This document shows positions 1 through 64,000 of a stretch of 64,000 nucleotides of DNA, piece after piece. Numbering within the stretch: position 1 is the stretch's first letter; each line of letters begins with the position of its first letter. The stretch comes from Bacteriovoracaceae bacterium (lineage in GTDB: Bacteria; Bdellovibrionota; Bacteriovoracia; Bacteriovoracales; Bacteriovoracaceae). Position numbers and translations under genes: made by a program. The stretch spans positions 1 to 64,000 of the forward strand of contig CANFHC010000015.1 in NCBI GenBank assembly GCA_947446575.1. Direction: 5' to 3'. The notes beneath the pieces were generated by a model that did not search any database, was not told where the DNA came from, and saw only the letters and a program-made list of their open reading frames with translations.

Positions 1-1
1 A

Positions 2-85
2 ACTAAAAAAGTTTTTATTGATCAATTAGGAAATGCGTTTTTAAAAATGAAAAATAATAATTGGATAAACTTGATATTTGATTAA
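2..85 (+). CDS. possible 3' end of a gene entering from the left edge (partial)
   Basis: An open frame enters from the left edge and runs 27 codons to a TAA at 83-85. The residues are a mix of hydrophobic and basic types (…QLGNAFLKMK…WINLIFD) that could be the C-terminus of a protein. Nothing identifies a family, and AT-rich intergenic DNA can give such a frame by chance. Confidence 0.3.
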   Translation, partial: TKKVFIDQLGNAFLKMKNNNWINLIFD

Positions 86-353
86 TTCAAGGGAAGAGCT
101 TTATGCAGGCACAAAGCCAGCAGTACATGATTGCTAAAAAATCCTTGGGCAGCGACTTCTACAGGACATCATAACATACAGCAACGCTGGGAGCTTTATG
201 GTGAAAATGAAAGCGACACATCAGCAAAAAATTGCTCATAGCGAAGGCTCTTTTGGAGTTCACTACAACTATTTAAAGTTAATAATATCTTCCTCTCAAG
301 CTATGAGAGGAGATCTTGGGTTAATTTGTTGGAATTTTTTGTACCTAGTTTTA
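86..353. other. intergenic stretch with no convincing gene
   Basis: A 23-codon frame (103-174) starts at an ATG preceded by GGGAAG six bases upstream. The same ten bases, GAGCTTTATG, recur at 191-200 around the start of a second frame that runs antisense through the tRNA. A small hairpin (CTCTCA…TATGAGAG, about 295-310) follows. None of these is strong enough to call a gene; a leader or small RNA cannot be excluded. Confidence 0.3.
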
Positions 354-429
354 TGGTGGACCCATGCGGGATCGAACCGCAGACCTCAACACTGCCAGCG
401 TTGCGCTCTCCCAGCTGAGCTATGAGCCC
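354..429 (-). tRNA. tRNA-Ala (anticodon GGC)
   Basis: Read on the minus strand this folds as a full cloverleaf: a 7-bp acceptor stem GGGCTCA/TGGGTCC (two G-U pairs), D stem GCTC/GAGC, anticodon stem CAACG/TGTTG with loop CTGGCAG, T arm TGCGG-TTCGATC-CCGCA, discriminator A and an encoded CCA. The anticodon GGC (plus-strand 394-396) reads the alanine codon GCC and also GCT by wobble. No neighbouring tRNA is seen, so it appears to be a single-tRNA unit. Confidence 0.96.
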
Positions 430-471
430 TCAAATTTGGTACTACAAATCTATGAAAACAATTCGAGTTAA

Positions 472-1911
472 TCAAGGAATAAATTTAGTTATTGCCCCAG
501 TTTTCTCATCAACTTTTACTATTTCGTGATTTCCAGTGTTAACAACCAATAAATCTCCCTCAACGACAATAACATCGTTAGGCTCTTTTAACTTCGCTGT
601 AATTGTTTTTAACAGGCCTTTTTTCAAGTCGTAGGCTCGAAGAGCGTTATTGTAAGTGTCAGCAATATAAATCTTAGTAGAAGTCGCATAAAGCCCTAGA
701 GCATGTTGCATTCGAGCTGAATTTTTATCTCCATCAACTAGACCAAAATCAAATAGACCTTTGCCTATTAAAGTTGTGACCACTCCTTTATCTAAAACGC
801 GCAGTGAACTTGTTTCACTATCTAAGAAATAAATTTTATCTCCGAATTTTGAAAAACCAGACGGCTGAGAAAGAGAGTTCACAGCAAGTGGTCCATCGTT
901 TATCGACTCTTCTCCACTTCCTGCAACTACGCTTGTTTTATTTGACTTTAAATCAAAGTTTATTAACTTATGTGTTCCGGCCATAGCAATTAATAATTCA
1001 TGATCATTTAGGCCCAAAAGCGCCCAAGGGGATGCCCACAACTCTCCTCTGGTTCCATCTCCGCCAATAGTAGAAAGCTTTTTCGATTTAAAATCGTAAG
1101 CCCTTAGCGCATGATTGCCAGTATCAGCGATATATAAAATGTTGTGTACGAACACAATTCCTTGCGGGCGTCTTAGTGAATCAATTGAAAAACCTTCTTT
1201 GCCACTACCAATTCTTAATATTTCTTTTCCCTTTTTTCCTAGAATAACAACTTGATGATGACTAGAATCCGATAAAATCAAAACAGGTCTTGCCTTAAAT
1301 CCATCAGCGCTAAAATTAGGAACAAAAATAATTTTTGAAGGAAATTTGAACTTCATACTATCGTCATCTTTTTTCATGACTATTTTTGTCGCATTTATTT
1401 GTTTTGAATGCTTCTTGATAAGTTCCGCAATTTTTAAATCCAAATCCTGACGATGCCCTTCACCTGAATAGGTTTCAATCTTGTCTCCATTAGGGTCTAA
1501 GAGGATCTGAGTGGGCCAGGCATTTACTTTAAAATAATTCCAGATGAAAAAATCTGAATCATTGGCCACTGGATGAGTTATTCCGTAACGAGCAATTGCC
1601 CGGCGAATTTCCGCACTTCCTTTTTCATTATTAAATTTGGCGGAGTGAACACCCAAAACGACAAGTTGGTCCGGGTATTTTTCTTCCAGAAACTTTAAGT
1701 CTGGAAGAATCTGAATGCAATTAATGCAACCGTAAGTCCAGAAGTCCACCAGGACAATTTTCCCTTTTAAGTCACTAACTTCAAGGTGTTTTTGGGTATT
1801 TAGGATAGGGACAGTTTTAACCAGCATTGTAAGATTTTTTTCATTGGCAAAAACACCGCTAGAAAACAAGGCAGAGACAAGAAAAAAAAGACTGAAAAAT
1901 AATTTACGCAT
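472..1911 (-). CDS. secreted thioredoxin-like protein with NHL repeats
   Basis: A 479-residue protein with an N-terminal Sec signal peptide (hydrophobic stretch about 4-21, cleavage near FA-N). Residues about 30-165 form a TlpA/thioredoxin-like domain with a CINC active site (C62, C65) after FWTYG. The rest, from about 200 on, holds repeated NHL-type beta-propeller motifs (RPQGIVFV, GLYATSTKIYIADTYNNALRAYD and similar). This order, thioredoxin then NHL propeller, is that of NHLRC2-type proteins. It probably acts in the periplasm as a disulfide or redox protein with a binding propeller; the substrate is unknown. The start has a good Shine-Dalgarno, AAGGA. It is divergent from the 5'-nucleotidase gene across about 70 bp. 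Confidence 0.85.
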   Translation of the reverse strand: MRKLFFSLFFLVSALFSSGVFANEKNLTMLVKTVPILNTQKHLEVSDLKGKIVLVDFWTYGCINCIQILPDLKFLEEKYPDQLVVLGVHSAKFNNEKGSAEIRRAIARYGITHPVANDSDFFIWNYFKVNAWPTQILLDPNGDKIETYSGEGHRQDLDLKIAELIKKHSKQINATKIVMKKDDDSMKFKFPSKIIFVPNFSADGFKARPVLILSDSSHHQVVILGKKGKEILRIGSGKEGFSIDSLRRPQGIVFVHNILYIADTGNHALRAYDFKSKKLSTIGGDGTRGELWASPWALLGLNDHELLIAMAGTHKLINFDLKSNKTSVVAGSGEESINDGPLAVNSLSQPSGFSKFGDKIYFLDSETSSLRVLDKGVVTTLIGKGLFDFGLVDGDKNSARMQHALGLYATSTKIYIADTYNNALRAYDLKKGLLKTITAKLKEPNDVIVVEGDLLVVNTGNHEIVKVDEKTGAITKFIP

Positions 1912-1982
1912 AACTTGTCCTTCTGATACGATATAATGCTCACCTAAGTTGAGATACTACCAATAAACGTTTAGAGGAATCT

Positions 1983-3344
1983 ATGGGAATCTTTATTAAT
2001 AGAACACTTAATATGAAAAAAATCAAGGCCATCGGTTTTGATATGGATTATACAATTGTTCGCTATAACACCGAAGCATTCGAGCGCTTTACTCATCAAG
2101 CAGTTTTAAAAAAGCTAGTTTCTGAAAAAAAATACTCTGATGAAATCTTAAAGCTTGATTTTGACTTTCACCGAGTCATTCAAGGTCTTGTAATCGACAA
2201 GAAAAAAGGAAACCTATTAAAAGTTTCGCGCTTTGGAAAAGTTAAATCCTCTTATCATGGATTAAGTCCCATAGATTTTAAAGAACAACAAAAAATGTAT
2301 GGAAATGGAGTCATTGATTTATCTGCTGCTCATATTCAAAGTTTAGATACAAACTTTTCTGTTTCTAATGGCGTACTTTACTCTCAGCTTGTTGATCTTA
2401 AAAAGAAAGGACAACCATTCCCAGACTTTGAAACTCTGGCCGATGATATTAAAGAGGCACTTGATATTTGCCATTCTGATGGAACGCTTAAAAATCATGT
2501 TCGAGATAATATTTCTGAATACATTATTCAAGACCCAGAAGTTGTCGCTCTCCTTGAGCGCTACAAACGCTATGGAAAAAAATTATTAGTCATCACAAAT
2601 TCCGACTTTAACTACACTAAACTTCTCTTGGATTACACCATTAATCCTTTTTTAAAAGACCATGCTGATTGGTCTGATCTTTTTGAAATCACTGTGACAC
2701 TTGCTAGTAAACCACGATTTTTCACAACCAAGACTCCTTTTCTTCTTATTGATTCAAAAACTGGACTAATGAAAAACGCTGAAGGAAAAATTGGTAAGGG
2801 AATTTATCAAGGTGGATTTGCAGGGCTTTTACAAAAAGACTTAGGTCTAGATGGAGATGAAATTCTTTATTTAGGAGATCATATTTACGGAGACGTTGTT
2901 AGTATTAAAAAAACTTTTAACTGGAGAACAGCCCTTGTACTTGATCCACTAAAAGAAGAAATTGAGGCCATTCAAAAAAGTGCACCAATACAAGCTGAAA
3001 TTGATAAACAAATGGCGATTAAAGAATCGTTAGAGCATATGCTTAATAACATCGACATTAGAAAAAATGAACTACATGAAGATGTTTCTAAAGAAGAATT
3101 AAATGCACTTTTTGCTGACATTGATAAAGTGAACGCCATCATTTCTGATTTACTAGAACACCACAAAAAGTACTTCAATCCTTTTTGGGGAGAAATGATG
3201 AGGGCCGGTTTAGAAGAATCGCGTTTTGCTGATCAAGTAGAAAAATATGCATGCATTTATATGACGAAAGTAAGCGATCTTATTTCTTATTCACCGAGAA
3301 CTTATTTCAGACCGTTTAGAAGAACTCTGCCACACGAACTTTAA
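1983..3344 (+). CDS. HAD-superfamily 5'-nucleotidase (HAD-IG family)
   Basis: A 453-residue cytosolic protein. HAD motif I is FDMDYT (D20, D22) right after the start; a late acidic motif LGDHIYGDV matches the magnesium-binding motif IV. Length and the N-terminal IKAIGFDMDYTIVRYN fit the HAD-IG purine 5'-nucleotidase (cN-II-like) family, which dephosphorylates IMP/GMP-type nucleotides. The start at 1983 is chosen because AGAGGA lies five bases upstream; the ATG at 2013 has no ribosome site. Its last 54 bases overlap, head to head, the end of the deacetylase gene on the other strand. Substrate preference is inferred from the family. Confidence 0.87.
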   Translation: MGIFINRTLNMKKIKAIGFDMDYTIVRYNTEAFERFTHQAVLKKLVSEKKYSDEILKLDFDFHRVIQGLVIDKKKGNLLKVSRFGKVKSSYHGLSPIDFKEQQKMYGNGVIDLSAAHIQSLDTNFSVSNGVLYSQLVDLKKKGQPFPDFETLADDIKEALDICHSDGTLKNHVRDNISEYIIQDPEVVALLERYKRYGKKLLVITNSDFNYTKLLLDYTINPFLKDHADWSDLFEITVTLASKPRFFTTKTPFLLIDSKTGLMKNAEGKIGKGIYQGGFAGLLQKDLGLDGDEILYLGDHIYGDVVSIKKTFNWRTALVLDPLKEEIEAIQKSAPIQAEIDKQMAIKESLEHMLNNIDIRKNELHEDVSKEELNALFADIDKVNAIISDLLEHHKKYFNPFWGEMMRAGLEESRFADQVEKYACIYMTKVSDLISYSPRTYFRPFRRTLPHEL

Positions 3345-4301
3345 AAACTGTGTGTAAATCTCCCACGCTCTTTTGCCATAGCCACCGGCCATGACATAAG
3401 ATTGGGGGATTTTCCGATCTAATAAGAATTCATAAATCATTTTATCTCTAAGCAATAACTGCTCTTTAGTGAGTTTCAATTTTTCTGTACTAGAAAGTTC
3501 ATCACATTCAAAAGGATCAGCGCCATTAACAACAATCGCTACATCTGGATTAGGATAATTTTCTTCTAATTGCAAAAGTCCTTCTTTCAATTTTTCTAAG
3601 TACAAAGACTCTTCATTAACATCGACTCCAATATCAACATTACAAGGAATAAACCAAGGATCGCGAACAGATCCAGAGTCCAAGGGCCATCCTTCTTTCA
3701 TGTGAATACTCAAAGTCGCAATACTGCTATCGCGTTTGGTGATTTCTGCCGTGCCATCACCCTTATGTGCATCGACATCGATTACCCAAGCAGTCTTAAT
3801 TAAATTTTCATTTTGTAATTTTCGAAGTGTGATAACGATATCGTTTACAAGGCAAAATCCTCGCCCACCAAAACTCATCGCGTGGTGCATGCCTCCGCCT
3901 AGAAAATAACTAAAGCCAGAAGTCAGTGCCGCTTTTGTTGAAAAGTATGTTAGCCCCACTTGCTTTAAAACAATATCGAGTGCGCGAGTAAAATCTTTTT
4001 TGGCATTTTTAGGATTATAACGGTGGTATTTTCCATCCTCGTCAATGAGCTCATAACAAGTCAGCATCTCACGCTCAAGTTGGGCATAACTGCCAAAGAG
4101 TCGATCGATAAAATCAGGATTGTGAGCAAGGAGAAGATCACTGCGAGTTATAAATGGAATGAGATCGAGATTTGTATAAGAAAGTGTTGGATCAATTCTA
4201 TGCAGCTCATTGAAAACTGAACTAGCTCTGTCATCGACGATTGGGATCTCAACTCCAAAATCTGAAAACTTGAGATCACAATCGGGATGATAAAAAATCA
4301 T
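3291..4301 (-). CDS. histone deacetylase / acetoin-utilisation (AcuC) family deacetylase
   Basis: A 336-residue class I HDAC-like amidohydrolase. Visible motifs: GGGMHHA (H139, H140, the charge-relay pair), DVDAHKGDG (zinc ligands D177 and H179), NGADPFECDE (zinc-side aspartate D262 or D267) and AGGYG (active-site Y308). All catalytic positions appear kept, so it is probably active on an acetyl-lysine or acetyl-polyamine substrate that cannot be told from sequence. It sits nine bases after the small secreted protein gene and downstream of the aldo/keto reductase, as the last gene of a likely three-gene transcript. No clear Shine-Dalgarno is seen, so translation may rely on the upstream gene. 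The 3' end overlaps the nucleotidase gene by 54 bp. Confidence 0.88.
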   Translation of the reverse strand: MIFYHPDCDLKFSDFGVEIPIVDDRASSVFNELHRIDPTLSYTNLDLIPFITRSDLLLAHNPDFIDRLFGSYAQLEREMLTCYELIDEDGKYHRYNPKNAKKDFTRALDIVLKQVGLTYFSTKAALTSGFSYFLGGGMHHAMSFGGRGFCLVNDIVITLRKLQNENLIKTAWVIDVDAHKGDGTAEITKRDSSIATLSIHMKEGWPLDSGSVRDPWFIPCNVDIGVDVNEESLYLEKLKEGLLQLEENYPNPDVAIVVNGADPFECDELSSTEKLKLTKEQLLLRDKMIYEFLLDRKIPQSYVMAGGYGKRAWEIYTQFLKFVWQSSSKRSEISSR

Positions 4302-4310
4302 TATTTAAAA

Positions 4311-4619
4311 TTACCAGCTAAATTGACAGTCAACTTGTGCCCAAGATGTAACAAATGGATCGTAGAAATTTGAGTAAACAAAAGCATCAGCAAACATTCC
4401 TGGAGCTACGTAGACTTGGTTAAACCAAGAATTTAAAACGACGCCTTGGTATGTTTGACCGAAAGCCGTTCCTGAACAAACAAATGGACGTCCAGTTGTA
4501 TTAAAAACTCGCGCAGTGGCCACTTCGCGATTAACGAAAAAGCTCATTTGCGGAACAAAAGCGAAAGCTGATGTTGAAAGTGTTGCGAATAGAAAAGCTG
4601 AAAGAATTAATTTTTTCAT
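4311..4619 (-). CDS. small secreted protein, unknown function
   Basis: A 102-residue protein starting MKKLILSAFLF, a typical Sec signal peptide with cleavage near AFA-F. A longer frame exists, but this ATG is chosen because GGAGAA lies six bases upstream. The mature part (about 80 residues) is rich in Phe, Val and Trp and has two cysteines (in FVCSG and VDCQF) that could form one disulfide, as expected for a small periplasmic or extracellular beta protein. I do not recognise the family. It lies between the aldo/keto reductase and deacetylase genes on the same strand. Confidence 0.75.
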   Translation of the reverse strand: MKKLILSAFLFATLSTSAFAFVPQMSFFVNREVATARVFNTTGRPFVCSGTAFGQTYQGVVLNSWFNQVYVAPGMFADAFVYSNFYDPFVTSWAQVDCQFSW

Positions 4620-4655
4620 TAGGTTTCTCCTTCTTAGGTAAGATGACTCTTTCAA

Positions 4656-5600
4656 TCATTTTTGATCAGGTTTTGCAAGTTCAACCAATGATTGAAGCAA
4701 GTCCCCTGAAGGAAGATTATCTAAGGCACTAAAAAGTGATAACAACTGCTCTCGGTTTTTTGCGCCACACAGTGCAACACTCAACTCATCAAAGCTCAGG
4801 TTGTATCCTAATGCTAGCTCGAGTCCCGAATGGTTATTCTTATCAAGCAGAGGCCAGATTTTATTCATCGCCTGAAATTTTGATTTATTATCAGCATTCT
4901 TCCACCATGGGGCCCATGAACGGCAATCACTTTGATCAAATTTTCTTTTTTCATCGACTCTCCCTGTGAGAATTCCTTTATCTAGCGTTCCCCAGCTCAT
5001 AAAGCTCATATTCTTTTCCTTCAAATAAGCAAATAAAGTTTCTCGAGCTCCATTTTGAAAAAAATTAAATTCACTTTGAACCACTTCAATGCGCTCGATC
5101 TCCGAGCCTTTGTCTAAGTCTTCTACACTCGTATTACAAAGACCTATATGTTTAATTTTTCCTTCATGCTTTGCTTTGGCAAGCACTTCCAGAGGACGCC
5201 TGATATCAACCTTGGCATCTGGCCAGTGAATCATATACAAATCTATATAATCAGTTTGTAGATCTTTTAAACTTTGCTCCAACATCTTTTGAGTTACTTC
5301 GGGAGTATTACTCATATCTACTCTTTTATTTTCATGCCAAGTAACGCCAGACTTTGAAACTAAAAATGTTTTGTCTCGATTTTGTTTAAACGCTTTTCCC
5401 ATTCGTATTTCCGATAGTCCAAATCCATAAATGGGAGCTGTATCAAATATGCGCATTCCTTTATCAAAAGCCAAGTGAAGTAAATCAATTGCTTCACCTT
5501 CTGAAATATCCCCAAATCCATATCCTCCCCCCTCTCCACTTATGGCCGCTCCGCCAAAGGCAATTGGAATGCTAGAAATGGTTTTAAGTAATTGCGTCAT
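4656..5600 (-). CDS. aldo/keto reductase
   Basis: A 314-residue NAD(P)H-dependent oxidoreductase with a TIM-barrel. The catalytic tetrad is visible: Asp and Tyr in FDTAPIYG, Lys in LVSKSG and His in YMIHWPD. The start is put at 5600 (MTQLLKT) because AAGGAAAGAAGG lies just upstream; ten extra residues in the longer frame have no ribosome site. It is the first gene of a probable group with the small secreted protein and the deacetylase. Substrate unknown; the family reduces aldehydes and sugars or acts as a voltage-channel beta-subunit homologue. Confidence 0.88.
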   Translation of the reverse strand: MTQLLKTISSIPIAFGGAAISGEGGGYGFGDISEGEAIDLLHLAFDKGMRIFDTAPIYGFGLSEIRMGKAFKQNRDKTFLVSKSGVTWHENKRVDMSNTPEVTQKMLEQSLKDLQTDYIDLYMIHWPDAKVDIRRPLEVLAKAKHEGKIKHIGLCNTSVEDLDKGSEIERIEVVQSEFNFFQNGARETLFAYLKEKNMSFMSWGTLDKGILTGRVDEKRKFDQSDCRSWAPWWKNADNKSKFQAMNKIWPLLDKNNHSGLELALGYNLSFDELSVALCGAKNREQLLSLFSALDNLPSGDLLQSLVELAKPDQK

Positions 5601-5694
5601 ATGCCTTCTTTCCTTGTGAAGTTTTTTCATTCGGTGTATTAATATCGTGATAGATAATCGCCCTCTTTTTTAAAACTGTACAGTTGGAAAACTC

Positions 5695-7008
5695 ATGTCT
5701 AGATTTTTTGCCATTTGTTTTTTTATCACCACTATGCCGCTTCTTTTTGCAGATGATACTACAAATTTAAATCCTGCACTCTCACAAATTACTAACTTAC
5801 AATTGAAATCTCGCGAACTCTCTCCCGATTTAAAAGTAGTGAGAAATTATCGCGCCCAAAAGTCTGCAGAGTCTTTCACTAGATCAAGTGATTTTCTTCC
5901 TCAAGCTTATTTAAATTTTAAACGTTCTAGAGATTTTTACGATGAAAGAAATGCTCCACTTAGAGCATTGGGAATTCAAACTTATGATTCGTCGTGGGGA
6001 ATCGATTATACTTGGAATCTTTTAAACTATGGGTTGATTCAATCGGCCAGAAAAACTTATAATGAAAAAGATAAAGCCGAACTCGATTTAAATAATAAAG
6101 AAAAAGCTTACTCCATTATATTTAATACCAACCTATTAAACTATCTCTTAGCTAAGTATAAAAAAGCCGCAGTTGAAAATTCTCTAAAGAAAGCTGATGC
6201 AGGAAAAAGAGAAGCTAAGCTAGGCTTTGAGTTAGGGCAAAAAACAAAATTAGATGTCTTAAGATCAGAAGCGAATATGGTTTCTCTTGATTCTAAAAAA
6301 ACAAGTTTTACTGATGAAGAACAAAATACGAAAAGTAAATTTATCGAATTTTCTGGTCTAGAAGAAGCTGATTTAAATTTTCTTGATAATCAAAATGAAG
6401 AACAAGTTCTTTCATTGATCAATGCTATCAGCAAAGCTGCTTCTATGAACGAGCGACCTGACTTCTCTAAAAGTCCGTTATTAGCAAGTCTAGTATATGA
6501 AGAAAAAATTAATAAAATTGCGCTCAACTCATTAACCGAAAAACAATGGCCTAATTTGAGAATTGAAGGAACGTATAATAATTCTGCTGATTCATTTTCT
6601 CAATCTTTCCGTAAACCTTACCGCACTCATACCGTTGCCCTTGTTCTAACCATTCCACTCTTTAATGGTGGAAGTTTAATTTCTTCTAACTTTGAAGAAT
6701 ACTTTGCAAAAAAACAAAATGAATACACGATGGAGCAAAAGAAACTTGAAACTAAAAATCAATTAACTAATACGCTTATCAAAATAAATGCATTGGAGAC
6801 CTTAGTCTCTTCACTCACATTAAATGTATCGCAATATGAAGAACTCTATCGACTTACTCAAAAGTCGTATCAATTAGGTAAAAGTACACTACTTGAACTC
6901 TTAGAAGTTCAAGACAACCTTCTCGATTCAAAAATTTCTTTGGCTCAAAATAAAATACAATTTTACACTCTCTCACAAAATTATTTGTGGCAGGCAGGAT
7001 TTCAATGA
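5695..7008 (+). CDS. TolC-family outer-membrane efflux protein
   Basis: A 437-residue protein with a signal peptide (first about 19 residues, ending LLFA-D) and the two-fold repeated helical pattern of outer-membrane efflux proteins: a first helical repeat about 50-215 and a second about 250-430 with GGSL and the final LLELLEVQDNLLDSKISLAQ. It would form the outer-membrane channel of the tripartite pump encoded by the next three genes. It opens a seven-gene run with overlapping stops and starts; the adaptor gene starts in an ATGA overlap with its stop. Confidence 0.9.
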   Translation: MSRFFAICFFITTMPLLFADDTTNLNPALSQITNLQLKSRELSPDLKVVRNYRAQKSAESFTRSSDFLPQAYLNFKRSRDFYDERNAPLRALGIQTYDSSWGIDYTWNLLNYGLIQSARKTYNEKDKAELDLNNKEKAYSIIFNTNLLNYLLAKYKKAAVENSLKKADAGKREAKLGFELGQKTKLDVLRSEANMVSLDSKKTSFTDEEQNTKSKFIEFSGLEEADLNFLDNQNEEQVLSLINAISKAASMNERPDFSKSPLLASLVYEEKINKIALNSLTEKQWPNLRIEGTYNNSADSFSQSFRKPYRTHTVALVLTIPLFNGGSLISSNFEEYFAKKQNEYTMEQKKLETKNQLTNTLIKINALETLVSSLTLNVSQYEELYRLTQKSYQLGKSTLLELLEVQDNLLDSKISLAQNKIQFYTLSQNYLWQAGFQ

Positions 7009-8021
7009 TTTCTAAAAACTTTCTCCTCCTCATTCCTTTGATTGTCTTTGTCTCTTGCAGTGACAAACCAAAAGTAGAGGCCATAAAACTTGCAACAGGT
7101 AGTGTTGAAAGCACTGTCACAACTATTAACTCTGGAACAGTAGAAGCACAATCCCAGGCAGAATTGGCTTTTGGAACAGTAGGTAGAATCTCTAAGATTT
7201 ATATGGGCCTTGGTTCAAAAGTTAAGTCAGGGGCCATTATTGCTGAATTGGAAAACGCAGACCTCAAAGCTATTTATGATGAAACACAAAAAGAGTTAGT
7301 TCGCGCTGAAGAGCTTTATAAAAATGGATTAGTCTCAATTGCTAATCTTGATAGTGCTAAAAGAGCGCGTGAAGTTGCTCGACTTAATTATGAAAAAACG
7401 GTTATGTCAGCTCCCTTTCAGGGAATGATCACCGCAATGGATTTAAAAGTTGGAGAATTTTATCAAAGTGCTACTGCAGTAGGGAAAAAACCAGCAGTGC
7501 AAATAATCGATTTAAAAAAACGCATCATCAAAGGTGAAATAGACGAAGTTGATTTACAAAAAGTTTCAATCGGCTTTGGAGCCAGAATAAAAATCCCGGC
7601 CTTAAAAAATCATGTCTTTAAAGCTCAAGTCACAAAAGTTGTACCCTTTGTTTCAACTGCCAAAGACCAAGATCGTACCAGCCAAATTGAACTAGAAATC
7701 ATTGAAGCAAAAGACGAAGCAGGAAATGATTTATTAATTCCTGTAGGAGCTTCGGCAGACGTAGAAATTATTAGTGAAACAAAAAATGTTGTAAAAATTC
7801 TTCCAACATCTGTCATGATTGGTACCGGAAAAACACGCTCACTTTATAAAATCATCAAAGGCAAGCTTGCTAAAAGTGAAGTTAAGCTGGGCCTTGGTAA
7901 CTATGAGCGTATGGAAGTTTTAGAAGGAATTAAAGAGGGTGAATTAGTTGCCCGCCCCTTAAATGGCATAGAAATGGTTGAAGGAATGAAAGTTGAGGCA
8001 AAAGAAATCACATGGCCTTAA
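7005..8021 (+). CDS. MacA/HlyD-type periplasmic adaptor lipoprotein
   Basis: A 338-residue membrane-fusion protein. The start at 7005 overlaps the TolC stop as ATGA; the frame also opens with a GTG at 6987 but that adds residues before the signal. The N-terminus has a lipoprotein signal ending LIVFVSC-S, so it is probably anchored through Cys. It then shows the biotinyl-lipoyl halves (SQAELAFGTVGRI and YEKTVMSAPFQGMI), a short helical hairpin between them, and beta-barrel and membrane-proximal parts to the end. It should link the TolC channel to the MacB-type permease. Confidence 0.9.
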   Translation: MISKNFLLLIPLIVFVSCSDKPKVEAIKLATGSVESTVTTINSGTVEAQSQAELAFGTVGRISKIYMGLGSKVKSGAIIAELENADLKAIYDETQKELVRAEELYKNGLVSIANLDSAKRAREVARLNYEKTVMSAPFQGMITAMDLKVGEFYQSATAVGKKPAVQIIDLKKRIIKGEIDEVDLQKVSIGFGARIKIPALKNHVFKAQVTKVVPFVSTAKDQDRTSQIELEIIEAKDEAGNDLLIPVGASADVEIISETKNVVKILPTSVMIGTGKTRSLYKIIKGKLAKSEVKLGLGNYERMEVLEGIKEGELVARPLNGIEMVEGMKVEAKEITWP

Positions 8022-8719
8022 TTGAATTAAAAAATATTCATAAAAATTTCATTATGGGTGAAGAAAATATTCACGCCTTAAACGCAATTAATCTCACTAT
8101 TAATGAAGGAGAATTTACTTCGATCGTTGGAACATCTGGATCTGGTAAATCAACCCTGATGAATATAATTGGTCTACTCGATTTACCAAGTCTTGGAACT
8201 TATGACTTAGATGGTATTAATACAACGTCGATGTCTGACGATGATCTTTCAAAATACAGAAACCAAAAAATTGGTTTTGTTTTTCAAAGTTTTAACCTGC
8301 TTCCAAAAGCTTCTGCTCTTAAAAATGTAGAAATGCCGATGCAGTACGCATCCGCTTACAATAATAAACTGACTGATGAGATGATTAGAAAAATGGCCTT
8401 GGATACACTTGAAAAAGTGGGCCTAGGAAGTCGAATTCATCATTTACCTAATGAGCTCTCAGGTGGACAACGTCAGCGTGTGGCCATCGCTCGAGCACTT
8501 GTTAACAACCCAAAAATACTTTTAGCAGACGAGCCGACAGGTGCACTTGATTCAAAAACAAGTGAAGAAATTTTACAACTTTTTCACGATTTAAATTCTC
8601 AAGGTGTAACCGTCATTATCGTTACTCACGATAACAATATTGCAAAACGATGCCGCAGAATTCTTCGTATGAATGATGGGGTTATTAAAGACGAAGACAA
8701 TAGCGGAGCAACCAGATGA
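8012..8719 (+). CDS. ABC transporter ATP-binding protein, MacB/LolD type
   Basis: A 235-residue ATPase with Walker A GTSGSGKST, Q-loop VFQSFNL, signature LSGGQRQR, Walker B ILLADEP and H-loop VTHD. Size and sequence match the stand-alone ATPases of MacB- and LolD-type systems. It overlaps the adaptor gene by ten bases and the permease gene by four (ATGA), so the three are translationally coupled. It powers the efflux complex from the cytosolic face. Confidence 0.93.
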   Translation: MALIELKNIHKNFIMGEENIHALNAINLTINEGEFTSIVGTSGSGKSTLMNIIGLLDLPSLGTYDLDGINTTSMSDDDLSKYRNQKIGFVFQSFNLLPKASALKNVEMPMQYASAYNNKLTDEMIRKMALDTLEKVGLGSRIHHLPNELSGGQRQRVAIARALVNNPKILLADEPTGALDSKTSEEILQLFHDLNSQGVTVIIVTHDNNIAKRCRRILRMNDGVIKDEDNSGATR

Positions 8720-9924
8720 TTTTTAGAAAAATCTTGGTCAACTCGGCTGAAGCCATTGTCGAAAATAAACTCCGCTCAGCGCTTACAATGCTTGGAATGA
8801 TTATAGGTGTAATGGCCGTGATCCTACTCGTTTCTGTCGGGACAGGAGCAAAACGTTATATCACTTCCGAGTTTGAAAGCTTAGGAACGAACGTTATTCT
8901 CATTCAGCCAGGAAAAACTGACAAAAAAAATTCCATGGGTCCTCCAGTTGCTTCTAGTAAAGGAAAGCTGACAATGGCCGACGTTGAGGCTTTGCAAAAA
9001 AATTCTCAAAGTTTATCTGCCGTTTCTGGTGTTATGTTTGGAGCAGGAGTTGTTAAAAATGAAAGCTCAACAAATAATTTAAATATTCTTGGGGCCAATG
9101 ATCAATTTAATCGTATTTTTAATATGACGATTATTGAAGGAAATTTTTTCTCAAGAGAAGATGAAGAAGCTGGAAGAAGAGTGGCAGTTCTTGGATATAC
9201 TATCAAAGAAAATCTTTTTGGTTCGGGAAATGCACTTGGAAAACTCGTTAAAGTTAACGAAAGTGAACACAGAGTTATTGGGGTAATCAAACCTACTGGA
9301 GATAAACTAGGCTTTAACATTGATGATATGGTTTTTATACCAACTAAATCGTCTCTGCGCTTATTTAATACCGATCGACTATTTGGTATTAGAGCTACAG
9401 CAAAATCGCGCTCAGGACTAGATGATGCGGTTAAAGAATTAACCGAAGTATTAAAAGAGCGCCATAATGGTGAAGAAGATTTCACTATCGTCACGCAGGT
9501 AACGATGATGGAAAGTATGAATACTATTTTAAACATGCTCACCTATGCTCTTGGGGCGATTGCCTTTATCTCAATGCTCGTTGGAGGTATTGGGATTATG
9601 AATATCATGCTCGTGTCTGTTACAGAAAGAACACGGGAAATTGGAATCAGACGCGCAGTTGGAGCTAGACGAAGTGATATTTTAAAGCAATTTATGATTG
9701 AAGCCGTGGTCATTTCTGTTTCGGGCGGACTTTTGGGAATTTTTATTTCACTCTTAATTACCTACACACTTTATTTTTTCATTCCAGGCTTTGATATGCG
9801 TCCTCCCTTTTGGATTATTCCTCCTTCATTTTTTCTCTCTTTTTTTACGGGAGTTATCTTTGGTGTATGGCCTGCGAGAAAGGCAGCTCATATTCAAACC
9901 ATAGATGCACTAAGGTACGAATAA
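8716..9924 (+). CDS. ABC transporter permease, MacB type
   Basis: A 402-residue FtsX/MacB-type permease: one membrane segment at about 20-40, a large periplasmic MacB_PCD domain at about 45-265, then three membrane segments near 275-300, 325-355 and 370-390. The motif TERTREIGIRRAVGAR between the second and third segments is typical. With the separate ATPase it equals a split MacB. Substrate class (macrolide, peptide, lipopeptide or siderophore) cannot be told. Its TAA shares one base with the next gene's ATG. Confidence 0.92.
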   Translation: MIFRKILVNSAEAIVENKLRSALTMLGMIIGVMAVILLVSVGTGAKRYITSEFESLGTNVILIQPGKTDKKNSMGPPVASSKGKLTMADVEALQKNSQSLSAVSGVMFGAGVVKNESSTNNLNILGANDQFNRIFNMTIIEGNFFSREDEEAGRRVAVLGYTIKENLFGSGNALGKLVKVNESEHRVIGVIKPTGDKLGFNIDDMVFIPTKSSLRLFNTDRLFGIRATAKSRSGLDDAVKELTEVLKERHNGEEDFTIVTQVTMMESMNTILNMLTYALGAIAFISMLVGGIGIMNIMLVSVTERTREIGIRRAVGARRSDILKQFMIEAVVISVSGGLLGIFISLLITYTLYFFIPGFDMRPPFWIIPPSFFLSFFTGVIFGVWPARKAAHIQTIDALRYE

Positions 9925-10985
9925 TGAAATTACTTACGTTTGCTCATCGAGGAGAGGCCCAAGCTTTTTTAGCAGCTTTTGTTTTTAAGCCTGTAGAATT
10001 TTTCTTTGATGGTCTTCTCAAAAGTGATGAATACTATTTATTAATCACCGGCGAAGGTCCGCACACCGCCAGTGAAAAAACGATTACGGTGCTTGCAAAG
10101 TTTAACGAAGAAATCACAGAAGTTTTAAATATCGGAGTTGCTGGAAGCTTAACAAATAAATTAAAAAAACAAGACCTTGTTTGGGTAAGAACAGCTTATG
10201 CTCATCATGCTGAACGACTAGAATTTAAATCGTTTTCAAGTTTAAATCCAAAAGACATGAAGTCCCCTAATGACTGCATGACTGCTTTTAGTCGCGTGCT
10301 TAGTAATGAAGAAAAAAAGAAACTTTCTCATTTTGCTAGTCTTGTTGATCGTGAACTTTGGGCTGTAGCATCAGCTGCTAATCTTTTCAAAATACCTTTT
10401 AGAGCACTTAAAATTATCTCCGATGACTTAACTCCAACGGAAGCCGATATCTGTAAATTCGTTAAAGAGGAAGCTCCCCTTTTTTCAGAAAAATTATTAA
10501 CTGAATTTAAAACTACAGAAACAGAAACGGAAGCACTAAAAGTACTCCCAATCGAAAAAGAAAATATTTTTCTTTCTGATAAAGCTTTTTATTTTACAAC
10601 TTCTCAAGAAAGAAAATTACAATCGATGCTGGACGGATTAAAATTAAAAGGAATCTCGCCTGAGTCCCTAATGAAAAATGAATCTATTCAAAAAATAAAA
10701 GAGACTGAAAAGTCTCCGAAAGATAAGACTCGTCTTTTATTGCTTTTTTTAGGCGATCAACTCAATCCTATCGCTGTAAAAATCAGAGCATCTCTTGAAG
10801 AAATACTTTCTCCTTTATCAGACGCTAAGATTACTTCTACATTTGATTCTGCTTTTGAGGATGATTGGTTAAACTTGAGCGTGCGCATTCAATCATCAAG
10901 AGATTTGGAAAAAGTAAAAAACTCCTTAAAAATATTTTCGTACGAAGACTTCAAAAAAATTCTAGATGGTCAATTCGATGTTTGA
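9924..10985 (+). CDS. nucleoside phosphorylase/nucleosidase-like protein with extra C-terminal domain
   Basis: A 353-residue protein. Residues 1 to about 190 resemble the MTA/SAH nucleosidase and futalosine hydrolase fold: RGEAQAF near the start (candidate catalytic acid), the glycine-rich NIGVAGSL, the purine-site DRELWAVASAA (Glu of the usual ME-E motif) and IISDD (catalytic Asp). So the key acids seem present. The remaining about 160 residues match nothing I recognise. The start at 9924 overlaps the permease stop by one base (TAATG), with AAGG upstream. Its position inside the efflux operon suggests it handles a purine-type metabolite linked to the pump or to the radical SAM protein that follows; this is inference. 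Confidence 0.65.
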   Translation: MKLLTFAHRGEAQAFLAAFVFKPVEFFFDGLLKSDEYYLLITGEGPHTASEKTITVLAKFNEEITEVLNIGVAGSLTNKLKKQDLVWVRTAYAHHAERLEFKSFSSLNPKDMKSPNDCMTAFSRVLSNEEKKKLSHFASLVDRELWAVASAANLFKIPFRALKIISDDLTPTEADICKFVKEEAPLFSEKLLTEFKTTETETEALKVLPIEKENIFLSDKAFYFTTSQERKLQSMLDGLKLKGISPESLMKNESIQKIKETEKSPKDKTRLLLLFLGDQLNPIAVKIRASLEEILSPLSDAKITSTFDSAFEDDWLNLSVRIQSSRDLEKVKNSLKIFSYEDFKKILDGQFDV

Positions 10986-12024
10986 AATTATTTATATTGA
11001 AAATCAATTAATCGATCATCCTAAAGTTTTAGAGATTTTAAAAAAGTATCCCAATTCAGAAATCAAAAAAATAAACAAAGTAGAAGATGTTTTTGGTAGA
11101 GTCAAAAAACCTTACTTGCAAAAACGCACGAACCTAAATTTATTTTTAGGTGAAAAAAAAGGACAACTCGTAAAGCTTGCTCCTCCTGCCTATGGTCTCT
11201 CTGGCGAACCTCATTACTATTTTGTCCATGCTTATAATTGCATCTATGAATGCAACTATTGTTACCTGCAAGGCTACTTCCATTCTCCAGATATAGTTTT
11301 ATATTTGAATCATGAAGAGATCGCGCTTGAAATAAAAAAAGTTGCCGTTGATTATCACGCAAAAAACCCCGAACACATTGTCTGGTTTCATGCCGGTGAA
11401 TATAGTGATTCCCTAGCTCTCACGAGTTTAAGTGGTGAACTTAATCATTATTTTAAACTTTTCCGCGAGCTTTCCAATTGCAATCTAGAACTCAGAACAA
11501 AATCAGTTAATATCAAAGAACTTTTAAAAGAGGAGCCGCTTTCAAATATTATAACAAGCTTCTCCTTGTCGCCAGCTCACCGAATTAAGAGCAACGACTT
11601 AAAAACGCCACCACTGAAAAGTCGCCTAGAGGCCATCAGAGAATTAAACGCAAAAGGTTTTCCTATTGGAATCCATTTTGATCCAATCATACATGATGAA
11701 CAATTTATTGAATCGTATGAAGAGCTAGCAGATCTGCTTTTAGAACATATTCCCGCTAATAAAATCCGCTATATCTCGCTTGGGGTCGTGCGTTTTACCA
11801 AAGAAGTTTACCAAAAAGTTCAACGAAATTACCCTGAGTCAGATTTATTGGCCCAAGAATTTGTGAGAAGTTTTGATAACAAAATCCGCTACAATCGTCC
11901 AATGCGGCTTTGGATGCTTCAAAAAGTAAAACAACAACTCGTCGATAGAGGTATTCCAGAAGAGCGTATTTATCTTTGTATGGAAGACACTGAATTGGAT
12001 CCAATGAATAAAACTAATGATTAA
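10978..12024 (+). CDS. spore photoproduct lyase-like radical SAM protein
   Basis: A 348-residue radical SAM enzyme with the cluster motif CxxxCxxC at C88, C92 and C95, followed by Y-L-Q-G-Y as in the SPL family, whose classical members repair the thymine spore photoproduct. Length matches Bacillus SplB (about 340). At the place where SplB has AACTSD with its hydrogen-donor Cys141, this protein has AGEYSD, that is Glu141, so the classical mechanism may not apply. The start at 10978 overlaps the previous gene by eight bases; an ATG four codons earlier is possible. The gene lies in an efflux operon of a bacterium with no sign of sporulation here. Confidence 0.82.
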   Translation: MFEIIYIENQLIDHPKVLEILKKYPNSEIKKINKVEDVFGRVKKPYLQKRTNLNLFLGEKKGQLVKLAPPAYGLSGEPHYYFVHAYNCIYECNYCYLQGYFHSPDIVLYLNHEEIALEIKKVAVDYHAKNPEHIVWFHAGEYSDSLALTSLSGELNHYFKLFRELSNCNLELRTKSVNIKELLKEEPLSNIITSFSLSPAHRIKSNDLKTPPLKSRLEAIRELNAKGFPIGIHFDPIIHDEQFIESYEELADLLLEHIPANKIRYISLGVVRFTKEVYQKVQRNYPESDLLAQEFVRSFDNKIRYNRPMRLWMLQKVKQQLVDRGIPEERIYLCMEDTELDPMNKTND

Positions 12025-12487
12025 AAATAAAGACCTTCAAGAATTTGGTTTTATCGTTTTAGATTTCCCACTAGAAGAAATAGTTCTCAAGTTATTAATC
12101 AAAAAATCTTGGAAAGAACTTGATCAGTACTTTTTAAATATTTCAAAACCCAATGGGCTGCTTAGAAATTTTCTCAATCAATACTTAGATTTTGCTACTC
12201 TAGAACATATTATTGCCATCAGAAGTGCTCCAGATGATGAAGACGGAATATGGCATGATGATGGCTCACGTTTTCTAGGATTTTCTCTTTCACTAAATCG
12301 CAACCATGAAAATATAATTGGTGGAGAACTGCATTTTAAGAAAAAAGAATCTACTCACACAGAAATATTCACGCCATTACCTTACGGGAAAATTGTCCTT
12401 TTTCTCTCCGGCATCCATGGTTATGAACACATGGTAAGTGCTGTAACAAGCCAAGAGAGAATCGTGATTGCTGGTTGGTGCAGTTAG
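12017..12487 (+). CDS. 2-oxoglutarate/Fe(II)-dependent oxygenase family protein
   Basis: A 156-residue protein with the double-stranded beta-helix iron motif: HDD in IWHDDGSRFLGFSL (His and Asp ligands), GGEL for the turn, and distal His in GYEHMVSAVTSQERIVIAGW, where the Arg would bind 2-oxoglutarate. This resembles the prolyl-4-hydroxylase-like 2OG-Fe(II) oxygenases. It overlaps the radical SAM gene by eight bases and ends the seven-gene operon. Substrate unknown; it could hydroxylate the same molecule handled by the neighbouring enzymes. Confidence 0.75.
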   Translation: MIKNKDLQEFGFIVLDFPLEEIVLKLLIKKSWKELDQYFLNISKPNGLLRNFLNQYLDFATLEHIIAIRSAPDDEDGIWHDDGSRFLGFSLSLNRNHENIIGGELHFKKKESTHTEIFTPLPYGKIVLFLSGIHGYEHMVSAVTSQERIVIAGWCS

Positions 12488-12866
12488 CTTCCGGTCCATT
12501 GATAGACCGACTCGCATGCCAGTAAAAAATACATAGATAAACTTTGTTGCATCTAAAAAGCTGACTCTCCATTTACTCTATGCGCAGCAGAACAAAATGG
12601 CACACTTCCTGCTTATCCTTAAGACCCAAGAGGCCTGCAATTGGTGATTTTAGTAGAACCCAAGTCGCTGCGCGCCCAACCAAAACGTTCATAGTTTCTT
12701 CAAAATCAATGTATTTTTGTGCTATTTTTGCTGTAAAATGATCGAGAATTTAGATCAGGGTCTCAACTTCTTTTTTGAAAGATAAATGCCTACTTGTCTT
12801 ATGGATTCTGGTCTGTTACATTGTCGTCTCTTTACATTAAATTTTATTAAGATATAAGGAATTTTT
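12488..12866. other. 379-bp intergenic region with a possible small minus-strand frame
   Basis: No confident gene. A weak hairpin (CGGTC/GACCG, about 12493-12510) follows the oxygenase gene. The middle holds a minus-strand frame described separately. The right end should carry the rpmB promoter: TTGTCG at 12821-12826 and TTATTA at 12844-12849, 17 bp apart, are the best -35/-10 candidates I can see. Confidence 0.4.
12573..12692 (-). CDS. possible 39-residue protein or gene remnant
   Basis: A minus-strand frame starts at ATG 12692, after a weak GAAGAA, and ends at TAA 12573. The frame stays open about 20 codons further upstream, without an ATG, to a TAA. The composition looks protein-like (…VGRAATWVLLKSPIAGLLG…), unlike random AT-rich DNA here. 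It might be a small protein or the 3' end of a decayed gene. I do not recognise it. Confidence 0.25.
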   Translation of the reverse strand: MNVLVGRAATWVLLKSPIAGLLGLKDKQEVCHFVLLRIE

Positions 12867-13100
12867 ATGGCACGCACATGTGACTTAACTGGTAAAAGAA
12901 GACAGGCTGGGAACAAAGTTTCTCACGCAAACAATAAAACAAAAACGAAGAAACAAGTTAATCTTCACTCTAAAAAAGTATTCGATCCAGAAACTAATTC
13001 TGTGATTAAACTTAGACTTTCAGCTTCTGCTATCAGAACGCTTGATAAAGTTGGTTCAATTTCTAAGTATGTTAGAAAAAACGCTCACCTTTTCGAATAA
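12867..13100 (+). CDS. rpmB: 50S ribosomal protein L28
   Basis: A 77-residue basic protein with the L28 hallmarks: start MARTCDLTGKRRQAGN, then VSHANNKTKTKKQVNL, then RLSASAIRTLDKVGSI. It belongs to the large subunit near the tRNA exit site. It has only one cysteine, so it is the zinc-free form. A TAAGGA ribosome site precedes the ATG. It is a single-gene unit closed by a strong terminator. Confidence 0.97.
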   Translation: MARTCDLTGKRRQAGNKVSHANNKTKTKKQVNLHSKKVFDPETNSVIKLRLSASAIRTLDKVGSISKYVRKNAHLFE

Positions 13101-13130
13101 TCTTTTAAACAAATTGCTTTGAAATAAAAA

Positions 13131-13160
13131 AGGCTTCCCATGGGAAGCCTTTCTTTTTTT
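13131..13160. terminator. bidirectional Rho-independent terminator between rpmB and the subtilisin gene
   Basis: A perfect 20-bp palindrome at 13131-13150 (stem AGGCTTCCCA paired with its complement) is followed by a run of T on the plus strand (TTCTTTTTTT) and preceded by AATAAAAA, which gives a T run on the minus strand. It can end both convergent genes. Confidence 0.92.
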
Positions 13161-13175
13161 ATGATCTAATTATTT

Positions 13176-14849
13176 CTACTGAACTTCTACGGCTTCAATT
13201 TTGTATCCCCATTTATTGATCGAACGATCTGAAATGAAGTTTAATTGAACTGTATTACCCTCGATAAAATCACTCGTGTAGTTATCTCCAGCACCTGAAA
13301 CTTTTTCCAGAGTCACACCAGCAGCATCAGCGATACGAACATAATCATATCCAGATTCAAGATCAAATTTTGTCACTTTTACGCGAACGTATTTTGCACC
13401 TGGAACAGTAATTGTTTTTGAAAGATTAGCATTCTCTTTATATGGATGTTCCGATTCAAAAACTTGATCTAACTTCACAACTCTCCAAGCATCATTCTTA
13501 GGTCCACTGCGCTCAGGTCTTGTATCTGTTAAAAGATTGTAAGCATCAATGCGAGAAGCCGTTATGGTTTTTCCGCGCAAAGCAGATACTGGCATTCCAG
13601 TCATCGTTAAACGCTCTTTTAGTGCTTCATGCGACATTCTTCCCTCTTTTGACAGAAGAAGGCCTAGCACTCCTGAAACATGTGGAGTTGCCATCGAAGT
13701 CCCTGACATAATTTCATATCCTCCACCTTTAACTGTTGAAAGAATATTGTGCCCTGGAGCTGCAATATGAACCGTGCTTCTTCCATATGAAGAAAAGTAA
13801 GCTAAATCGTTTTGAGCAGTAAGAGCTGCTACTGATACAATGTTTGGAATAACATAGCTTGCTGGATACGAAGGAGTTGTATCATTATTAGAAGAGCTGT
13901 TCCCAGCTGCGGCAGTAAAAATAATTCCTTTATCGCTAGCTTGCTTAATAGAATCAAAAAGGGCTTGAGAGAAACCACCGCCTCCCCAAGAATTGCTCAT
14001 TAGATCAACATTTAATCCCGTTGCATAATCAATAGACTTAACGGCCGCTTCAAGAGTTCCTGAACCACCACCATCTAAAAATTTTACGGGAATAATTGTA
14101 ACGTCGGCCATGACTCCCGCCACCCCCACTTTATTGTCATGGATAGCGCCGATTGTTCCGGCACAATGAGTTCCGTGTCCGTTATCATCCATTGCATTTT
14201 TTGTATCGTTTACAAAATTGTATCCGTGTTCTGAATCGATATTTCCTTTTAGATCTGGGTGAGTGTAATCAATTCCAGTGTCGATGATGGCAATGCGAAC
14301 ATTGCGTGATCCACGTGTGATGTCCCAAGCTTTAAGAGCGTTAACGTCTGCTCCTTCTACTCCAGCTTTTCCTTGTGGCTCATTTGATCCATTATTTTTT
14401 AATCCCCAAAGTTGACCAAAAGATGGGTCGTCTGGAAGGTTTGCCTCAACTTCATTGAAAGGTGAGCTTTCTAATTTTTTATGTGCACTCAATTTGTCTT
14501 TTGGCATAACTGCGGCTGTATAAATAAAGTTTGGTTCAGCATAAACAATATCTGGATTATATTTTAGAGCAGACAAAGTGTTTGTAAGAGATTTTTCATC
14601 TGCTATTTTTAATACATTTAATTTATCGTAAGAGAGTTTAATTTCTCTTTTATTCGATAGACCTAAAACAGAATTACTTTTTTTTGATAAAAAACTCTGG
14701 GCATTTACACCAGGCTTAAACTTAACAATGATTTCTCCTGGAACGTAGCGAGCGATCTCGCTTGCTTGAAGTCCTGGTGCGACTGAGGCCATGGCCCCGA
14801 CTGCTACACTCGTTAGCCCTAATAGCTTTTTACTTAGCGTCTTGTTCAT
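13176..14849 (-). CDS. secreted subtilisin-like serine protease (S8 family)
   Basis: A 557-residue pre-pro-protease: signal peptide about 1-29, an inhibitor-type propeptide (YVPGEIIVKFKP… to about 110), then the S8 catalytic domain with D190 (IIDTGIDY), H225 (GHGTHCAG), oxyanion Asn317 (AAGNSS) and S385 (SGTSMATPH). The last about 100 residues form a C-terminal beta domain of CUB or pre-peptidase type (ESGYDYVRI, DNYTSDFIEG). All catalytic residues are intact, so an active secreted protease is expected, fitting a predatory or scavenging lifestyle. A strong AAGGAGGG ribosome site lies upstream. Confidence 0.94.
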   Translation of the reverse strand: MNKTLSKKLLGLTSVAVGAMASVAPGLQASEIARYVPGEIIVKFKPGVNAQSFLSKKSNSVLGLSNKREIKLSYDKLNVLKIADEKSLTNTLSALKYNPDIVYAEPNFIYTAAVMPKDKLSAHKKLESSPFNEVEANLPDDPSFGQLWGLKNNGSNEPQGKAGVEGADVNALKAWDITRGSRNVRIAIIDTGIDYTHPDLKGNIDSEHGYNFVNDTKNAMDDNGHGTHCAGTIGAIHDNKVGVAGVMADVTIIPVKFLDGGGSGTLEAAVKSIDYATGLNVDLMSNSWGGGGFSQALFDSIKQASDKGIIFTAAAGNSSSNNDTTPSYPASYVIPNIVSVAALTAQNDLAYFSSYGRSTVHIAAPGHNILSTVKGGGYEIMSGTSMATPHVSGVLGLLLSKEGRMSHEALKERLTMTGMPVSALRGKTITASRIDAYNLLTDTRPERSGPKNDAWRVVKLDQVFESEHPYKENANLSKTITVPGAKYVRVKVTKFDLESGYDYVRIADAAGVTLEKVSGAGDNYTSDFIEGNTVQLNFISDRSINKWGYKIEAVEVQ

Positions 14850-15038
14850 TCTCCCTCCTTGGAGTAGCGGTTATTTCTTTCTTCCAATGCCTGGCAACGC
14901 CTGAGCATTAAAGTCAGCTTTTTCTAATTGGGTCTGTTTAAGCTTAAACTCAGGTTTTAAATTTCTCAGGTTTTTACGCAGAGGGTATTTTTTTCCGAAA
15001 AGAGGTCGTGCTTTATTTTTTCGCCAGAGATTGAGACA

Positions 15039-15836
15039 ATGATTTCTATGATACACAACGGCTCAACCGATCCTGTTCTTATTAAAAAAATCTCTCTCAA
15101 AATTTGGTCTCTCAGAGATGAGATTGAGTCACGCATTCAAGAAAAATTTGATAGCGGTACTGCCATTGATGAAGAAGGGATCATGCAGATTCGTGCGCAA
15201 TACACTCAAAAATCTTCAAGCGTTAATAATGTTCTTCCATTAAATGCAGCTGCTAATTTAGACACAGGCGAAGATGAAATGGCCGCCGCCATGGCCGCTG
15301 CTGAGGCAGAAGAAAATGGTGAAGCCCCCAAAGGGGAAACTCCTTCAGAAGAACCCCCTACTGAAACAGTGCCCGAAGTAGACAATGTTGTAAGCCTTGC
15401 TCCAGTTTCAAATATTGACCAAAATATTATAAGCATTAGTTTAGACGCTCCTAATATTCCAGAAGAGAAAATATCAAAGGGCAAAACAGTTCTGTCTGAA
15501 ATCAGCATGGAAAAAATGTTTTTCTTTTGCAACAAACCCTTCACTGAAGGTCAATCGATCGTTATTCAATTCTGCATTCCCAAATCATTTATCGTGAATG
15601 CCGATATTCTTTATTGCCGACCTTTTAATTTAAAAAGTAGAATAATTTCTCAAAATAATTACACTCACCGCGCTTTAATTCGTTTTAAGTTTTTAAAAGA
15701 AGGCGAAAGGGCCCTCCTACGCCAGTTCCTACAGTCTATTGAGCCTGACATTGGTAAAGTCGAGAAAAAAGCCGCTGCAAAAGAAGATAATGGTGGCGAA
15801 TCAGACTTTGGTGAATTGGATGATTTAGGTTTATAA
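15039..15836 (+). CDS. PilZ-like domain protein with acidic linker
   Basis: A 265-residue protein. The N-terminal about 75 residues are helical. An Ala/Glu/Pro-rich acidic linker spans about 80-120. From about 150 comes a beta-rich domain whose pattern (MFFFCNKPFTEGQSIVIQFCIP… then …HRALIRFKF…ERALLRQFL) resembles PilZ domains, but the RxxxR and D/NxSxxG c-di-GMP-binding motifs are not visible. If it is PilZ it is probably a non-binding variant. The ATG at 15039 and a second at 15048 are both possible. It precedes the DUF4340 gene on the same strand. Confidence 0.5.
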   Translation: MISMIHNGSTDPVLIKKISLKIWSLRDEIESRIQEKFDSGTAIDEEGIMQIRAQYTQKSSSVNNVLPLNAAANLDTGEDEMAAAMAAAEAEENGEAPKGETPSEEPPTETVPEVDNVVSLAPVSNIDQNIISISLDAPNIPEEKISKGKTVLSEISMEKMFFFCNKPFTEGQSIVIQFCIPKSFIVNADILYCRPFNLKSRIISQNNYTHRALIRFKFLKEGERALLRQFLQSIEPDIGKVEKKAAAKEDNGGESDFGELDDLGL

Positions 15837-15894
15837 AACCCTCTTATTTGTTTATCATTAGATTAGCCAAAACTCTTATGCTCCTGGGGATCTA

Positions 15895-16938
15895 ATGTCT
15901 AAGCGTAAAATCGCCTCTAACACCATTCTCTTTTTCTTTTTTATCCTAGTGGGTATTACGGCCCTTTTATCAGACATGTTTCAAAACCCTATTAAAACTG
16001 GTCCACAAATGATAGATCAAGCTAAGCTTTTTCCAGCGAATGATCTTAAAGATATAAACCGCCTATCGCTTAAAAATAAATCAGGTGAATATCTGTTCGA
16101 GAGAAAAGAAAACAATCAAATTACTCCTTGGCATATGGTTACTCCAAAAGATATTTCAGCTAATTCTCTGTTTATAGAAAAACTTTTTACTTCACTGGAA
16201 ACCATGAAAGTTATTAAAGTTTTTCCTGATGAAAAAATCAATAATTCTAACTTCTCAATTGATAAACCAACTTCAACTCTTTCACTATTTGATAAAAATG
16301 GTCGTGTGATTACACTTCTTGTTGGACTCATGAATACTATCGATAATTCAACTTATTTAAAAATTCAAGGACGCAGTGGAATATATCATGTTGAAGCTCC
16401 TGCAGTATCTTTAGAAAATGCAACGATCTTAAATTTAATAGAATCTCAAATAATCTCCATTGATATGGAAACGATCGTTGGGTTTAAAATTTTTCAAAGC
16501 AATCACAAAAATTCGATGCCCACTTTAGAATTTAAAAAGAAAAACGGAGCTTGGAGTGATCGTGAAGGCAATTTGTTATCAGTTGAAAAAATTGATGATT
16601 ATTTCCAAGAACTCTCAAATTTAAAAAGCAGTTTTATTATTGATAAACAAACTGAATCTCAAAAAAGACAAATCAGTAATCTTGCGCACAATGCATCTTA
16701 TATAGTTTCAGTCGAAGACAATAAAGGAAATACCATAGATTACAATATCAGCAGTCTAATTCGGGACTTAAGCGATATTGATTTAAAAAACGAAGAGTAC
16801 TTTGTTGTGACTATTTCCAACAATTCAACATCGTATGTAGTGAAAAAAGAATTTTTCGAACTCTTTAATAAAAAAACGGACTCACTTAAAACGGTGGCTT
16901 TTCCAACTGCTCCAGCACCAGTTCCAGCAAAAGATTAA
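15895..16938 (+). CDS. DUF4340 membrane-anchored protein
   Basis: A 347-residue protein with one N-terminal membrane segment (about 9-27, TILFFFFILVGITALL) and a periplasmic part with the DUF4340 pattern: short alternating beta-strands such as INRLSLKNKSGEYLFERK, WHMVTPKDISANS, VGLMNTIDNSTYLKIQG. DUF4340 proteins often accompany GldG/ABC gliding or export genes; none is adjacent here. The start has TGGGGAT upstream. The 3' end overlaps the convergent HD-GYP gene by four bases. Confidence 0.75.
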   Translation: MSKRKIASNTILFFFFILVGITALLSDMFQNPIKTGPQMIDQAKLFPANDLKDINRLSLKNKSGEYLFERKENNQITPWHMVTPKDISANSLFIEKLFTSLETMKVIKVFPDEKINNSNFSIDKPTSTLSLFDKNGRVITLLVGLMNTIDNSTYLKIQGRSGIYHVEAPAVSLENATILNLIESQIISIDMETIVGFKIFQSNHKNSMPTLEFKKKNGAWSDREGNLLSVEKIDDYFQELSNLKSSFIIDKQTESQKRQISNLAHNASYIVSVEDNKGNTIDYNISSLIRDLSDIDLKNEEYFVVTISNNSTSYVVKKEFFELFNKKTDSLKTVAFPTAPAPVPAKD

Positions 16939-18383
16939 GAAACTTTTTTCTGCACCATTCGAGAGTTAGAAGGAAGTGAGCTGTCTTTATGAATTTTTTC
17001 TGGGTCCACAAACACGTTGATGAATTTTTCAATTAGGATAGTGTTATAACGACGAACTCCAATTTTATCCATTAGGATTTTTCTTAACGCATCAGTCGGC
17101 TGTAACTTATTGTCCATCATAATATGAACAAAGTCGTCTGCCAGACAAACAATATTAGCAAGAGTTAAAATTTTATTTCCCTTTTTTTGAAATGGAAAAC
17201 CTGACCCATCATAGGCTTCATGATGTTGAAGTATAATTTGTTTTATAGAGTTATTAATGGCCCTATTCCCTTCGACAATCGATAAACCTAGCTCTGGATG
17301 CTTTTGATACTGCTCCAATTGTTCAGGTGTCATATCTTTCGGTCTTATCTCCAATAACTCTTTAGGAAGAAGGGTTTTTCCTATATCATGAAACATACAG
17401 GCCATAGCAGTTGTTTCAATTGTTGTCCTCGACTGCCACTCGAACTGTTTAATGATTGCAGTTGAATAAAGAGTGACTAAAAAAGCATGAGAATAGGCAG
17501 ATGGATCAAAATTTTGAAATGAACGCAGCACTTGGTAGAGACTTTCTTCGCCTTCAATTAGTTTAAAAACAGTTTCACAAACTTCGCGACCTTGGTCGAC
17601 GACTTGTGGTTTTAATCCCACCGTAAAAGCTTCTTCAATAAATTTTTCTGAAACGTTTTTTAGTTGATTAACTTTATTATAAACTGGCACTGCCCTATTA
17701 TCGATCAGTTTTTTTGCGAGAAAATTATTATATTGAATAAATTTTCGGCGATCATTGTTATGAAAATAAAGGCTATCTATTTTTTTATCATTTTTATATT
17801 TATCAATTCGTTCTTTAGAAAACGTATCTCCTGCATGAAGAATTTTTAAATACTTATTAGCTCCTAATTTAATATAAATATCAAAGAGCACGGCCTGGGA
17901 AGAATAAAATTCATCAATTTTGATTCGTGAAAAACTATCATCTGTCAGCGCAACTTCTAGCTCTTCACTCATCCCTTCTTTTTTTGCAACACCGGCAATC
18001 AGGTCACTAAGAGATTGATGCCCTTCTAACATTTCTTTTAAATAAGGTACATCAAATGGCTTAATTGCAATTTCAGCAACCCCCATCTTTTGCAATTTAT
18101 CTTCTGTAATAGTTCCATCATCCACGATTTTTTTATCGTTAATGATTACGATGACTCTTTGGTTGGTGGCATTGCCTTTAATGAATTTTAAAACTTGGGA
18201 GCATGAATGATTATCAGTCTCAAAATTCATTATAACTGCGAAATACTTATCATTGTATAGAGCTAGTTGAGCATCGCGCCCATTATTGACAGCATTGACT
18301 TCGTACATTTGAGCTATAAGAAAAGCTTTGGCATTGCCAAGCCAAGTCTCATCTGGATCAACTAAAAGTACTTTTAAGGCCAA
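16935..18383 (-). CDS. response-regulator-like HD-GYP domain protein
   Basis: A 482-residue protein. Residues 1-120 look like a receiver domain (VLLVDPDE acidic pocket, late Lys in IKPFD), but the usual phospho-acceptor Asp is Asn in YFAVIMNFETD. The C-terminal part from about 300 is an HD-GYP domain with the metal residues and signature kept: FHDIGK, HHEAYDGSGFP, VCLADDFVHI. This family hydrolyses cyclic di-GMP. It is the only one of the four HD-GYP-like proteins in this window that looks catalytically complete. The start is a TTG with GGGGTG upstream. Confidence 0.85.
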   Translation of the reverse strand: MALKVLLVDPDETWLGNAKAFLIAQMYEVNAVNNGRDAQLALYNDKYFAVIMNFETDNHSCSQVLKFIKGNATNQRVIVIINDKKIVDDGTITEDKLQKMGVAEIAIKPFDVPYLKEMLEGHQSLSDLIAGVAKKEGMSEELEVALTDDSFSRIKIDEFYSSQAVLFDIYIKLGANKYLKILHAGDTFSKERIDKYKNDKKIDSLYFHNNDRRKFIQYNNFLAKKLIDNRAVPVYNKVNQLKNVSEKFIEEAFTVGLKPQVVDQGREVCETVFKLIEGEESLYQVLRSFQNFDPSAYSHAFLVTLYSTAIIKQFEWQSRTTIETTAMACMFHDIGKTLLPKELLEIRPKDMTPEQLEQYQKHPELGLSIVEGNRAINNSIKQIILQHHEAYDGSGFPFQKKGNKILTLANIVCLADDFVHIMMDNKLQPTDALRKILMDKIGVRRYNTILIEKFINVFVDPEKIHKDSSLPSNSRMVQKKVS

Positions 18384-18462
18384 TTCCTACACCCCGATTA
18401 GAGCTTAAATATAAAACTCTATAGAGATCTATCGGATATTTGTGGGATAAGTTGAAATAAAA

Positions 18463-18496
18463 AAGTGGTTGAAAGCTATAAAGCTTTCAACCACTT
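18463..18496 (-). terminator. Rho-independent terminator after rpmG
   Basis: On the minus strand a 14-bp perfect stem (GCTTTCAACCACTT and its complement) with a 6-base loop is followed directly by a T run (TTTTTTATTTC). It lies 25 bp past the rpmG stop and would end that transcript before the HD-GYP gene. Confidence 0.9.
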
Positions 18497-18521
18497 AAAT
18501 TAATTAAAAAACTAAATTAAA

Positions 18522-18701
18522 CTACTTAATTTCTTTATGAACAGTATGACGTCTTAAAAACGGATTATACTTCTTTAGTTCAAGACGATCAGGTGTCGTT
18601 TTCTTGTTTTTTGTAGTTGTATAACGAGAAGGACTCTTCCCAAGTTTTCTTGCTTCTGTACATTCTAGGGTTACAATAACTCTAGCACCTTTTTTTGCCA
18701 C
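18522..18701 (-). CDS. rpmG: 50S ribosomal protein L33
   Basis: A 59-residue L33: [16 protein letters not shown]…, [26 protein letters not shown]. The start is a GTG at 18701, chosen because GGAGG (18707-18711) lies five bases upstream; a longer frame from an ATG at 18713 would put that ribosome site inside the gene. Only one of the four zinc cysteines remains, so this is effectively a zinc-free L33. The closest neighbours are unrelated genes; its own terminator follows. Confidence 0.96.
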
Positions 18702-18802
18702 AACAGCCTCCACGCCGAAAATTTAAACAAAGGTGAAATTACATTTTTTGCGTTGGCATGACAACTGAAAATTGCTAAACCAGAGAAAAAAGCTTGGAAA
18801 CC

Positions 18803-19084
18803 ATGAAAATAAATACTGAAAATTGGACATACTCTCATTATTACTCAGCTCCCCTCCGGGCCTTCGTCTCGCTAGGAGCAGCTCCTGTTGCTGATTCCGA
18901 AGAAGTAATTATGCAGTATTTAGTAACTTTAACCGATAAAGACTATCAAGAGCTCTTCCAAAGCACTCATACGAACCTAGATGAGGCCCTCGCCTTACTT
19001 GACGAAAAATACGGCCACTGGGAACTCCAAGACCCACTCCATAAAACCGATGGAGATGGTTGTACGAGCTGTGCGGCTCACTAG
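18803..19084 (+). CDS. small cytosolic protein, unknown function
   Basis: A 93-residue acidic protein with no signal peptide or membrane segment. The ATG at 18803 follows TTGGAAACC; a TTG three codons earlier is an alternative. The middle (MQYLVTLTDKDYQELFQSTHTNLDEALALLDEKYGHWEL) looks like a small alpha/beta fold, and the tail DGDGCTSCAAH has a CxxC that could bind metal. It lies between rpmG and rpmE, the latter about 100 bp downstream. I do not recognise the family. Confidence 0.65.
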   Translation: MKINTENWTYSHYYSAPLRAFVSLGAAPVADSEEVIMQYLVTLTDKDYQELFQSTHTNLDEALALLDEKYGHWELQDPLHKTDGDGCTSCAAH

Positions 19085-19185
19085 CCTATAATCCATTGAC
19101 TTAAGAGAGATAATTGGCCATATTACTGGCTTACAAAAACCTGATTCTGTATACAAAGCAGAGATCACTATAAAAGAAGGTCCAT

Positions 19186-19410
19186 ATGAAAGAAGGAATC
19201 CACCCAAAGTACGAAGCTGTAACTGTTAACTGTGTTTGCGGAGCTGTATACGCAACAGGTTCAACTATTAAGTTAGAAAAAATCGACATCTGTGCTGCTT
19301 GTCACCCATTTTATACTGGGAAAACAAAAGTTTTAGATACTGAAGGAAGAATTGAAAAATTCAAAAAGAAATTCGGTACAGACTACACAAACAAATCTAC
19401 AAAAAAATAA
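19186..19410 (+). CDS. rpmE: 50S ribosomal protein L31 (zinc-binding form)
   Basis: A 74-residue L31: [21 protein letters not shown]…, [13 protein letters not shown]…, [12 protein letters not shown]. The cysteines C-x-C and CxxC plus His mark the zinc-binding form, in contrast to the zinc-free L28 and L33 in this window. A ribosome site AGAAGG precedes the ATG. A strong terminator follows. Confidence 0.97.
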
Positions 19411-19413
19411 AAT

Positions 19414-19437
19414 AGGCTCCTTCGGGAGCCTTTTTTT
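19414..19437 (+). terminator. Rho-independent terminator of rpmE
   Basis: A 6-7-bp stem GGCTCC/GGAGCC with a stable TTCG tetraloop is followed by seven T (19431-19437), directly after the rpmE stop. Confidence 0.94.
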
Positions 19438-19470
19438 GTCTATTTTTTTTAGACGCTAAAAATCTCACTT

Positions 19471-19689
19471 CTGAAAAAACTAATATTCATTTTTTGTGCT
19501 GTTCTATCTTTTGATACTTTTGCTGTCATACTTAAAACTAAAATTATGCATGGTAAAGCGACTACCAAGATGGCATGGGACGCAGGACCCAATTCTTTTA
19601 ATTACTATTTCCCAACGGCTGCACGATTCGTATTAGATTCAACAGGCAGAATCAGTCTGGGAAGATTTATAATAAAAATTAATCTTTAG
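19471..19689 (+). CDS. candidate secreted 72-residue protein with non-ATG (CTG) start, or decayed gene
   Basis: After an in-frame TAG at 19450 the frame is open to TAG at 19687-19689. From CTG 19471 it reads (M)KKLIFIFCAVLS…DTFA, a textbook Sec signal peptide, then a mature part with …TTKMAWDAGPNSFNYYFP… and …DSTGRISLGRF. The only in-frame ATG (19546) would remove the signal peptide. No clear Shine-Dalgarno precedes the CTG, and the rpmE terminator lies 34 bp upstream. So it is a small secreted protein with an unusual start, or a recently silenced one. It overlaps the end of the methyltransferase gene by four bases. Confidence 0.4.
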   Translation: MKKLIFIFCAVLSFDTFAVILKTKIMHGKATTKMAWDAGPNSFNYYFPTAARFVLDSTGRISLGRFIIKINL

Positions 19690-20747
19690 GTAAGCCGTAC
19701 GCGGTATTTTGCACCGATCACTTTTTCTACAGTGAAATTTAATTTTTCTCCAACATCGGAATTCTTAAAAGCTTTCTCTTGATTTTTATCAAGATGCTTT
19801 TTTTGAATTTCGATGATGACATTTTTATTTTCACCTTCTTCTGCAAAACAAACTTCGTATTCAAAACTAAATTTTGTCTCTTGAATATAACGAATAACAG
19901 TTGCTGCCGATGGAAGTGTTGCCACTTTCGTCTTGCGCTTATAAACATGAGCGGTCATAGGAAGAATCTTACGATCTAAGCTCACAAGCTGAGAGAGCCT
20001 TTCAATACTGGGCTCATGGGAAGTTCTTAAAACTTGATGACACCAATTACTTGGGCATTTAGCGTTGCTTGGACACGGGTAAAGTATATCGTAGTGTTCT
20101 AGTAAATTCTCACGAAGCTTTAACAGTTCTGGAAATAAATCACTAGTACCTGGCTCAATCCACATCACGTATTCAGGATCAATGGTCATAATATTATCTT
20201 GAGCGCGCTCAATTCCCATTTCATTTATTGAGTGACCAAAAAACAAAACACTATTACTTTTTTTCTCAGAATATTTTCTGACAGCTGAATATTTTTCTTT
20301 AGGAAAAAATCCGCCCATTATTTTTGTTGCTTGATCAAGCATGATTTGCGACGAATCCACTCCGATCATTTCAACGTGAGCAGGAATGTGTAAAAGTTTT
20401 TTCCAAGCAAGAGAAAATGTTCCCGGGCCACAACCAAAATCGATAAAAGGTCGATTTTTAAAATCTTCTAAAATATTGGCCGGTAATTTAGATAATAAAA
20501 ATTCAAGCTTTGGCATATTGGTTGGAAGATAAAAACTTGCATAAGCACTTACGTGACGATGTTCAAAAACATAATCAGCTATTTGCTCGCGCTTTTTTGT
20601 AAATTTCACCGACATTTCCGTGACGAGCTTTATGACTTCAGGCTCGGTAATATTGGAAATGAGTAAGTGTGGTTTGATTTCTTCGAACGATAAAGCAATG
20701 GGCCCGAAGGCCCAGTTTGAATCACTAGATACTTTGTTTTTTGTCAT
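19686..20747 (-). CDS. Rsm22-family (METTL17-like) SAM-dependent methyltransferase-fold protein
   Basis: A 353-residue protein with a class I methyltransferase core (FIDFGCGPGTFSLAW motif I, then MIGVDSS). A cysteine cluster CPSNAKCPSNWCH (Cx5Cx4C) with a later cysteine in YEVCFAEEG matches the four-cysteine iron-sulfur site of the Rsm22/METTL17 family, which binds the small ribosomal subunit during assembly. It starts three bases after the citrate synthase stop, so the two genes probably share a transcript. Whether it methylates rRNA or only helps assembly is not clear for this family. Confidence 0.82.
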   Translation of the reverse strand: MTKNKVSSDSNWAFGPIALSFEEIKPHLLISNITEPEVIKLVTEMSVKFTKKREQIADYVFEHRHVSAYASFYLPTNMPKLEFLLSKLPANILEDFKNRPFIDFGCGPGTFSLAWKKLLHIPAHVEMIGVDSSQIMLDQATKIMGGFFPKEKYSAVRKYSEKKSNSVLFFGHSINEMGIERAQDNIMTIDPEYVMWIEPGTSDLFPELLKLRENLLEHYDILYPCPSNAKCPSNWCHQVLRTSHEPSIERLSQLVSLDRKILPMTAHVYKRKTKVATLPSAATVIRYIQETKFSFEYEVCFAEEGENKNVIIEIQKKHLDKNQEKAFKNSDVGEKLNFTVEKVIGAKYRVRLT

Positions 20748-20750
20748 TAA

Positions 20751-22022
20751 TTATCTTTTTGTAATGTCAGCGTATTCGCGAGTTGTCTCGCCTACGTAGA
20801 CTTGTCGAGGACGTGAAATTTTCGTTTCTTTAGTTTCTCTCATTTCTTTCCATTGAGATAACCAGCCTGGCATTCTTCCTAAAGCAAACATAACTGTAAA
20901 CATGTTAGTTGGAATTCCAAGAGCTCTATAAATAATTCCAGAATAGAAGTCTACGTTCGGGTATAGTTTTCTTGTTACGAAGTAATCGTCCGCTAGTGCT
21001 TCTTGCTCTAATCCTTTTGCGATATCTAGGTATGGATCTTTTACACCTAGTTGAGCAAGAACAGTATCACATGCTTTTTTGATGATTCTCGCGCGTGGGT
21101 CAAAGTTTTTATAAACACGGTGACCGAACCCCATAAGTTTAAAATTATCATTTTTGTCTTTTGCGCGCTCTAGTGCATGTTTGTAATCACCACCAGCATT
21201 CGAAATCTCTTCTAACATTTCTAAAACTTCTTGGTTTGCTCCGCCATGCAGTGGTCCCCAAAGAGCGTCGATACCTGCAGAGATTGAAGCAAAAACTGAA
21301 GCGTTTGAGCTTCCAACAACTCTTACTGTAGATGTCGAACAATTTTGTTCGTGATCAGCGTGAAGAATTAAAAGAACATCTAGGGCCTTTGCAACGTCTT
21401 TAGAAGCTTTCATTCCCATCATCGACATAAAGTCTTCTGTATAAGAAAGTGCTGGATTAGAAGCAACTAGAGCTTGTCCAGTAGTTGTTCTTTGAATCGC
21501 AGCAGTAATGATTTTAAATTGTCCTAATAAAAGAGCATAGATTTCATCTTTTTGTTCTTTTGTAGGATTTGGATTATTGAGTTCTGGGTATTGAGCAGAT
21601 AAGGCTACAGTTACTGCAGAAGCGATGGCCATTGGGTGCGCCGTCTTTGGAAAAAGTTTAATCATGCTAGTGATGTATTCTGGAAGTTGAGAGTATCCAC
21701 TAACCTTCTTTTCGAATGCAGATAGTTCAGCGGCAGTTGGAAGATGTCCCCAATTTAAAAGGAAAGCCACTTCGATGAAAGTCGATTTTTCTGCAAGTTG
21801 TTCAATTGGGTATCCTCTATAACGAAGAATTCCTAATTCACCATCAAGAAAAGTAACTGCCGAAGCACATGAACCAGTATTTAAAAATCCATGGTCAATT
21901 GTGATGCAACCAGTATCGGCGCGAAGCTTTGAAATATCGATAGCCTTCTCTTTTTCAGAACCTTCAATAACAGGGTATTCAAGAACTTTGCCGTCAACTT
22001 CGATTTTAGCTTTAAGAGACAT
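20751..22022 (-). CDS. gltA: citrate synthase (type II)
   Basis: A 423-residue enzyme that condenses oxaloacetate and acetyl-CoA in the TCA cycle. Catalytic segments are intact: ILHADHEQNCS and GPLHGGANQEVLEML (His), GFGHRVYKNFDPRA (His), and YPNVDFYSGI (Asp). The N-terminal beta domain (AKIEVDGKVLEYPVIEG) marks the type II, Gram-negative kind. The start is set at 22022 because GGAGG lies six bases upstream; a longer frame would place it inside the gene. Followed by the Rsm22-type gene after three bases. Confidence 0.97.
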   Translation of the reverse strand: MSLKAKIEVDGKVLEYPVIEGSEKEKAIDISKLRADTGCITIDHGFLNTGSCASAVTFLDGELGILRYRGYPIEQLAEKSTFIEVAFLLNWGHLPTAAELSAFEKKVSGYSQLPEYITSMIKLFPKTAHPMAIASAVTVALSAQYPELNNPNPTKEQKDEIYALLLGQFKIITAAIQRTTTGQALVASNPALSYTEDFMSMMGMKASKDVAKALDVLLILHADHEQNCSTSTVRVVGSSNASVFASISAGIDALWGPLHGGANQEVLEMLEEISNAGGDYKHALERAKDKNDNFKLMGFGHRVYKNFDPRARIIKKACDTVLAQLGVKDPYLDIAKGLEQEALADDYFVTRKLYPNVDFYSGIIYRALGIPTNMFTVMFALGRMPGWLSQWKEMRETKETKISRPRQVYVGETTREYADITKR

Positions 22023-22108
22023 ATGATCCTCCAATGAAATGGTCGTATAAAATAACTGACTAAATTATTATCAAATTACAGCTCATGAAAAACACTGTCC
22101 ATGAGAAA

Positions 22109-22741
22109 TTAATTAAACCGTTTGGACCACTCTTTCGGATCAATGTGCCATTCCATTAAGAGTTTTCTTCCATCTGAATTAATAAATTTTAGATCGTAAG
22201 CCGCTTGCACAATATGTTCAAAATCGGTTAGCGAAAAAAGATTTAGTGATAGGTCCAAAAGGCGCTGTTTCGCTTCTTGCATTTGGTAATCTACAATACA
22301 AAGACAGTTAGAGGATACCAAACCGGCCGCTGTAACTCCGGCCATAGCGTCAGCTAAGCTTGATCCTTGATTTACTAAATCCTCAACTAAAATTACTGAC
22401 TGATTAGGTTTATAATCACCTTCAACTTGATTTTTCTTTCCATGCTCTTTTGCTTTTGGTCGCACATAAACCATGGGAAGTTCCATGCGATCAGCAATCA
22501 TTGCGGCATGAGGAATCCCTGCAGTTGCGATGCCTCCAATAAAATCAAATTTAAAAGAATTTTTTTTTATAACTTCCACGAACGAGTTTATCACTTGATT
22601 TCTGAAATCGACGTGAGAAAGAATCAAACGATTGTCGCAGTAAATTGGTCCTTTTAATCCAGAGGCATAGGTAAAAGGTTGTTCGGGGGAAAGCTTTACA
22701 CATCCCTTATTGATGAGAGCAATTGCAATGTCTAATTTCAT
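22109..22741 (-). CDS. pyrE: orotate phosphoribosyltransferase
   Basis: A 210-residue type I phosphoribosyltransferase that makes orotidine monophosphate in pyrimidine synthesis. The PRPP motif VILVEDLVNQGSSLADAM is clear, with the N-terminal FTYASGLKGPIYCDNR and the flexible loop VRPKAKEHGKKNQVEG. A CCAAGGAT ribosome site precedes the ATG. It lies upstream of gltA on the same strand with a 86-bp gap, and divergent from the HD-GYP-like gene. Confidence 0.94.
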   Translation of the reverse strand: MKLDIAIALINKGCVKLSPEQPFTYASGLKGPIYCDNRLILSHVDFRNQVINSFVEVIKKNSFKFDFIGGIATAGIPHAAMIADRMELPMVYVRPKAKEHGKKNQVEGDYKPNQSVILVEDLVNQGSSLADAMAGVTAAGLVSSNCLCIVDYQMQEAKQRLLDLSLNLFSLTDFEHIVQAAYDLKFINSDGRKLLMEWHIDPKEWSKRFN

Positions 22742-22886
22742 TGGTAATATCCTTGGTGATTCTCTCTCCTATTGAACAGGACTAGGTTTGCTTTTTCTAG
22801 CAAAATCACTAATAAAACACCGAAATTATGATTTTAGTATAAAATTTAAAAGTCTTATTGGAACATTTCTTTTATATGGGTCGCCA

Positions 22887-24254
22887 GTGAAAGTATTATT
22901 TATAGGTCATGAAACAGAGATTAATGATCCCATTAAAAAGCTGATGGCGGCAAAATTTCCCAAAGTGCGAATGATTGAAGTGAAAGAAATTGAATCTCTC
23001 ATGGATCTTATGACTAATGATGGTCCCTATTCGTTTGTAGTCATGGCCATCGATAATAAAAATATAGCTGTTTCTGAAGTTTATGAATCGATTTCGGATA
23101 CGCTTGGAGTAAGACCCTTTGTCTTTATTGGACATCCCTCATCTGTAAAAGCTCAAATAACAAATGAGATGATGCGCTTAAGTGAAACAAATTTTTTAAT
23201 TAAAACTCCAATTGCTCCGGATGAATTTAAAAAAGCGGTGAATTCTTCCATTGAGTGGGTAAAAAAAGAAGAATTTGAAGAATCAATTTTAGAATTTACT
23301 AAAGATGATTTGCACAAAATGCGCATGAGAAATTTTTATCTTTTTGAACAAATGCCTTACGATGTATATCTCGAACTCACTTCAACGAAGTATGCTAAGG
23401 TCATCACTAAGAATAAACCTTATTCACATCAAATAATTCAGAATTATTCGCGGAAAAACATTAAATATTTATACATTAAAAAAGATGAGCATTTAAAATT
23501 TTTCGATGTCTCAATAAAGAATTTATTAAAAATCTATGAAGCCAAATTATACGATCGAAAAAAGATAATACTGTTACATTTAAAAACACTCTTTTTTATT
23601 CATCAATTTATTAAAATATTAAGCGTCTCTGATGATATTGTAAAACTTACCAACTTCTTTATTGACAGCGTTCACGATGTGGTAATAGGTCAAGAAAGCC
23701 TAATCGATCTGATCAATAACATAACCGAAAGTAATAATATGACGTTTGCTGAACATAGTTTGGCGACAGCCTATGTTTGCGAAAGCATCACCTATAACAT
23801 GGGATGGAATGCAGACATGTCGCGCGATAAACTAATGCTCGCATCTATTTTGCAAGACATTGGACTGTCTAACGACGAAATGATTAAAATAAGATCTCTG
23901 AATGATCCAAATTTCAAAATGCTTTCTGATGAAGATCAAATAGAATTTAAAAACCATCCTTTAAAGGCTGCGTACCTATCTACTTTTTTTAGCGGATTTT
24001 CTGATGTCGATTTTATTTTAAGTGAGCAACATGAACACCCAACGGGTGATGGATTTCCCAAAGGACTTAACTCCTCGGGCTTAACAACTATTTCATGTAT
24101 TTTTATTTTAGCGAATAATTTTGTTTCTCGTTTGGGCCATGCTTCGGGGAAACGTGCTGCTTATAAAGAAATAATCGGAAGCATGAAGCGCATTTATTAT
24201 ACTGGAAATTTTAAAGACCCTCTCAAAGCTTTAGAAAAAGTGTGTAAAAAATAA
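22887..24254 (+). CDS. degenerate receiver + HD-GYP-like protein
   Basis: A 455-residue protein if the GTG at 22887 (VKVLFIGHE) is used; the frame opens earlier at TTG 22788, but those 33 residues do not fit a receiver domain. Residues about 1-120 are receiver-like. The C-terminal half follows HD-GYP order but is altered: the HD pair is LQDIGL (His to Gln) and the signature is EQHEHPTGDGFP. Loss of the metal-binding His suggests it no longer hydrolyses c-di-GMP and may be a sensor or partner. It converges on a second such gene with a four-base gap. Confidence 0.68.
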   Translation: MKVLFIGHETEINDPIKKLMAAKFPKVRMIEVKEIESLMDLMTNDGPYSFVVMAIDNKNIAVSEVYESISDTLGVRPFVFIGHPSSVKAQITNEMMRLSETNFLIKTPIAPDEFKKAVNSSIEWVKKEEFEESILEFTKDDLHKMRMRNFYLFEQMPYDVYLELTSTKYAKVITKNKPYSHQIIQNYSRKNIKYLYIKKDEHLKFFDVSIKNLLKIYEAKLYDRKKIILLHLKTLFFIHQFIKILSVSDDIVKLTNFFIDSVHDVVIGQESLIDLINNITESNNMTFAEHSLATAYVCESITYNMGWNADMSRDKLMLASILQDIGLSNDEMIKIRSLNDPNFKMLSDEDQIEFKNHPLKAAYLSTFFSGFSDVDFILSEQHEHPTGDGFPKGLNSSGLTTISCIFILANNFVSRLGHASGKRAAYKEIIGSMKRIYYTGNFKDPLKALEKVCKK

Positions 24255-24258
24255 AAGA

Positions 24259-25614
24259 TTAAAGATGAATTGTATTAAGAGTTTCTATAATTTTTTTATA
24301 GGCACTTTTTTTGAATTTTTCTAATAGTTTATTATTAATAAATCGCAAATCAATTTGATACTTGGGGTCATTATCTTTTTCTTTCATATACTCTTCGACA
24401 AATGCCTCCGATATCAAAACAATTTTTGAGAGCGGTGAAATATCATCTTTGAATTCGATTGCAAATCCAATTCCATTTGTCATGCCGTGGTGTTGTTTAA
24501 TTAAAAGATCTGCTCCCATTGGTGCTCTTTTATAATTGATAATGACTTCAGCAGCTAATCTTGCATGATTCAGCACTGTTTCTTTTTCTTTTTCATTTAA
24601 GTCATCACTAAAAAGTAAATCTTCTTCGTATTTTAAACTTGGATGTTTTAAATAAATAGGTGCCAGCATGATGTCATGGAAAAAAAGAACAAAATTTATT
24701 TTTTCTAGGTGCCCCTCTCCCCCCCAAGAAACATTTTTGACAATATGACTAGCGACATAAGATGCGAGTATTGAGTGGGTATAAACATAACCATCCTGAT
24801 GACTATTTAATAATTGCAATAAGGCCTTAAGTCCGGGAATCTCCTTTGCCATTTCTTCCATGACTTTAGTGCAAACAGTAGCAATGGACATGATCTCTGT
24901 TGCCACTTCGGGAGTTAGGCAAAACTCAGAAGCTGCAAATTCAAAACCAGCTTGCAAGGCAACTGACTTTTCGACAATCCCTAAGTGTTCTGTATTTTTA
25001 ATAAAGTCACAAAGAATTTTTGAAATTTGATTAATGACAGTTAAGCGATCAAGTTTATTTACGTAAAATGTTTCAATTCCCTCATCTGAGAATTTTCTAA
25101 GAATATGTGTTAACCCTGAACCTTTTTTTGCAATCATTATGTGATTGATTTCATCACTTGATTTTTTCATTTGCAAAAAAACACTGCATGGAGCTTCTTT
25201 TAATCTCATTAGAAATTTGGAATGAACAGCGTAAAAGTCTGGCACATCTAAGCTCGCCATATTTTTTGCAGTTACTTTTAAGATGTCTGCACATGAGCGA
25301 AGTAGATTTTGTAAATTAAATGAACTTTGAACAACGATAATATTGGGAATTTCTTTGATCGGGCTTCCTACAACCACTAGTGGAATTTCAAAATTATTAT
25401 CGATTAAAAATTCATGCAATGCCGCTGCAGAATCCAGCCCATTAATCATGTTCATTGTAATTATTAAATCAAATGAATGGTTGTCTTTAACAAGTTCAAC
25501 GGCTTTTTGAGTCGATAAAACGAGAGAAACATTAGTCCCTAAATAAACTTCCAGATTTATCATATAGAGCTGATTTAAAATTTCATTATCTGAAACAATT
25601 AGAGTTTTACTCAT
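24259..25614 (-). CDS. receiver-like + partial HD-GYP protein
   Basis: A 451-residue protein. The N-terminal 110 residues resemble a receiver (TLIVSDNE…), but the phospho-acceptor region reads DLIITMNMINGLD, so the Asp is lost. Near residue 310 an HD pair is kept (LFFHDIMLAP), while the GYP loop is KQHHGMTNGIGF. It has the same layout and length as the convergent neighbour, so the two are probably distant paralogues. A GAGGAA ribosome site precedes the ATG. Activity against c-di-GMP is doubtful. Confidence 0.68.
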   Translation of the reverse strand: MSKTLIVSDNEILNQLYMINLEVYLGTNVSLVLSTQKAVELVKDNHSFDLIITMNMINGLDSAAALHEFLIDNNFEIPLVVVGSPIKEIPNIIVVQSSFNLQNLLRSCADILKVTAKNMASLDVPDFYAVHSKFLMRLKEAPCSVFLQMKKSSDEINHIMIAKKGSGLTHILRKFSDEGIETFYVNKLDRLTVINQISKILCDFIKNTEHLGIVEKSVALQAGFEFAASEFCLTPEVATEIMSIATVCTKVMEEMAKEIPGLKALLQLLNSHQDGYVYTHSILASYVASHIVKNVSWGGEGHLEKINFVLFFHDIMLAPIYLKHPSLKYEEDLLFSDDLNEKEKETVLNHARLAAEVIINYKRAPMGADLLIKQHHGMTNGIGFAIEFKDDISPLSKIVLISEAFVEEYMKEKDNDPKYQIDLRFINNKLLEKFKKSAYKKIIETLNTIHL

Positions 25615-25719
25615 CTAGATTCCTCGATTTTCTTATATTTAGATAGTAACATTCTTTTAAATTTAATCCTGAGTTTTTATTGAAGACTCACCTAATTTCA
25701 ACTAATATGGTAATCCATT

Positions 25720-26412
25720 ATGAAATTTAAAAATACACTCATTGCAGGCTCTTTTGTGAAAAGATATAAACGTTTCTTTGCCGATATTATCGTCGGTGGT
25801 GAAGTTGTTGTTGCACATACCGCCAATACTGGAACAATGAAAAATTGCTTGGGAGAAAACTGGCCAGCGTTATTAAGTTTTCATGACTCTTCAACTCGGA
25901 AACTTAAATACAGTTTTGAAATGATCAACAACGGAAAAACATGGATTGGAATTAACACATCGTCGACCAATGCACTCGCGATCGAGGCTATTAAAAATGG
26001 AGTCATTCCTGAACTTGCTGGTTACAGAGATCTAAAGCCTGAAGCAAAAATCGGACAAAGTCGAATTGATATACTTCTTTCAAATGGAGAAACTGAGCAG
26101 TGTTACGTTGAAGTAAAAAATGTTACTCTCAATGACGAAGAAGGCTACTGCTTATTCCCTGATGCAGTTACTGAGAGAGGACAAAAACATTTACGCGAGT
26201 TACTTGATTTGAAATCAAAAGGTATTCGAACTGTAATGTTGTTCATTGTTCAAAGAGAAGATGTGCATTCTTTTAAAATAGAAAACACTATTGACCCCGA
26301 ATATTGTCAACTATTAAAAGAAGTAATGTCGGCCGGAGTTGAAGTCTTAGTTTATCAATGTAAACTTTCGCCTTCTGAAATTATTGTGCATAAAAAATTG
26401 GAAATAAAATAA
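25720..26412 (+). CDS. sfsA: SfsA family nuclease
   Basis: A 230-residue SfsA (sugar fermentation stimulation) protein, now viewed as a DNA/RNA nuclease of PD-(D/E)xK type. Family blocks seen: VAHTANTGTMKNCL, IGINTSSTNALAIEA, IDILLSNG…CYVEVKNVTL (D…ExK active site), LFPDAVTERGQKHLREL and AGVEVLVYQC. Length is normal. It stands alone, with a hairpin just past the stop. Confidence 0.94.
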   Translation: MKFKNTLIAGSFVKRYKRFFADIIVGGEVVVAHTANTGTMKNCLGENWPALLSFHDSSTRKLKYSFEMINNGKTWIGINTSSTNALAIEAIKNGVIPELAGYRDLKPEAKIGQSRIDILLSNGETEQCYVEVKNVTLNDEEGYCLFPDAVTERGQKHLRELLDLKSKGIRTVMLFIVQREDVHSFKIENTIDPEYCQLLKEVMSAGVEVLVYQCKLSPSEIIVHKKLEIK

Positions 26413-26416
26413 ATGT

Positions 26417-26454
26417 AATTAAATGACCGATTTCCACAAATCGGCCATTTAATT
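26417..26454. terminator. hairpin between convergent sfsA and a small basic protein gene
   Basis: A 17-bp stem with one mismatch (AATTAAATGaCCGATTT against AAATCGGcCATTTAATT) and a four-base loop lies between two convergent stops. There is no long T run, but the AT-rich stem ends could serve; it may act in both directions. Confidence 0.6.
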
Positions 26455-26467
26455 ATAACTGAATAAC

Positions 26468-26644
26468 TTAGGCGGCTTTTTTATCTTTATTCTGATTGAT
26501 ATCTACAACATTGCTTGTGCTCGCTGTAGTAGTTATGCCGTGATCTTTCGATCCTTGCATTAACTTAAGATGGTTCATCGCCTTCTTTTCTTTCGTCGTA
26601 AGTTTTTTGCCGTGCTTATTCTTGTTAACGTGCTTATCTCCCAT
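26468..26644 (-). CDS. small lysine-rich protein, unknown function
   Basis: A 58-residue basic protein with no signal peptide: MGDKHVNKNKHGKKL…, then TKEKKAMNHLKLMQG. The start at 26644 has a very strong GAGGGAGG about eight bases upstream, so high expression is likely; the longer frame to 26668 would swallow that site. The second half (TTTASTSNVVDINQNK) looks unstructured. It may bind nucleic acid. It is divergent from the DUF692 gene. Confidence 0.6.
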   Translation of the reverse strand: MGDKHVNKNKHGKKLTTKEKKAMNHLKLMQGSKDHGITTTASTSNVVDINQNKDKKAA

Positions 26645-26780
26645 GAGACTACCTCCCTCGTGTAACACTCGAACTTTCTTATTGTAATAAATGTATCGTC
26701 ACCTTTATGATAATACTTTAGTCTTTTTATCAGTTAATTCAAGATTGCCGTCTTCTTAAACCTCTGAAAAAATAAGAAAC

Positions 26781-27617
26781 ATGAAAAAAGCTACTTCTGA
26801 CAAATTGGCCAATATATTTGGCTTAGGACTTCGAAGTCCCCACTACGCCTACTTAGAGACAAAACCTAAAGTTTTTGCAGGTTGGTTCGAAGTTATCAGT
26901 GAAAATTATTTTCGTTCTTCTGGAAAGCCTAGGAAAGTGCTCGAGGCACTTCGGGCAGATTACCCTATTTCATGTCATGGAGTTTCTCTTTCAATTGCAG
27001 CCTACGATGAATTTGATAGCTTCTACCTTGCTGATCTAAAAAAATTCTTTAATGAAATTGATCCATTCATCGTTTCAGATCATTTGTGTTTTACAGGTGT
27101 CAAGGGAAACAATTTGCACAACCTTCTTCCTTTTGCTTATAACCAAGAAAATCTTTCGCATTTAAGTGCTCGCATCGATTTTGTGCAAAATTATTTTGGA
27201 AGAAAATTTGGCTTTGAAAATCTATCAGCTTATTTTGATTATAAAAACTCTACGATGAGCGAATGGGATTTTATAAACGAACTTACTAAAATAACTGATT
27301 GCAACTTATTGCTCGATCTCAATAATATATTTGTGAACTCCTACAATCATGAATTTGCTTGCGATGATTATTTAAAGGTCATTCCAATGAATCGAGTTCA
27401 AGAGATTCACATGGCAGGATTTAGTGAGCGAGAAGGATTTTATTTTGATACTCACTCCAATCCGCTCTATCCAGAAATTATTGAATTGTATAAAAAAGTT
27501 TTGTCAGTCAAAAAAAATATACCAGTTCTCTATGAATGGGACGAAGACATTCCGGAATTTGCGATTTTAGAAAATCAAATTCTAACTGTTGCTTCAATCT
27601 GGGAGAAAACTCCATGA
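26781..27617 (+). CDS. DUF692 (MbnB/TglH/BufB-like) iron-dependent enzyme
   Basis: A 278-residue TIM-barrel protein of the DUF692 family. Candidate iron ligands appear in order: SCHGVSLS, VSDHLCF, GFENLSAY, LLLDLNNIFVNSYNH, EIHMAGF, DTHSNPLY and YEWD. Known members (MbnB, TglH, BufB) are multinuclear iron enzymes that oxidise cysteines in small ribosomally made peptides, usually with a partner protein. The partner is here: the next gene (DUF2063) starts inside its stop (ATGA). No cysteine-rich precursor gene is seen beside it, which is unusual. Confidence 0.88.
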   Translation: MKKATSDKLANIFGLGLRSPHYAYLETKPKVFAGWFEVISENYFRSSGKPRKVLEALRADYPISCHGVSLSIAAYDEFDSFYLADLKKFFNEIDPFIVSDHLCFTGVKGNNLHNLLPFAYNQENLSHLSARIDFVQNYFGRKFGFENLSAYFDYKNSTMSEWDFINELTKITDCNLLLDLNNIFVNSYNHEFACDDYLKVIPMNRVQEIHMAGFSEREGFYFDTHSNPLYPEIIELYKKVLSVKKNIPVLYEWDEDIPEFAILENQILTVASIWEKTP

Positions 27618-28384
27618 AACAAAAAGAATTTAATCAAAAATTTGCAGAGACTATTAGGTCTACAAACGAATCCCATAATCTTCTATCTTTAATCAAGGAC
27701 TCTCCTAAATTAAAAGCAGAAAGAGCTATAGAAGTTTATCAAGAAGATTATCAAGCGCGATTAAGTGAAGCACTTAAAAATACTTATCGGGCTACTTTCT
27801 CACTTATTGGTGATGATGATTTTACTATTTTGACTCGTGATTATATAGCGAATTTCCCCTCCCCTTTTTTAGATCTAGATGACTATGGAAATCACATGAG
27901 TGAATTTCTATCCAATCATTTTTTAGGAAAAGACTATGTTTTTTTAGCTGAACTGGCAGACTATGAATGGAATTTTAGAGAAGTCTTTCATATGCAACAA
28001 GAGCAAGGATTGAATGTAATTGAACTTCAAAATTTGTTGAAATCAGACTCAGGTTCTTTTGTTTTAGTTCCATCGATTCGCTTGTTACACTATTCATTTT
28101 TAATAAGTAACCTATATGCACTTAAAGATGTTTCAGATGATAGTGATGATGAAGAAAATTTTTATTATGAAGAATCACAGTTTATACTCATGATAAAAAG
28201 CGGAGTCCTGGTTAAAACGCATATTTTGTCAAAAAACCAATGGGAAATAATGAAAAAATTTCAGGCTCCTACAACTTTTTCAAACGCTATCCAAAATGTT
28301 ACGGCCACAGTGACACCAGGTGAAATACAAAATCTTTTCCGAATTTTAGGAACCGAGCAGATACTTCTGAATTCTAATCAGTAG
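27614..28384 (+). CDS. DUF2063 family partner protein (MbnC/BufC-like)
   Basis: A 256-residue protein beginning MKQKEFNQKFAETIRS, starting in an ATGA overlap with the DUF692 gene. The N-terminal domain pattern (AIEVYQEDYQARLSEALKN, ATFSLIGDDDF, YGNHMSEFL, ELADYEWNFREVFH) fits DUF2063, the usual companion that binds the precursor peptide for DUF692 enzymes. The C-terminal half is more divergent. A repeat-rich spot (GACAAATTG twice) follows its stop. Confidence 0.82.
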   Translation: MKQKEFNQKFAETIRSTNESHNLLSLIKDSPKLKAERAIEVYQEDYQARLSEALKNTYRATFSLIGDDDFTILTRDYIANFPSPFLDLDDYGNHMSEFLSNHFLGKDYVFLAELADYEWNFREVFHMQQEQGLNVIELQNLLKSDSGSFVLVPSIRLLHYSFLISNLYALKDVSDDSDDEENFYYEESQFILMIKSGVLVKTHILSKNQWEIMKKFQAPTTFSNAIQNVTATVTPGEIQNLFRILGTEQILLNSNQ

Positions 28385-28412
28385 ACAAATTGACCGGGGA
28401 CAAATTGGCCCC
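28384..28412 (+). repeat. short tandem/inverted repeat, possibly REP-like
   Basis: GACAAATTGACC (28384-28395) and GACAAATTGGCC (28399-28410) are direct copies 15 bp apart, and GGGG (28396-28399) can pair with CCCC (28409-28412). It follows the DUF2063 stop, so it could be an extragenic repeat of the kind moved by REP-associated transposases, or just a weak terminator. Confidence 0.4.
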
Positions 28413-28471
28413 TAAATAATGGCCTCAATCATGCAAATCCCTTAGAAATTTTAAAAAATTCTGGGGGGAAT

Positions 28472-28972
28472 ATGAAAAAAATACTTTTAGTGCTTCTTTG
28501 TGGTTCATTTTTTGTGGCAGGAAATATTCAAGCAAAGGAAGAAATTCTGGCAGTGATTACAAATGATGAAAATCACGATGTCATGAATTTGGTGGCCAGC
28601 AGTGATGACGTCACTCAATCTCTCAAGTCTTTTTATAAGGACGATTATGCTAATGGGCAAAAGACAGAACGAGAATTACTTCCTACTAAAGAATTATTAA
28701 AAGAAGGTGTAATCCTAGATAAGCGCGGAGACCGCACTGTAATCAATTTAAAGAGTGATAACTTTGATTTTGAACAAGGTGGAACTATCACGATAGATAC
28801 TCTCTACAATGGCGTTACAGGTGAGCGCAAACAATACGAAATTGAAATTGCTAAAGATGGTAATAATTGGAAACTTTTTAATAAAGACAATATTGTTTCA
28901 AAATTACATATTGAAGTGAATAAAAAAGCTTTTATTGGAACGATAGGTGTAAAAAACATTCGGATGGATTAA
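28472..28972 (+). CDS. secreted protein, unknown function
   Basis: A 166-residue protein with a Sec signal peptide (MKKILLVLLCGSFFVAGNIQA-K) and a strong GGGGGG ribosome site. The mature part is acidic and beta-rich (RTVINLKSDNFDFEQGGTITIDTLYNG, SKLHIEVNKKAFIGTIGVKNIRM) with no cysteine, so it is a poor candidate substrate for the DUF692 enzyme upstream. A palindromic hairpin follows the stop. I do not recognise the family. Confidence 0.65.
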   Translation: MKKILLVLLCGSFFVAGNIQAKEEILAVITNDENHDVMNLVASSDDVTQSLKSFYKDDYANGQKTERELLPTKELLKEGVILDKRGDRTVINLKSDNFDFEQGGTITIDTLYNGVTGERKQYEIEIAKDGNNWKLFNKDNIVSKLHIEVNKKAFIGTIGVKNIRMD

Positions 28973-28977
28973 TATTT

Positions 28978-28997
28978 ACCCGAGGTCAACCTCGGGT
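28978..28997 (+). terminator. perfect hairpin after the secreted protein gene
   Basis: ACCCGAGGT (28978-28986) pairs perfectly with ACCTCGGGT (28989-28997). There is no T run, so termination is plausible but not certain; it also lies downstream of the convergent PilZ-like gene. Confidence 0.55.
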
Positions 28998-29024
28998 ATT
29001 AATAAGTTGAGTGTCTATCTCTCT

Positions 29025-29969
29025 CTAGGCACTCTTCTTCCAAACTTTGTTGTTTTCTAATTCTTCTAAATTTTTTGTAAAATGCACTTTTGTTTTTTCA
29101 ACCAATGGAGCAAAAACTGCTTTTAATTCTGTTTCATGTCCTTGGGGAATCAAGTCTTCATAGCGAGCAAATATAAAAAACTCTTCATCTGCACTTCTCT
29201 TGGCATTATTCATATTCCCATAGAAATTTAGAATTCTTGATTCCAGCTTAAAGAGTAAAAAGTCCCCCTTTAAAATAGCTTGGTCTTCATCTAATTTTTT
29301 AAATGCATCCTCTACTTTCATATTTCCAATTTTGGTATATTGCTTAACTGGAATTTTTAATTCAAGGATTTGCGAGTTTTTTATTTTATTTAAAAAATTT
29401 TTGTCCTTAATTTTAAAGATAAATCCAACTTCAGAAAGCTGATGAATAAGAACTTTATCACCGTACTCATTTACATCATTATCCATTTTAAAAACGATTG
29501 GAATTTGCGAGTTCAAACGAAATGATCTTAATGTATAATGCTCAAGTAAAATTTTTCGCATTACAAATTTTGAATAGACTTCATTATCGAGCCATTTCAT
29601 CGAAGTAAGCGTATAATAAGGTCCTTGCTCACTATCAAAAGAAAAAAGGATTTCATCTTTACGTTCAAACCAAGTTAGTCTTAAGCGGCTATCTAGATAA
29701 GATTCATATAGTGAATAAAGATCACTTTTCATAACTTTTATTTTATTACATAGCCAAACAGGTTTTGACTTCAACTCTTGCAATGTCTGATTAAGTCTCA
29801 TTAGGTGAAAATTATTATTAAAATTTTTATAATGTTTTCTTTGAGCAAGACAAGTCTGATCCCAGTTCGCCCAGTGAAATGTTAGCTCTTTGGTCAGTTT
29901 TAAATGTTCGGTTAAATCACGAGTTCCTAGGTAGTCTTGTAGCGATAAACTTCTTAATGGTGCGTTCAT
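29025..29969 (-). CDS. PilZ-like protein, uncertain
   Basis: A 314-residue cytosolic protein rich in aromatic and basic residues. A middle stretch (about 145-195) reads YTLRSFRLNSQIPIVF…LIHQLSEVGFIFKIKD, which resembles the PilZ layout of an arginine pair then DxSxxGF, though the spacing (RSFR) and the first Asp differ. A good GGAGG ribosome site precedes the ATG. It is divergent from the HD-GYP-like gene at 30181. A c-di-GMP link is an inference. Confidence 0.5.
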   Translation of the reverse strand: MNAPLRSLSLQDYLGTRDLTEHLKLTKELTFHWANWDQTCLAQRKHYKNFNNNFHLMRLNQTLQELKSKPVWLCNKIKVMKSDLYSLYESYLDSRLRLTWFERKDEILFSFDSEQGPYYTLTSMKWLDNEVYSKFVMRKILLEHYTLRSFRLNSQIPIVFKMDNDVNEYGDKVLIHQLSEVGFIFKIKDKNFLNKIKNSQILELKIPVKQYTKIGNMKVEDAFKKLDEDQAILKGDFLLFKLESRILNFYGNMNNAKRSADEEFFIFARYEDLIPQGHETELKAVFAPLVEKTKVHFTKNLEELENNKVWKKSA

Positions 29970-30097
29970 AACAGAATCCTCCGAGAGATTAGATCAGTCA
30001 TAGTCATTTTCACCATTTTAACTGGCCTGATAATCTTCTGGTCACTTATTTGCTAATTTTTCAAAAGGCTTGAATTTGTTCTTATTTCACTTAAAGA

Positions 30098-30184
30098 ATG
30101 CATAAAGAAGAATCAGGAAAATTGTGTCTATTTTGTGGCAGTTTTGATCTAGATAAAAAAAACTCTGATATAATCAATATATGA
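30098..30184 (+). CDS. 28-residue upstream ORF with CxxC, coupled to the next gene
   Basis: The frame reads MHKEESGKLCLFCGSFDLD… and stops at TGA 30182-30184, which overlaps the ATG of the following gene as ATGA. The following gene has no Shine-Dalgarno of its own, which is what translational coupling from such a mini-gene would explain. The CLFC motif could bind a metal. Its own ribosome site is weak. Confidence 0.4.
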   Translation: MHKEESGKLCLFCGSFDLDKKNSDIINI

Positions 30185-31188
30185 AGAATCCTTTCGATGT
30201 CCTTGAACAAAATTCATTGAACTTTAAACTTACCTCTATTTCTTTTAGAGAGATTTTCTTTATAGCTGAAACTCCTTGTGATATTTATGCGCAAGTCGAC
30301 GGTCTTTTTAAAGTTGTGCTCTATAAAAAAGCTGAAATTTCTAATTCACTTCTAAAAGAATTATTGCAAAAGAAGCTAGCTAATCTTTTTGTTATGGAAG
30401 GAGACAGGCCATCACTGCGCTTTGCCCAGCAAGAGAATTTACGAAATGTAACTCGCTCACTCTCCATTGGGGATCCGCTGGAAAAAGCTCGACTGCAAAC
30501 GAATCTGCTGACTCTCAATTTGGGATATTTGTATGAAGATCCAACCGATGACAATCTCTTAAATCTGCAAGTTCAGAGCGCAAAAAATTTAGCAACTTTT
30601 CTCTTTAACAAACCACAAATTCACGAAGCTCTCTATAAAGAATTCATCAAACAAAAACATCACTATATCTTTGCACAACCATTTCTCTCAACTTTATTTT
30701 TATTGGGAGTCATGAAAAACTCCCGCATGTATATCGATAAAGATATTGAGTTGTTTTTCTTAACCAGTTATTTAAAAGACATCGGAATGTCGGCTATTCC
30801 GGTAGAAAAATACAATCAAGAAAATCTTGATGACGATGACAAAAAGCTTTTAGCAAGTCACCCTCAATTGTCTGTGAATATTTTAAAGGGTCGAGTGCCC
30901 CTACCGCCGAATCATTTAAAAATAATTGAAAACCATCACATCTACAGCACGCTTACTAACCAGCTCAATCTCGCTGAAAAAGACGATCCTAATACTGTTT
31001 ATGGATTCGAAACAATGATGATTTCAGTAATGGATACAGTCGCGGCCATGATAACTGATAGGCCTTTTAGAAATGCCGAATCGCTATATAAAAGTTTAGA
31101 TCTCATTCGTCTTTTAATTGGTGAACAATATCCGCAAGAGTTCAAGTTGATCGTCTTTTATTTCAAAAATTTTTTCAAAACCGTCTAG
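30181..31188 (+). CDS. divergent HD-GYP-like protein
   Basis: A 335-residue protein. The N-terminal about 90 residues could be a small sensory or PilZ-like region. The C-terminal half follows the HD-GYP order but is degenerate: the HD pair is YLKDIGM (His to Lys), an intermediate His is kept in LASHPQLS, and the GYP loop reads ENHHIYSTL. Catalysis is therefore unlikely. No ribosome site is visible before the ATG, and a 28-codon frame overlaps its start. Confidence 0.66.
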   Translation: MKNPFDVLEQNSLNFKLTSISFREIFFIAETPCDIYAQVDGLFKVVLYKKAEISNSLLKELLQKKLANLFVMEGDRPSLRFAQQENLRNVTRSLSIGDPLEKARLQTNLLTLNLGYLYEDPTDDNLLNLQVQSAKNLATFLFNKPQIHEALYKEFIKQKHHYIFAQPFLSTLFLLGVMKNSRMYIDKDIELFFLTSYLKDIGMSAIPVEKYNQENLDDDDKKLLASHPQLSVNILKGRVPLPPNHLKIIENHHIYSTLTNQLNLAEKDDPNTVYGFETMMISVMDTVAAMITDRPFRNAESLYKSLDLIRLLIGEQYPQEFKLIVFYFKNFFKTV

Positions 31189-31295
31189 GCAATAACGGAG
31201 TAATTCCCTCCTGCATAAATTTCTTTTCAAACTGTAATCATACATGAAACACTTTGAAGTGAGTTTAATGCCAATTAATTCTAGGGAGGGAAATA

Positions 31296-31514
31296 ATGGC
31301 GATACAAGATATAAGTCCGCTTACGGGTATTATTGCCGAAGATCTAGTCTATGTAGACTTTGGGGAACATGAGGGAAAATCTGTTCTCGAAGTTGCAGAC
31401 ACACTACCTGAATACTACGAGTTTTTAGTTGAGAGCAAAGAAGGTGGCAAGTGCACTATTCGCCGCTCCAAAGATAAAAGCTTTAGACTCTACGTTACTC
31501 AAACTGCTCATTAA
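31296..31514 (+). CDS. small conserved-looking protein, DUF3820-like pattern
   Basis: A 72-residue protein with a strong AGGGAGGG ribosome site. The centre (YVDFGEHEGKSVLEVADTLPEYYEFLVE) resembles the short DUF3820-type motif (FGKYKGxxLxDVPxxYLxWL), which also occurs at the end of some exonucleases. The C-terminal third is a basic beta-strand pair. No membrane segment. Function unknown. Confidence 0.6.
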   Translation: MAIQDISPLTGIIAEDLVYVDFGEHEGKSVLEVADTLPEYYEFLVESKEGGKCTIRRSKDKSFRLYVTQTAH

Positions 31515-31528
31515 TTAGACAATTCTTC

Positions 31529-31550
31529 GGGGAAAGGGCTCTCTTTCCCC
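31529..31550 (+). terminator. hairpin upstream of the pst operon
   Basis: GGGGAAAG (31529-31536) pairs with CTTTCCCC (31543-31550) across a six-base loop, 15 bp after the small protein stop. The following ATATTCTT is only weakly T-rich, but position and stem suggest a terminator that separates the two units. Confidence 0.65.
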
Positions 31551-31555
31551 ATATT

Positions 31556-31587
31556 CTTAACATAATCCTAACAAATGACCCTTTAAT
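31556..31587 (+). promoter_or_regulatory. candidate Pho box and -10 for the pst-pho operon
   Basis: CTTAACA-TAAT-CCTAACA (31556-31573) has the 7-4-7 direct-repeat geometry, repeating at 11 bp, of a PhoB/PhoP site. A -10-like TTTAAT (31582-31587) follows at the distance expected when the box replaces the -35. The pstC start lies 28 bp further on. PhoB is encoded in the same operon, so self-regulation under phosphate limitation is expected. Confidence 0.6.
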
Positions 31588-31615
31588 TTTTGAGTGAAAT
31601 TGTCGATTATGAGCC

Positions 31616-32533
31616 ATGGTTAAATTAAACTCTAAGACTCAAGATGCACTCTTGTTTTATGCCTTGAGATTCATTTCTCTTTTGGTCATTGGCTTGCTGC
31701 TTTTTATTATTTTTATTTTATTTAAGGCTGCTTGGCCTGCCATTATTCACAATGGTTTAGGATTTATTATCCGAACAGAATGGAATCCAATCGAAAATCA
31801 ATTCGGCGCCCTTCCTTTTATTTTTGGAACTCTCGTCACTTCATTTCTAGCTGTTTTAATCGCAACCCCTGTAAGTATTTTCGTGGCCTTATTTATTTCT
31901 GAATATCTTCCAACACAATTTTCGCGCATCATCTCTACTCTTGTAGAAATGGTTGCAGCAATTCCAAGTATCGTCTTTGGATTGTGGGGAATTTTCTTTT
32001 TGTCGCCGCTGATGAAATCAACGCTTGCTCCTTTTCTAAAAACATATTTTGGTTATCTGCCAATTTTTTCTGGTCCAAGTTTTGGAATCGGTATCCTCAC
32101 TGCCTCGCTGGTTTTGTCCGTTATGATTGTTCCAACTATTTCTTCAATTTGCCGCTCAATTTTTGAACTCGTTCCTCAACATCAAAAAGAAGCTTCATAC
32201 GCATTAGGATCTACCAAATTTGAAATGATAAAAATGGCAGTTATTTCTCCATCACTTTCAGGTATCAGTAGTGCGGTGGTTTTAGGTCTTGGGCGAGCAT
32301 TGGGAGAGACCATGGCAGTAACAATGCTAATTGGTAACTCACCATTAATATCTAAATCAGTTTTTGCTCCTGCTGCAACGATGGCTTCAGTTATGGCAAA
32401 CGAATATACCGATGCCAATACTCCCTTGCATGTAGCTTCTCTATGTTACTTGGCCCTACTTTTATTTTTAATTACTTTTCTTTCCAATCTGTTTGCTAAA
32501 ACTATTGTGAAGAATTTTTCTAAAATAGGTTAA
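31616..32533 (+). CDS. pstC: phosphate ABC transporter permease PstC
   Basis: A 305-residue inner-membrane protein with six membrane segments and the permease EAA loop (KEASYALGSTKFEMIKMAV). The N-terminal cytosolic tail and first segment (FISLLVIGLLLFIIFILF), and MVAAIPSIVFGLWGIFFL, are typical of PstC. First gene of pstC-pstA-pstB-phoU-phoB-phoR. The gene for the periplasmic phosphate-binding protein PstS, usually first, is absent here. Confidence 0.94.
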   Translation: MVKLNSKTQDALLFYALRFISLLVIGLLLFIIFILFKAAWPAIIHNGLGFIIRTEWNPIENQFGALPFIFGTLVTSFLAVLIATPVSIFVALFISEYLPTQFSRIISTLVEMVAAIPSIVFGLWGIFFLSPLMKSTLAPFLKTYFGYLPIFSGPSFGIGILTASLVLSVMIVPTISSICRSIFELVPQHQKEASYALGSTKFEMIKMAVISPSLSGISSAVVLGLGRALGETMAVTMLIGNSPLISKSVFAPAATMASVMANEYTDANTPLHVASLCYLALLLFLITFLSNLFAKTIVKNFSKIG

Positions 32534-32539
32534 ATTTTA

Positions 32540-33394
32540 ATGAAATTAAATTACAGACTTATTCGAAAAATAAAAAACCAGCTTTTTATGTTGGTTATAT
32601 TCCTCAGTGCTGCCCTAGTATTAATTCCACTTTTTCTTGTTATCAAGTACGTTTTTCAAGAAGGTGCAAGCTCGCTAAGCTTGAGTTTTTTCACCGAACT
32701 TCCTAAACCTGTTGGAGAAGTTGGTGGTGGGATGATGCATGCAATTTTAGGAACTATGTATATTGTTTTATTAGGTGCCTTGATTGCAGTTCCTATTGGA
32801 ATTACCTGCGGGATTTATCTGTGTGAGTTTAGTAAAAGTAAACTTTCTAAGACACTCAAGCTTACAGTCGATTTAATGAGCGGGATCCCCTCTATCGTTA
32901 TTGGTATTTTCGCCTATCTGATGGTTGTCGTACCTCTAAAAAGTTTTTCTGCCCTAGCTGGTGGAGTTGCTTTGAGTATTATCATGCTTCCTATTATTAT
33001 TAAGACTAGCGAAGAGATTTTAAAGTTAGTTCCCAATCATATTCGAGAAGCAGGTCTTGCTCTTGGTCTTCCACGTTGGAAAGTTATTCTCTTTATTATT
33101 CTAAAAGGAAGTATCTCCAATTTGCTTACTGGAATCATTTTAGCAATTTCTCGTGCCGCTGGTGAAACAGCTCCACTTCTGTTTACAGCTTTTGGGAATA
33201 TGTATTTGAGTTTTGATTTGAAAAAACCAATGGCCACACTTCCAGTACAAATCTACACCTATGCCATTTCACCTTTTAAAGATTGGCAAAGACAAGCATG
33301 GGCCGGTGCATTTGTTTTAATGGTGCTGATTCTTACAATGAATTTATTTGCTCGTTTTTTACTGAATAAAATTAAAGATAAAAAAGGATTCTAA
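32540..33394 (+). CDS. pstA: phosphate ABC transporter permease PstA
   Basis: A 284-residue permease with about six membrane segments. Typical PstA segments: GGMMHAILGTMYIVLLGAL, LMSGIPSIVIGIFAYL and the EAA loop REAGLALGLPRWKVIL. It pairs with PstC to form the membrane channel; six bases separate the genes. Confidence 0.95.
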   Translation: MKLNYRLIRKIKNQLFMLVIFLSAALVLIPLFLVIKYVFQEGASSLSLSFFTELPKPVGEVGGGMMHAILGTMYIVLLGALIAVPIGITCGIYLCEFSKSKLSKTLKLTVDLMSGIPSIVIGIFAYLMVVVPLKSFSALAGGVALSIIMLPIIIKTSEEILKLVPNHIREAGLALGLPRWKVILFIILKGSISNLLTGIILAISRAAGETAPLLFTAFGNMYLSFDLKKPMATLPVQIYTYAISPFKDWQRQAWAGAFVLMVLILTMNLFARFLLNKIKDKKGF

Positions 33395-33397
33395 TAT

Positions 33398-34177
33398 ATG
33401 TCTAATATCGAAATGAAAGAAAAAGTTATACTCGAAGCCAAAAATCTAGAAGCTTGGTTTGGCGATTTTCAAGCAGTAAAAGGAATAAACGTTTCTTACG
33501 GCGAGAAAACAATTAATGCCATCATTGGTCCTTCTGGTTGTGGTAAATCAACCTACCTTCGTTGCCTCAATCGGATTCATGAAGAAATTGAAGGGACAAA
33601 AGTTCATGGTGAAGTTTTGCTAGAAGGAAAAAATATTTATGACAAAAAAATAGATGTTGTAGACGTACGAAAAAGAATTGGAATGGTTTTTCAAAAACCC
33701 AATCCTTTCCCCTCAATGAGTATATTAGACAACGTAGTTATAGGATTACGCCTTCAAGGAATAACTAAACGTTCTACCTTGATGGAGACGGCTGAATCTT
33801 GTCTTAAAAAAGCAGCTCTTTGGGAAGAGGTTAAAGACAAATTGAATTCACTCGGAACTTCGCTCTCTGGAGGACAGCAACAACGATTATGTATTGCTCG
33901 AGCTCTGGCGATTAATCCTCCTGTTTTACTAATGGATGAACCAACTTCGGCCCTTGATCCAATCGCAACAGCTAAAATTGAAGAGTTGATGAATGAGATC
34001 AAACGCGATTACACTGTTATTATCGTTACACATAACATGCAGCAAGCAGCACGAATTTCTGATTATACATCATTTTTTGTTTACGGTAAGATGATTGAGC
34101 ATGGACTGAGTTCAGACATATTCACCAACCCAAAAGAAAAACAAACAGAAGATTATATTTCAGGAAGATTCGGTTAA
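33398..34177 (+). CDS. pstB: phosphate ABC transporter ATP-binding protein PstB
   Basis: A 259-residue ATPase with Walker [11 protein letters not shown]-loop [11 protein letters not shown] (a PstB hallmark), signature LSGGQQQR, Walker B VLLMDEP and H-loop VTHN. Length is normal. AAGGA precedes the ATG, three bases after the pstA stop. Confidence 0.97.
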
Positions 34178-34196
34178 AAACTAAAGAGGATACAAT

Positions 34197-34832
34197 ATGG
34201 ATATTTCACCTAAAGATTTACGCGATCATATTTTAAAAATGGCAAGCCTTGTTGAAGCTTCACTTTCTGGTGCTTTCAACGGTGAAAAAACGATGGAAGA
34301 CATTTTTGAACTTGAACGCAAGATTAATGAATTTCATATGCTAATCGATGATGCTTGCTTTAAGTATATCGCTTTGAAAAGTCCAGCGGCCAAAGACTTA
34401 AGAACGGCCATTGCTGTTATGAAGATCAATGCTGACTTGGAACGCATTGGTGATCAAGCTTTAAAAATTAAGCGACAATATTTAAGTCTTGGGAGAGAAA
34501 TATTGCAATTAAAGAACATGGCCCTAGAAGTAAATATCATGGTGAAAAACTCGCTCGATTCGTTTGTAAGAAGCAATATTAAACTTGCCACTGATGTTAT
34601 AGAATATGACCAAGAGATAAATTTGCTCAATCGAGAAATTGTAAAATATCACGTCAATCAAATTAAAAATAATGAAATTGGATTTGATGAAGGTTATACC
34701 ATCACAAAAATATCAAAAAATTTAGAACGCATTGGAGACCATGCAAAAAATATCGCAGAAGATGTTATCTTTTTAGAATCCGGCTCTGATATCCGCCATA
34801 GTCCTGAATTTAAAGCGGGAAAAAAGGAATAA
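34197..34832 (+). CDS. phoU: phosphate signalling regulator PhoU
   Basis: A 211-residue helical protein with the two PhoU repeats, each with a metal-binding E/DxxxD motif: AVMKINADLERIGDQA and ITKISKNLERIGDHAKNIAEDV. PhoU keeps the PhoR kinase off when phosphate is plentiful and tunes Pst uptake. AGAGGA precedes the ATG. Confidence 0.95.
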   Translation: MDISPKDLRDHILKMASLVEASLSGAFNGEKTMEDIFELERKINEFHMLIDDACFKYIALKSPAAKDLRTAIAVMKINADLERIGDQALKIKRQYLSLGREILQLKNMALEVNIMVKNSLDSFVRSNIKLATDVIEYDQEINLLNREIVKYHVNQIKNNEIGFDEGYTITKISKNLERIGDHAKNIAEDVIFLESGSDIRHSPEFKAGKKE

Positions 34833-34836
34833 TTTT

Positions 34837-35544
34837 ATGGAAAATGGATCAATCGTCATCATCGAAGATGAACAAGAAATTAGTGAGCTTATTCAATCGC
34901 AAGTTAAGAACTTTGGCTTTACCAATATTCCTTTTCTTGATGGAAAGAAGGCCCTGGATTTTATTCAGAGTGATGAATCTAAAAATACTCAACTTTTTAT
35001 CATCGATCGCATGCTTCCTTCGGTAAATGGTTTAGAAATATGCAAATTCATTCGTTTGTTTAATACAACAAAAACGACACCGATTTTAATGTTAACGGCC
35101 CTTAGCACTCCTGAACAAATTGTAGAAGGACTTGATGCTGGCGCTGATGACTATATGACTAAACCATTTGATCATGCCATTTTGCTTGCTCGTGTGCGCT
35201 CGCTCCTTAGAAGAAGACAATTAAGTAATCAGACTGTTGAAAATAAAAACATACTCCGTCACAAAGAGTTAATTGTTGATACTGATCAATGCAAAGTTTG
35301 GATAGATAATCAAATATTAGAGCTTACTCTTTCAGAATATAAAATCCTTTGCTGTTTTCTTTTATCTCCCGGCAAAGTTCTTACTAGAAATCAATTAGTC
35401 GAGTTTATTCAAGACGGCCCAGTTCATGTCACTGACCGCACAATCGATACGCATATTTTTGGACTAAGAAAAAAACTTGGGGAATATGCTTCTATCATTG
35501 AAACGATAAGAGGAATTGGTTATAGAGTTATAGGCCATGATTGA
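34837..35544 (+). CDS. phoB: PhoB-type response regulator
   Basis: A 235-residue OmpR/PhoB-family regulator: receiver with acidic pair IIEDEQE, phospho-acceptor D57 (LFIIDRML), TALST switch Thr and KPFD Lys; then a winged-helix domain (LTLSEYKILCCFLLSPGKVLTRNQLV, RTIDTHIFGLRKKLG, IRGIGYRV). All key residues are kept. Genomic position supports PhoB, acting on Pho boxes such as the one before pstC. Its end overlaps phoR by eight bases. Confidence 0.94.
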   Translation: MENGSIVIIEDEQEISELIQSQVKNFGFTNIPFLDGKKALDFIQSDESKNTQLFIIDRMLPSVNGLEICKFIRLFNTTKTTPILMLTALSTPEQIVEGLDAGADDYMTKPFDHAILLARVRSLLRRRQLSNQTVENKNILRHKELIVDTDQCKVWIDNQILELTLSEYKILCCFLLSPGKVLTRNQLVEFIQDGPVHVTDRTIDTHIFGLRKKLGEYASIIETIRGIGYRVIGHD

Positions 35545-36862
35545 AATTCGTTACAAACTAGTCCTTTTTTTTCAGGCGATTTTTTTAATCACACTGGCGC
35601 TCTTTTCTTATCTTCTCTTTAAAAACAATTCAGATCCTGTTAAATTTTTTATTGTCTGGATTGCGGCCATATTGCTCAATCTTATTTTCATAAAGAGTTA
35701 TGCCCTTCCCTCGAGAAGTTTAGTTAAAAAACTAGGTGCTTCAGGCATACAAGAAGGATTAACATGGTTAGAGATTGAAGAATCAGTAGCAAAAAAAGAT
35801 GTCGCCTTTAAAAAGCAGAAGGAAGAATTTGAACTAGAGAATTTAAAATATAAATTATTACTCGATTCTTTAGCCGATCCAGTTTGTATATTAAATAAAG
35901 AATTAGTTATAATTTATGCTAATCAATCTTTTGTGACACTATTTAATTTTAATGAAAAAAAGCTACCGATTCCCCTTATTGAAGTCACACGCAATTTAGA
36001 TTTTCAAGAATTTTTAGAAAATGCAGTTAAAGTAGAAGAAACATCAAGGAAAAGTTATTTTTCTTTTAATCAAGATCCCCATAAATTTTATTTTGATTTA
36101 AAGGTTTTTCCGGTAGATAATATTAATAATTATCTTTGCCTTCTTCACGATGTAACTGAAAGAAAAATGGCCGATCAAATGCGTGAAGATTTTGTATCTA
36201 ACTTCTCTCATGAAGTGAGAACTCCCTTAACCATTTTGAATGGCCAAATGCAGAACTTGCGCCTGCAACTTCAAAGTGATCCTCAGTATCAAACTAAATA
36301 TGCCCCATACTTTTTAAAAATCGAAAACAACTCACGTCGACTGATAAATCTCTTTAATGACCTACTCAGATTAACTTCTGTGGAGTCTAAGAAAGATATG
36401 GTTAAAGAGGCTATCGACATTGACGAGATGCTCACTTTTTTAACTCAAGACTTATTGATTAATTACCCAGATAAAAAAATACAATTTAAGCTAAACCTTG
36501 AACAAAAATTATTTTTGATCGATTATAATATGTTTGAACAAGTGATGATTAATCTTATAGATAATTCACTCAAATATATCGAGCATAGTGGTGTGATTAC
36601 TATATCTAGTTCACATGAAGAAGGTTGGGATCATTTAATTGTTGCAGATAATGGCGTGGGCATTCCTGAAGATCAGGTTCATAGAATCTTTGAGCGATTT
36701 TTTAGAGTGGATGCTTCTCGATCTTCAGATATTGAGGGAACGGGACTAGGGCTTTCGATCGTTAAACATATTATGCAAAAACACGAAGGCAAGATTAAGG
36801 CCCAAAGTATAGAAGGGATTGGAACAAGCTTTACGCTTTCTTTTCCAAGTAATATTAATTGA
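35537..36862 (+). CDS. phoR: PhoR-type sensor histidine kinase
   Basis: A 441-residue inner-membrane kinase: two membrane segments at about 9-27 and 37-54, a PAS domain (about 105-205, LLLDSLADPVCILNKELVIIYAN), HisKA with H225 (NFSHEVRTPL), then N box NLIDNSLKY, G1 DNGVGI, F box FERFFRVD and G2 GTGLGLSI. It would phosphorylate PhoB when the Pst/PhoU complex signals low phosphate. The stop overlaps the convergent secreted-protein gene by eight bases. Confidence 0.93.
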   Translation: MIEIRYKLVLFFQAIFLITLALFSYLLFKNNSDPVKFFIVWIAAILLNLIFIKSYALPSRSLVKKLGASGIQEGLTWLEIEESVAKKDVAFKKQKEEFELENLKYKLLLDSLADPVCILNKELVIIYANQSFVTLFNFNEKKLPIPLIEVTRNLDFQEFLENAVKVEETSRKSYFSFNQDPHKFYFDLKVFPVDNINNYLCLLHDVTERKMADQMREDFVSNFSHEVRTPLTILNGQMQNLRLQLQSDPQYQTKYAPYFLKIENNSRRLINLFNDLLRLTSVESKKDMVKEAIDIDEMLTFLTQDLLINYPDKKIQFKLNLEQKLFLIDYNMFEQVMINLIDNSLKYIEHSGVITISSSHEEGWDHLIVADNGVGIPEDQVHRIFERFFRVDASRSSDIEGTGLGLSIVKHIMQKHEGKIKAQSIEGIGTSFTLSFPSNIN

Positions 36863-37616
36863 CACCCTTAATAGCGGGAAATCCTAATTGCAGTAGGGCC
36901 TGTAAAGAAACATCTGAGTATTCTGAAAATAATTGAGAGCCTTCTTGGACTCCTTGAAAAAACATTTTGGGAGTTATTTCTACTCCTTTAGAAAAATGAA
37001 TAAACCGAAAGTTTTGATTTTCTTTTACGACTCTTACTGAAAGCATTGATTGTGGATTTGGCATTCCTTTATAAAAATAAATATAATTACGAATTCCCTC
37101 TACTTCACTCATTACCGTTTCCATCGCAATACTAATTTCCATAATTCCTAAATTAATACTTGAAGTTTTTAAATCTGACTTTTGAAAAAATGATTTTAGT
37201 TGAGCTATGACTAATTCATAAGGTCCACGAGGAGAAAAACGAAACGTTAGTAGGTCTATATCTTTTGTTGGCTCGATATTTTTTCCATGTGTCGTTAGCG
37301 TATAATCAAAGTGTTCAGAATTGGGTAAAACAAAATGAACAGTTTCAGTTAATTGGTCGATCGAACTAGTTCTCTCGATTTGAATATTAATGGTGGCTAA
37401 AGAGACACCAGCATCATTGTTAAATAAATATTGATAAAGATTATTTTTCCCTTGAACAACAATACTTTTTGAATTTAGTGAATAAAAATAATTACTCAAT
37501 CCAAGAATGGCCTGTGACTGATATTCTGCATAGGTTGGATATCTATCAGCAAAAATTGAGTCATCAAGTGCAAAAACTTTTAGAGATATTAAAAAAAATA
37601 ATATTGCTGTTTTCAT
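36855..37616 (-). CDS. secreted protein of a three-gene operon, unknown function
   Basis: A 253-residue protein with a short signal peptide (MKTAILFFLISLKVFA-L). The mature part is beta-rich without recognisable motif. It starts four bases after the stop of the gene at 37621, so it is co-transcribed with the next two upstream secreted proteins. Its ribosome site is poor, which fits coupled translation. No family recognised. Confidence 0.6.
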   Translation of the reverse strand: MKTAILFFLISLKVFALDDSIFADRYPTYAEYQSQAILGLSNYFYSLNSKSIVVQGKNNLYQYLFNNDAGVSLATINIQIERTSSIDQLTETVHFVLPNSEHFDYTLTTHGKNIEPTKDIDLLTFRFSPRGPYELVIAQLKSFFQKSDLKTSSINLGIMEISIAMETVMSEVEGIRNYIYFYKGMPNPQSMLSVRVVKENQNFRFIHFSKGVEITPKMFFQGVQEGSQLFSEYSDVSLQALLQLGFPAIKGVN

Positions 37617-37620
37617 AGGC

Positions 37621-38622
37621 TTAATTTTTTGGACGATTATCTATAATCTGCCCCAATTCAGCTGCATTAATATACTCTTGTAGTTGGTTTTTTACTAAAA
37701 TGATATCTGTATTCGTCAGTAATCTATTTTGAGCAACTCGCAGTTCTTCTATTAAATGCTGATTTTGGCTTCCTGTTTTAGTTGCTTCTGTTTTTGGAAA
37801 ATAATAAGTATGGTAATCAAAGATACTGCCAATAGTTTTAATCGGTCCTTCCATTATTGTCTGTACAAAAGAATTAATAAAACTAGATTGTGAAAGTCGA
37901 TTTCCACTTCCATCAAGATAAATAACCATCTCTCCTTTGCGCGCAATCACCGTATTAGTAAAAGGTGTAAACTCCGAACGTGTGCTCCATTTAGAATATT
38001 TTCGGATGTAAGTGGCAGTATACCCATAAAATGTGGAGACAACTCTTGTCTGGTCAGGCTTATATTCAAAATTCATGGACAAAAACCTTTGCCCCGCAAA
38101 CATAAAATTTATAATTTTTTGATTCTCTTTCTTTTCAATTAATATGCAAAATATTTCATCTCCATCACCATTAGAAATTTTATAGAGCCTCGAACTTTCT
38201 TTGTCTGCCAGATCAATCGTTCGTTTGCCTAAAATTATATCTGCAAACTTTAGGGGCAAAACATTTTCTCCAGTCGTTATTACTTCTTCGACGAGAGAGA
38301 TTTCGCTGTTACAACCAGTGTAGATAACTTTTTCGATTAGTTGATTATTAATCTTTTTATGATTGTATTGAATTGTTGAGAGCCGTTCTCCTGGAGCATA
38401 ACTAGCACCATTACAATTTAGGGATTCACTATTAGTAAAAACTAAAGACTCATCTTTAATTGTAGAAATATAATTTTTCCCTAAATCAACTAGCTTCGAG
38501 ACTAGCACGCCCCTAAATTCTGAAACAATGTCATCTACGCCGGTGACAGATGTCGGCAGTGGAACATTTTCAGCATGCAGAACGCCGAAGCTTATAAAAA
38601 ACAATGGGATCAAAAACTTCAT
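37621..38622 (-). CDS. secreted protein of a three-gene operon, unknown function
   Basis: A 333-residue protein with signal peptide MKFLIPLFFISFGVLHA-E and two early cysteines (SLNCNGASY, YTGCNSE) that could pair in the periplasm. The middle (about 130-240) alternates beta-strands resembling outer-membrane-lipoprotein-like or LolA-type sheets (INFMFAGQRFLSMNFEYKPD, STFYGYTATYIRKYS), but I cannot name a family. The C-terminus is helical. It lies five bases after the secretin-like gene and four before the next. Confidence 0.6.
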   Translation of the reverse strand: MKFLIPLFFISFGVLHAENVPLPTSVTGVDDIVSEFRGVLVSKLVDLGKNYISTIKDESLVFTNSESLNCNGASYAPGERLSTIQYNHKKINNQLIEKVIYTGCNSEISLVEEVITTGENVLPLKFADIILGKRTIDLADKESSRLYKISNGDGDEIFCILIEKKENQKIINFMFAGQRFLSMNFEYKPDQTRVVSTFYGYTATYIRKYSKWSTRSEFTPFTNTVIARKGEMVIYLDGSGNRLSQSSFINSFVQTIMEGPIKTIGSIFDYHTYYFPKTEATKTGSQNQHLIEELRVAQNRLLTNTDIILVKNQLQEYINAAELGQIIDNRPKN

Positions 38623-38627
38623 TATGT

Positions 38628-40058
38628 TTACTCGATAAATTTATTTGTTTCAGGGTTGTAAAACAAAGTCTTACTCACTGCAATGTTTTGATTGAAAACT
38701 TTCAAATTTAATTTAATATTTACTTTTGCCTGACTTAGCTCTTTCGTTGAAAGATTCTCAAACTTTAATCCACTTAACATGAGATTTTCAACTGAAAGAA
38801 TGATTTTTTGATTCAAATTGCCCTTATTGAACATGCTTCCAGTTTTTACACTAATCTCTATGTTTTTAGCAAAATTAGAAATTCGAGCATCGTTTTTATC
38901 TAAAACAAAACCTAAAACCCTGTCGCCCGAAACTGTAAAAAAAGAATAAGGTTTAACATGATTAAAAACTTCTTCCATTGTCACTTCATTATTAGGAAAT
39001 TTAGCTTTGTCTTCAGCAGAGAATTCACGGTGAAGCTCAAGTGTTTTAATTTTTTTTAAGTCTGCAACAAGTGCTTTGAAAGAAATTGACTCTGCTCTTG
39101 TTACTATTAAAATTTGATTTTGTAATTTATCTTTGTTTTTACCAAAAGATAAGAAACTCATCTTAGTATTATTTTTTTCTTCTGTTGTAACCGTGCTTAG
39201 TAAAATACTAGAAGTCCCTTTAACTAAATAAAGTTGTGGATTATTGATACTCAATATATTAACTCGCTCGTTACCAGCAGTTGAAGATGGGTCAACAACA
39301 CCATATCTTAATGAGTAATCTTTAATGAGTACTAAGTCTGAATCACTTGATGAAATAGAAACAGAGCCACCAATATTAAGACCTGCTTCTTGTTCTTTAA
39401 CGACTCCAGAGCCTGCTGGTGAAACGTAAAGCATAGTACTTTGAGAGTAATTAATTCCTGCTAAATTTGGTATTAGTTGAGTTACAGTTGAAACTTTTGA
39501 ACTTTCTTCTTTAATTTTATTAGATCCTAGTATTGAACTTAATAAATTTGTTCCTATCTTAATCCCCATAGCGGAAGCACCACCGGCCATTGCTGTTACT
39601 GCCCAATCGGCAATATCATTAGCTGGATTATTTTCAGTTGAGGTAAGTTTTGCTTGAACTTCCGTAGAAGCAGATTCAGAAAGTGCATAAATTTCAGTCG
39701 TCAATTGAACCAAGCTTGATGGAACAAAATCTTCAAAAACGTCTAGTAATGGAATTAATGAAATAAACTTTGCGCGAACTGCTTCATCATTTATATAAAA
39801 ACTTATTTTCTTTAATTGCTCGACAACGATAAAACCTTCTGAGGGAGAAAGAATACTGCCAGGAAAAACATTGGCATTTAATTTAGCAACAAGTTCTTTA
39901 GCTGTTAAATTTTGCACGATATAAGTGCAACGTTTTATTTCATCATTACATTCAACTTTTCCAGGATCCCTTTGCATAATTCCAGGATTGATATCAGCAA
40001 ATGAATTCATTCCAATGATAAAAGCAAGAGTTACTATGAGAGTTTTTAAAAAATTCAT
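38628..40058 (-). CDS. secreted protein with secretin-like features, unknown function
   Basis: A 476-residue protein with a Sec signal (to about FA-D). Residues about 40-135 resemble the small repeated N-domains of secretins (YIVQNLTAKELVAKLN…, then LIPLLDVFEDFVPSSLVQLTTEIYALSES, close to the usual LLDVPPPQVLIEAxIxEV). A later stretch NILSINNPQLYLVKGTSSILLS resembles the secretin barrel signature region. The full barrel and S-domain are not clear, so it may be a divergent or incomplete secretin, or a lookalike. It heads the operon, and a hairpin covers its ribosome site. Confidence 0.55.
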   Translation of the reverse strand: MNFLKTLIVTLAFIIGMNSFADINPGIMQRDPGKVECNDEIKRCTYIVQNLTAKELVAKLNANVFPGSILSPSEGFIVVEQLKKISFYINDEAVRAKFISLIPLLDVFEDFVPSSLVQLTTEIYALSESASTEVQAKLTSTENNPANDIADWAVTAMAGGASAMGIKIGTNLLSSILGSNKIKEESSKVSTVTQLIPNLAGINYSQSTMLYVSPAGSGVVKEQEAGLNIGGSVSISSSDSDLVLIKDYSLRYGVVDPSSTAGNERVNILSINNPQLYLVKGTSSILLSTVTTEEKNNTKMSFLSFGKNKDKLQNQILIVTRAESISFKALVADLKKIKTLELHREFSAEDKAKFPNNEVTMEEVFNHVKPYSFFTVSGDRVLGFVLDKNDARISNFAKNIEISVKTGSMFNKGNLNQKIILSVENLMLSGLKFENLSTKELSQAKVNIKLNLKVFNQNIAVSKTLFYNPETNKFIE

Positions 40059-40065
40059 AAATTAG

Positions 40066-40090
40066 TCCACCATAATATTGAGTTGGTGGA
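40066..40090 (-). promoter_or_regulatory. hairpin hiding the ribosome site of the secretin-like gene
   Basis: On the minus strand the ribosome site GGTGGA (plus 40066-40071, seven bases from the ATG) can pair with TCCACC (plus 40085-40090) across a 13-base loop. Such pairing would lower translation unless opened, a possible control point. Six base pairs is modest. Confidence 0.35.
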
Positions 40091-40168
40091 TAATAACGAT
40101 TTTTTGACTATTTGAGATTAGATTTGTAAATATTTCAGGGTCTAATAGGATTTAGTAATCTGATTTAT

Positions 40169-40996
40169 TTAGCTTACCAACTTTAAGATGACTTCTGGCT
40201 GATCATTACTAATTTTTAGCATTGCGAGACTTGCCGATTGGGCTATTTGAGCTTTTGCTTTATTAGCCGATTCTTTAGCGATGTCTGCGTCTCTTATTTT
40301 AGAATTCGAACTAGCTAAGTTTTCCCTTCCAACTTGCAAGTTTTGAATAACTGAATTCATGCGGTTGCTCATACTTCCCAGTTGAGCTCTACTGCTGCTA
40401 ATTTCAGTCATCATTTTATCAAGGGCGCTAAGAGATTGTTGAGCAGACTCTTTGGAACGAAGATTCACATTTGCGATACCAAAATTATTTCGAGAGTCCA
40501 TGATCTTACCCATATCATAATGGATTCGATCTAAGTTTTTATCCGCATTGACTCCGATTTGAAGATCGTAAACGCTATCTTTATCTTTAATGATATTGTT
40601 ACCATTAAAACTGGTAGATGCTGTTAAACGCTCAACTTCATTTTTCATTTGTTGGAATTCGCGATCGATGATTGTTCGGTCCATGTCAGAGACTGTATCA
40701 GTCGCTGATTGCATCGAGAGCTCTCTTAGACGAGCTGTAATCGTTTGCATTGTATTGAGTGAGCCTTCTGCAACTTGCAATAGCGAAATTGAATCGTTGG
40801 TATTTCTTTCTGCTTGAGAGTTACTGCGAAGAATTGATTTCATTTTTTCTGAAATTGCGAGACCTGCTGGATCATCAGCAGAGCGGATAATTCTCTCCCC
40901 TGAAGCCAGTTGACTGTCTTCTCGTGCTTGCTCTTCAGTATGTTGTTGAACATACCTCTGAGCGACCATGGATTGAACGTTGGTCGAAACGCGCAT
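40169..40996 (-). CDS. fliC: flagellin
   Basis: A 275-residue flagellin: conserved N-terminal D0/D1 (LASGERIIRSADDPAGLAISEKMKS, QVAEGSLN, LRELSMQSA, ATDTVSDMDR, EFQQMKNEVERL, STSFNG) and C-terminal D0/D1 (ALDKMMTEISSSRAQLGSMSNRM, AKAQIAQSASLAML). The variable outer domains are almost absent, as in the short flagellins of Bdellovibrio-like bacteria. AAGGAAGAG precedes the ATG, and a FliA-type promoter lies upstream. No other flagellar genes are in the window. Confidence 0.95.
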   Translation of the reverse strand: MRVSTNVQSMVAQRYVQQHTEEQAREDSQLASGERIIRSADDPAGLAISEKMKSILRSNSQAERNTNDSISLLQVAEGSLNTMQTITARLRELSMQSATDTVSDMDRTIIDREFQQMKNEVERLTASTSFNGNNIIKDKDSVYDLQIGVNADKNLDRIHYDMGKIMDSRNNFGIANVNLRSKESAQQSLSALDKMMTEISSSRAQLGSMSNRMNSVIQNLQVGRENLASSNSKIRDADIAKESANKAKAQIAQSASLAMLKISNDQPEVILKLVS

Positions 40997-41043
40997 TACT
41001 CTTCCTTGAAATACCTAAAACTTCTACCATGAAGTTTCAATAC

Positions 41044-41070
41044 TCATCGGAATAATTTGCCTTGGGTTTA
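41044..41070 (-). promoter_or_regulatory. sigma-28 (FliA) promoter of the flagellin gene
   Basis: On the minus strand TAAA (plus 41067-41070), then exactly 15 bp, then TCCGATGA (plus 41044-41051). This matches the TAAA-N15-GCCGATAA sigma-28 consensus at all four -35 bases and six of eight -10 bases. The -35 lies in the last codon and stop region of the glycosyltransferase gene. Predicted start is about 40 bases before the flagellin ATG. Confidence 0.78.
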
Positions 41071-42210
41071 ATTTACCGTTAATTGACTATAAATATCCAT
41101 TAATTTGGCAGTCGTATTTTTGATATGGAAACGTTGAACGTAGTCAAATCCCCTATTACGCATTAGTTCCTGTTTGTTTTGATCACCTAAAACAGAGACT
41201 AAGGACTCACCAATACTTGATATAGAGTGTGGGTCAATAAAAATCGAGTCAGGTCCTGCGCTTTCAGGAAAGCATGATCCAAAAGAAGTAATAACTGGAG
41301 TTCTGGAAAAGAGTGATTCAATAATGGGAATACCAAACCCCTCAAAGAGTGAAGGAAAACAAAAAACGGATGCCCCTTGATAAAGACTTGGTAAATCTTC
41401 ATACGTTACAGAACTAAGGAGATGGACTCTTGATTTTAGTTTTAATTCATCAATACGATTTTCAATTTGCTCTTTGTATTTTTTTCCCTGCCCTACAAAA
41501 ACTAAATCCTCATCAATCTTATGAGCAACACAGGAGAAGGCTTCAAGTAGCATTAATTGATTTTTTCTTTCCTCAAAAGCTCCAACATTTAAAATAAAAG
41601 GTTTGTCCAGATTGTATTTGACCTTAATCTTCTGAATTTTCTCACTTGATTGCTTATCGTAAAAATTCTCAGAGCAACTTTGATAATGGACAACTATTTT
41701 TTTTTCATCGACTCCTAAATAATTTACTAAATCATCTCTGGTCTGCTCACAGATAGCGATAACTTTATCAGAGTGCTTACAGGCGTATTTAAATTTTTGA
41801 GCATAAACGAGTCGATCTATTAATGGAAAAAAATCTGGATAGCGCATAAAGATTAAATCGTGCATCGTTACGATTTTCTTAAAAGACAGTTTATCTAGCC
41901 TATAAGGAATCTCGTGAGAGAGGCCGTGGAAAATATCTAAATTTTCTTTTTTTAAATCATTGGCCATTAAAAAACTGCGCCAAAAACTTGAAACCTTTTT
42001 TTCAAACAACGAATTTGGAGTTTTTATGTGAGCATTAGCAGGAAGAGTTTTTATCCACTCAACACCTATTGGATTTTGAACTGGAGGCGTGTAGAGAAAT
42101 AATTCAATATCTGGTACATGATTGAGTAATCCTTCGATCACTCCACGTGAATAATTTCCAAGTCCCCGATTATTATGGGTCGCTCGTTTTGCTTCAAATC
42201 CAATGCGCAT
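41068..42210 (-). CDS. glycosyltransferase family 4
   Basis: A 380-residue GT4 enzyme with the GT-B fold: N-terminal glycine-rich RGLGNYSRGVIEGLL, interdomain PFILNVGAFEERKNQ (nucleotide-sugar site, KN), and the E-x7-E motif in EGFGIPIIES. It probably transfers a hexose in LPS O-chain or other surface glycan synthesis. It follows a lipoprotein gene by 12 bases. Its end contains the flagellin promoter, so transcription of the two may be linked. Confidence 0.88.
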   Translation of the reverse strand: MRIGFEAKRATHNNRGLGNYSRGVIEGLLNHVPDIELFLYTPPVQNPIGVEWIKTLPANAHIKTPNSLFEKKVSSFWRSFLMANDLKKENLDIFHGLSHEIPYRLDKLSFKKIVTMHDLIFMRYPDFFPLIDRLVYAQKFKYACKHSDKVIAICEQTRDDLVNYLGVDEKKIVVHYQSCSENFYDKQSSEKIQKIKVKYNLDKPFILNVGAFEERKNQLMLLEAFSCVAHKIDEDLVFVGQGKKYKEQIENRIDELKLKSRVHLLSSVTYEDLPSLYQGASVFCFPSLFEGFGIPIIESLFSRTPVITSFGSCFPESAGPDSIFIDPHSISSIGESLVSVLGDQNKQELMRNRGFDYVQRFHIKNTTAKLMDIYSQLTVN

Positions 42211-42222
42211 GAAAATCCTAAG

Positions 42223-42915
42223 TTAGAAACCTAGATTGAATTTTACACTAAAATCAACCGAACCCGCTAGCTTCATTGTGCTAACAGGAACTGAGTTGAT
42301 AATAAGTTTAGGCTGAAGGTGAACAAGTTTATTGGTCTTTAGAAGTTCTTTCCAGTCAACAGGTGCGATATTGAGCTTTATACATCTTCCATCACATGCA
42401 AACTTATCTTCAATTTGATCAAAATAAACCAAACGAGAATATCCATTAGCATCTACAGGAAGACCCACAACAGGACTGTCTAGCTTGGCATAAATTTCTA
42501 ATTTTTCAATGAAGTTTAAGGAATCACGGCTTTTAGCATTTCTAACAGAAACGATGAGCGTATCCAGATTTATGTATTGAATTAAGTCGAAATCAATAGC
42601 TTGAAGTGAACTTAGATCTACATCGACTGGAGGCAATTCCAGTTCATGTCCCCCCTTACTTGAAATCGATGTGTTAGCTAAAACGACAGCTATCGCCTGA
42701 AAAAGTTTTCCAAATAAAGGGAATTTTCCCGCATATTTGGCATATTCATCTATTTGAGTGTCATCGATTTGGTAGGAAAAATAAATCGGTTTATCATTTT
42801 TCAATTCATTAACGGTCATTGGCAAATAAACAGGAGTGAGCTTCTCTCTTTGACCACAAGAGAAAAGGGTCATCGCTACCAAACACAATATTGTAATATT
42901 CCGCAAATTTTTCAT
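42223..42915 (-). CDS. lipoprotein, unknown function
   Basis: A 230-residue protein whose start at 42915 (MKNLRNITILCLVAMTLFSC-G) gives a clean lipoprotein signal; AAAAGGCAC lies just upstream, while six more residues in the longer frame do not. The mature part is beta-rich (LTPVYLPMTVNELKND, YFSYQIDDTQIDEY, RNAKSRDSLNFIEKLEIYAK) and contains two cysteines (FACDGRCIKL). No family recognised. It probably forms a unit with the glycosyltransferase. Confidence 0.7.
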   Translation of the reverse strand: MKNLRNITILCLVAMTLFSCGQREKLTPVYLPMTVNELKNDKPIYFSYQIDDTQIDEYAKYAGKFPLFGKLFQAIAVVLANTSISSKGGHELELPPVDVDLSSLQAIDFDLIQYINLDTLIVSVRNAKSRDSLNFIEKLEIYAKLDSPVVGLPVDANGYSRLVYFDQIEDKFACDGRCIKLNIAPVDWKELLKTNKLVHLQPKLIINSVPVSTMKLAGSVDFSVKFNLGF

Positions 42916-43022
42916 GTGCCTTTTATAACACATAAAAGTGGTGCCATTTTAGGGACTGTAGTTTTTTCACTAAAATAAGTTTATTTCCCCAATTTTATCT
43001 AATCCTATTAAGATCGTGCCTT

Positions 43023-44255
43023 ATGAAAAAAAGAACGCTTCTTTTAGGACTCAGCCTCGCTGCGACTTCGTCGTTTGGGGCAAGCTATGACACTCTTCCT
43101 AAGGGTGTAGATATGTTTGTTTTAAGGCAAATAATGACTTCTAAAATTGAATCTAAATTTGATGCTCAAAATAACGATAATACCCTAGCTCTTAAAGAAA
43201 ACTTCACATCAAGCAAATTAGAAAATATCTCAGGCGCTCTTAAAACGTACTTTGAAGAATTAAAGGCCATCTCCCCAGATGCTTATGATCAATTTTCACT
43301 CGGTGAATTTAAAGCTGATGCCTATGCTGAAGTTAGTGCTCAAGGATTAGCATTAGCACATGGACTAACTGATCGATTAACTGTTTATGGGCAACTTCCA
43401 ATTTACCATATCAAAACGGATGTCACTTTTCGACAGACGCAAAAAAGTAATCTTGCAGCCATTCAAGCGGCTGTACAAAATGCTCCAACGAATTCAGCTG
43501 TCTCAACATTTGTTCGTCAGCTAACACTGCAACTTCCGGAGACAAACGCCCAACTATTGCAATCTCTAGTCGTCAATTTTTATGGCTATAAGGCCCTAGG
43601 TACTTGGGAAAAAGACGCTCTTGGAGACGCAGAACTAGGAGCGATTTATCGCTTCACTGATTTTGCAGATAAAGGCTTTGCATTGGCAGTCGGAACTGTT
43701 CTTCCAACCGGTGATGCTGATGATCCAGATTCACTTCAAGATGTTTCAACTGGTGACGGTCAAGTAGATGCATTTGTAGAATCAATGGCCGGCGTATCAT
43801 TCTTTGACAATGTTCTACAATTTGATTTAAAAACTAGATTCACTTATCAATTTGCCACTCAAAAAAGTATGCGCTTAATTGATGATGCATCTATCCCGCT
43901 AAGTAAATCCAAAGAAGATATGTCAGAAAAATTAGGAAACAAAATCGATGCTACATTAACAACAACATTATATCCTACATTATGGTTCAATGTTAATACG
44001 TCTGTTATTTATAGTGAAATTGGCGCTAGCCAATATGGAGCAAGTAATTCAAACGTAAAAAAAGTTCTTGAAGAAAATACTGAATCAAACAATTATTGGG
44101 CAAAAGTTGGCATTGGTTTCTCTAGTGTAGAACTTTATAAAAGGAAAAAAATGGAAATTCCTTGTGAAATTAATTTATCAGCGCAGAAATTATTAAATGC
44201 AAAAAATGCTGCAAACTATGAACGTTTTGATTTGGATTTTAGACTTTATTTTTAA
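43023..44255 (+). CDS. probable outer-membrane beta-barrel protein
   Basis: A 410-residue protein with a signal peptide (about 19 residues, SSFG-A). The mature part alternates amphipathic strands with loops: ALAHGLTDRLTVYGQLPI, DAELGAIYRF, GFALAVGTVLPTGDADDPDS, VLQFDLKTRFTYQF, YWAKVGIGFSSVEL and a terminal RFDLDFRLYF with Phe at the end, the usual barrel-assembly signal. It resembles MetA-pathway/transporter-type (phenol degradation) barrels; substrate unknown. Divergent from the lipoprotein gene. Confidence 0.75.
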   Translation: MKKRTLLLGLSLAATSSFGASYDTLPKGVDMFVLRQIMTSKIESKFDAQNNDNTLALKENFTSSKLENISGALKTYFEELKAISPDAYDQFSLGEFKADAYAEVSAQGLALAHGLTDRLTVYGQLPIYHIKTDVTFRQTQKSNLAAIQAAVQNAPTNSAVSTFVRQLTLQLPETNAQLLQSLVVNFYGYKALGTWEKDALGDAELGAIYRFTDFADKGFALAVGTVLPTGDADDPDSLQDVSTGDGQVDAFVESMAGVSFFDNVLQFDLKTRFTYQFATQKSMRLIDDASIPLSKSKEDMSEKLGNKIDATLTTTLYPTLWFNVNTSVIYSEIGASQYGASNSNVKKVLEENTESNNYWAKVGIGFSSVELYKRKKMEIPCEINLSAQKLLNAKNAANYERFDLDFRLYF

Positions 44256-44272
44256 CCCTTAGAGCTCTTTCT

Positions 44273-45274
44273 TTATTGCATATACGAATAAAATATTTTG
44301 CCATTTTCTTCGCTGACTAATTTAAAAGGATCTTCTTTAATTAATAAACACCCATCTAAGTCAAAAAAATCAACACCACCAGAAATATTTAGTGCACTAG
44401 ATATCCCTAGACTTGTTTCAATCATGCAGCCTAACATCGTTCTTAAACCCAACAACTTAGCTTGTCGTAATTGTTTTACAGCTTTCAAGTAACCACCGGC
44501 CTTCATCATCTTTACGTTGATCCCATGAAATCTTTCGACATAGTATTCGCTGATTGACTCCTTTGTAACAGATTCATCAGCCATTAAAAAGACGGGGCTA
44601 TGTTTTTTTAACTCAAGCGCTTCTTCATGCAAATGGCTCATGAGAGGTTGCTCTAAAAATTCTAATCTTTTTAAGTCTGGAAATTCTGATAAAAATTTAA
44701 GAGTTTCAGCTGCTGTTTCAAAAGATTCGTTAGCATCAACTCTAAGCGGAACATTGGTTAGTTTTAAGATTTCATTGCAAAAATCGTGAGCATTGTCACG
44801 GTTGACTTTAACTTTTAAAACGGAAAATCTTTGAAGATTATTATCCTTTATGAAACTAGCGACTTTACCAATTTCCATAATGGGAATTGAAAATGAAGTC
44901 TTCACTGAACTGACAACGTTTGTTCCCATTAATTGCGGAACAGTCTTACCTGACAAAATCGCTACGTAATGAACAAAGCTCGATTCGATCCCGAATTTGA
45001 GGGATTGTGGTAAATCCATTGTTTCTAAAAAAGCTACTAGATTTTCAACCCCGTTAAAATCTTGCGGGGCAAGAGATTTAAATTCTTCAAATTTTTCTAG
45101 AATTAATTCTCGGGACTCTCCGTAGCGAACATTGAAAGCAACTTCTCCTAAAGCGGAAATAGAACCATTCTTAACTTCAATAATAAAATTGCGTTTAATA
45201 TCTGAGCTATTTCGTGAAATATTCCAGGTAAATCTAAGGGGAAGTTCAATTTCTTTGATAGTCCAACTAAACAT
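44273..45274 (-). CDS. dipeptide epimerase (enolase superfamily, L-Ala-D/L-Glu epimerase type)
   Basis: A 333-residue enolase-superfamily enzyme. Acid/base and metal residues: KxK (VLKVKVN), DANE, EQP, ADES and the second lysine KMMKAGG. The C-terminal DLDGCLLIKEDPF is typical of the YcjG/YkfB group, which epimerises L-Ala-D-Glu from peptidoglycan recycling to L-Ala-L-Glu. Such a role would suit a bacterium that degrades prey or its own wall. The substrate is inferred from the family. Confidence 0.85.
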   Translation of the reverse strand: MFSWTIKEIELPLRFTWNISRNSSDIKRNFIIEVKNGSISALGEVAFNVRYGESRELILEKFEEFKSLAPQDFNGVENLVAFLETMDLPQSLKFGIESSFVHYVAILSGKTVPQLMGTNVVSSVKTSFSIPIMEIGKVASFIKDNNLQRFSVLKVKVNRDNAHDFCNEILKLTNVPLRVDANESFETAAETLKFLSEFPDLKRLEFLEQPLMSHLHEEALELKKHSPVFLMADESVTKESISEYYVERFHGINVKMMKAGGYLKAVKQLRQAKLLGLRTMLGCMIETSLGISSALNISGGVDFFDLDGCLLIKEDPFKLVSEENGKIFYSYMQ

Positions 45275-45310
45275 AGTTCTCGCCGATTTTTTTTATTAAT
45301 CTTTTGGTTA

Positions 45311-46363
45311 ATGATACTATATTTTATGCTTATTCATAAAGAAATTATCATACGCCTGGTTATTACCTTTATCATTTTCGCTATTGCCTTACGTATTATG
45401 GGCCCCGTCTTCATGGATTATCTTAAAAAGAAACTTCCAGGTGGAAATGCAGATTCAGATATTGATCAAATGATCAGAAGGCAAAAAGAGAGACTACGTG
45501 CTCAATATGGATTAACTGGAGATATTTACACTAATCAAAAAGAAGTGAATTCAGTGAATAAGACTGAAGAAGTAGATCACACTCCTCCAACTAAAGAAAT
45601 CAAAAAAATATTTCATGAAACGCAATGGGGAGGCGGAGCCTTCGTAAAAGAAATCCAGCAAGAAATTGCTAAAACCTATTCATACACAATGGCCGAAACC
45701 AAAATAAATGCATTTCTTCTTCTTTGCGAAAAAAGAAATTACATTCGCAACCTCTCTCCAGAAAACAAAAATAATATTAGTGCAATAAAAAATTATTTAG
45801 TCACTCTTCTACTTTTATTATTAATGGTTGAAGAATTGCGCGAAAAGAATTTTTTTATAATCGAGAGAGTTTCAAAAAAACTGAGTCTTACGGCAGAAGA
45901 ATTCGCACTTTCGCTACAAATAAAAATCTTAATGACGGCTTCATTAAAAAAAGAATTAAAAGAAGAACGTATTTTTACAGAGGTTTTAGTGATTAGCCAA
46001 TACTCTGAAGAAACAATTAAAGATGCCACTGAGTTTATTGCCAAGAAAGAAGCAAACCTTTGGGCAAAAAGTCCTTCTCAACTTTTTGAAGAATTAACTC
46101 TAGCACTTAATTTTGCGAATATGATCACTCCGATCCCTAAATTAAAAAATAGAAAAGACATTGAGACTGCTCATGTCATTCTGGGAACAAATAAAGATTT
46201 AAACCTAGATGAAATTAAAAAAGCTTACAAAAAATTGGCGATCTCAAAGCATCCAGACAAAATTATTTCACAAAAACTGCCTAAAGTTTTAGAGAGAAAA
46301 GCCTTTGAGCGCTTCAATAAAATCCAAGAAGCCTATGAAGTCATTATGGAAAATAAAAAATAA
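45311..46363 (+). CDS. membrane-anchored protein with C-terminal J domain
   Basis: A 350-residue protein: N-terminal membrane segment (about 10-33), basic linker, a central helical part at about 105-265 resembling a TerB/DjlA-type bundle, and a C-terminal J domain (VILGTNKDLNLDEIKKAYKKLAISKHPDKI… with HPD). So the J domain is at the end rather than the start, as in DjlA. It would recruit DnaK to the inner membrane. The next gene starts 13 bases later. Confidence 0.82.
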   Translation: MILYFMLIHKEIIIRLVITFIIFAIALRIMGPVFMDYLKKKLPGGNADSDIDQMIRRQKERLRAQYGLTGDIYTNQKEVNSVNKTEEVDHTPPTKEIKKIFHETQWGGGAFVKEIQQEIAKTYSYTMAETKINAFLLLCEKRNYIRNLSPENKNNISAIKNYLVTLLLLLLMVEELREKNFFIIERVSKKLSLTAEEFALSLQIKILMTASLKKELKEERIFTEVLVISQYSEETIKDATEFIAKKEANLWAKSPSQLFEELTLALNFANMITPIPKLKNRKDIETAHVILGTNKDLNLDEIKKAYKKLAISKHPDKIISQKLPKVLERKAFERFNKIQEAYEVIMENKK

Positions 46364-46376
46364 AAAGGAATAAGAT

Positions 46377-48041
46377 ATGTTTACCAAAAAAGAAAAAGGG
46401 ATCAAAGAAATTAAACATGCTTTAATCGATATTATAAGTGAAACAAATGGTATTTCAATAAATGATACTCTAGAGCTCTTAAGTTTTTACCCAACTTTGA
46501 AAAAAAACCAACTCGTCGAAAAGTCATTGGCTGAATTTAGAAAATTACTCAATGGTTTTCAAAGCAGTGAAGTAGACATTTCTACTCTCTTAGGCCATCC
46601 CTTCTCTGAAGCGTTCTTTGAATTCTTCAAAGAATTTCCTCTTTCTTATCATGAAGAACATATTCACTTAACGGGCTCACTAAGTGCAGAATTTATATAT
46701 CCTCGTTTAAAAAAATTATTAGATGGACCTGATTGCAAAATATATGAAGAAAAAATTACTCAAGTCTATGGACCAAACTCTATTCCCATAAATTCAGTTG
46801 AAGATGTAGATAGATTAATTCGATTAAAAGAAGGCGAACTTTTTAAAACCTATTTGAAAATTCTCTATCTTCCTAAACTTATATTGACTGACAAACAAAC
46901 TCATATCGATGCAGCTTATCATATGGCGAGCGATTTATACTCAAAGTACAACGTCGGAAAAATCAGATTAAAATTCACACTTTCTCGCTCTACTGGATTA
47001 AGTGATGAACAAATTCCTGGATTAGAAAATCTTTCTGAAGATGATGTTGTCATTGGGCTTTATGAAGGCTTTATGAAATTTAAAACAGAGAAGCCTTTCT
47101 TTAACTTCGTCCTGTCTCCGAGCTTTAGAAAAGAGCCTAACTTTTTTGATCAAAATGAATACGAATCCAAACAAGAACATTTTGAAGACCAAGTATTATC
47201 CATCTTAAATATTTTAAAAAAATACCCATTTTTAAAAGATGTTCTAGGTGAAGTTGATACTGTTGGAGATGAGCGGGAGCTTTATAAGAAAAAACATTTT
47301 TATGAAATGAAATCGGGACTGCGGCGTTTGCAGTATCAGGGATTCAGAATTAGATCCCACCACGGTGAAACTTGGAAGATTTTACGCTTAGGTGTTCAGG
47401 CAGTCGATAATGCAATGAATATATGGCACATCGATACTCTAGAGCATGGGCTAAGTCTTGGCATAAATCCCAATTACTATTTTCATCGCCTGTATCAACG
47501 CATAATTGAAATGAATCAAGCAGGTGTTGGATTAAAACCAGAAAGTTTTGAGTATGCTGAAATAATGGATATGGAATGGAGAGACGACGAAGTTAGGGAT
47601 AAAATATTAAATGGCGTACTATTAATAGATGCTGAAAAAATAAAATTTTTAAAGACAAAATTTCATACTGCTCGAGAAATTGAACACTATCAACACGATG
47701 TTTTAAATCGTATGATCAATAAAAAAGTATCTTTAGTAGCTCTTCCCTCTTCTAATTTAAAACTAACAAATTGTTTTCCAGATTATAAAGACCATCCTTT
47801 TTCATGGTGGGAGAAAAAAGGAGTTCAACTTGGAATTGGAACTGATAATTACATTACTTTATCAACCAATTATATTCAGGAACTTTTAATTTTACTTTAC
47901 TCAAATCCGACTTCGTTAAAAATCATGAAACTTTTAATGGTCGCAACTAAAGAAACAAGACGTCCTTATATGAGTCATCTTTTATGGGAAATGAGAAAAA
48001 CTATTCATGAACCAAATTCTGGGCTTCATTCGCAACCATAG
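46377..48041 (+). CDS. adenosine deaminase-like protein
   Basis: A 554-residue protein of the metal-dependent deaminase family: EEHIHLTGS with zinc ligands H95 and H97, RIRSHHGETW (HHGE, catalytic Glu), WHIDTLEHGLSLGIN (third His), LVALPSSNLKLTNCF and LGIGTDNY (last Asp). The length is greater than a typical 340-residue Add, with a helical N-terminal extension of about 90 residues. It probably removes ammonia from adenosine or a related nucleoside. Its end overlaps the convergent GT9 gene by 41 bases. Confidence 0.83.
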   Translation: MFTKKEKGIKEIKHALIDIISETNGISINDTLELLSFYPTLKKNQLVEKSLAEFRKLLNGFQSSEVDISTLLGHPFSEAFFEFFKEFPLSYHEEHIHLTGSLSAEFIYPRLKKLLDGPDCKIYEEKITQVYGPNSIPINSVEDVDRLIRLKEGELFKTYLKILYLPKLILTDKQTHIDAAYHMASDLYSKYNVGKIRLKFTLSRSTGLSDEQIPGLENLSEDDVVIGLYEGFMKFKTEKPFFNFVLSPSFRKEPNFFDQNEYESKQEHFEDQVLSILNILKKYPFLKDVLGEVDTVGDERELYKKKHFYEMKSGLRRLQYQGFRIRSHHGETWKILRLGVQAVDNAMNIWHIDTLEHGLSLGINPNYYFHRLYQRIIEMNQAGVGLKPESFEYAEIMDMEWRDDEVRDKILNGVLLIDAEKIKFLKTKFHTAREIEHYQHDVLNRMINKKVSLVALPSSNLKLTNCFPDYKDHPFSWWEKKGVQLGIGTDNYITLSTNYIQELLILLYSNPTSLKIMKLLMVATKETRRPYMSHLLWEMRKTIHEPNSGLHSQP

Positions 48042-49026
48042 CCGGATTTATATTGACCATGCATAATTGATAAGTTTTTTGGGAGCAGCTTCCACTACCA
48101 TCTTTTGAACATGGTCTACATGGTAAATCTACTTCCAAGGTTTTAATCAAAGAGCTAATAGTAAAACCAAAAGCCGTCGGCCCCATCAGAGATATGCCTT
48201 TTACTCCCAATACATCTGCGACATGCAGTAGTCCGGTATCAGCTGATATGACTAATTCTGAAATTTGCACTAACTTGCAACTTTCAATTAATGATAATTT
48301 TCCTGCTAAGTTCAAAACTCTCACAGGATCAATATCAGTAAGTTCCTGGCAAAAAAGATCCTCCTTACCACCTAAAACTATAAAACGAGCATTGGGCATA
48401 ATTGTAATCAGTGTTTTCCAATGCTCAAGCGGCCAGCGTTTCATTTCCCAGGCCGCAGAAGGAACAAGAGCAATGATTTTTTTATCACCAACTGTCTCGG
48501 CCTTAATATTCAATATTTTATTTTCAACAGCTGAAGAAAAATTCCATGTAACGAGCCTTGGGTTTTCTCCCTTTTGTATTTCCCATTTTAGTAGCGGGAC
48601 CACATAAGACTCAATTCCAATAAATGGATTGGGAAATTTGTTTATCCTAAAATTAAAAAGCAAAATCCTTTTTAATCTATCTTTTGGTCGCTTAATTATT
48701 TGAGGGCAAATAATCCTACTAGCTAGAAAGAATTTTAAAATATTTGAACGCAAATTATTATGAGCGTCGTAAACATGAGTATATTTTTCATTACGTAATT
48801 TGAATGCAAATTTAATGAGACCAATAAGTCCTAATTTTTTGTCAAAAGACCATACAGTATTAATTTCTGCATTTAATTTAACTAAATTTTCGAAATCAGA
48901 TCTTGTGGCCCAATCAATAATGGCGCTTGGTGAAAATCTCTGACGAATTAATTCAACAACTGACGAACACTGGACTATGTCACCAAAACTCGAGAAGCGG
49001 ATAATAAGAACTTTATTTTTTTCCAT
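48001..49026 (-). CDS. glycosyltransferase family 9 (heptosyltransferase-like)
   Basis: A 341-residue GT9 protein: VLIIRFSSFGDIVQCSSVV near the start, VPSAAWEMKRWPLEHW, ARFIVLGGKED, VISADTGLLHVADVLGVKGISLMGPT. These are the marks of ADP-heptose:LPS heptosyltransferases. C-terminal CRPCSKDGSGSCSQK carries clustered cysteines seen in many members. The ATG at 49026 is taken as start; a TTG two codons earlier is possible. It acts in LPS core synthesis on the cytosolic face of the inner membrane. Confidence 0.88.
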   Translation of the reverse strand: MEKNKVLIIRFSSFGDIVQCSSVVELIRQRFSPSAIIDWATRSDFENLVKLNAEINTVWSFDKKLGLIGLIKFAFKLRNEKYTHVYDAHNNLRSNILKFFLASRIICPQIIKRPKDRLKRILLFNFRINKFPNPFIGIESYVVPLLKWEIQKGENPRLVTWNFSSAVENKILNIKAETVGDKKIIALVPSAAWEMKRWPLEHWKTLITIMPNARFIVLGGKEDLFCQELTDIDPVRVLNLAGKLSLIESCKLVQISELVISADTGLLHVADVLGVKGISLMGPTAFGFTISSLIKTLEVDLPCRPCSKDGSGSCSQKTYQLCMVNINPAMVANEAQNLVHE

Positions 49027-49080
49027 TATCAATCAATAATAGACTAGGTAACAACACATTGGGAACTACGGATTTAAACA

Positions 49081-50163
49081 ATGGCCTTTAGCTTAAAAAA
49101 TTTATCTTCTCTCCTCAATGTGGCCATTCAACATAAAGCGAGTGATATCCATATTCGCACTAATGAAGTGCCCTGCTTAAGAATTCGTGGGGAGCTTGTG
49201 CCCATTCAAACTAAAGTTTTTGCTCCAGAAGATATCACCGATATCATTAAAATTTTAATGCCTGGCCGTGATAATTCTGATTTGAATATGAAAAGTGAAA
49301 TTGATGGTGCTTTTGGAATCGAAGACCTATGCCGAGTTAGGTATAATATCTTCCGATATTTTGGAAATTACGGGATTGTTTTACGCGTGGTCAACACTCA
49401 AGTTCCAGATCTTGGGAGCCTTGATATGACTAAGACAATTTCAAGAATAGCTCTTCAAAAACGTGGAATGATTCTTGTTACCGGTGCCACTGGTTCCGGA
49501 AAAAGCACAACTCTAGCTGCCATGATTAACCATATTAATGAAAATCGTGGATCTCATATTATTACAATCGAAGACCCAATCGAATACCTTCATCCCCAAA
49601 AAATGTCTCGAGTTTCTCAAAGAGAAGTTGGAAGGGATACAGAAGACTTCACTAGCGGTCTTAGATCTGCTTTAAGACAAGATCCCGACGTTATCTTAAT
49701 TGGAGAGATGCGCGATCCAATTACGGTCAATATCGCTCTAAAAGCAGCTGAAACTGGCCATGTCGTTTTTTCAACTCTTCACACAACTAACACTGTAACG
49801 ACCATTGGTAGAATTATATCTATGTTCCCTGCTCACGAACAATCAGAAGTGAGAAAACGCCTTGCTGAAAATATTTATGCCATCATCGGACAACGAATGT
49901 TAGCAGGGAAAAATGGGAAAACAGTAATCGCTCAAGAGATAATGGTAACTTCAGCTGGGATTAGAGACTGTATATCTGGCAAAGATGATATTAATCGAAT
50001 TCCAAGTATCATTTCACAAGGACAAGGAAAATCAACCAATGGTGGTCAAACTTTTGATCAACACATCATGTTTCTTTATCAAAAAGGATTTATCGAAAAA
50101 GAAGTCGCCCTTGAAGCGGTGTCATCTCAATCAGACTTTATTCAAAAACTTATTGTGGAATAA
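49081..50163 (+). CDS. pilT: type IV pilus retraction ATPase PilT
   Basis: A 360-residue secretion-type ATPase: N-terminal ASDIHIRTNEVPCLRIRGEL, Walker A GATGSGKST (135-143), Asp box TIEDPIEY, Walker B VILIGEMRD and His box GHVVFSTLHTT. It lacks the tetracysteine of PilB, and length and order fit PilT. It pulls back pili for twitching; in predatory bacteria pili also help prey entry (known for Bdellovibrio). It stands alone. Confidence 0.93.
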   Translation: MAFSLKNLSSLLNVAIQHKASDIHIRTNEVPCLRIRGELVPIQTKVFAPEDITDIIKILMPGRDNSDLNMKSEIDGAFGIEDLCRVRYNIFRYFGNYGIVLRVVNTQVPDLGSLDMTKTISRIALQKRGMILVTGATGSGKSTTLAAMINHINENRGSHIITIEDPIEYLHPQKMSRVSQREVGRDTEDFTSGLRSALRQDPDVILIGEMRDPITVNIALKAAETGHVVFSTLHTTNTVTTIGRIISMFPAHEQSEVRKRLAENIYAIIGQRMLAGKNGKTVIAQEIMVTSAGIRDCISGKDDINRIPSIISQGQGKSTNGGQTFDQHIMFLYQKGFIEKEVALEAVSSQSDFIQKLIVE

Positions 50164-50165
50164 AT

Positions 50166-50870
50166 TTATTCTTCAATAACATATGTCCCGGCCAACATGT
50201 CATGAATTGAAAGCTTTTTTTTATTAAATAATGGCGTAATTAAACCTGCCACGATAGCAATACTTATCGGTTTAAATATTAATTCGCGCTTTATTGCTTT
50301 TCCAAATGAGATTGTATATTGTCTTTCGCCTCTTACTCTCAATCCCATTATTTTTTTTCCAAAACTTAAATTGAAAAATGAAAGTGGAATAACAACAAAG
50401 AAAATGGCTGCAAAAAATCCAGAAATAATCATCAAAGCCTTTAGGACTATAAATTCAGGAAAAATAAATTGTAACTTGTATTTATCTAAGAAATATTGAA
50501 TAAGAATTCTCTCTAAAGGAAGAATAAACTTAACAGCATATGCAAGAAAAAAAATGAAAGCGCAATCCAATATAAAGGCAATGCCACGCTTGGGAATTGG
50601 CGCATATTTATCGACGTCTTCTATTTCTGTATCAGATAAATTTTGAAGTTCTTTGGCCATGGCTGACCGACTTCTCATTTTAGGAAGGGATGTTTCGTCC
50701 AAAGTTAAGGTAGCATTCTTTCGCGTAACCATTTTTGTTTCTTGAACCTGTGATTCCACATTTAATGATTCGTATTTAACCTTTGGTTTTACCGCAGTGA
50801 ATTCCCACTCTTTATCATTATCATTATCTATATCTTCATCTTTAACTAGACTATTTTTACGATCAGTCAT
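50166..50870 (-). CDS. RDD-family membrane protein
   Basis: A 234-residue protein with a charged N-terminal about 105 residues, then an RDD domain (RGIAFILDCAFIFFLAYAVKF, about 108-232) with three membrane segments and the final motif KKLSIHDMLAGTYVIEE. RDD proteins are often tied to ion or small-solute transport, but the role is unclear. It follows the 74-residue gene by 15 bases; with prc upstream it may be one transcript. Confidence 0.83.
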   Translation of the reverse strand: MTDRKNSLVKDEDIDNDNDKEWEFTAVKPKVKYESLNVESQVQETKMVTRKNATLTLDETSLPKMRSRSAMAKELQNLSDTEIEDVDKYAPIPKRGIAFILDCAFIFFLAYAVKFILPLERILIQYFLDKYKLQFIFPEFIVLKALMIISGFFAAIFFVVIPLSFFNLSFGKKIMGLRVRGERQYTISFGKAIKRELIFKPISIAIVAGLITPLFNKKKLSIHDMLAGTYVIEE

Positions 50871-50885
50871 TTGCTTAACCTCAAT

Positions 50886-51110
50886 TTAAGTTTGATCAAT
50901 TTTTTTTATTACAGCATCCAATCGAACTGAGGCTTGATTGCAAAGTGTCTTCCACTCATCATGGGAAAGAGTTTTATCGAGATTTAAAAGCAATTTTCCC
51001 AACTCTGATGATGAGCGGTTGAACTCACCTAAGAGTTCAACCGCTAATTCTTCATCTTGCATATTTTCGAGTATTTCTAAAATTCGTTCTACTTCACTAT
51101 TGTCTATCAT
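50886..51110 (-). CDS. small helical protein, unknown function
   Basis: A 74-residue acidic helical protein (EVERILEILENMQDEELAVELLGEF…LLLNLDKTLSHDEWKTLCNQA) with no signal or membrane part. It sits between prc and the RDD gene (gaps of 10 and 15 bases). The heptad-like pattern suggests a short coiled-coil; no family recognised. Confidence 0.6.
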   Translation of the reverse strand: MIDNSEVERILEILENMQDEELAVELLGEFNRSSSELGKLLLNLDKTLSHDEWKTLCNQASVRLDAVIKKIDQT

Positions 51111-51120
51111 AATTTCTAAT

Positions 51121-53334
51121 CTATTTTGCTGAAGCTGTTTTCTTTGGCTTAATATTTTTTAAAATATCATTCGCAACCATTACAGATTCTTCTAGTACCG
51201 CATCTTGCCTTAACGATTTGATCCATTCTTCTTTTCTTTGTTCAAAATCTTTGGACCACTTTTTTAAGTCACCTGGGCGGATATTTTCGTGAGCTTTCAA
51301 TGAATCTTCAAAGTTTGTGACAAGAAGATTTTTATCTTCTTCATCCATCTTCAATTCTTCAGCCATTTTTTTGTTCTGCACATCTTCGTTTTGAACTTGC
51401 TTCAAATTTAATGAAACAAGTGTGTCTTTTTTCTTTTTATTTAAATAATCGACGTTCTTAACAATTTTATTAAAACGTGGATTAGCCTTAACTCTGACTG
51501 CGCTTTTTTCTTTTAAACCTGGAAGATTGTAAGAAAATTTATTCCACTTATTAAAAGATTTTGCTGCAATTTGATCCCATGGAAGTGAGTATTCCAAATC
51601 CTTTTCTCTACTTTCAACGTAACTAAAAATATCAGGTAGAACGATATCTGACATTACACCTTTGTATTGAGTCGATGCCCCAGTTACACGGTAAAATTTT
51701 TGAATCGTAACTTTAAGCGCGCCCATTGTTGGACCAAACATAGAAAGTAGAGGCCCTTGATTTAAATTTAAAACTGCTTGAACAGTTCCTTTACCGTGTG
51801 AGAAATCCCCACCGATAATAACGGCTCTTCCGTAGTCTTGCATTGCTCCTGCTAAAATCTCAGAGGCAGAAGCTGAGAAACGATTGATTAAAACAATCAA
51901 TGGTCCATCATAGAATACTGCTGGATCTTCATTTTCTAAAACTTCAATTTTTCCAGTGTGATCTTTAACTTGAACGACAGGCCCTTTTCCAATGAAAAGT
52001 CCTGACATAAGACGAGCATCTTCTAGAGCTCCACCACCGTTATTTCTTAAATCTAGAACAACAGCATCAACATTTGCTTTTTTAAGTCTTTCTAATTCTT
52101 TTCTTACGTCATCAGTACAGTTAATTTGCGAGTTTTCAAAGTCGCGGTAAAACTTAGGCAATTGAATGTATCCGACTTTAGCATCTGTATCTTTGTATTG
52201 AAGTACAGAAGATTTAGCAAAAGAAGCTGCTACTTCAATTTCATCTCTTACGATTGGAATAATTTTTCTTGTTCCATCAACTTTTTTAACTGTTAGACGA
52301 ACTTCAGTTCCTTTTTTTCCACGAATATAGCGAACAGCATCGTCAACTTTCATATCTGTTAAATCAACTGAATCTCCTGCTCCTTGCGATACCGCTAAGA
52401 TTGTATCGTCAGCTTCAAGATCTTTTTGTCTCCAAGCTGGTCCACCAGGAACGACTTGAACAACTTTGATATAAGATCCATCTTCTTGAAGAACAGCACC
52501 AATACCTTCGAGTTTTCCTGTAATATCGATATCAAAATCTTCTTTCTTTTTTGCTGGAAGATAAGTTGTATGAGGATCAAAAACTGCTGTTACTGAGTTA
52601 TAGAAATTATCTAATTGATCATCTCTATCTTCTTTTGCTAGACGATCAAATATTTTTTGAAATCTTTTAGAAACAGAGTCATGAGCTTTCGCTCTCATTT
52701 CAACATCAGTTAATTTTTTAACCGGAGGAAGTTTTTTAGCTGATTTTGAAAGTGGTTTTTTAATACTTCTCATTGGCTTATCAGATTGTTCGTCTATAAG
52801 AGATAGGTATTTGTTTAATGTTGCTTGTTTAAAAATAAGTTTCCAATTTTCTTTTAAACTGTTTTCATCTTTAGCAAAATCTCTTTTTTCTGGATCAACT
52901 TCAACTTGCTCAGTTCCATTAAAATCAAATTGTTTTTTAAAAGCTTCTTTTCTCATGCCCTCAGCTAATGCAGTTCTCTTTTTGAACATTTCCAATGCTT
53001 TTTCTATCAATGTATAATCGCCAGAAACCATTTCATCGTCCATAGCGAATTGATACGTTTCTAACTCTTTAATATCCCCTTTTGTGAGGAATTGTTTTGA
53101 GCCATCAATCTTTTTTAAATACTGAGCAAACGCTTTTTGAGAAACTTCATCATTTATTTTAAGTGCGCGGTAGTGATAAGTTTCCAACGCATTTTTTAAA
53201 ATATTTCCAATGAGTTTTTCGCGCCGAGGATCTTTCGTTTCCTTGGCCGCTTCTTTCGCATACGAAATAGACGATGTTATTAGTGGCGATGTTGAAAGTG
53301 CAAGCACTAAGGCTGACAAAAGAAGACGTTTCAT
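51121..53334 (-). CDS. prc: tail-specific (carboxy-terminal processing) protease Prc
   Basis: A 737-residue periplasmic S41A protease: signal peptide (to about SYA-K), N-terminal helical domain (DPRREKLIGNILKNALETYHY…), PDZ domain (ITGKLEGIGAVLQEDGSYIKVVQVVPGGPA), and catalytic domain with VVLDLRNNGGG, Ser in INRFSASASEILAG and Lys in GGDFSHGKGTVQ. The long C-terminus fits the Prc/Tsp type of Escherichia coli (about 680). It removes or trims proteins with exposed C-termini in the periplasm. GGAGAA precedes the ATG. Confidence 0.94.
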   Translation of the reverse strand: MKRLLLSALVLALSTSPLITSSISYAKEAAKETKDPRREKLIGNILKNALETYHYRALKINDEVSQKAFAQYLKKIDGSKQFLTKGDIKELETYQFAMDDEMVSGDYTLIEKALEMFKKRTALAEGMRKEAFKKQFDFNGTEQVEVDPEKRDFAKDENSLKENWKLIFKQATLNKYLSLIDEQSDKPMRSIKKPLSKSAKKLPPVKKLTDVEMRAKAHDSVSKRFQKIFDRLAKEDRDDQLDNFYNSVTAVFDPHTTYLPAKKKEDFDIDITGKLEGIGAVLQEDGSYIKVVQVVPGGPAWRQKDLEADDTILAVSQGAGDSVDLTDMKVDDAVRYIRGKKGTEVRLTVKKVDGTRKIIPIVRDEIEVAASFAKSSVLQYKDTDAKVGYIQLPKFYRDFENSQINCTDDVRKELERLKKANVDAVVLDLRNNGGGALEDARLMSGLFIGKGPVVQVKDHTGKIEVLENEDPAVFYDGPLIVLINRFSASASEILAGAMQDYGRAVIIGGDFSHGKGTVQAVLNLNQGPLLSMFGPTMGALKVTIQKFYRVTGASTQYKGVMSDIVLPDIFSYVESREKDLEYSLPWDQIAAKSFNKWNKFSYNLPGLKEKSAVRVKANPRFNKIVKNVDYLNKKKKDTLVSLNLKQVQNEDVQNKKMAEELKMDEEDKNLLVTNFEDSLKAHENIRPGDLKKWSKDFEQRKEEWIKSLRQDAVLEESVMVANDILKNIKPKKTASAK

Positions 53335-53483
53335 TTTTTCTCCAAAAAATAATGCACAAATGGCAATGCTCCTATGATACCTCAGGAATCAGCTTAGGAG
53401 TCAAAAGAAAAAATTTCTTGTTTTCGGAGTCTCTGAAATTGATTATTGCTTGATCTTTTTTGTGAAGTAATGATTTTGTAAAA

Positions 53484-53508
53484 AGACAGCCCCATTTAGG
53501 GGCCGTCT
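53484..53508 (-). terminator. Rho-independent terminator of the S41 protease gene
   Basis: On the minus strand AGACGGCCCC and GGGGCTGTCT form a ten-pair stem with one mismatch, followed by TTTTTAC. It begins about 15 bp after the stop of the gene at 53523. Confidence 0.85.
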
Positions 53509-53522
53509 AATATTAGTTTTAC

Positions 53523-55379
53523 TTATTTTTGAGCTTCAATGACTTGTACTGCAGTTTGTAACCATCCCACATTGTTTTTTGCAACATCTAACATAGTCGT
53601 AGAGTATTTAACATCAGCAATCGTTGGTCTGTTTTCTGAACACATTTTAAAAACACTGTCTGTTTCAAAAACATTTGTCTCAGCGCTTTCACCTGGAAGA
53701 CCAAAAAGGAAGTTGGGCATATGGCTAGAAAGAACTCTAAGTTTATCCGACCATGTAGTATTTAATTCACTTGATGAACTATATCCTGCACCCGTTCCGT
53801 TTGAGTGTGTTCCAATAATTGTCGCGCGCTTTGTGCTCTTTAAAAGAAACGACATCATGTCACATGCACTCACACAGTCACTCGTAACTAAAGCAACTAT
53901 CTTGTTATTAAATCCTTTAACTTTTTGATCAAAAATGACTGGTGCATAAGAATACATTGGAGTGTATTCGCGTCCACTTCCTAAAGTCGTATCAATTACG
54001 TCGTGCAATTCATCAAGAGTCATACCAATAGACTGATCTTCACCTGGAGCTTGTTGATAAAACTCTGATTCACTCAATTGTCTTGAATACTCAGTCATTC
54101 TCATTCCAGATGTTGGCCCTGGGTAAACTGCTCCTTCAGGAGCTAAAATTCCTAAGATGGCCGCTGGATAATTTCCATTCCCACCACCATTGACTCTTAA
54201 ATCTAAAACCATTGGCAATTGATTTTCTTTTAACTCGGCCACAAAGTTTCTAATACCGTCTAGAAATGAAATTTGAGCTTCACCGACTTTAACAGTCTTT
54301 GCTGTGAAATTTAAAATCTGAAGAACGCCGTAAGTTTTCCCTTTGTTAATATAATACCCAGTTCTAAGTGCCACTTGTCCGTCATTATCAACGAGTTCTG
54401 TTAATCCTTTTAAGTTCAAATGTAATGTTCTGGTATTGAATCCTGAAAAAGTCAAAGCGCTATCACTCCAAGTCTTTGTCATTTTATCAAAATTCATTCC
54501 AATTGTTGATGTATCAGAAGGAATTCCAATTTGCTTCATATAAGATACAACGTCTACTCGAGCAGTAGAGCCAATTGGATTATTTACATAAAGTGGCAAC
54601 TTGATAAGTGCCCCACTTTTAAAAGCAATCTTCGTATAGTTTTTATCACCATAACTAAAATTTCTAATAGTTAAAGCGCGAATCGCTTGATTATCACTCC
54701 ACTCATCCGAACTTCCTAAAACGTATTTTTTTAATTCATTAATTCGATCTTCAACGGCAACTCCATCGATAGCGACAACTTCATCCCCCATTTGAATTCC
54801 AGACAAATCATTACCAGAAAGTTTCGTTGAAAGGCCTAAGATTTTTTTCTCGAGAGATCCAACGATAATTTTTCCCTGAACTCTAAATAGTCTGACACCT
54901 GAATAAATAAATGGTCGAGCAATTGTCTCTTGAATACTAAAATGTGTATCTTGAAAAGAAGCAACAAGTGCTTGCATTCTATCTAAAAATTCCATATTGC
55001 TTTTTGCTTGTTGGAAAGCAATTGCATCTCTTTGTGTACTATTCGTGCGATCAGTTGAGGCCAATAAAATATCAGCAGCATTATTTTCAGCACTAATAGC
55101 TTCTAGTTTTAATTTTTCAAAATCTAAACCAATACGCTCTTTTTTTAGCGGTAAAAGTGCATAGTCTAATTGCACGCTTGATAAAAAATCATTCACGATC
55201 AATAAACGATCAGCGCGATCGAGGTAGTTAAATTTTACACCCGAGTAAACATCATTCACGCCAGAGATAGTCTTTCTAACTTTAAGAACGTCTGTTAATC
55301 CTGCGTGGGCAAAAGAGCCAACCAATGAACTTGCGAGAGTCGTAGTTATGGCCAATGCCAACAGCTTTTTCTTCATCAT
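53523..55379 (-). CDS. secreted S41-family peptidase
   Basis: A 618-residue protein with a signal peptide (MMKKKLLALAITTTLASSLVGSFAHA-G). It has a PDZ-like part (about 175-215, LSGNDLSGIQMGDEVVAIDGVAVEDRI), then VLDLRVNGGGNGNYPA and the active-site segment VTSDCVSACDMMSFLL with Ser, plus TIIGTHSNGTGAG. The usual catalytic Lys four strands on is not obvious (SNGTGAG replaces GKG), so it may use a different relay or be weak. AGGAG precedes the start. It lies upstream of prc with its own terminator between. Confidence 0.85.
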   Translation of the reverse strand: MMKKKLLALAITTTLASSLVGSFAHAGLTDVLKVRKTISGVNDVYSGVKFNYLDRADRLLIVNDFLSSVQLDYALLPLKKERIGLDFEKLKLEAISAENNAADILLASTDRTNSTQRDAIAFQQAKSNMEFLDRMQALVASFQDTHFSIQETIARPFIYSGVRLFRVQGKIIVGSLEKKILGLSTKLSGNDLSGIQMGDEVVAIDGVAVEDRINELKKYVLGSSDEWSDNQAIRALTIRNFSYGDKNYTKIAFKSGALIKLPLYVNNPIGSTARVDVVSYMKQIGIPSDTSTIGMNFDKMTKTWSDSALTFSGFNTRTLHLNLKGLTELVDNDGQVALRTGYYINKGKTYGVLQILNFTAKTVKVGEAQISFLDGIRNFVAELKENQLPMVLDLRVNGGGNGNYPAAILGILAPEGAVYPGPTSGMRMTEYSRQLSESEFYQQAPGEDQSIGMTLDELHDVIDTTLGSGREYTPMYSYAPVIFDQKVKGFNNKIVALVTSDCVSACDMMSFLLKSTKRATIIGTHSNGTGAGYSSSSELNTTWSDKLRVLSSHMPNFLFGLPGESAETNVFETDSVFKMCSENRPTIADVKYSTTMLDVAKNNVGWLQTAVQVIEAQK

Positions 55380-55469
55380 AATAAATACTCCTATGTCTGC
55401 GTGAGATGAGTCATGTTAGATGATTTAAAAATTTAGTGGGTATTTCAGGAAAAAGTTACAGAGATGTAA

Positions 55470-55504
55470 AAAGAAGCGGCATTATTTAATAATGCCGCTT
55501 CTTT
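55470..55504 (-). terminator. Rho-independent terminator of acnA
   Basis: A 16-bp perfect stem (AAAGAAGCGGCATTAT and its complement) with a three-base loop, followed on the minus strand by TTTACATC; with the stem's own terminal T's this gives a run of five. It lies 19 bp after the aconitase stop. Confidence 0.88.
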
Positions 55505-55522
55505 GGAATCAATTACTTAAGA

Positions 55523-58192
55523 CTATTTAAGGTTACGTAGTACATACTGAAGAATCCCACCATTTTTCATATAGTGGAGCTCATCAAGCGTATCTACTCT
55601 AGAAGTTAAAACAACTTTAGTTGTTTTACCACTGGCATACTTAATAACTAAATCGTATTTAAGCCCTGGTCTAAATTCACCTTGTGGAATGAGATCGAGA
55701 GTTTCAGTCCCATCCAGACCCAAAGTTTTTCTATCTGTACCTGCTTCAAATACTAATGGAAGCACACCCATACCAATTAAATTTGATCTATGAATTCGCT
55801 CAAATGATTCAGCAACAACCGCTTTTACACCTTGAAGGAATGTTCCTTTAGCTGCCCAGTCACGTGACGATCCTGTTCCATATTCTTTTCCTGCAATAAC
55901 AACAAGTGGAGTTTTAGCTTCGATATATTTCATCGCTGCATCGTAAATCGACATGACTTCTCCAGTTGGAATAAACTTCGTCACTCCCCCTTCTGTTCCA
56001 GGGGCCACTTCGTTTTTAATTCTGATGTTGGCAAAAGTTCCTCTCATCATAACTTCATGATTCCCGCGACGAGAGCCATAAGAGTTAAAGTCATCAGCCT
56101 TTACCCCTTTATCAATTAAGTAAGCACCTGCTGGAGATGATTTTTTTATCGATCCTGCTGGTGAAATATGATCTGTTGTAATTGAATCACCGAATAGAGC
56201 TAAGATACGAGCGTTAGTTAAGCTAACTCCGGCTTCATAAGATTTACCATCATTGATGTTTTCAAAGAAAGTTGGATTTCTTATATAAGTCGAATCTGGT
56301 TCCCAAGCAAAGAACTCTCCTTCTGAAACTTTTATTGCTTGCCAATGAGAGTCTCCATCGAAAACATTCGCGTAACGTTTTTTAAACATCGCACTAGTAA
56401 GTTTGCTCATAAGAACAGCGTTGATTTCTTCATGAGTAGGCCAGATGTCTTTCAAGAAAACATCTTTTCCATCTTTTGATTTCCCAAGAGCGTCTTTAGT
56501 TACATTGATGTTTACATTCCCAGCAATTGCATATGCTATTACTAGCGGAGGTGAAGCCAAATAATTTGCTTTAACATCCGGATTAATTCTTCCTTCGAAG
56601 TTTCTGTTTCCAGATAAAACTGAAGTCACAACTAAATTATTATCGTTAACTGATTTAGAAATGTTCGCTGGTAGCGGCCCTGAGTTTCCGATACAAGACA
56701 TACATCCGTATCCCGTTAGCGTGAATCCTAATTCATCTAGTGAACTTTGAAGTCCAGACTCTACTAAATAATCGGTGACAACTTTTGATCCAGGAGAAAG
56801 TGCTGTTTTTACCCATGGCTTAGATGTTAATCCAAGAGCGCGTGCTTTTTTAGCGACAAGGCCTGCTGCTATCATAACTGATGGGTTGGAAGTATTCGTG
56901 CAAGATGTGATTGTCGCGATGGCTACTGCACCATGCTTTAATTTGAAATCTGCACCATCAACAGCGTACTCAGTGTTTACAGCAGATGGATCAACCTTAA
57001 ATGATCCAACTAACTCTTTTCCAAATGCATCACTCGCTGCTGTTAATTCGATTCTATCTTGCGGACGTTTTGGTCCAGAGATACATGGAACAACAGAACT
57101 TAAATCTAGAGTTAATGTAGATGTAAAAACTGGATCAGCGTCACCTGCATTAAGCCAAAGGCCTTGCTCCTTTGCGTAAGCTTCAACTAATGCAACTTGC
57201 TCATCACTTCTTCCAGAAAATCTTAAATAATCAATCGTCTTTTCATCTGTTGGGAAAAATCCACAAGTCGCTCCATATTCTGGGGCCATGTTCGCTATAG
57301 TTGCTCTATCTGCGAGTGAAAGTACTCCTACTCCCGGACCGTAGAACTCTACGAATTTTTCAACTACACCATGTTTACGAAGCATATGTGTAACAGTTAA
57401 CACGATATCTGTAGCAGTGATACCTTCATTAACTTTTCCAGTTAATTTAAAACCTACTACTTCTGGAACAGTCATCGTTACTGATTGCCCAAGCATCGCT
57501 GCTTCCGCTTCAATTCCTCCAACTCCCCAACCTAATACTGAAAGACCGTTAATCATAGTAGTGTGTGAATCTGTTCCAACACATGTATCTGGGTAAGCAG
57601 TCGTTTCGCCATTTTCTGTTTTAGTCCAAACAGTTTGTGCTAAATACTCAAGGTTAACTTGGTGACAAATACCTGTTCCAGGAGGAACAACTCTAAAATT
57701 CTTAAATGCTTTTTGTCCCCATTTTAAAAACGTATATCTTTCTTTATTTCTTTCGTATTCAAGTGCAACGTTCTTTTCAAAAGAATCAGCTTTTCCGAAA
57801 AAATCAACTGCAACAGAGTGATCGATAACTAAATCAACTGGAATAAGTGGATTGATTTTTTTAGGATCCCCACCAATTTTTTTCATTGCTTCTCTCATTG
57901 CGGCTAGATCAACTACAGCAGGAACTCCTGTGAAGTCTTGCATAAGAACGCGAGCTGGATAGTAAGCAATTTCGCGATCTGATTTTTGAGTTTTAGTCCA
58001 CTCGTTGATTGCTTTAGCATCTTCAAAAGTTACGTCACGACCGTTTTCATGGCGAAGTAAATTTTCAAGTAAAACTTTTAACGACTTTGGAAGTTTATCA
58101 ATGTCTGACAAACCTAAACTTTTTGCTTCTTTTAAGCTGTAATAACTGTAGTTCTTTGAACCAACTGTTAATGTCTTTTTTACCTTACTCAC
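55523..58192 (-). CDS. acnA: aconitate hydratase (AcnA type)
   Basis: An 889-residue TCA-cycle enzyme that turns citrate into isocitrate. Iron-sulfur ligands: SCTNTSNPS and [12 protein letters not shown]. Other marks: [10 protein letters not shown]-like [40 protein letters not shown] and [10 protein letters not shown]. The length and the N-terminal [12 protein letters not shown] fit the AcnA/IRP1 group. The start is a GTG at 58192 with AAGGAGT seven bases upstream. It is divergent from a LysR regulator, which may control it. Confidence 0.96.
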
Positions 58193-58332
58193 GAAGGACT
58201 CCTTGCCAATTTTAGGTTATTAAAAAAATGTATCTCTCATTATAAAACTATTAAAAACACCCGTCACGATAGAAAAAGAATCCTCTAATAATTGATCTTT
58301 TTCTACATCTATTATTAGCTTTTTATATAAAA

Positions 58333-58359
58333 GAATAAATTGAATAAATTGAATAAAAT
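58333..58359 (+). repeat. three tandem 9-bp repeats before the LysR gene
   Basis: GAATAAATT, GAATAAATT and GAATAAAAT follow each other without gap, 17 bp before the LysR start and in the acnA-lysR intergenic region. They could be regulator half-sites or a simple slippage repeat. Confidence 0.7.
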
Positions 58360-58376
58360 ATAGTAGTATTAGGAAT

Positions 58377-59231
58377 ATGTTAGATGGAATCGATGCTTTA
58401 ATTGCCCTTGAGAAATATGGAACTGTCAGTGAGGCGGCCATACGTCTTAGACTCACCCAATCTGCGGTAAGTAAAAGGATTCAGGCTTTACAGCTTGAAT
58501 TAAATTTTAAGCTTATCGAACCTGATGGTAGACGCGTGCGCTTAACTTCTGATGGCTACCAGTTTTTAAACAAGGCGCGTCCGCTCATTATTGAGTTAAA
58601 AAACCTTACTCTAAATTCAGAAAAATCTAACCTATCGCATTTTTCTCTCGGATTATCCGATTCTATTGCCGGCTCCTTTGGGCCAAAAGTTGTTAGCGAG
58701 ACGTTAAAAACATTAAAAAATGTAGAATTAGATTTTCATGTTCACCGCAGTCTTATGTTGCTAGAAAATATCTCTTTGGGGAAATACCAATTGGGAATTT
58801 GCACCTTTGATGAAAGAAGAGTTGATCTCTACTCAGCCCATTTAATCGATGAGCCATTAGTACTGCTTAATTCAGAATTTAGAAATCGTCCGAATAAAAA
58901 TCTTCCTTTGATTACGATTGAAGAGAATTCTGCAACTTGGAAAAATGTGGGGGCTGTTTTAAAAAAAGATTATGCTCCAATATTCTCCAACAATGTCATT
59001 TACGTTGAATCGTTTATGGCCGTTTACCAAATGACTAAAGTTGGTCTTGGAAATGGATTAATTCCTCTGGGGATGACACATGAGTTTCATTTGAAAAAAG
59101 AAAGTTATAAAAAACTAAAAGTTACAAGAACCATTTCACTTGTTACTCGAAAAACAATTGCCCAGATGGATTTTTTTGAGCCATTCTACAAAGAATTAAA
59201 AAATAACATTGAATATTATTTCTCCAAGTAA
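58377..59231 (+). CDS. LysR-family transcriptional regulator
   Basis: A 284-residue regulator: N-terminal winged HTH (LIALEKYGTVSEAAIRLRLTQSAVSKRIQALQLEL), linker helix and a C-terminal periplasmic-binding-like effector domain. TTAGGAAT gives a good start. It is divergent from acnA, the classical arrangement for LysR regulators with their target, so aconitase control is possible. DUF454 follows three bases after its stop. Confidence 0.88.
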   Translation: MLDGIDALIALEKYGTVSEAAIRLRLTQSAVSKRIQALQLELNFKLIEPDGRRVRLTSDGYQFLNKARPLIIELKNLTLNSEKSNLSHFSLGLSDSIAGSFGPKVVSETLKTLKNVELDFHVHRSLMLLENISLGKYQLGICTFDERRVDLYSAHLIDEPLVLLNSEFRNRPNKNLPLITIEENSATWKNVGAVLKKDYAPIFSNNVIYVESFMAVYQMTKVGLGNGLIPLGMTHEFHLKKESYKKLKVTRTISLVTRKTIAQMDFFEPFYKELKNNIEYYFSK

Positions 59232-59234
59232 ATT

Positions 59235-59630
59235 ATGAAAAAAACGTTGTATTTAATGGCAGGACATTTAAGCATTATTCTAGGAACAATTGGTTTCTTC
59301 CTCCCTGTCTTGCCAACAGTCCCTTTTATTTTGTTAGCGGCATTCTGCTACTCAAAATCAAGTACAAAACTTCACCAATGGCTACTCACTCACAAATATT
59401 TTGGACCACCATTAGTTGACTGGGAAGAGAATGGTACAATTGGACTAAAAGCAAAGTGGCTTGCCTCTATTATGATATCCCTAGTAATCATTTTTCGATT
59501 ACCATATTTAAAAATCGCTCTAGTAATAAGAATTATTGTTATTGTGATTTTGATTGGTGTTTTAATTTTTATCTGGAGCAGACCTAGTCAAAAACCTAAA
59601 CCTACTATCCAAGATAACCAGAAACCGTGA
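59235..59630 (+). CDS. DUF454 (YbaN-like) membrane protein
   Basis: A 131-residue inner-membrane protein: MAGHLSIILGTIGFFLPVLPTVPFILLAAFCYSKSS at the start matches the DUF454 signature, and two more hydrophobic segments follow at about 75-115. Function unknown for the family. It is probably co-transcribed with the LysR gene. Its end overlaps the convergent S51 gene by 26 bases. Confidence 0.87.
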   Translation: MKKTLYLMAGHLSIILGTIGFFLPVLPTVPFILLAAFCYSKSSTKLHQWLLTHKYFGPPLVDWEENGTIGLKAKWLASIMISLVIIFRLPYLKIALVIRIIVIVILIGVLIFIWSRPSQKPKPTIQDNQKP

Positions 59631-60279
59631 GTTTCTTTCCTTGAAAAAACTGATGAGTTTTCCCACAAAAAGAAATTTGATCACCTTCAATAATTATTCC
59701 TCCTCCATCGGGACAAGCATAAAGTGGAATTTTTGATTTTTTTGAATGGTGTAACAATTCAGCATCGTAACGTTTAGAGTTTTTATAGTGTGGAAAAAAT
59801 TCAAAATTGACGAGTCTCATCGCTGATAAATTTTTCATATCCCAAGGATTTTCATCGCGATCAAAATGGGGAAAGGTCGCGGTGTGTACATGTGGTGTAA
59901 GAACAATAGCTCCGGCGGAAAGTCCACACAGCACTCCACCGCGTCTTAAAAACTTCGTAAAGTGAGCAAACATTCCGGATTTTTTTAAATGCTTTAAAAA
60001 ATAAAAAGTATTACCGCCACCTAAAAAAATCAGGTCACTTTTTAGTACTTCTTGTAGAAGTGTCTTTGTGTAAGGAGTGTCTACACAAAATAACATAAAC
60101 TTTTGAACGCCCAAACCTTGAAACTCTTGCACGAAAAAGCGAAAGTCATCTTCTGCGTCGTAAGAGCTAGATGGAATGAGGGTAATTTTGGGAGAATTGT
60201 TTTCTGTTAAATCCAGCGCACGTTGATTGAGGAAGCGATTTTCGTCTTCGCTTCCCCCCGAGTAGAGAACTAGTTTCAT
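59605..60279 (-). CDS. S51 peptidase E-like protein
   Basis: A 224-residue protein of the class I glutamine-amidotransferase-like fold, peptidase S51: FLGGGNTFYFL, nucleophile Ser in CGLSAGAIVL and a late His in FEFFPHY. Known members cut Asp-X dipeptides (PepE) or cyanophycin. The length is usual for PepE. Its start overlaps the end of the SelO-like gene by four bases (ATGA), so the two are coupled. Confidence 0.86.
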   Translation of the reverse strand: MKLVLYSGGSEDENRFLNQRALDLTENNSPKITLIPSSSYDAEDDFRFFVQEFQGLGVQKFMLFCVDTPYTKTLLQEVLKSDLIFLGGGNTFYFLKHLKKSGMFAHFTKFLRRGGVLCGLSAGAIVLTPHVHTATFPHFDRDENPWDMKNLSAMRLVNFEFFPHYKNSKRYDAELLHHSKKSKIPLYACPDGGGIIIEGDQISFCGKTHQFFQGKKLTVSGYLG

Positions 60280-62153
60280 ATTCCGTCTCTGTACTCTCGA
60301 ACAATTTGCAGCATGCCTTTAACAAGTCGTGACTGCTCTTTTTCTGCTTCAAAGTTTGAAGGTCTGCGCTCTTTATCCGGATTCAAATTTTGATAATCTG
60401 TAAATTCTTTTAAGATGATTGAAATTTCTTCAGCACTAAGCTTAGGTTTTCTATTCATGACTTTATTTACGATAGTTGTAATTGAATCCCCGGTGACTCG
60501 ATCATATTTATTAATTACAGATGATCTCATAGAGACATCAAGAATTATCTTCTCAGGTGATTCTTTGAATTTTTTTGAAACTAAATTAATAAGCTTCAAA
60601 TATGTTTTTTGGAAGCTTCTAATTTTTAAATCTCGTCTTAGCGATCTTTTCAAATCTGCTTTGGTCGCATAACTCGATTTGATAATGTCTAAGAATTCTA
60701 CTTCCGAAACCAATCCTCCAACACCTCTACCTAAATAAAGCTGTGGCAGTTCACGTAAAATATCGCGCATACAAAAAATAGCATTCCAGTTAATTCCATC
60801 TGGAACTTTCTGTGGGCCTTTTACTGATTTGGCCATCTCAAAATAGGTAAAATCATTTCTAAAATCTTCCACTTCTTTTCTGCAATTTTCAAAAAGAAAA
60901 ACAGCATACTTAGGATGAAAACCAATTTTTGTGAGAATGTTTTGATTTTTATAATCAAAAAAACGTTTATCAAAATTTTGGATCGCATGATGATTTTTAA
61001 AATCATCAATTGATTTCTTTTTTTCAGTTTTTATGTAGTCAACAATTTGAGCAAAAGTTTGAACGATATAGCGCGCTTTTTGTTTTTGCTCTTTAATTGA
61101 AGTAGACCATCTCTGTACATCATCATAACGATACTCATGGTGATAAAGACCAAATTGTCGAACCGAACCATAATCAATGATTCCCCCATCCATTAAGATA
61201 TTATCTCCATCCCAATCCAACCAACAGAAAATATATTGATCTTCAAAATTGGCTGACATTTGGGCAAACGTCTCCACTACTTTCATCAAAAAATAATCAT
61301 AAAGAGTTTTGGAGTCAGTAGGAACGTTTTTCCAAATCTTATTTTTGACCTGGCGATCAATATAATAATCAACCATACGTTTTAAAGTAGGAAGATTGTT
61401 TTGTTTTAAGTGATTAAACATATGCGAAGGACGAAGAAGATTTTCATGAACACGAACATTAATAGCTAATCCTTTTGGAAATTCTATGATTGCTAAGACT
61501 CGTTCTGTCTCCAAACCATTTTTTGCGAGAACTTCACTAAAAAATAGTGAACTGAATCCTTCATCTTTTTCTGAGTAACCACAACCGTAAGAGACTGTTG
61601 GATCCCCCGTTTGATAGAATTTTTTATTGATGTTGCATGCCGGACTAAGCTTTGTTGCTCCCGTTCCACAACTAGAAACATCGTATGACTTGCCTTTGTT
61701 TGTTATTTGACCGTTCCAAATACTTCTTCCATCACCTGAAGTTGTTCCCTTCTTGCATGGATGTTGAAGTTGCAAATAACGAGTAGCCATATAAGTATGA
61801 GGTCGAATTTCATCTTTGGGATAATTAAAATTATTCATCATATCGTATTCGTTAATAATAACGATACTGAATGTATGAAGAATTTCTTCTTTTAATTCTT
61901 TGGTGAGTTCATTGGGATGGTTTTCTGAAATAAGCCCAATTTCGCGAGCTAGTTCAAAATTAAAAAATGCAACTTGACCGCCATGCCTTGTGCGCACTTG
62001 GTATTCAACAACGGCTTCTGGAACCATTTTTTTGAGAGGGTGATTACCATCCACCTCGCGAAATTTCGGATAACCGAGATTCTCTTTTGTTGTTTCTTTA
62101 GATGGTCTTGACTCTTTCAATTTTATATTTCCCATACTTCTATTTTCAAGCAT
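60276..62153 (-). CDS. divergent SelO-like (protein AMPylase-family) protein
   Basis: A 625-residue protein. Segments match the SelO/YdiU pseudokinase order: GDGRS with nearby lysines (140-155), GTGATKLSP…GDPTVSYGC about 163-190, SSLFFSEVLAKNGLETERVLAI, a conserved Arg (NVRVHE) and DWDGDNILMDGGIIDYGS (D317, N318, D327), which corresponds to the SelO metal-binding TDN…IDYG. SelO proteins transfer AMP to proteins. Similarity is distant, and the last about 275 residues match nothing I recognise. An ATG at 62135 (MGNIKL) is an alternative start. Coupled to the S51 peptidase gene by an ATGA overlap. Confidence 0.6.
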   Translation of the reverse strand: MLENRSMGNIKLKESRPSKETTKENLGYPKFREVDGNHPLKKMVPEAVVEYQVRTRHGGQVAFFNFELAREIGLISENHPNELTKELKEEILHTFSIVIINEYDMMNNFNYPKDEIRPHTYMATRYLQLQHPCKKGTTSGDGRSIWNGQITNKGKSYDVSSCGTGATKLSPACNINKKFYQTGDPTVSYGCGYSEKDEGFSSLFFSEVLAKNGLETERVLAIIEFPKGLAINVRVHENLLRPSHMFNHLKQNNLPTLKRMVDYYIDRQVKNKIWKNVPTDSKTLYDYFLMKVVETFAQMSANFEDQYIFCWLDWDGDNILMDGGIIDYGSVRQFGLYHHEYRYDDVQRWSTSIKEQKQKARYIVQTFAQIVDYIKTEKKKSIDDFKNHHAIQNFDKRFFDYKNQNILTKIGFHPKYAVFLFENCRKEVEDFRNDFTYFEMAKSVKGPQKVPDGINWNAIFCMRDILRELPQLYLGRGVGGLVSEVEFLDIIKSSYATKADLKRSLRRDLKIRSFQKTYLKLINLVSKKFKESPEKIILDVSMRSSVINKYDRVTGDSITTIVNKVMNRKPKLSAEEISIILKEFTDYQNLNPDKERRPSNFEAEKEQSRLVKGMLQIVREYRDGI

Positions 62154-62200
62154 TCAAATAAAAATTAAAGAGGCAAATGTTTCTTAGCATTTTTTGCCGA

Positions 62201-62228
62201 TCCTCTTTGCATGAAAGTGCAAAGAGGA
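62201..62228. repeat. 11-bp inverted repeat in a divergent intergenic region
   Basis: TCCTCTTTGCA (62201-62211) pairs perfectly with TGCAAAGAGGA (62218-62228), loop TGAAAG. It lies between the SelO-like and DUF2799 genes, which point away from each other. No T run follows on either strand, so it looks more like an operator or an RNA hairpin in a leader than a terminator. Confidence 0.7.
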
Positions 62229-62270
62229 GCTAAAATAACCTCTCACCTTAAGTATAAATTAGGATCCAAT

Positions 62271-62795
62271 ATGAAGGTCATTTCAATTCTCATAATTACT
62301 TGCACTGCCCTTTTCTCTGGCTCATGCTCAACAATTACTAAAGAAGATTGCAAAAAAAATATGAAGGAAATGGGCCACACTCAAGGCTCGAAAGGACTCG
62401 CTAACCTATCGGATGATATAAGAAAAGTGTGTTTAAAGGGTGAAGCCAGTGTAGATCTCGAAGGTTATGAAAAGGGCTTTGCGATGGGGTGGAATGAGTA
62501 CTGCACACCTTTTCATGGTTTCGATAATGGTCGAAAAGGTGACCTTTATAAAAGTTTTTGTCCGCCAGAAAAAGAAGAACTATACAGAGAAAAGTTTTTG
62601 GTTGGTAAAAAAGTATACGAGAAAAAAGATCAGGTAATTGAAGTCGAAGAAAAGATTAAAGAGCTCAATTCTAATACAGATCGTGATAATTCAGCCAAAG
62701 ATGAACTAAACAAATTAGAAGAATATTTACGTATTTTAAATCGTGAAATACAGTCCCTTGAGCAAAATGGCATGAGCCCCGTTCACAAAGACTAA
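62271..62795 (+). CDS. DUF2799 lipoprotein
   Basis: A 174-residue lipoprotein: MKVISILIITCTALFSGSC-S with a lipobox, preceded by TAGGAT. The mature part has the DUF2799 pattern (TKEDCKKNMKEMGHTQGSKG, GYEKGFAMGWNEYCTP, GRKGDLYKSFCPP) with paired cysteines. The C-terminal about 60 residues form a probable coiled coil (VIEVEEKIKELNSNTDRDNSAKDELNKL). Function unknown. The longer frame from 62211 lacks a lipobox start. Confidence 0.85.
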   Translation: MKVISILIITCTALFSGSCSTITKEDCKKNMKEMGHTQGSKGLANLSDDIRKVCLKGEASVDLEGYEKGFAMGWNEYCTPFHGFDNGRKGDLYKSFCPPEKEELYREKFLVGKKVYEKKDQVIEVEEKIKELNSNTDRDNSAKDELNKLEEYLRILNREIQSLEQNGMSPVHKD

Positions 62796-64000
62796 TCGAT
62801 TCGAAACAATGCGAATTTAAGATAGCGTAGCTCTTCCATCGCTAGTGGATAAGGGTGATCGAATGGCTGACCTCCATAATACACCAGTGTTCCTCTCTTT
62901 CTATTCTTAGAAAAAGCTTCACGGCAAATTTCCAAAAATTTATCCGTGCTTATATGACTAGAGCACGAACTCGCGGCAAACAATCCGTTGTTGTTAACTA
63001 ATTTCAAAGATTGAGAAAAAACTTTTACATATGCTTCAACTGCACTCTCTACAGATTTTTGATTAGGAGCAAAGCTTGGAGGATCAGTAATGACCAGGTC
63101 CCATTTACTTTTTTCTTTTATTCTTTCATCAATAAATAAAAAAGCATCGGCGGCAATTGCTTCGTGAGGAGTTTTTAAATTGTTTACTTCAAAATTTCTT
63201 CCAGCGGCCAGTGTCGCAGCTTTTGCAATATCGACGCTCGTAACATGACGAGCTCCACCAATTCCGGCGAAAACAGAAAATCCACCTGTGTAACTAAAAA
63301 GATTTAGAACACTTTTTTCTTTTGCAAACTGCCCGATTAATTTTCTATTATCTCTTTGATCTAGAAAGAAACCGGTCTTTGCAGCGTCTCTGATGTTGGT
63401 GGCAAAAGTGCTTCCATTTTCTAAGAAAAGTACTTCTTCTTTTAATTTTCCAAAAATCTCGATTCCCTTAATTTCTTCATCATTTCTTCTTTTATGATAA
63501 ACCGTTTTTAAGAATGGAAAATCTAATAATAATTTTTGAGCTATCCCTTGGTGATTCCAAAATCTTTCTACTACTGGATGATCGTGCTTTATCACGGCTG
63601 TATCGTCATAGATATCAATAGTAAGACCCGGCATACCGTCGCCTTCTCCATTAATTAACCTAAAACTATTAGTTAAATCACTTCTGAAATTTTTTCTTAA
63701 TTCAATCGCTTTTTTCCATTGAACTTCAGCCCAGAATTTTATTGTGTGCTCATTATTATTTGGACGAACAAAATTTTCTTCACTTAAACAAAGAACACGA
63801 AAACGCAATTGAGTATCAGGTTGGACGAGTCCGATACCTAAAACTTCATTTCTCGACTTTAAGATTGAAAGCCCTTCTTTATGGCGCTCTTTTTGATCAA
63901 AACAATCTGCAAAGATCCATCGATGTCCTCGCTTTAAATGCTTGCTTACATCTCTAATTAAATTAATCTCTGGAAGTTTTCCATCTGGAAAATGAATTAG
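62792..64000 (-). CDS. RlmI-like 23S rRNA cytosine methyltransferase (5' end beyond the right edge)
   Basis: The frame runs to the right edge without a stop, so at least 402 residues; a TTG at 63808 is internal, not the start. The first visible residues (LKRGHRWIFADCFD…, LKSRNEVLGIGLVQPDT) are the PUA domain. Then come the SAM-binding FSYTGGFSVFAGIGGARHVTSVD, catalytic DPPSFAP and ASSCSSH with the likely nucleophile Cys. This matches RlmI, which makes m5C1962 in 23S rRNA. The end overlaps the DUF2799 gene by four bases. Confidence 0.9.
   Translation of the reverse strand, partial: LIHFPDGKLPEINLIRDVSKHLKRGHRWIFADCFDQKERHKEGLSILKSRNEVLGIGLVQPDTQLRFRVLCLSEENFVRPNNNEHTIKFWAEVQWKKAIELRKNFRSDLTNSFRLINGEGDGMPGLTIDIYDDTAVIKHDHPVVERFWNHQGIAQKLLLDFPFLKTVYHKRRNDEEIKGIEIFGKLKEEVLFLENGSTFATNIRDAAKTGFFLDQRDNRKLIGQFAKEKSVLNLFSYTGGFSVFAGIGGARHVTSVDIAKAATLAAGRNFEVNNLKTPHEAIAADAFLFIDERIKEKSKWDLVITDPPSFAPNQKSVESAVEAYVKVFSQSLKLVNNNGLFAASSCSSHISTDKFLEICREAFSKNRKRGTLVYYGGQPFDHPYPLAMEELRYLKFALFRID

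Follow-up and report, generated by a model that had tools for sequence, protein, structure and literature searches.

A spore photoproduct lyase-like radical SAM protein of Bacteriovoracaceae with glutamate at the donor-cysteine position and an MTAN-fold nucleosidase partner

The window analysed here, a stretch of 64,000 nucleotides from a Bacteriovoracaceae bacterium, encodes a radical SAM protein that resembles spore photoproduct lyase (SPL) and carries a glutamate where Bacillus SplB has its hydrogen-donor cysteine, Cys141, which raises the question of whether this protein carries out a different radical reaction. A preliminary description had recognized the likeness to SPL from the cluster motif and the overall length, and this holds: the product, referred to as type A, has its three cluster cysteines at C88, C92 and C95 and matches PF20903 (SPL) with 92.3 bits against a cut-off of 27. 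The ORF listing and translation give an ATG at 10978, a stop at 12022–12024 and 348 aa; the ORF caller prefers an ATG 12 bp earlier, and the start at 10978, which is common to the relatives, was chosen. The AF2 model (pLDDT 89.9, built from 64 sequences) superimposes on the Geobacillus (Gt) SPL, PDB 4rh0, with Z 33.3 over 320 residues at 2.5 Å and 21% identity, the next-best fold being the PFL-activating enzyme at Z 15.5. The C88-x3-C92-x2-C95 motif and Tyr94 are invariant or nearly so in alignment A2, which holds 64 type A rows of 50–89% identity, and Tyr96 is kept in at least 90%; Tyr94 and Tyr96 are the counterparts of the SplB relay tyrosines Tyr97 and Tyr99. Close similarity to verified SPLs, named beforehand as grounds for dropping the idea of another reaction, was not found: identity is 20–27%, and the protein scores 90.5 bits against the 400 demanded by the SPL equivalog TIGR04070 and 86.1 against 437.55 for TIGR03886. 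Spo0A_C matched the B. subtilis positive control but nothing in the window's genome, which is 95.5% complete. Type A is a genuine SPL-fold enzyme that two tested features set apart from the verified lyases. It shares with SplB the whole fold, the cluster motif and the relay tyrosines, and differs from it in the residue at the donor position, in overall identity, in its nucleosidase partner and in the want of a Spo0A_C match in its genome.

Table 1. Features of the window and types of SPL-like protein, with the basis or occurrence of each.
Feature	Positions	Strand	Basis or occurrence
NUC, MTAN-fold nucleosidase, overlaps SPL-like gene by 8 bp	9921..10985	+	PF01048, AF2, Foldseek
SPL-like radical SAM protein (type A), 348 aa	10978..12024	+	PF20903, AF2 model
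CxxxCxxC cluster motif, Cys88/92/95, with Tyr94 and Tyr96	11239..11262	+	alignment A2
Glu141 codon GAA, directly after strand 135–139 (DSSP)	11398..11400	+	phmmer, MAFFT, hhalign
Cys334 (Y-x-C-M-E), sole invariant non-cluster Cys	11977..11979	+	64/64 rows of A2
2OG-Fe(II) oxygenase-like protein, overlaps SPL-like gene by 8 bp	12017..12487	+	PF13640, 30.1 bits vs 27
Type A: motif WFHAGE, Glu			93/129 genomes
Type B: motif GTGQSSDSL, Gln, N-terminal extension			16/129 genomes
Type C: motif GTGE, Glu			other Bdellovibrionota and Calditrichota-like genomes
Type D: motif SYDTD, Tyr			Fusobacterium vincentii, two stool scaffolds, seven genomes of one 9-genome phylum

The original reading of the AGEYSD segment as placing a glutamate at the Cys141 position is borne out by phmmer to SPL chains, MAFFT and hhalign, all of which align Glu141 with SplB Cys141; in hhalign AGE of type A lies over SCT of B. 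velezensis SplB. All 41 type A proteins compared, the window's among them, have this residue, as do all 64 rows of A2 at the identities given above, and it is thus not a sequencing accident. At the end of strand 2, Glu141 stands in what we take to be the place of the radical SAM GGE motif, and because hhalign of type A with E. coli PflA aligns the cluster region only, this equivalence is positional. By homology to Gt C140, which PMC3742179 places 4.5 Å from the SP methylene, position 141 would be expected to face the active site.

The glutamate is nevertheless not the distinctive state that the preliminary description supposed. SPL-like proteins were sorted by motif, among those inspected, into four types (Table 1), with PF20903 proteins present in 109 of the 129 genomes of the class search, all labelled as one family (type A in 93, type B in 16), and in 166 of 292 genomes of a phylum search at a completeness of at least 85%. 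Glutamate at the donor position recurs in type C and in the TIGR03886 group, five of whose proteins read LGEN, IGEN or VGEN, and the suggestion that Glu141 members might form a clade fails, as TIGR03886, A and C do not group together in the tree. In this 55-row tree A, B, D and TIGR03886 each form a single group with full support and C is not one group; B and C come together at 99/94, and A pairs with D as its sister at 91/77, a support that falls short of the tool's star level. Among the proteins compared, a cysteine at the donor position was confined to B. velezensis SplB and its sister group of Nostoc and Granulicella proteins. Judged from these sequences, glutamate at this position is neither a clade mark nor an oddity, and cysteine is the local exception. 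TIGR03886, named ‘spore photoproduct lyase family protein’, shares with type A the SPL family and the glutamate, and differs in its separate clade and in the low score of type A against its model. Two tandem genes of that name lie behind repAB on a Roseomonas plasmid (L107, 1471–3592), and at two of eight listed type B loci (L043, L047) the SPL-like gene has neighbours that look, by eye, like lipA and lipB. Other homologues are described in the literature, as LexA-regulated splB homologues of alpha- and beta-proteobacteria (PMC3323433) and as a photolyase/SPL homologue in Nautilia (PMC2628731). The Fusobacterium protein used as a query against viral contigs found no relative.

On its own, a missing Cys141 need not mean a different reaction, since the SPL of C. 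acetobutylicum has its donor elsewhere, at C74 on the opposite side of the pocket, as described in PMC5368176; the C140A/S76C substitutions carried by PDB 4rh0 are taken to mimic this donor. An alternative donor cysteine, which the preliminary description held would undo its case, is found in aligned type A proteins neither at the SplB site nor near the equivalent of Gt S76 (14 of 14 rows, the C. acetobutylicum sequence itself lying outside the alignment). With no cysteine at either place, a SplB-type cysteine relay would be unlikely in type A. With the SplB variants C141A and Y99F about one 5'-dA is formed for each repair, which PMC3742179 reads as absence of SAM regeneration, and going by these accounts one would expect type A to use up SAM, unless C334 or a tyrosine substitutes as donor. 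The proposal of a different radical reaction thus remains plausible, with no cysteine found at either site, but is not sustained by the absence of Cys141 on its own. C334 is common to types A, B and C and absent from D and SplB. A CCN motif precedes the cluster by 11–12 residues in types B and C, near a C74-like position, and type D has scattered cysteines in the region preceding the cluster. Ahead of the CCN of types B and C comes a conserved CP (as in L047 and L195), and these cysteines possibly form a second metal or redox site.

A better argument for a different reaction than the missing Cys141 is the dedicated nucleosidase encoded directly upstream, on which the preliminary description was silent. 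NUC matches PF01048 with 46.8 bits against a cut-off of 25.1, and its AF2 model (pLDDT 93.7) finds H. pylori futalosine hydrolase/MTAN as best Foldseek match at 1.1e-13. It comprises a nucleosidase domain (residues ~1–195) and a C-terminal helical and hairpin domain (~200–354). The residues E12, E145 and D168 align with the catalytic E12, E174 and D197 of E. coli MTAN and are invariant in the 60 rows of alignment A3. Sharing fold and triad with MTAN and futalosine hydrolase, NUC differs from them in the extra C-terminal domain of ~150 aa, in its pairing with one radical SAM enzyme and in scores far under the NCBIfam cut-offs (29.3 against 169 bits for the MTAN equivalog); the HpnG and futalosine hydrolase models match it weakly, at 9.7e-7 and 1.4e-6. 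The window's genome contains AdoHcy hydrolase and, as named from sequence, appears to encode PNP, MTA phosphorylase and AMP nucleosidase as well, which should make NUC dispensable for MTA and SAH. The link of an extra MTAN-type enzyme with a single radical enzyme makes the adenosyl product of the latter the likely substrate.

The pairing is near-obligate in type A. NUC lies upstream, on the same strand and within 100 bp of the SPL-like gene, at all 41 type A loci (40 retrieved and that of the window), and was present in 75 of 80 named loci, a set which shares species with the former and in which the five misses have at most 282 bp of DNA upstream of the SPL-like gene. Among the 93 type A genomes of the class search, 91 have NUC and 89 have it adjacent; in the four non-adjacent cases (G014, G026, G092, G105) the SPL-like gene is no more than 283 bp from a contig end. 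Conversely, one of the 20 genomes without an SPL-like gene (G019) has a NUC, which is full-length. The same pair occurs in four Calditrichota-labelled MAGs and one unassigned MAG, in whose phyla some SPL-like gene was found in 9 of 9 and 31 of 40 genomes searched. The 2OG oxygenase downstream is a frequent but non-constant neighbour in Bacteriovoracaceae, being near 29 of the 41 type A loci and absent near the four Calditrichota-labelled ones. Upstream of NUC, at 5695–9924 of the window, TolC-, MacA- and MacB-like genes named by eye form overlapping ORFs running into NUC. An efflux pump was rejected as part of the system: of the type A loci with 1.5 kb or more of upstream DNA, no more than 4 of 40 and 6 of 70 have pump genes there, and the arrangement is therefore lineage-specific. 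Searches of the open PMC library found no paper on the pairing of an SPL-like enzyme with a nucleosidase. It is this pairing that constitutes the finding; the glutamate is ordinary.

The pairing extends to type D, whose two proteins have far less sequence in common with the type A pair. In one small phylum a nucleosidase, the SPL-like protein and an SDR are encoded in that order at 7 of 7 loci, these nucleosidases matching the NUC profile at E 4e-9 to 2e-18. In Fusobacterium a single ORF of 623 aa joins a nucleosidase half to an SPL half and is followed by an SDR gene; the nucleosidase half scores 8e-4 (NCBIfam) and 0.016 (Pfam) and was missed by the NUC profile at E 0.05, and the alignment of its triad is a firmer sign than these profile scores. 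L105 has nucleosidase, SPL-like and SDR genes in a row; at L106 the same three are rearranged and the partner, cut to 160 aa and without a nucleosidase family match, is probably inactive. Such adjacency together with one fusion suggests that two enzymes here take part in an uncharacterised reaction, and not in the repair of spore DNA.

Beside 35 type B, 38 type C and 8 SplB/TIGR03886 loci the nucleosidase part of NUC found no match in flanks mostly of ~1.5 kb and up to 5 kb. In seven of the 16 type B genomes a nucleosidase of ~200 aa persists that lacks the C-terminal domain and lies away from the SPL-like gene, so that here the pair was probably broken up and the nucleosidase kept; the short gene (L266–L272) is near an aldo-keto reductase gene, which is also found near the window's pair (4656–5630). 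Type C presents another partner. At 27 of 30 loci of Bdellovibrionota (L195–L223) a family of ~265 aa is encoded directly upstream, mostly overlapping; it has no convincing Pfam match and no nucleosidase domain, and is found at none of eight Calditrichota-like type C loci. Its C-terminus resembles that of NUC, with a best hmmsearch value of 7.3e-5 (5 of 38 type C loci at 0.0033 or below) and 2.9e-4 at a probability of 40% in hhalign, while the reverse search with a profile of 26 of the 27 members found 0 of 40 type A and 0 of 10 type D partners. A partner domain common to types A and C, with exchangeable N-terminal parts, may be taken as a lead. A kinship of the type C partner with ParB, an impression by eye, is unsupported: one of 26 members matched at E 0.036 (Pfam), with no match to plasmid RepB and none in the PDB.

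We give about an even chance to the reading that the type A enzyme is half of a two-protein unit with NUC, in which SAM is consumed and the adenosyl product is hydrolysed by NUC. The [4Fe-4S] cluster would cleave SAM to the 5'-deoxyadenosyl radical, with Glu141 presumably holding SAM at the GGE-type position and not serving as hydrogen donor. Without a Cys–Tyr relay SAM would not be rebuilt, and each turnover would leave an adenosyl product, more probably 5'-deoxyadenosine than an adduct, and NUC may hydrolyse it to adenine and a sugar. Such hydrolysis would make the step irreversible and remove an inhibitor of the radical enzyme, inhibition of radical SAM enzymes by 5'-dAdo being described in PMC8102628. 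Several observations count against this reading. TIGR03886 lacks both donor cysteines, yet shows no NUC match at five loci, so that a missing donor and a nucleosidase do not always go together; type B genomes with a short nucleosidase elsewhere show that the nucleosidase can serve without type A; and G019 has a full-length NUC with no SPL-like gene beside it, as L106 has a shortened partner. Adjacency may then have less to do with catalysis than with a partner domain that is shared. If so, the SPL-like enzyme would need the C-terminal domain of its partner, for docking or substrate delivery, and the nucleosidase would be a recruited general salvage enzyme. This agrees with the type C partner, similar in its C-terminus and devoid of a nucleosidase domain, with the loss of that domain from the short NUCs away from SPL-like genes and with L106, but the C-terminal match is weak and fails in the reverse search, the triad is conserved in every row of A3, and we regard the explanation as most improbable of those weighed.

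A lyase repairing DNA or nucleotide lesions with C334 or a tyrosine as the hydrogen donor is a doubtful alternative. The SPL fold, both relay tyrosines, the invariance of C334 in type A and the use of C74 in C. acetobutylicum (PMC5368176) argue for it; the score well under the SPL equivalog cut-off, the lack of an endospore marker (Spo0A_C) in the genome and the missing CME motif of type D argue against it, and the nucleosidase partner and the fusion would be left unexplained. Unlikely, too, is an adenosyl-addition pair, in which the 5'-deoxyadenosyl radical would be added to an unsaturated acceptor, NUC would strip adenine from the adduct and the SDR (type D) or the 2OG oxygenase (type A) would trim the ribosyl product. 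The logic is that of HpnH and HpnG, an adenosylhopane synthase and its nucleosidase, adenosylation by type A being putative. However, HpnH is a member of another radical SAM family than SPL, and we know of no SPL-fold enzyme that adenosylates. The dedicated or fused nucleosidase, the downstream SDR or oxygenase and the weak likeness of NUC to the HpnG and futalosine hydrolase models are consistent with such an addition; the 2OG oxygenase missing at 12 of 41 loci and the persistence of a short NUC without type A are not. The futalosine menaquinone route was rejected, the MqnE model having no match in the window's genome. The precedent itself, in hopanoids, is described in PMC12583986.

Beyond the two-protein unit of type A and NUC, we think it unlikely that types A and D represent a new radical SAM activity that turns the adenosyl group of SAM into a ribose-derived building block, finished by the SDR or the 2OG oxygenase, with spore repair as a derived branch in which cysteine replaced the GGE-type glutamate. 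If true, types A and D with their dedicated nucleosidase, fused in Fusobacterium, would constitute another radical SAM route coupled to a nucleosidase. A large part of the SPL family does not resemble SplB, and the donor cysteine thereby gains an evolutionary context. The pairing offers a testable handle on the function of a gene that 109 of the 129 genomes carry as type A or B, in a group to which Bacteriovorax-type predators belong.
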